18,419 nt of DNA from an uncultured Aquincola sp. (GTDB lineage: Bacteria; Pseudomonadota; Gammaproteobacteria; Burkholderiales; Burkholderiaceae), in contig CAKZXL010000585.1 in NCBI GenBank assembly GCA_937883885.1, positions 1 to 18,419 of the forward strand. Reading direction: 5' to 3'. The notes below the pieces were generated by a model. That model ran no database searches. It had not been told where the DNA came from and saw only the letters and a list, made by a program, of their open reading frames with translations. The translations under genes were made by a program, and so were the position numbers. Position 1 is the first letter of the stretch, and the number at the start of each line of letters is the position of its first letter. Shown piece after piece: positions 1 through 18,419 of this stretch.

Positions 1-193
1 GCCCGCCTTCGAGCTGCCGGCCTACACCACCGCCAAGCTCACCGGCTACTGGCGCATCACGCCCACGCTGCGGCTGACGCTGGACATCGACAACGTGTTT
101 GACCGCGACATCTACACCAGCTCCTACAGCCGCGTGTGGGTGACGCCGGGCACGCCGCGCAACTTCACGCTGGGGCTGCAGGCCCGGTTCTGA
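1..193 (+). CDS. TonB-dependent receptor, C-terminal fragment
   Basis: The frame opens before the window. About 63 residues are visible, from PAFELPAYTTAKL to LGLQARF, then TGA at 191-193. The segment LTLDIDNVFDRDIYTSSYSRVWVTPGTPRNFTLGLQARF is split here only by its content: a 'DNVFDRDIYTSSY' strand, a 'PGTPRNFTLGL' turn-strand and a terminal Phe. This is the usual end of a 22-strand outer-membrane receptor barrel of the siderophore-receptor type, and the terminal aromatic residue is the signal for barrel assembly. The plug and most of the barrel are outside the window, so the ligand cannot be named. The stop overlaps the ribosome-binding site of the ABC ATPase that follows, so receptor and exporter are probably co-transcribed. 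Confidence 0.85.
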   Translation, partial: PAFELPAYTTAKLTGYWRITPTLRLTLDIDNVFDRDIYTSSYSRVWVTPGTPRNFTLGLQARF

Positions 194-204
194 GGACCTT
201 CACG

Positions 205-945
205 ATGACCGAGACCCTTCCCCCGCCGCCGGTGCTGCAAGCCAGCGCCGTGACCGCCCGCTACGGCACGCGCACCGTGCTGCACGGGCTCGACCTGACG
301 GTGCAGGCCGGCGAGATCTATGCGCTGCTGGGCGCCAACGGCGCCGGCAAGACCACCACGCTCAGCCTGTTCCTGGGCTTTTTGCAGCCGGCCTCCGGCC
401 AGGTGCGGGTGGACGGTCTCGACCCGGTGACCCAGCCTGCCGCCGCCCGCAGCCGGCTGGCCTACATCCCCGAGAACGTGGCGCTGTACGAGCACCTCAG
501 CGCGCGCGAGAACCTGAGCTACCTGCTGCACCTGGCCGGCCAGCCGGCCGAGGCGGCCGACATCGGCCGCGCGCTGGCCGAAGCCGGCCTGGACAGCGCC
601 GCCCACGACCGCCGCGTGGGCGGCTTTTCCAAGGGCATGCGGCAGAAGGTGGCCATTGCGCTGGCGCTGGCGCGGCGGGTGCCGGCGCTGCTGCTGGACG
701 AGCCCACCTCGGGCCTGGACCCACGCGCCACCGCCGAATTCAGCCGCCTGCTGCTGTGGCTGCGGGACCAGGGCGTGGCGGTACTGATGGTCACCCACGA
801 CCTGCTGGGCGCGGCAGACGTGGCCGACCGCATCGGCTTCATCGACGGTGGCCGCCTGCGCGAGGAAGTGGCCGCCGCCGGCAGCGAACGCTTCGACGTG
901 CGCCAGCTGCACCAGCGTTATGCCGCGCCCGAGGTGGCGGCATGA
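205..945 (+). CDS. ABC transporter ATP-binding protein (ABC-2 exporter family)
   Basis: A 246-residue nucleotide-binding subunit that should hydrolyse ATP at the inner face of the cytoplasmic membrane for the two permeases downstream. Visible motifs in order: Walker A GANGAGKTT at 43-51, Q-loop region with YIPE at 87-90 (Glu in place of Gln, common in the NatA/NosF/CcmA group), a divergent signature FSKGM at 141-145 instead of LSGGQ, Walker B ALLLDE at 161-166, D-loop SGLD at 169-172 and switch His198. I chose the ATG at 205 because GAGGA (192-196) lies 8 bases upstream. A longer reading from a GTG at 136 would overlap the receptor. The gene ends in an ATGA overlap with the first permease. 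The substrate is unknown. Confidence 0.92.
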   Translation: MTETLPPPPVLQASAVTARYGTRTVLHGLDLTVQAGEIYALLGANGAGKTTTLSLFLGFLQPASGQVRVDGLDPVTQPAAARSRLAYIPENVALYEHLSARENLSYLLHLAGQPAEAADIGRALAEAGLDSAAHDRRVGGFSKGMRQKVAIALALARRVPALLLDEPTSGLDPRATAEFSRLLLWLRDQGVAVLMVTHDLLGAADVADRIGFIDGGRLREEVAAAGSERFDVRQLHQRYAAPEVAA

Positions 946-2423
946 CGGCCGCCGTGCCCGTGGCCCATGCCGCGCCGGCCACCCGCCCGCGCCCTGGCGG
1001 CATGGTGCGCCGCATCGCCCAGGAAGAGTGGCGGCTGCTGCGCCGCGACAAGGTGGCGCTGCCCGCGCTGGCGCTGTTGCTGATGCTGCTGGTGGCCGCT
1101 GCCTTCACCGCCTGGGACAGCCAGCGCAGCGCCGAGGCGCAGCGCAGCCGCTACCAGGCGCAGGCGCATGAAGAATTCGAATCGCAGCCCGACCGCCACC
1201 CGCACCGCATGGTGCACTACGGCCATTTCGTGTTCCGGCCGCTGAGCCCGCTGGCCGCCTTCGACCCCGGCGTGGACGGCTACACCGGCCACACGCTGTA
1301 CCTGGAAGGCCACCGGCAGAACAGCGCCAACTTCGGCGACGTGCGGCAGTCGTCGCTGCTGCTGCGCTTCGGCCAGCTCACGCCCGCCTTCGTGCTGCAG
1401 GTGCTGGCGCCGCTGCTGCTGGTGTTCATCGGCCATGCATCGGTGGCGCGCGAGCGTGAATCGGGCACGCTGCGGGTGCTGCTGGCGCAAGGCCTGCGGC
1501 CCGGCCAGCTGGTGGCCGGCAAGCTGCTGGCCTTGGGCGGCGTGGCGGCGCTGATGCTGCTGCCCGCAGCCGTGGCGCTGGCCGCCATCGCCGGCACCAC
1601 CACGGCGCCGGCCGGCCTGGCTGCGCTGCTGCTGGCCGCGCATGGGCTGTGGCTGGCGCTGTGGGTGCTGGCGGTGGTGGCCGTCTCGGCCTGGCTGCCG
1701 CGCGGGCGCGATGCGCTGGTGGCGCTGCTGGCCGCCTGGGCCTGCAGCGTGGTGCTGGTGCCGCGCCTGGCGCCGGAGGCCGCGGCATCGCTGCTGGCCC
1801 TGCCCACCCGCTTCGAGACCGACATCCAGGTGGCCCGTGAGCTGGCCGCGCTGGGCGACAGCCACAACCCGAACGACCCGTACTTCAACGCCTTCAAGCA
1901 GAAGGTGCTGGCGCAGTACGGCGTCAGCCGGGTGGAAGACCTGCCCGTCAACTACAAGCGCCTGCTGGGCATGGAAGGTGAACGCCTGACCAGCGAACTG
2001 TTCAACCGCCATGCCGCCGAGAGCTTCGGCCGCCAGACCGACCAGCTGCAATGGGTGGACCGCTTCGCGCTGCTGAGCCCGGTGCTGGCGCTGCGCCGTG
2101 TGTCCATGGCTGCGGCCGGCACCGACCTGGCCAGCTACCGGCGTTTCGTCGAGCAGGCCGAGCAATACCGCTACCACCTGGTGCAGGCGCTCAACCAGCT
2201 GCAGGCCGACAAGGTGCAGTTCACGCAGGACAAGTCCACCCGCGACGTGCGCATCGGCCGCGAGCACTGGCACGGCCTGGCCGACTTCTCCTTCACGCCG
2301 CCACCGGCCACCGATGCGCTGCGCCGGGCCGCGCCCGCGGCCGTGGTGCTGCTGGCCTGGGCCGGCGTGCTGGCGCTGCTGCTGGCCGCGGCCACCCGCC
2401 GCCTGGGGAGGCTGGTGCGATGA
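942..2423 (+). CDS. ABC-2 type permease, DUF3526-like (first subunit)
   Basis: A 493-residue integral membrane subunit. One N-terminal membrane segment lies at about 38-57. A large periplasmic loop follows to about 145, then a block of membrane segments at about 146-165, 195-218, 226-250 and 257-275. A second soluble loop precedes a final membrane segment near 465-485. The sequence ARERESGTLRVLLAQG (169-184) after the second helix is the coupling-helix region typical of ABC-2 permeases. A long extracytoplasmic loop between helix 1 and helix 2 is characteristic of the DUF3526 permeases that sit beside TonB receptors. The ATG at 942 overlaps the ATPase stop (ATGA), and its own stop overlaps the next start, so translation is probably coupled. 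The cargo is not evident. Confidence 0.88.
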   Translation: MTAAVPVAHAAPATRPRPGGMVRRIAQEEWRLLRRDKVALPALALLLMLLVAAAFTAWDSQRSAEAQRSRYQAQAHEEFESQPDRHPHRMVHYGHFVFRPLSPLAAFDPGVDGYTGHTLYLEGHRQNSANFGDVRQSSLLLRFGQLTPAFVLQVLAPLLLVFIGHASVARERESGTLRVLLAQGLRPGQLVAGKLLALGGVAALMLLPAAVALAAIAGTTTAPAGLAALLLAAHGLWLALWVLAVVAVSAWLPRGRDALVALLAAWACSVVLVPRLAPEAAASLLALPTRFETDIQVARELAALGDSHNPNDPYFNAFKQKVLAQYGVSRVEDLPVNYKRLLGMEGERLTSELFNRHAAESFGRQTDQLQWVDRFALLSPVLALRRVSMAAAGTDLASYRRFVEQAEQYRYHLVQALNQLQADKVQFTQDKSTRDVRIGREHWHGLADFSFTPPPATDALRRAAPAAVVLLAWAGVLALLLAAATRRLGRLVR

Positions 2424-3790
2424 AAGCCTGGACCCATGAAGCACGCCTGCTGCTGCGCAGCCGGCCGGCCGTGGCCGCGCTGGTGCTGCTGCTGGCGCTG
2501 TCCACGCTGGCGGTGCTGGCCGGCCTGCGCGAGGTGGCCCGCCAGCAGCACACGCTGGCCCACCTGGCACAGCTGCAGCAGCAGGTGCTGCAAGAGCAGG
2601 CCGACAAGCTCACCCGCGCCGGTGACGCGGGCAATGCCGCCTACTACACCTTCCACGACACCTGGGATGCGCCTTCGCCGGCCGCCTTCCTGGCGCTGGG
2701 CCTGCGCGATGCCACGCCCTACGTGCTGCGCGTGCGTGCGCTGGCGCTGCAGGCGCAGCTGCATGAAGGCGAGACCTTCAACCCCGAGCTGGCGCTGGCG
2801 GGTCGCTTCGACTATGCCTTCGTGCTCGTGTACCTGGCGCCGCTGGTGCTGATCGCGCTGCTGTACGACCTGGTGTCGGGCGAGCGGCGGGCCGGCCGGC
2901 TGGGGCTGCTGCTGGCCTTGCCTGGCGGCAGCGGGCGCGGGCTGTGGCTGCGCCGCGCCGGCCTGCGCGCGGGGCTGGCCCTGGGTGGCCTGCTGCTGCC
3001 GGTGCTGGCCGCGGCCCTGTGGCAGGGCATGCCGGTGCGACTGCTGGCCGGCGTGGTGGCGGCCACCACGGCCTATGTGCTGTTCTGGGCGGCGCTGTCG
3101 GTGGTGCTGGCCACCCGCATCGCCAGCCCGGCCGCCAGTGCCACCGCGCTGGTGGGCGGCTGGGTGCTGCTGACGCTGCTGCTGCCCACGCTGGCCAATG
3201 CGGTGCTGGCCCGCGCGGTGCCGGTGCACCAGGGCGTGGACCTGATGCTGGCGCAGCGGCAGGCGGTGCACGGCGCCTGGGACGAACCGCGCGAGGCCAC
3301 GCTGCAGCGCTTCTTCCAGACGCATCCGCAGTGGCGGCACAGCACGGCGCTGCCGGCCGGCTTCAGCTGGAAGTGGTACTACGCCTTCCAGCAACTGGGC
3401 GATGAATCGGTGGCCGACGCGTTCCAGGCCTACCGCGCCAGCCTGCAGGCCCGCCAGCAGTGGACGGCCCGGCTGGGCTGGCTGCTGCCCGGCGTGGGCG
3501 TGCAGACGGCGCTGCACCGCCAGGCCGACACCGACCTGCAGGCCCAGCTGGCCTACCAGGACGACATCGCCGCCTTCCATGCGCGGCTGCGGCAGTACTA
3601 CTACCCCTACCTGTTCGACGAGCGGCGCTTCACCCGCCACGACTTCGCGGCGCAGCCGCGCTTCGTGGCCCGCCCGCGGCCTGAAGAGGTGGCGGGCGCG
3701 TCTCTGGCCGGCCTGGCCGTGGCCGCGCTGGTGGCGGCTGCGCTGGCTTGGCGCTGGCCTACCAGGGCTGGTTGGCCGGACCGACGGTGA
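2420..3790 (+). CDS. ABC-2 type permease, DUF3526-like (second subunit)
   Basis: A 456-residue paralogue of the preceding permease with the same plan. Helix 1 is at about 17-35. A periplasmic loop to about 130 includes a short Gln/Leu coiled-coil-like stretch (HLAQLQQQVLQEQ). Helix 2 is in YAFVLVYLAPLVLIALLYD, followed by the coupling motif SGERRAGRLGLLLALPGG. Further helices are followed by a soluble segment (about 260-425) and a last helix near 430-447. The two permeases would form a heterodimer driven by the upstream ATPase. The start ATG at 2420 overlaps the previous stop. The 3' end runs 32 bases into the end of the convergent dehydrogenase gene. No terminator is seen between them. Confidence 0.87.
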   Translation: MKAWTHEARLLLRSRPAVAALVLLLALSTLAVLAGLREVARQQHTLAHLAQLQQQVLQEQADKLTRAGDAGNAAYYTFHDTWDAPSPAAFLALGLRDATPYVLRVRALALQAQLHEGETFNPELALAGRFDYAFVLVYLAPLVLIALLYDLVSGERRAGRLGLLLALPGGSGRGLWLRRAGLRAGLALGGLLLPVLAAALWQGMPVRLLAGVVAATTAYVLFWAALSVVLATRIASPAASATALVGGWVLLTLLLPTLANAVLARAVPVHQGVDLMLAQRQAVHGAWDEPREATLQRFFQTHPQWRHSTALPAGFSWKWYYAFQQLGDESVADAFQAYRASLQARQQWTARLGWLLPGVGVQTALHRQADTDLQAQLAYQDDIAAFHARLRQYYYPYLFDERRFTRHDFAAQPRFVARPRPEEVAGASLAGLAVAALVAAALAWRWPTRAGWPDRR

Positions 3791-4502
3791 GTTCGCTGAC
3801 CGCGGTGTCTTCCGGCTGGTCGATCGCGAAGGCCACCGCGCTGGCGATGCGCTCGGGCGAGATGCCGTAGGTCTGGTACAGGCCCTGCATCGCGCCCAGC
3901 GTGGAAGCATCGCTGATGCTGCCCAGCAGCTCGGTGTTGATCGCCGCCGGGTAGACGGTGGTGGTGCGGATGTTCGTGCCTTCCATCGCCGATTCCATGC
4001 GCAGCACTTCCATGAAGTTGCGCACGAACCACTTGCTGCCGCCGTACACCGCACAGCCCGGATAAGCCTTCAGGCCTGCCACCGATGAGGTGGCGATCAC
4101 CTGGCCCGACTTCTGCGCGACGAAGCTGGGCAGCACCGCCGCCACGCCGTTGAGCACGCCGGTGATGTTGACGTCCACCATCTGCTGCCACTCGTGCGTT
4201 TTCATCGCCGACAGCGGCGAGACGGGCATCAGGCCGGCGTTGAGGAACGTGACGTCCACGCGACCGAACTCGGCCTTGGCCAGCTCAACCAGCCGGTCGT
4301 TGTCTTCCTGGCGGGTCACGTCCAACGTGCGCCAGACCACGGCGCCGCCGCTGGCGCGGATGTCCTGCGCGATCTGCTGCAGCCGGTCTTCGCGGCGTGC
4401 GCCCAGCACCACCTTGGCGCCGCGGCTGGCCAGCATCCGGGCGGTGGCTTCGCCGATGCCGGAAGAAGCACCGGTGATGATGACGACCTTGTCCTTGATC
4501 AT
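3759..4502 (-). CDS. Short-chain dehydrogenase/reductase (SDR), classical type
   Basis: A 247-residue NAD(P)-dependent oxidoreductase, the normal length for a classical SDR. Visible features: cofactor motif TGASSGIG at 10-17; Asp61-Val62, which contacts the adenine; NAG at 88-90; tetrad Asn112, Ser139 or Ser140, Tyr153 and Lys157 (YGGSK). The residues after strand 2 (GARRED) include basic residues, which favours NADP(H). The substrate is unknown. I chose the ATG at 4502 because AGGAA lies about 6 bases upstream; the longer frame to 4622 runs into the hydrolase gene. It follows the hydrolase by 19 bases and should be its operon partner, under control of the divergent LysR regulator. Its last 32 bases overlap the opposite permease gene. 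Confidence 0.93.
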   Translation of the reverse strand: MIKDKVVIITGASSGIGEATARMLASRGAKVVLGARREDRLQQIAQDIRASGGAVVWRTLDVTRQEDNDRLVELAKAEFGRVDVTFLNAGLMPVSPLSAMKTHEWQQMVDVNITGVLNGVAAVLPSFVAQKSGQVIATSSVAGLKAYPGCAVYGGSKWFVRNFMEVLRMESAMEGTNIRTTTVYPAAINTELLGSISDASTLGAMQGLYQTYGISPERIASAVAFAIDQPEDTAVSELTVGPANQPW

Positions 4503-4521
4503 GAGGGTTTCCTGGTGAAGG

Positions 4522-5673
4522 TCAGGCCGCTGCAGGCGCGGCCAGGTGTTGGCGGAAGAAGGCGGTGAGCCGGTCGAAGGGGATCTTGTCCAGCCGGTCG
4601 TACAGGTCGACATGGTCGGCACCCGGCACGATCAGCAGTTCCTTCGGGCTGGCCGCTTCGCGGTAAGCGTCTTCCGAGTAGTAGCGCGAATGCGCGTTTT
4701 CGCCGGCCACCAGCAGCAGCGGACGCGGCGCGATCATCTCGATGTGCGCCGCCATCGGAAAGGCGAAGAACGCCATCGGCGTGGTGGCCGTCCACGCCGT
4801 GGTGGAGTTGATGCTGCGCGGGTGGAAGCCGCGCGGCTGGCGGTAGTAGTTGAAGAACGCACGCAGCACCGGGTTGGCATCGGCGGGCAGCGTTTCGGGC
4901 AGCCCGCGCGTGCTGCGAACCATGTGGCCTTCGGCATCGAACGGCACCTCGTGCAGGCCGGGCGCGTAGCGGCCGCTTTCCGCATCAGCCCAGCGCTGCT
5001 GGCCCAGGTACGCCAGGATCTGCCGGCGTTGCGCCAGCGTGTAGCCATCCTGGTAGCCGCGGCTGATGCTGCGCGACATGTCGTACATCGAGGTGGTGGC
5101 CACCGCCTTGATGCGCGGATCGACGGACGCCGCCGTCAGCACCATGCCGGCAAAGCCGCAAATGCCGATGGCCCCGATGCGCTGACGGTCGACGTTGGGC
5201 AGCAGGCCCAGAAAGTCCACCGCGGCGCTGAAGTCTTCGGTGTTGATGTCGGGCGAGGCCACGTTCCGCGGCAGGCCGCCGCTTTCACCGGTGTACGAAG
5301 GATCGAAGGCCAGCGTGAGAAAGCCGCGCTCGGCCAGGGTCTGCGCATACAGGCCCGACGACTGTTCCTTGACCGCGCCGAAGGGCCCGCCGATGGCCAG
5401 TGCAGCCAGCCGGCCTGCAGCGCCCTTGGGTTGATAGAGATCGGCCGCCAGCGTGATGCCGTAGCGGTTGCGAAAGCTCACCTTGCGGTGCACGACCTTG
5501 TCGCTGCGGGGGAAGGTCTTGTCCCAGGCGCTACCCAAAGCCAGCGCGGGGCTGACGGCCTGCGGTGCGGCCTGGGCACCCAGGCTGGCCACGCCCAGGG
5601 TGGCGGCGCTGATCATGAGCGCGCTGCGACGGTCCATGCCCTGCGCGCCAGGGCTTTCAAGCGGTTGGTTCAT
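4522..5673 (-). CDS. Exported alpha/beta hydrolase (YcjY/COG1073-like)
   Basis: A 383-residue protein. The N-terminus has Arg-Arg at 15-16 (MDRRSAL) followed by a hydrophobic stretch and AQA at 33-35, so a Tat-type signal peptide is likely. The catalytic domain starts near 60. The nucleophile elbow reads GICGFAG at 170-176, placing Cys172 where most hydrolases have Ser. The probable catalytic His is His354 in GADHVDLYD, and the acid may be Glu325 or Asp335 in the segment GENAHSRYYSEDAY. Homologues of this type usually have GICGSGG, so Phe after CG is unusual. The start at 5673 lacks a clear ribosome-binding site. The Met at residue 13 (codon 5635-5637) is an alternative that keeps the signal peptide. 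It is divergent from the LysR gene and upstream of the dehydrogenase. Confidence 0.87.
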   Translation of the reverse strand: MNQPLESPGAQGMDRRSALMISAATLGVASLGAQAAPQAVSPALALGSAWDKTFPRSDKVVHRKVSFRNRYGITLAADLYQPKGAAGRLAALAIGGPFGAVKEQSSGLYAQTLAERGFLTLAFDPSYTGESGGLPRNVASPDINTEDFSAAVDFLGLLPNVDRQRIGAIGICGFAGMVLTAASVDPRIKAVATTSMYDMSRSISRGYQDGYTLAQRRQILAYLGQQRWADAESGRYAPGLHEVPFDAEGHMVRSTRGLPETLPADANPVLRAFFNYYRQPRGFHPRSINSTTAWTATTPMAFFAFPMAAHIEMIAPRPLLLVAGENAHSRYYSEDAYREAASPKELLIVPGADHVDLYDRLDKIPFDRLTAFFRQHLAAPAAA

Positions 5674-5702
5674 GGAGCGGATTCTGGAAATCCGCGGCCG
5701 GC

Positions 5703-5737
5703 TTGACTAGCTAATCAAAGCTTCTATGTTCAATTAG
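5703..5737. promoter_or_regulatory. Divergent LysR / hydrolase promoter region with dyads
   Basis: This AT-rich island in the 98-base gap lies between two divergent starts. On the plus strand, TTGACT (5703-5708) and TATGTT (5725-5730), 16 bases apart, could be the -35 and -10 of the LysR gene. Two symmetrical elements are visible: GACTAGCTAATC at 5705-5716, which matches its own reverse complement at 10 of 12 positions, and CTAAT (5711-5715) paired with ATTAG (5733-5737). LysR regulators commonly bind such dyads in the gap next to their own gene. The assignment is inference from position and symmetry. Confidence 0.5.
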
Positions 5738-5771
5738 CCTGGCTGATCAATCCGCGTGGGACACTGGCGTC

Positions 5772-6686
5772 GTGATCAAGCGCAACCTCAACGACCTGCT
5801 GTCCTTCGTCACCGTCGCGCGCGAAGGCAGCTTCACCCGCGCGGCGGCGCATCTGGGCGTCACGCAGTCGGCGCTCAGCCAGGCCATCAGCGGGCTGGAG
5901 GCGCGGCTGGAAATCCGGCTGCTCACCCGCACCACGCGCAGCGTGTCGCCCACCGCGGCCGGTGAGCGGCTGCTGCGGGCCATCGGCCACCGCTTCGACG
6001 AGATCGAGACCGAACTGGACGAGCTGTCCGCGCTGCGCGACAAGCCCTCCGGCACGGTGCGCATCACCTGCGGCGACCATGTGCTGCGCCACACACTGCT
6101 GCCGCGGCTGGCGCCGCTGCTGCTGGCCTACCCCGACATCCAGCTCGAGTTCGACATGAACTACGGCTTTCGCGACATCGTGGCCGACCGCTTCGATGCC
6201 GGCGTGCGCCTGGGCGACACCATCGACAAGGACATGATCGCCGTGCCGCTGGGCCCGCGGCTGCGCATGGCCGCAGTGGCATCGCCCGACTACTTCGCGC
6301 GGCAGGCGCCGCCCCGCACGCCGCACGAGCTGACGCAGCACCGCTGCATCAACCTGCGCTTTCCCACGCTGGGCGGGCTGTATGCCTGGGAGTTCGAGCG
6401 CCGCGGCAAGGCGCTGAAGGTGCGGGTGGACGGCCAGGTCACGCTCAACAGCACGCCGCACATCGTGCAGGCGGCCCTGCTGGGGCTGGGCATCGCCTAC
6501 CTGCCCGAAGAAGAGTTTGCGCCGCACCTGGAAGAGGGCCGGCTGCAACGCGTGCTGGAAGACTGGTGCCCGCCTTTCGAGGGCTACTACCTGTACTACC
6601 CGCACCGCCGCCAGCCATCACCGGCCTTCTCGCTGGTGGTGGACGCGCTGCGCCAGCCGCCGGCGCGGATGCGCAAGCGCAGCTGA
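5772..6686 (+). CDS. LysR-family transcriptional regulator
   Basis: A 304-residue regulator of standard LysR length. The winged helix-turn-helix lies at about 5-65 with the typical core FTRAAAHLGVTQSALSQAIS followed by GLEARLEIRLLTRTTR. The effector-binding domain spans about 90-295. The start is GTG at 5772, preceded by no strong ribosome-binding site; no better in-frame start is visible. It is divergent from the exported hydrolase and dehydrogenase genes and is probably their regulator. The effector cannot be told from sequence. The ending MRKRS is basic and precedes a terminator that faces the other way. Confidence 0.93.
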   Translation: MIKRNLNDLLSFVTVAREGSFTRAAAHLGVTQSALSQAISGLEARLEIRLLTRTTRSVSPTAAGERLLRAIGHRFDEIETELDELSALRDKPSGTVRITCGDHVLRHTLLPRLAPLLLAYPDIQLEFDMNYGFRDIVADRFDAGVRLGDTIDKDMIAVPLGPRLRMAAVASPDYFARQAPPRTPHELTQHRCINLRFPTLGGLYAWEFERRGKALKVRVDGQVTLNSTPHIVQAALLGLGIAYLPEEEFAPHLEEGRLQRVLEDWCPPFEGYYLYYPHRRQPSPAFSLVVDALRQPPARMRKRS

Positions 6687-6695
6687 AGCCGCCTC

Positions 6696-6735
6696 AAAAA
6701 ACAAGCCCGCCCACCCCGGCCAGGGTGAAGCGGGC
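6696..6735 (-). terminator. Rho-independent terminator for the PEP-CTERM gene
   Basis: Read on the minus strand, GCCCGC (6735-6730) pairs with GCGGGC (6710-6705). The inner arms CACCC and GGGTG extend the stem, and TTG followed by six T (6701-6696) comes next. A stem followed by a T-run is the classical intrinsic terminator. It lies 82 bases beyond the PEP-CTERM stop and 10 bases after the convergent LysR stop. On the plus strand there is no T-run after the stem, so it should work mainly on minus-strand transcripts. Confidence 0.75.
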
Positions 6736-6816
6736 CTTGAAGGCGGTGCAGCGGCTGGACCGGCCGGCTGCACCGGTGCGGCGCCACCGGCGCCGCGGTT
6801 GTCGTTGATGAAAGAC

Positions 6817-7455
6817 TCAGTCCTGACGTCGACGGCGAGCCAGGAACAGCATGGCGCCCAGGCCACCGGCCATCAGCGCATAGGTGCTGGGCTCGGGCAC
6901 CGGGGCCAGCGTCAGGTTGTCGAAGGCGACGGTGCCTTGCGTGTCCGCGAACTGGATCGATCGGGCCAGGCCACCGAACACCAGGCTGGTCTTTTCCCAG
7001 TTGCAGAAGGCCGTGTCGCTGCAGCCGGCGGTGGCATTGGCGTTCAGGCTCATCGAGCCCAGCAGCGTGCCGGTGCCGTTGAGGCCCGAGTACACGTTGA
7101 CCGTGTTGTTCAGCTGCGCAGCAGAGGCATAGAAGAACGACAGGTAGCCCGAGAAGCCGGCGGCCACGTTGACGAAGGCGTCGCCGCCCTGCACGAAGGC
7201 CACGGTGCCGGCGCTGGGTGCGTTCGAGAAATACGGGCCCAGCACGTCGTTGGTCAGCGACAGCATCGGCGAGGTGAAGGACACGCCGACGTTGCTGCCC
7301 ATGTTGCCGGCACCGCTGGTGCCGCCGTTGTAGAACTCGCCCACTTCGGTGCCGTAGTCGCCCACGCCCTCGAAGGTCAGGGTGATGGGGCTGGCAGCGA
7401 AAGCCGGCGCAGCGGCGGCGGTGGCCAGCGCGGCGATGAGCGCGAGATGCTTCAT
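6817..7455 (-). CDS. PEP-CTERM sorting-domain surface protein
   Basis: A 212-residue secreted protein. The signal peptide spans 1-20 (cleavage after AFA). The body is rich in Gly, Ser, Asn and Thr and looks beta-stranded. A possible disulfide pair is Cys145 and Cys151. The C-terminus is a full PEP-CTERM sorting signal: VPEPS at 186-190, a membrane segment to about 206, then RRRR at 207-210. Proteins of this type are processed by an exosortase (EpsH/XrtA family) and associate with exopolysaccharide in Gram-negative bacteria. No exosortase is in this window. The start is supported by a strong GAGGAGGT box a few bases upstream. It is a single-gene unit with its own terminator, and upstream lies a possible PhoB-type promoter. 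Confidence 0.93.
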   Translation of the reverse strand: MKHLALIAALATAAAAPAFAASPITLTFEGVGDYGTEVGEFYNGGTSGAGNMGSNVGVSFTSPMLSLTNDVLGPYFSNAPSAGTVAFVQGGDAFVNVAAGFSGYLSFFYASAAQLNNTVNVYSGLNGTGTLLGSMSLNANATAGCSDTAFCNWEKTSLVFGGLARSIQFADTQGTVAFDNLTLAPVPEPSTYALMAGGLGAMLFLARRRRQD

Positions 7456-7498
7456 GGGACTACCTCCTCGTGTGATAGTGTCGGTACAGGTTCAAACC

Positions 7499-7532
7499 AG
7501 TCTAGGGACGGTTTTTGACAGCTTGAAGGCGG
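7499..7532 (-). promoter_or_regulatory. Possible Pho-box promoter of the PEP-CTERM gene
   Basis: On the minus strand a good half-site CTGTCAA (7521-7515) is followed after exactly 10 bases by TAGACT (7504-7499) as a -10 element. Eleven bases upstream the partner half-site position holds CCGCCTT (7532-7526), which matches CTGTCAY only in part. The spacing equals that of the stronger boxes at 10891-10945 and 11449-11466. The predicted leader would be about 37 bases. Because one half-site is poor I hold this as a candidate only. Confidence 0.4.
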
Positions 7533-7559
7533 TGGCCCCTGCCGGTCACCGCGGCCACC
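7531..7559 (-). terminator. Weak hairpin after the fused spermidine synthase gene
   Basis: GGTGGCC (7531-7537) and GGCCACC (7553-7559) form a 7-base inverted repeat just after the stop codon of the large membrane protein gene. On the minus strand no T-run follows directly; only a short CAAAAACC stretch occurs further on. It could slow or end transcription, but is not a convincing intrinsic terminator. It partly overlaps the possible upstream PhoB half-site. Confidence 0.3.
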
Positions 7560-7562
7560 CCC

Positions 7563-10193
7563 TCAATGGGCGGCCAGCGTGCGGTCGAGCTCCAGCTGCA
7601 GCGCGCGCGCGGCCACCGGGTCGCTGGCCGCCAAGGCAGTGGCCATGCGCCGCAGCGGCTCGGCGGCGGGCTGGAAGTCGGGGCTGGTGCGCAGCACCGC
7701 CAGCAGCGGTTCGCGCAGCTGGGCCAGCATGTGGCGCACGTCGGCCGAAGGCTTGACGTCGCGCCCGGCCTGCAGGAAGCGCTGGCGCGCCGCGCCGTAG
7801 GCCGCCAGCCGCGCCGCATCGGCCGGCGCGGCCTGCGCACCCAGCAGCTCGGCCGGCTGCAGCCGCACCTGCTGCAGCAGGCTCAGCAGCCGGTCGCGCG
7901 GCAATGAATCGGCCACGTAGGTGATGCGCGGCGCGGCATAGGCCACCACCGGATGGTCGTCGGTGTTGAGCGGCGCGCCCGCCGACCACTGCGCCAGCGC
8001 CGCCGGGCCGGCGATGAAGCTGCCCAGCACCGCCCACGCATCGGGCAGGCCGAAGACGGCCGGCCGCACCGGCAGCGCCGCGCTCTCCACCCGGGCCTGC
8101 ACCGCTGCCAGTGACCAGGGCGATGGCGACTGCTGCGCCAGCAGGCCCACCACCGGCGTTTCCAGGCTGTTGGTGGCCAGCACCATCAGCGCCTGCGGGT
8201 ACACCGCCTGGAAGCTGCGCACGATGCTGCGCAGCGTGGCCAGGTCCAGCTGGTGCAGCGGCAGCCACTGGCAGAACAAGCCGCCTGGGGCCAGCCTCGC
8301 CTGCACCGCGCGGAAATGTTCCACCGTGTACAGCGCCCCCGAACCACTGCGCGCCGGGTGGAAGTTGTCGGCCACGATCAGGTCGTAGCGCTGGTCGCTG
8401 GTGCGCACATAGCGGCGGGCGTCGGCCGCCAGGGGGTGCAGGCGCGGCTGGGGCTGGCCTTCGAACACCCGCTCGCGGAAGTCGGCCGCTGCTTCGATGA
8501 CCTCGGGCAGCAGCTCCACCGCATCCACCTGCAGCGCCGCGTCCTGCGCGGCGGTGGTGGCGGTGAGCCCGGTGCCCAGCCCCAGGAACAGCGCACGCTG
8601 CGGCTGCGGGTGCAACAGCAGCGGCAGCAGTGCCTGGCGGGCATCGGCCGCCAGCGTGGCGCTGCTGCCTTCCTGCTGCCGGTTGTTGATGCGCAGCCGG
8701 GCCACGCCTTGCGCGTCTTCCACCACGCTGACGGCGGCCATCGGCCCCTCGGTGTAGCGCACGATGCGGCCGCCTTCCGGCAGCTCCACGAAGCGCAGCG
8801 GCGGTGTGGCCAGGGCCAGCAGCAGGCCGGCACACACCACCGCCCAGGCCGGGGCGCGGGCCCAGGCACCGGCGCTGCACAGTGCCAGGTAGCCGGCGGC
8901 CACCAGCAGCAGCGCCGCCTTGGCGCCCAGGGCCGGCACCGCCAGCACGCCGAAGGCCAATGGCGCCGCCGCTGCGCCCAGCGTGTTCCAGCCCAGGCAG
9001 CGGCCCCAGCCGATGCCGGCTTGCGCGGCCTGGCTGCACAGGTGGCTGAACAAGGAGCCCATCACCAGCGTGGGCGGCAAAAAGGCCACCAGCGCCAGCA
9101 GCGCCTCGGCCGCCAGCGGCGCGGCCAGGCTGGCCCCAGCCAGCGGCAGCAAGGTGTCGACGGCGGCGGCCTTCAAGGCCTCGGCCCCATACAGCGCCGC
9201 AGTGCCCGCCAGGCAGGCCGCGGCCAGTGCGGCCAGCAGACGGTCGCGCACGCTGGCGTCGCCGGCCGCCTGCGGCGTGGCGCGGCGGCGCCAGCGGGCG
9301 TATAGCGCCGCGCCGATGGCGCTGCCCACCAGGTACACCGCCAGCAGCATGGCAAAGGTGTAGACGGTGTTTTCCGTCACCTGGCTGAGCACGCGCACCA
9401 CCAGCACTTCGTAGCCGATGCCCAGGGCGCCGGTGGCGGCCAGCAAGGCGGGCCAGCGGACGCTGCCATGCGCCGAACTGCTTGCTGAAGCAGCACTGAC
9501 GGGCGCGGGTTTGTGCACGCGGTCGAACACCGACACCGCCAGCACCGCGCACAACAGGTTGAGCGCCGCGCAGGCCGCGGCGGTGCGGGCCAGGCCCCAG
9601 GTGGGCACCGCCCAGAAGGCCACGGCCAGCACGCCCAGCACCGCGCCGGCGGTGTTGCCCGCGTACAGCAGCGCCAGGCGGCGGCCGGCATCGTCGGTGG
9701 CGGCCCCATCGCCGCGCAGCGGGGCCAGCACCCGCTCCATTGCGGGCAGCGTGGCGCCCATGGCGGCGGTGGCCGGCAGCAGCAGCACCAAGCTGCCGAT
9801 GAAGGCCACGCCCCATTGCCAGGCCACGCCGGGCTGCGGCCCGGTGAGTGCGAGCATCAGCTCGGCCGCGGGCGCCATCAGCAGCGCCAGCACCAGGCTC
9901 CAGCCGCCGATGACCAGTTCGCAGCCGGCGTACCAGCGCGCAGGCCGCGCACTGCGGCCGATGCGCGGCGACAGCAGCAGCGCCCCCAGGCCCAGGCCGC
10001 CGAAAAAGGCCGCCACCACGGCCAGCACCGCCGCCGTCTCATGCCCCAGCCACAAGGAGGCCTGCTGCGTCCAGGCGATCTGGTAGCCCAGCGCCGAAGC
10101 GCCAGAGGCCAGCATCAAGGCCAGCGCGGCACGCCAGCCGCTGCGCCCGGCCAGGCGGGCGGCCGGTGCGGGCAAGGTGGCGGCAGCTTGCAT
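7563..10193 (-). CDS. Membrane protein fused to a spermidine-synthase-like domain
   Basis: An 876-residue two-part protein. Residues about 20-465 form a polytopic membrane domain of roughly a dozen hydrophobic segments, of the kind annotated as 'fused MFS/spermidine synthase'. Residues about 475-770 form a soluble Rossmann-type domain. It has the nucleotide motif LFLGLGTG (535-542), acidic Glu560 after strand 2, ADARRY (589-594), DLIVADNFHP (604-613) and the family motif PLNTDDHPVVAY (741-752). Asp609 occupies the position of the catalytic Asp of aminopropyltransferases. The C-terminal 100 residues are helical and unassigned. True polyamine synthesis is not proven, since many fused homologues have unknown acceptors. 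The ATG at 10193 starts 13 bases after the oxygenase stop; the longer frame to 10310 would overlap that gene. It is co-transcribed with the oxygenase. Confidence 0.85.
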   Translation of the reverse strand: MQAAATLPAPAARLAGRSGWRAALALMLASGASALGYQIAWTQQASLWLGHETAAVLAVVAAFFGGLGLGALLLSPRIGRSARPARWYAGCELVIGGWSLVLALLMAPAAELMLALTGPQPGVAWQWGVAFIGSLVLLLPATAAMGATLPAMERVLAPLRGDGAATDDAGRRLALLYAGNTAGAVLGVLAVAFWAVPTWGLARTAAACAALNLLCAVLAVSVFDRVHKPAPVSAASASSSAHGSVRWPALLAATGALGIGYEVLVVRVLSQVTENTVYTFAMLLAVYLVGSAIGAALYARWRRRATPQAAGDASVRDRLLAALAAACLAGTAALYGAEALKAAAVDTLLPLAGASLAAPLAAEALLALVAFLPPTLVMGSLFSHLCSQAAQAGIGWGRCLGWNTLGAAAAPLAFGVLAVPALGAKAALLLVAAGYLALCSAGAWARAPAWAVVCAGLLLALATPPLRFVELPEGGRIVRYTEGPMAAVSVVEDAQGVARLRINNRQQEGSSATLAADARQALLPLLLHPQPQRALFLGLGTGLTATTAAQDAALQVDAVELLPEVIEAAADFRERVFEGQPQPRLHPLAADARRYVRTSDQRYDLIVADNFHPARSGSGALYTVEHFRAVQARLAPGGLFCQWLPLHQLDLATLRSIVRSFQAVYPQALMVLATNSLETPVVGLLAQQSPSPWSLAAVQARVESAALPVRPAVFGLPDAWAVLGSFIAGPAALAQWSAGAPLNTDDHPVVAYAAPRITYVADSLPRDRLLSLLQQVRLQPAELLGAQAAPADAARLAAYGAARQRFLQAGRDVKPSADVRHMLAQLREPLLAVLRTSPDFQPAAEPLRRMATALAASDPVAARALQLELDRTLAAH

Positions 10194-10206
10194 GGACAAG
10201 TTCAGG

Positions 10207-10830
10207 CTATCCGGTAAAGCCGATGCGGTAGCCCCAGGAATCCAGCCGCGTGGGGATGGCATTGAAGGCCAGGGTGATGCGCTGCTCCCCGGGGTTGGGG
10301 GGCACGGCATGCATCAGGTAGCTGGGAAACAGCACCAGGTCGCCGGGTTCGGGCTGGGGGCTGATCCACTTGTCGGCGTTGTAGGGGCCGGTGCGGCTGC
10401 CTTCATGGTCGTTCTTGAACGAGAAGTCGGTGCCGCCCGGCGCCTTCATGAACACGGTGCGCGCATCGGGGTGGGTGGGCGTCAGGTACACCACGCCCGA
10501 GATGAAGCTGTTGGCATGGTTGTGCATGGCCTGGCGGCCGCCCTGCGCCAGGACGTTGACCCACATCTCCTTGAGCGACCAGCCCAGCCGCTCACCGAAC
10601 AGCAGCGCGCCGAAGTCGGCCAGCCGGGGCGTGACGCGCTCGGCCACCGCCACCAGCAGCGGGCTGTCGCTGGGCTTGAGCATGCGGGTGTGCGACAGCT
10701 GCGCCGAGCTGTTGTTCTCCACCGCGGCCCGGGCCGAAAAATGCTCGACCAGGGCTTTGACCAGCGGCGCGTCCAGCGCGCCGGGCAGCCGCATGAAGGG
10801 CGTGGCAAAGAGTCCGATCACCTCGTCCAT
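10207..10830 (-). CDS. Putative 2OG-Fe(II) oxygenase (TIGR02466/PF13759-like)
   Basis: A 207-residue cytosolic protein resembling the putative 2-oxoglutarate/iron oxygenases of family TIGR02466. Visible features: MHNHANSFISGVVYL (102-116), where His103 or His105 is the likely first iron ligand; PGDLVLFPSYLMHAVPP (162-178) with His174 as the distal iron ligand; and Arg184 in EQRITLAFN (182-190), the expected contact for the 2-oxoglutarate carboxylate. The carboxylate iron ligand is not obvious: Asn107 occupies the HxD/E slot. I chose ATG 10830 (MDEVIGLF); the longer frame to 10923 covers the promoter. AGGA lies about 10 bases upstream. It is the first gene of the operon with the membrane-bound spermidine-synthase-like protein and has a strong Pho-box promoter. 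The substrate is unknown. Confidence 0.82.
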   Translation of the reverse strand: MDEVIGLFATPFMRLPGALDAPLVKALVEHFSARAAVENNSSAQLSHTRMLKPSDSPLLVAVAERVTPRLADFGALLFGERLGWSLKEMWVNVLAQGGRQAMHNHANSFISGVVYLTPTHPDARTVFMKAPGGTDFSFKNDHEGSRTGPYNADKWISPQPEPGDLVLFPSYLMHAVPPNPGEQRITLAFNAIPTRLDSWGYRIGFTG

Positions 10831-10874
10831 CGAGCGGGGTCCTGCGGCAGGGCATGGGTTGGGGGTGGCCGCGG

Positions 10875-10908
10875 ACTCTATGGCGCTTCGAAGACAGGCG
10901 CGTGACAG
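10875..10908 (-). promoter_or_regulatory. Pho-box promoter driving the oxygenase operon
   Basis: Read on the minus strand: CTGTCAC (10908-10902), four bases, CTGTCTT (10897-10891), ten bases, then TAGAGT (10880-10875). The half-sites lie at an 11-base period, and the gap from box to -10 is the same 10 bases as in E. coli phoA, where the box replaces the -35. The predicted start of transcription is near 10868, giving a leader of about 38 bases. No competing TTGACA-like -35 is visible. Confidence 0.75.
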
Positions 10909-10916
10909 CGCGCCGG

Positions 10917-10961
10917 CTGTCATCGCGGCGTCATTGGGCGGTCACCAAGGCCGCCTAGCGT
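10917..10961 (+). promoter_or_regulatory. Triple Pho-box promoter driving the PCu(A)C-like gene
   Basis: Three half-sites at an exact 11-base period: CTGTCAT (10917-10923), GCGTCAT (10928-10934) and CGGTCAC (10939-10945). Ten bases later comes TAGCGT (10956-10961) as the -10. All three keep the GTCA core. The predicted transcript starts near 10968, leaving a short leader that just contains the GAGGAG ribosome-binding site (10972-10977). The box faces away from the minus-strand box at 10891-10908, only eight bases from it, so PhoB could cover both. Confidence 0.78.
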
Positions 10962-10983
10962 GCCGTGCCTCGAGGAGAAGTTC

Positions 10984-11442
10984 ATGAACCACCCCATCCA
11001 CCGCCGCCGGCTGCTGTACAGCGGCCTGCAGGCCGGCCTGTCGCTGGGCCTTGCCGGCCTGCTGCCGCAAGCCCGCGCCTGCGAATACTTCAGCCCCAAC
11101 CTGCGCATCACCCACCCCTACACCCGGGCCACGCAGCCGGGCGAGACCAGCATCGCGGTGACGATGAAGTTCGACGAGGTGACCCGCGCCGACCGCCTGA
11201 TCGGCGTGCAGACACCGGTGGCCGAAGGCGCCGAGATCGGCGGCGAGCTGGCCCGCCCCAGCGTGGACTTCGTGATCCCCGAAGGCGAAGAGACCTGGCT
11301 GCGCGAAGACCGCAGCTTTCTGCGCCTGGTGGGGCTGAAGCACCCGCTGGAGGTGGCCCGCACCTACCCGATGACCCTGGTCTTCGAGCACGGCGGCCCG
11401 GTGCCGGCCACGCTCAACATCGATTACGTGCGCTTCGGCTGA
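10984..11442 (+). CDS. Exported PCu(A)C-fold protein without copper ligands
   Basis: A 152-residue protein. A Tat-like signal peptide is visible: HRRRLLYSG, a hydrophobic core and ARA at 30-32. The mature part follows the PCu(A)C copper-chaperone plan (PF04314): ITHPYTRATQPGETSIAVTM (42-61), a strand-rich middle and LRLVGLKHPLEVARTYPMTL (113-132). The family binds Cu(I) with the pattern H(M)X10MX21HXM. Here those sites are replaced: EIGGEL where the first His is expected, and SFLRL where HxM usually stands. Copper binding of the usual kind therefore looks unlikely. The ATG at 10984 is chosen for its GAGGAG box. It is the first gene after the triple Pho box, 96 bases ahead of the PHP metallohydrolase. 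Confidence 0.75.
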   Translation: MNHPIHRRRLLYSGLQAGLSLGLAGLLPQARACEYFSPNLRITHPYTRATQPGETSIAVTMKFDEVTRADRLIGVQTPVAEGAEIGGELARPSVDFVIPEGEETWLREDRSFLRLVGLKHPLEVARTYPMTLVFEHGGPVPATLNIDYVRFG

Positions 11443-11448
11443 CCACGC

Positions 11449-11482
11449 GCGTCACGCCGTGGTCATGGCGCCTGCCTAGCAT
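11449..11482 (+). promoter_or_regulatory. Pho-box promoter upstream of the PHP metallohydrolase gene
   Basis: GCGTCAC (11449-11455), four bases, TGGTCAT (11460-11466), ten bases, then TAGCAT (11477-11482). Spacing and -10 type repeat those of the box at 10917-10961. It lies directly after the PCu(A)C-like stop codon, so the PHP gene probably has its own phosphate-controlled promoter as well as read-through. The predicted leader is about 50 bases and contains the GAGGAGA ribosome-binding site at 11525-11531. Confidence 0.68.
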
Positions 11483-11538
11483 CGCGCCGCTCGTTGGTCC
11501 CGCATTGCACACAGCTACACGTCAGAGGAGAGAACCGC

Positions 11539-13773
11539 ATGAAACCCGTCTTCCGCCCCGCGCCCATCGCGCTGGCCGCCATCGCCGCCCTCGGCACCAC
11601 GGTGCTGGTGGCCGCACCGCAGGTCGCCAGCGCTGCCAAGCCGGCCGGCACCTACGTCACCGGCGACTTCCACAACCACACCACCTGCTCGGATGGCTCC
11701 ATCTCGATGCAGAAGCTGGTCAAGAAGGTCACCGACAAGACCGACACGCCCTGGGGCCTGGACTGGTTCGTCCAGGCCGGCCACGGCGGCAGCGGCAACC
11801 GCAACTGCACGCTGGTGGAAGACGCCAGCCTGGCCACCCCGGCCTACCCGCTGAACTACGACAGCAACGGCAACCTGCAAGGCCCGACCACCACCTGGCA
11901 AAGCAGCAACCCCGCAGTGCAGCCCAAGGGCCGCGTCTCGGGCAGCGCCCCCGGCCAGGTGATGTGGCGCTGGCAGTCGCTGCAGGAGTTCCAGTACCCG
12001 GTGATGGAGTACCTGGCCGCCTACAAGAACAAGCCGATGTTCGTCGGCATCGAGACCGTGGCCCCCGGGCATGAACACGTCTCGGCCTCGGTGATCACCG
12101 GCCAGATGCCGGCATCGCTGGACAAGGCCACGCTGCCCACCACCAAGGGCTACACGCCGCTGGGCAACGCCACCGCGCTGGCGCAGTGGGAATACTGCTT
12201 CGACCGCAACGACACCGACACCAGCCGCGGCAACTCGGTGCTGGGCGGCGATGTGGGCAACAACTGGAACTGCGCCGTGCCGGGCAGCCTGAACAGCGCC
12301 AGCTCCGACTGGAGCGCCCAGGCCCAGAAGCTGGTGCCGGCCAGCGGCAGCGGCAACGGCGACCGCGGCCACGCCAAGACGCTGGAAGCGCTGAAGTGGA
12401 TGGTGGCCAACCACCCGAACGGCAGCTACTACGTGCCCGCCCACCTGGAGCGCGCCGGCCCGTTCAACCCGGACGGCAACAACGGCTTCAACATCGAGCA
12501 CCTGCGCAACTTCAACAACACCGCGCCGCGCGTGGCCTTCGGCTTCGAGACGCAGCCCGGCCACGGCGCCTCGGACAACCGCGGCGAATACTCGCCCCTG
12601 CGCAACAACATCAACGGCGTGCTGACCGACTCGGTCGGTGGCACCACCTGGGGCGGCACCGGCGTGTACGGCTCGCAGGTGGGCGGCGTGTGGGACGCGC
12701 TGCTGGGTGAAGGCCGCAACTGGTGGTTCTTCGCCAGCTCCGACTGGCACAACCGCGGCAGCTTCGGTCCGGACGACCGCCGCTCGACGCAGGACTTCTA
12801 CCCCGGCGAGTACCAGCGCGACTACGTGATGGTGCGCAACGGCACCGACCCCAAGCTGCGCCCGCAAGCCATCGTCGACGGCCTGCGCAGCGGCAACAGC
12901 TTTGCCGCCAGCGGCCAGCTGATCGACCGCCTGGCCTTCGTGGCCTGCGCCAGCTATCCCGGCATCGGTGCGCGCACCAACGCCGCGGTGGAGAACATCG
13001 CGGTGAACGCCGCGCTGAACAACACCGACGTGGACGTGGCTGGCTGCGCCACCATGGGTGAGAAGCTGGTGGTGCGCCCGGGCGCCGAGGTCATCGTGTC
13101 CATCGTGGCGCGCGACCCGGCCGGCAAGAACTACTCGCCGTACAGCTTCAACAACCCGTCGCTGGCCCAGGTGGGCATCCAGCAGCCGCTGAACATGCCG
13201 GTGCTGGACCACATCGACGTGGTGCGCGGCATGGTCACCGGCTACAAGCAGCCGGGCACGGCCGGCTACGCCGGCCAGTGGCCGAACGACTGGCTGACCA
13301 ACCCGGTGATGGCCAACGTGCCGGCCGCGGCCAAGAACACCAGCGCGGCGGTCATCAAGACCTTCAACGGCGCCACCTGGACCGCGGTGGCCGGCAATGC
13401 GGAATACAAGAAGATGACCTTCCGCATCCCGGCGGTGCAGGCTTCGCAGTACGTGCGTCTGCGCGGCAGCAACCTGCCCGCGGCCGTGCCCTACGAGACC
13501 GACGCCAACGGCAACCCGCTGGCCGACATCCACACCAACGCCAGCAACCTGGCGAACCTGCGCATTCCGTGCAACGTGGCCGGCACCAACCTGCCGTCGA
13601 ACAACGTCGTCTACACCGGCGACACCATCGACGGCTGCCCGGCCCACCTGCCCACCGTCAACGGCCAGAAGTACGTGGCCTTCGACGTGGCGGCCTGGTC
13701 GGACCTGTGGTTCTACAGCAACCCGATCTACGTGGAAGTGCAAGGCGCCACCGCCGTGGCCGGCGTGAAGTAA
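11539..13773 (+). CDS. Secreted PHP-type metallohydrolase (putative phosphoesterase)
   Basis: A 744-residue exported protein with a signal peptide at 1-32 (cleavage at ASA). PHP-type metal ligands appear in order: GDFHNHTTCSDG (42-53) with His45, His47 and Asp52; His82 in QAGHGGS; Glu172 in FVGIETV; His178/His180 in PGHEHV; His302 in PAHLER; and SDWH (401-404) with Asp402 and His404. PHP domains use three metal ions to split phosphoester bonds. The segment RPQAIVDGLRSGNSFAASGQ (441-460) is also typical of the family. The C-terminal 280 residues look beta-rich and are unassigned. Eight Cys (50, 90, 220, 245, 470, 503, 678, 700) fall in four close pairs, suiting disulfides outside the cytoplasm. 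The ATG at 11539 is set by GAGGAGA. The substrate is unknown. Confidence 0.8.
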   Translation: MKPVFRPAPIALAAIAALGTTVLVAAPQVASAAKPAGTYVTGDFHNHTTCSDGSISMQKLVKKVTDKTDTPWGLDWFVQAGHGGSGNRNCTLVEDASLATPAYPLNYDSNGNLQGPTTTWQSSNPAVQPKGRVSGSAPGQVMWRWQSLQEFQYPVMEYLAAYKNKPMFVGIETVAPGHEHVSASVITGQMPASLDKATLPTTKGYTPLGNATALAQWEYCFDRNDTDTSRGNSVLGGDVGNNWNCAVPGSLNSASSDWSAQAQKLVPASGSGNGDRGHAKTLEALKWMVANHPNGSYYVPAHLERAGPFNPDGNNGFNIEHLRNFNNTAPRVAFGFETQPGHGASDNRGEYSPLRNNINGVLTDSVGGTTWGGTGVYGSQVGGVWDALLGEGRNWWFFASSDWHNRGSFGPDDRRSTQDFYPGEYQRDYVMVRNGTDPKLRPQAIVDGLRSGNSFAASGQLIDRLAFVACASYPGIGARTNAAVENIAVNAALNNTDVDVAGCATMGEKLVVRPGAEVIVSIVARDPAGKNYSPYSFNNPSLAQVGIQQPLNMPVLDHIDVVRGMVTGYKQPGTAGYAGQWPNDWLTNPVMANVPAAAKNTSAAVIKTFNGATWTAVAGNAEYKKMTFRIPAVQASQYVRLRGSNLPAAVPYETDANGNPLADIHTNASNLANLRIPCNVAGTNLPSNNVVYTGDTIDGCPAHLPTVNGQKYVAFDVAAWSDLWFYSNPIYVEVQGATAVAGVK

Positions 13774-13791
13774 ACGCCGCCGCAGCACGAT

Positions 13792-13815
13792 CCGGGGCGG
13801 CGCAGGCCGCCCCGG
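13792..13815 (+). terminator. GC hairpin after the PHP gene
   Basis: CCGGGGCGGC (13792-13801) and GCCGCCCCGG (13806-13815) form a perfect 10-base stem with a four-base loop, 18 bases after the PHP stop. There is no T-run after it, so it may be a leaky terminator or a 3'-end-stabilising structure. Confidence 0.5.
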
Positions 13816-13834
13816 CCTCACTGGCCTGAACCAC

Positions 13835-13864
13835 TGCGCCGACCGGCCCATCCGGTGCGGCGCA
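13835..13864 (+). other. Second intercistronic hairpin
   Basis: TGCGCCGACCGG (13835-13846) pairs with CCGGTGCGGCGCA (13852-13864) around a five-base loop. The stem is 12 base pairs with one bulged base. It lies 19 bases after the first hairpin and 44 bases before the isomerase start, with no T-run. The pair may set different expression of the PHP gene and the downstream genes. Confidence 0.45.
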
Positions 13865-13907
13865 TGCCCTATTGAGGGCCCACCGACTGCCTGATGCCGC
13901 CATCGAC

Positions 13908-14777
13908 ATGACCACTGCCGCCCGCCCTCCCGTGCCCACCCGCACCCAGCCCGAAGCCGCGCCACGCATGCCCGGCGCCCTGTCGCGCTGGCTGCGCGAG
14001 CCGCTGCTGCACTTCGTGCTCATCGGTGCCGCGCTGTTCGCCGTCGACCACTGGCTGGTGTCGCAGGCCGACGATCCGCGCACCATCGTCATCACCCGCG
14101 AGGTGGACGATGAAGCCCGCGGCCTGTTCAAGGCCTCACGCGGGCGCGAGCCCAACGAGGCCGAGCTGAAGGCGCTGCGCCAGGCCTGGCTGGACAACGA
14201 GGTGCTGTACCGCGAAGGCCTGGCGATGCAGGTGGACCGCGGCGACAAGGCCATGCGCGAGCGCGTGATCTTCAAGGCCCTGAGCGTGGTGGAAGCCGAC
14301 GTCAAGCAGCCGCCCTTCGACGAACAGACGCTCAAGGACTACTTCGAGGCCCACCGTGCCAAGTACGACGAGCCGGGCCGCTACGACTTCCAGGAAGCCG
14401 TGCTCACCGACACCAGCGAAGCCGCGGCCCGCGCCTTTGCCGATGCCTTGAACGCCGGCACCCCCGGCAACACCGAAGCCGGCCTGCGCGTGTTCAAGGG
14501 CCGGCCGCATGCCAACCTGGTGGACACCTACGGGCCCGAGTTTGCCAAGCTGCTGGAAGCAGGCCCGGTGGGCAGCTGGCGCGCCCTGCCCACCCGCGAC
14601 GGCTGGCGCGTGATGCGCCTGGACGCCACCACCGCCGCCAAGCCCGCCGACTTCGCACTGCTGCACGGCGTGGTGCTGCAGGACTGGACCGACCAGGTGA
14701 TGGCCGAGCGGCGCACCGCCGCCGTGCGGGCGCTGGGCAAGAAGTACACCGTCAAGCTCGAAGCGGACGCGAAATGA
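13908..14777 (+). CDS. Membrane-anchored PpiC-type peptidyl-prolyl isomerase
   Basis: A 289-residue protein with one N-terminal membrane anchor (EPLLHFVLIGAALFAVDHWL, 31-50) and a periplasmic part. That part has a helical SurA-like stalk (about 65-150, with the NEAELKALRQAWLDNEVLYREG segment) and a parvulin-type rotamase domain of the PF13145 kind (about 135-245). It should assist folding of exported proteins. The gene lies between a large disulfide-containing secreted enzyme and a TonB receptor, either of which could be a client. The start is uncertain: ATG 13908 has no clear ribosome-binding site, and ATG 13968 (MPGALSRW) would still keep the anchor. It ends in an ATGA overlap with the HupE-like gene, so the two are translationally linked. 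Confidence 0.83.
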   Translation: MTTAARPPVPTRTQPEAAPRMPGALSRWLREPLLHFVLIGAALFAVDHWLVSQADDPRTIVITREVDDEARGLFKASRGREPNEAELKALRQAWLDNEVLYREGLAMQVDRGDKAMRERVIFKALSVVEADVKQPPFDEQTLKDYFEAHRAKYDEPGRYDFQEAVLTDTSEAAARAFADALNAGTPGNTEAGLRVFKGRPHANLVDTYGPEFAKLLEAGPVGSWRALPTRDGWRVMRLDATTAAKPADFALLHGVVLQDWTDQVMAERRTAAVRALGKKYTVKLEADAK

Positions 14778-15751
14778 ACAAGCTGCCGCGCCTGTGGCGC
14801 CCGCTGCTGCCGGCCTTGATGGCCTGGCTGGCCTTGCTGGCCGGGCTGCTGCCCCACACCGCCCACGGCCATGAGATGACCATGGCCGAGATGGAGCTGC
14901 GCGAAACCGCCAAGGGCGAGTTCCTGTGGAACTGGACCGCCCGCGAACGCGGCAACAACGACGACCTCAAGCCCGTGTGGCCGCGCAGCTGCACGCCCGA
15001 CGGCAACATGCTGCGCTGCGGCCCCGGCGGCATGCAGGGCACGCTGGCCATCGACGGCGTGGGCAAGCGCTATTCGGCCGCCATCGTCAAGGTGGTGTGG
15101 CTCGACGGGCAAAGCCGCGTCTACACGCTGACGGCCAGCCAGCCCGAGGTGCAGCTGTACGGCGCGGCCGACGACCCGCGCGGCGTGGGCGAGATCGCCT
15201 CGGCCTACCTGGTGCTGGGTGTGGAGCACATCCTCAGCGGCTTCGACCACCTGATGTTCGTCATCAGCCTGCTGTTCCTGGTGGGCTTCAACAAGCGGCT
15301 GGTGGCCACCATCACCGCCTTCACCTTCGCCCACAGCCTGACGCTGGCCAGCAGCGCGATGGGCTGGCTGACGCTGCGCCCGCCGCCGGTGGAAGCCACC
15401 ATCGCGCTGTCCATCCTGCTGGTGGCCGGCGAGGCGCTGCACCACCGGCAGACGCTGTCGCGCCGCTGGCCGGCGCTGGTGGCTTTCCTGTTCGGCCTGG
15501 TTCACGGGCTGGGCTTTGCCGGCGCGCTCAAGCAGATCGGCCTGCCCGACAACCACCTGCTGGTGGCCCTGCTCACCTTCAACGTGGGCGTGGAAGCCGG
15601 CCAGCTGCTGGTGGTGGGCCTGGCCTTCGTGGTGTGGCGCGCGCTGCACCGCTTTGCCGCCTTCCGCCAGGCGCGCACGCCGGCGCTGTACGGCATCGGC
15701 GGCGTGGCGGCCTACTGGGCCATCGGCCGCATCGTCAGCATCCTGGCATAA
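14774..15751 (+). CDS. HupE/UreJ-like membrane protein
   Basis: A 325-residue protein. The N-terminus has a signal peptide (about 1-32) and a soluble periplasmic domain to about 140 with a Cys pair (73, 82). The C-terminal half holds about six membrane helices of the HupE_UreJ_2 type. It has the signature GVEHILSGFDHLMF (149-162), His187 in FTFAHSLTL, Glu220 with His223-His224, GLVHGLGFAG (242-250) and Glu274 in FNVGVEAGQ. HupE/UreJ proteins are linked to nickel uptake. For this longer subfamily with a periplasmic domain the metal, or even transport itself, has not been shown by anything visible here. The gene starts inside the isomerase stop and is followed after 3 bases by the His-rich gene. 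This makes a compact operon. Confidence 0.86.
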   Translation: MNKLPRLWRPLLPALMAWLALLAGLLPHTAHGHEMTMAEMELRETAKGEFLWNWTARERGNNDDLKPVWPRSCTPDGNMLRCGPGGMQGTLAIDGVGKRYSAAIVKVVWLDGQSRVYTLTASQPEVQLYGAADDPRGVGEIASAYLVLGVEHILSGFDHLMFVISLLFLVGFNKRLVATITAFTFAHSLTLASSAMGWLTLRPPPVEATIALSILLVAGEALHHRQTLSRRWPALVAFLFGLVHGLGFAGALKQIGLPDNHLLVALLTFNVGVEAGQLLVVGLAFVVWRALHRFAAFRQARTPALYGIGGVAAYWAIGRIVSILA

Positions 15752-15754
15752 GCG

Positions 15755-16297
15755 GTGAGGCCTGGCCGGCACCTGACACCCCGCCGCTGGCCCCACTGGC
15801 TGCGGGCGCTGGTGCTGGCCTGCCTGACCCTGGCACTGCCGCTGTACGGCAGCAGCGCCGCCACCTTGAAGCTGCTGGGCCCCAGCCACCGCCACCAGGC
15901 GGTGGCGCTGCAGGCGCAGCCCGAAGGCCCCACCGAGGGGCTGCTGGCCCGCCTGCTGGGGCCGCGGCTGACGGTGCTGCTCAACGTGTGGCAGCAGCAG
16001 CTGCAACACGCCGCCGAACAGGCGCACCATGCCCACGCCGGGCACCACCACAGCGCTTGGCTGCAGCACCACCACGATGCGCACGACCCCAGCGTGGTGA
16101 CCCAAGGCGCCAGCACGCTGGCCGCCGATGGCGCCGACGAAGCTGCCCTGGGCAGCGCCACGCTGCCGCTGGCACCGGCTTACGCGCTGCGCCTGCCGGC
16201 CACCGCCGCGCGCCGCCAAGCCTGGCCGCGGCCACCCCGCCGCCGCTGGCGCCACCGCGCGGTGCCACGCCTGGAGCGGCCGCCGCAGGCCGGCTGA
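15755..16297 (+). CDS. His-rich exported small protein
   Basis: A 180-residue protein of no recognised family. A basic N-terminus is followed by a hydrophobic segment (WLRALVLACLTLALPLYG, 15-32), so it is probably exported or membrane-anchored. Eleven His fall between residues 85 and 110, in clusters HHAHAGHHH (91-99) and HHHDAH (105-110), with His45 and His47 earlier. The tail is rich in Arg, Pro and Trp. The His cluster suggests buffering or delivery of Ni, Co, Zn or Cu, which suits its place between a HupE-like protein and a TonB receptor. The start is GTG at 15755, three bases after the HupE-like stop, with no strong ribosome-binding site and no ATG in frame. Coding use is supported by the export signal and operon position. 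Confidence 0.65.
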   Translation: MRPGRHLTPRRWPHWLRALVLACLTLALPLYGSSAATLKLLGPSHRHQAVALQAQPEGPTEGLLARLLGPRLTVLLNVWQQQLQHAAEQAHHAHAGHHHSAWLQHHHDAHDPSVVTQGASTLAADGADEAALGSATLPLAPAYALRLPATAARRQAWPRPPRRRWRHRAVPRLERPPQAG

Positions 16298-16315
16298 GCC
16301 GCCCCCCGCGGCCTG

Positions 16316-16331
16316 GGCGCCCCTTGGCGCC
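16316..16331 (+). other. Short hairpin before the TonB receptor gene
   Basis: GGCGCC (16316-16321) and GGCGCC (16326-16331) flank a four-base loop, in the 125-base gap after the His-rich gene. No T-run follows. It may be a weak terminator or chance in GC-rich DNA. Confidence 0.25.
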
Positions 16332-16406
16332 ACTCCGTCCTGACAAACCCGACCTCGCGGCTGGCGGCGCATCTGTGCGCGGCCCGACCGCGTATGCCCA
16401 GACTCA

Positions 16407-16417
16407 CCTAGCATCGC
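16407..16417 (+). promoter_or_regulatory. Possible -10 region of the TonB receptor gene
   Basis: The 11 bases CCTAGCATCGC are identical to 11475-11485, the -10 region of the PHP gene promoter. TAGCAT here lies at 16409-16414, only 8 bases ahead of the ATG at 16423, so a transcript from it would be nearly leaderless. The position where a Pho half-site would lie (GTATGCC) does not fit. The -35 is not recognisable. Confidence 0.3.
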
Positions 16418-16422
16418 CCCCC

Positions 16423-18419
16423 ATGAACAAGCACCTCTTTGCACCCGCGCCGCTGGCGCTGGCCGCCGCCCTGGCCTGCACCGGCACCGCCCTGCAGGCC
16501 CAGACCCTGGCAGACGCGACGCCCCAATCGGTGGAAATCACCGGCCGCCACTACGACAACGCCGTGGGCAGCAGCGACGCCGCCTCGCAAGGCGTGATCC
16601 GCGCCGAGTTGCTCAAGAGCCGCCCCGCGCTGCGGCCCGGCGAGGTGCTGGAGTTCGTGCCCGGCCTCATCGTCACCCAGCACTCGGGCGACGGCAAAGC
16701 CAACCAGTACTTCCTGCGCGGCTTCAACCTGGACCATGGCACCGACTTCGCCACCACCGTCAACGGCCTGCCGGTGAACATGCCCAGCCACGGCCACGGC
16801 CAGGGCTACAGCGACCTCAACTTCCTGATCCCGGAGCTGGTGCAGCGGGTGGAATACCGCAAGGGCCCCTACTTCGCGCGCAATGGCGACTTCTCGTCCG
16901 CCGGCTCGGCCGACATCGTCTACATGAACAAGCTGGACGCGCCCTTCGGCCAGCTGACCCTGGGCGAAAACGGCTACCGCCGCGGCGTGGCCGGCGCCAG
17001 CTACACCCTGCCCAACGGCATGGTGCTGCTGGGCGCCTTCGAGGGCGCGCACAACGACGGGCCGTGGACCGTGCCCGAGAACATGAAAAAGAGCAACGGC
17101 GTGCTGACGCTGTCGGCCGGCACCGCGGCCCAGGGCTGGAGCGCCAGCCTGATGGGCTACAGCGCCACCTGGGACGCCACCGACCAGATCCCCGAGCGCC
17201 TGATCGGCACCACCTACCAGGGCCGCCGCTTCGACCGCTTCGATTCACTGGACCCCACCACCGGTGGCAGCACCGAACGCTACAGCCTGTCGGGCGAATG
17301 GCACCGCGACGACGCCGGCCACCGCAGCCAGGTGAGCGCCTATGCGATGCGCTACCGGCTCGACCTCAATTCCAACTTCACCTATGCGCTGGAGCGGCCC
17401 GAAACCGGCGACCAGTTCAAGCAGCAGGACGCCCGCAGCGTCTACGGCTTTGCCGCCAGCCACAGCCTGCCGCATGAGCTGGCCGGCCTGCCGGCGCGCA
17501 GCGAGGTGGGCGTGCAGCTGCGCCACGACCGCATCGACGTCGGCCTGTACGACAGCGTGGCCCGACGCATCACCAACACCGTGCGTGAAGACGCGGTGCG
17601 TGAGACGCTGGTGGGCGTGTACGGCCAGACCGCGGTGGAGCTGACGCCCTGGCTGCGCAGCGTGGCCGGCCTGCGCGTGGACCAGGTGCGCAACCGCGTC
17701 GATGCGATCAGCCTGCCCGCCAACGGCGGCAGCAGCCGCGATACGCAGGTCTCGCCCAAGCTGTCGCTGATCGCCGGGCCTTTTGCGGCGCTGCCGAAGA
17801 CCGAGTTCTTCGTCAATGCCGGCCGCGGCTTCCACAGCAACGACGCGCGCGGCACCACCACCCGCACCGACCCCAAGACCGGCGATGCGGTGGACACGGT
17901 GCCGCCGCTGGTCTCGTCCAAGGGCTGGGAACTGGGCGCCCGCACCGAGGCGCTGCCCGGCCTGCAAAGCTCCATCGCGCTGTGGGCGCTGCGCTTCGAT
18001 TCGGAGCTGGTGTACGTGGGCGATGCCGGCGCCACCGAAGCCAGCCAGGGCAGCCGCCGCCGCGGCGTGGAGTTCAACAACCGCTGGACGCCGGTGCCGT
18101 GGTTTTTGCTGGACGCCGACCTGGCCTGGACGCATGCCCGCTTCGACAACGGCGACCGCATTCCCAACGCGGTGGACAAGGTGGCCTCCATCGCCGCCAC
18201 GGTGCGCGAGCTGGGGCCGTGGTCGGCCTCCATCCAGTGGCGCTACCTGGGCAGCGGCGCGCTGGTGGAAGACAACAGCCAACGCTCGAAGTCGTCGCTG
18301 ACCACCAACCTTCGGGTGGGCTACCAGCTGCTGCGCAACACGGCGCTGACGCTGGACGTCTTCAACCTGTTCGACCGCAAGGTGGACGACATCCAGTACT
18401 ACTACGAGTCGCAGGTGCC
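16423..18419 (+). CDS. TonB-dependent receptor, 3' end outside the window
   Basis: 665 codons are open to the window edge. The signal peptide is at 1-26 (cleavage after LQA). A TonB-box-like stretch SVEITGR (36-42) is followed by the plug: LRPGEVLEFVPGLIVTQHSG (70-89), YFLRGFNLDHGTDFATTVNG (96-115), NMPSHGHGQGYSDLNFLIPE (119-138) and VEYRKGPYFA (143-152). The remainder is barrel. The His123/His125 pair and the 'DLNFLIPE' segment are typical of a receptor subgroup not tied to known siderophores. The visible end (LDVFNLFDRKVDDIQYYYES) is one or two strands from the barrel's finish, so about 30-40 residues are missing. No ribosome-binding site precedes the ATG. The ligand may be a metal complex or an organic phosphorus compound, by context only. 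Confidence 0.9.
   Translation, partial: MNKHLFAPAPLALAAALACTGTALQAQTLADATPQSVEITGRHYDNAVGSSDAASQGVIRAELLKSRPALRPGEVLEFVPGLIVTQHSGDGKANQYFLRGFNLDHGTDFATTVNGLPVNMPSHGHGQGYSDLNFLIPELVQRVEYRKGPYFARNGDFSSAGSADIVYMNKLDAPFGQLTLGENGYRRGVAGASYTLPNGMVLLGAFEGAHNDGPWTVPENMKKSNGVLTLSAGTAAQGWSASLMGYSATWDATDQIPERLIGTTYQGRRFDRFDSLDPTTGGSTERYSLSGEWHRDDAGHRSQVSAYAMRYRLDLNSNFTYALERPETGDQFKQQDARSVYGFAASHSLPHELAGLPARSEVGVQLRHDRIDVGLYDSVARRITNTVREDAVRETLVGVYGQTAVELTPWLRSVAGLRVDQVRNRVDAISLPANGGSSRDTQVSPKLSLIAGPFAALPKTEFFVNAGRGFHSNDARGTTTRTDPKTGDAVDTVPPLVSSKGWELGARTEALPGLQSSIALWALRFDSELVYVGDAGATEASQGSRRRGVEFNNRWTPVPWFLLDADLAWTHARFDNGDRIPNAVDKVASIAATVRELGPWSASIQWRYLGSGALVEDNSQRSKSSLTTNLRVGYQLLRNTALTLDVFNLFDRKVDDIQYYYESQV

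Follow-up and report, generated by a model that had tools for sequence, protein, structure and literature searches.

Which regulator acts in the 153-nt intergenic region between a 2OG-Fe(II) oxygenase gene and a divergently oriented gene for a PCu(A)C-like protein, and does it act in both directions? The gene pair lies in an 18,419-nucleotide stretch of DNA from an uncultured Aquincola sp., which was analysed as a whole and is referred to here as the window. A preliminary description of this DNA had proposed back-to-back Pho boxes through which PhoB would activate both directions under phosphate starvation. In our view two sigma-70 promoters that point away from each other and both depend on PhoB are the best explanation of the region, and we place the probability of this reading at about 0.88. 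When phosphate runs short, each set of 11-base direct repeats would be occupied by PhoB~P, standing in for a -35 element, and RNA polymerase would be recruited to a TAGAGT hexamer for transcription of the oxygenase gene and a spermidine-synthase-like gene, and to a TAGCGT hexamer for transcription of the PCu(A)C-like gene. At a PHP-type gene, a further transcript may start from a third box (11449-11482).

Structure and conservation of the two boxes

Pho box 1, on the oxygenase side, occupies 10891..10908 of the minus strand and consists of the half-sites CTGTCAC (10902-10908) and CTGTCTT (10891-10897). Pho box 2, on the PCu(A)C side, occupies 10917..10945 of the plus strand and contains three half-sites, CTGTCAT (10917-10923), GCGTCAT (10928-10934) and CGGTCAC (10939-10945). 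The half-sites of each box recur with a period of 11 bases, and the last of them is followed after 10 bases by a -10-like hexamer, TAGAGT at 10875..10880 on the minus strand and TAGCGT at 10956..10961 on the plus strand. All coordinates reported earlier for the five GTC half-sites, two on the minus and three on the plus strand, were confirmed, together with the exact 11-base period on both strands and the 10-base gap to each hexamer. At 17-bp spacing, the only spacing covered, a -35-like hexamer is absent from both promoters (ATTGGG and ACGCGC stand there), and on both sides the box itself takes the -35 place. From this architecture we infer that phosphate starvation would switch on transcription to either side; the binding of PhoB and the phosphate signal are likewise predictions, drawn from sequence, while the sequence and spacing of the elements, their conservation and their match to pstS promoters are direct observations.

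The closest sequences available for comparison were the genome G001, which has 50% of sampled 31-letter words in common with the window, and, among named loci, L001 from Aquincola tertiaricarbonis, whose PHP-type protein is 87% identical. In a three-way comparison of the window with G001 and L001, identity is 20/20 bases for the GTCN cores of the five half-sites and 11/12 for the -10 hexamers, as against 23/64 for the remainder of 10870-10965 (cores versus remainder, Fisher P 9e-8). In six cases (window, G001, L001, L020, L051 and L066) the oxygenase and PCu(A)C genes are immediate, divergent neighbours. The expectation that the half-sites persist where both genes are kept held for the plus box in all six and for the minus box in five, including L066, where the gap to the -10 is 11 bases; it failed in L020, which has lost the minus box though the gene pair is kept.

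A wider comparison drew on the best 80 of 146 named loci with a PHP-type gene. Together with the window these gave 81 regions, of which 61 could be tested for half-site pairs against shuffles at P<=0.05; the other 20 were left out, because at 60-900 nt from the first gene of the plus strand they have no oxygenase, PEP-CTERM or spermidine-synthase-like start in minus orientation. The plus-side box was detected in 48/61 divergent regions (13 missed the threshold) and the minus-side box in 46/61 (15 missed it), although the loci are related, so that these counts are not independent events, and gene starts in the loci were extrapolated from tblastn. By lead gene, the minus-side box was found before 15/22 oxygenase genes, 30/38 PEP-CTERM genes and the single spermidine-synthase-like gene (1/1). 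To tie the minus box to the oxygenase alone would therefore be too narrow, as in many relatives it is a PEP-CTERM gene that this box leads.

Two matrices were used to score promoters by gene. The pstS matrix was learned by an EM search, de novo, from the upstream regions of 34 pstS genes in related genomes (36 loci above the family cut-off minus the lower-scoring L093 and L094; 15 further pstS matches above the cut-off had no locus and so are not in the set), and in its motif TA..gT (TAnnnT) comes after a pair of GTCA repeats with an 11-base period. A separate EM on 77 non-redundant PHP upstream regions returned the same module. At P<=0.05, the pstS matrix gave sense/antisense matches of 33/13 in 34 pstS regions, 56/15 in 81 PHP regions (25/81 PHP promoters were missed), 16/3 in 79 PPIase regions, 30/24 in 58 PEP-CTERM regions, 22/23 in 44 PCu(A)C regions and 1/15 in 74 HupE regions. 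The opposite box accounts, at least in part, for the antisense matches upstream of PEP-CTERM and PCu(A)C genes. What EM recovered upstream of the PCu(A)C genes was the minus box, read as its reverse complement, rather than the plus box. For plus-oriented oxygenase genes the result was 5/25 of 38 and for spermidine-synthase-like genes 38/5 of 73. These matches look like false positives in what appears to be conserved coding sequence, so that the pstS matrix must be regarded as unspecific in coding DNA, and a box before the spermidine-synthase-like gene was discounted on this ground. When EM was given as much as 300 nt before the oxygenase gene, it likewise settled on apparent coding sequence, probably because the gene is plus-oriented behind others in 38/73 tested loci.

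Minus-oriented oxygenase genes were matched in sense in only 6/35 cases by the pstS matrix (antisense 15/35) and in 8/35 by the PHP matrix, and this result is a test against our reading. Both matrices are gapless, and in many of these 35 loci a PEP-CTERM gene lies between or the gap is 11 bases. The result is in line with the best-surviving alternative, in which PhoB drives transcription to one side only, the remaining box being a relic or a site that PhoB occupies without transcription. The missing minus box of L020 and the frequent position of this box before a PEP-CTERM gene instead of the oxygenase point the same way, as do the PhoB sites of E. coli, many of which, mostly intragenic ones, are reported to be inert in transcription (PMC10294691). 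Against this stand the cores and -10 hexamers kept on both sides in the nearest relatives and the recovery of the plus box in 48 and of the minus box in 46 of the 61 testable divergent regions, and we regard a one-sided promoter as improbable.

The regulator and the role of chance

A strict pattern, GTCAY-N6-GTCAY-N10-TANNNT, was searched in related genomes with the reversed pattern as control. It matched 105 times in 41 genomes, versus 3 times for the control: 33 versus 1 in a first set of 11 genomes and 72 versus 2 in 30 further genomes. Among the 105, 27 precede the PHP or PCu(A)C gene of the cluster (25 elsewhere and 2 in G001, where an earlier, over-strict genome pattern had returned 0 matches). 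Within the 80 loci (1.02 Mb), 38/39 strict matches stand directly before a PHP (35) or PCu(A)C (3) gene, with 0 for the reversed control. In the first 11 genomes the pattern occurs at pstS in seven and at phoB in one (G008), and a PhoB above the curated cut-off is encoded in 11/11. Only 17/34 pstS regions carry it, which shows how soft the pstS matrix is.

Ten further genes downstream of strict matches were compared with Pfam or NCBIfam models. Three are divergent from pstS, namely a Ppx/GppA phosphatase (L105, in G009) and a Fasciclin protein (L101, in G005), each behind its own strict match, and a gene without a match in NCBIfam, the only collection used for it (L121, in G006), whose product resembles L101 by eye. 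The others, all behind a strict match, encode a PPK2 (L113), a GDPD phosphodiesterase (L103:382-1449), an Exo_endo_phos protein (L098:1564-2502), a phosphocholine-specific phospholipase C above cut-off (L111), a Phosphoesterase-family protein (L127), a histidine-phosphatase-family protein just above cut-off (L119) and a choice-of-anchor protein (L102). The genes at L102, L119 and L127 look like further members of the Pho regulon. The L098 and L103 products both end in a C-terminal PEP-CTERM motif and are perhaps surface-anchored enzymes of phosphorus scavenging.

PhoB is much the likeliest predicted binder, because the same module stands at pstS, phoB, and polyphosphate and phosphoester genes of the same genome group. 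Another regulator of the OmpR family with similar 11-base repeats, for example a metal-responsive one, could in principle bind in its stead: sites of this family often show such a period, PhoB-like regulators are numerous in the group (67-119 matches per genome in 11 genomes), and the cluster includes a relative of copper chaperones and a HupE gene. We consider this quite unlikely in view of the company that the module keeps in these genomes. A copper regulator in particular makes a weak candidate, as the PCu(A)C-like proteins are without the usual copper ligands.

Scores within the window agree with assignment to PhoB. With a matrix for a half-site pair, written from the Pho consensus, no site of the 18-kb window scores above these two, and the independent pstS matrix likewise puts them in the top two places, at 16.8 and 15.9 bits. 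The PHP-derived matrix placed box 3, which belongs to its own training regions, at the top, followed by the plus site and then the minus site. Shuffling of the intergenic region reached either pstS-matrix score in 0/5000 trials. Among shuffled whole windows, a 17.9-bit match arose in 1/20 and a match of at least 15.9 bits in 0/60 further ones; on the other side stands one 15.3-bit match of the reversed pstS matrix in the window. That the boxes are chance GTCA words in a GC-rich spacer is hardly credible, as the preliminary description had also judged, for although the half-sites are short and an equally strong site did appear in one of the 20 shuffled windows, a chance origin is contradicted by the intergenic shuffles, the base-by-base conservation of the footprint, the recurrence of the boxes across relatives in the divergent-region test and the strict matches of the 80 loci.

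The gene cluster and its further boxes

On the minus strand, the oxygenase gene (10207..10830; PF13759, TIGR02466), whose solved relatives 3bvc and 2rg4 are named uncharacterised, is followed by genes for a membrane-type spermidine-synthase-like protein (7563..10199; MFS_SpdSyn model above cut-off) and a PEP-CTERM protein (6817..7455). The sorting motif of the latter scores above cut-off with both PF07589 (30.2 vs 20.7 bits) and TIGR02595 (27.8 vs 16 bits), and tblastn found relatives of the gene in 57/80 loci.

On the plus strand, the PCu(A)C-like protein (10984..11442) matches PF04314 at 47.2 bits against a cut-off of 29.4. The usual copper ligands of PCu(A)C proteins are His and Met residues arranged in HxM pairs. 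In 12 aligned sequences (the window and 11 relatives) the first HxM pair is absent, and the second reads xxR in 12/12, with His left in 3/12. With copper ligands lost and CE and RL residues invariant, these proteins may have another role.

The PHP-type metallohydrolase (11539..13773, plus strand) has relatives named DUF3604 or PHP family. It matches the CehA/McbA model NF038032 at 42 bits, below the 80-bit cut-off, and has no Pfam match at E<=0.001. H45, H47, D52, D402 and H404 are invariant in 31 sequences and form HxH...D and DxH motifs, which we take to be PHP metal-ligand motifs; the assignment to PHP is made on the sub-cut-off model match and these motifs. A sequence search of the PDB gave no match, and a structural model of modest quality (pLDDT 64.6) gave no PDB match at E<=0.001 in a fold search. 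Of 7993 scored candidates, at least 2552 are relatives at E<=1e-10, and where the 120 that were listed carry a name it is hypothetical, DUF3604 or PHP family. Further along the plus strand lie genes for a PpiC-type peptidyl-prolyl isomerase (Rotamase_2; 13872..14777, start codon uncertain) and a HupE/UreJ-type membrane protein (14774..15751), and beyond them a gene for a TonB-dependent receptor that runs off the window. N-termini read by eye suggest that several of the cluster proteins are exported.

Pho box 3 (11449..11482, plus strand) contains GCGTCAC and TGGTCAT followed after 10 bases by TAGCAT, and ends 56 nt before the PHP-type gene. With the window included, the strict pattern was present upstream of PHP genes in sense in 35/81 regions and on the other strand in 0/81. 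The distance from the -10 to the extrapolated PHP start was 36-302 nt in 34/35 strict-match loci; in L030 it was -2, and the start there is doubtful. A probable Pho box 4 (7499..7532, minus strand), with TAGACT 10 bases on, precedes the PEP-CTERM gene and is the third-best site of the pstS matrix in the window at 15.3 bits. Of its two half-sites, L001 keeps one well, and the other is weak there. A PEP-CTERM gene placed elsewhere may carry a box of its own, as in L008 and, with the PHP matrix only, in L003.

The PPIase gene was examined in the 220 nt before its first aligned residue. A Pho-box-like pair was found there in 13/78 loci (L002, L009, L023, L029, L030, L032, L034, L046, L048, L059, L060, L065 and L072) and in 0/78 on the opposite strand, often reading GTCGTC..TGTCTTG with a TAGCAT-like -10; the same interval of the window has no such box. 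The boxes at PHP, PEP-CTERM and PPIase genes mark a regulon unit that extends beyond a single gene pair. The third box, the probable fourth box and the cluster itself are additions to the preliminary description. We regard the cluster (oxygenase, spermidine-synthase-like, PEP-CTERM, PCu(A)C-like, PHP-type, PPIase and HupE genes) as a probable unit of the Pho regulon.

From its predicted regulation and gene content, our guess is that the cluster most likely serves phosphorus scavenging, and the PHP-type protein is perhaps, again by a guess from gene content, an exported phosphoesterase. Put together, these elements allow a tentative proposal, which we hold to be possible though rather less than even in its chances: Beta- and Gammaproteobacteria might possess a phosphorus-scavenging system, so far undescribed and under PhoB control, with an exported PHP-type phosphoesterase assisted by its own PPIase. 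A 2OG oxygenase, a degenerate PCu(A)C-like protein, a HupE-type membrane protein and a PEP-CTERM protein sorted to the surface would be its other parts, and back-to-back Pho boxes, which tend to remain with their units as gene order changes, would switch on all of them together. If this is true, the system would belong to a broader programme of phosphate starvation in which PEP-CTERM proteins are put on the cell surface, as the GDPD of L103 and the Exo_endo_phos protein of L098 may also illustrate.

Comparison with known systems

Neither the cluster nor its phosphate control was mentioned in the titles, abstract openings and passages searched, a scope that lay outside most subscription journals, and the same literature yielded no transcriptome under phosphate limitation in which the cluster is named; a Variovorax phosphate study reports RNA data (PMC12226003; BioProject PRJNA1198483, no-P against Pi). 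Phosphate starvation can now be offered as a testable signal for a widespread, conserved cluster without a described function, and an experimenter gains a condition to use.

Some PEP-CTERM proteins are also suggested to be under phosphate control, unlike pepA of Aquincola tertiaricarbonis. This PEP-CTERM gene, from an organism probably of the window's own genus, is reported to be RpoN-dependent and to function in floc formation (PMC9850573; PhoB has 0 occurrences in the main text). The PEP-CTERM protein of the window reaches 30.7 bits with the PepA model, below the 80-bit cut-off, and its gene has a probable Pho box and a sigma-70-like -10, whereas pepA is driven by RpoN.

The pstS promoters of related betaproteobacteria have the same repeat, spacing and TAnnnT -10 as the promoters described here, and 6/34 pstS regions likewise have a second box facing the other way, there as a strict match. 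The genes served are different, pstS acting in phosphate transport and the present cluster consisting of other genes.

The likeness to the E. coli phoA promoter drawn in the preliminary description is correct, as phoA of strain K-12 has TTGTCAC, 10 bases and then TATAGT. Two 7-base half-sites 11 apart, with 10 bases to the -10, are common to both systems. In phoA, however, one box serves one gene, whereas two boxes stand back to back here, and the three half-sites of the plus side and the GC-rich spacers also differ from phoA. The switch is known from textbooks; its predicted targets are new.
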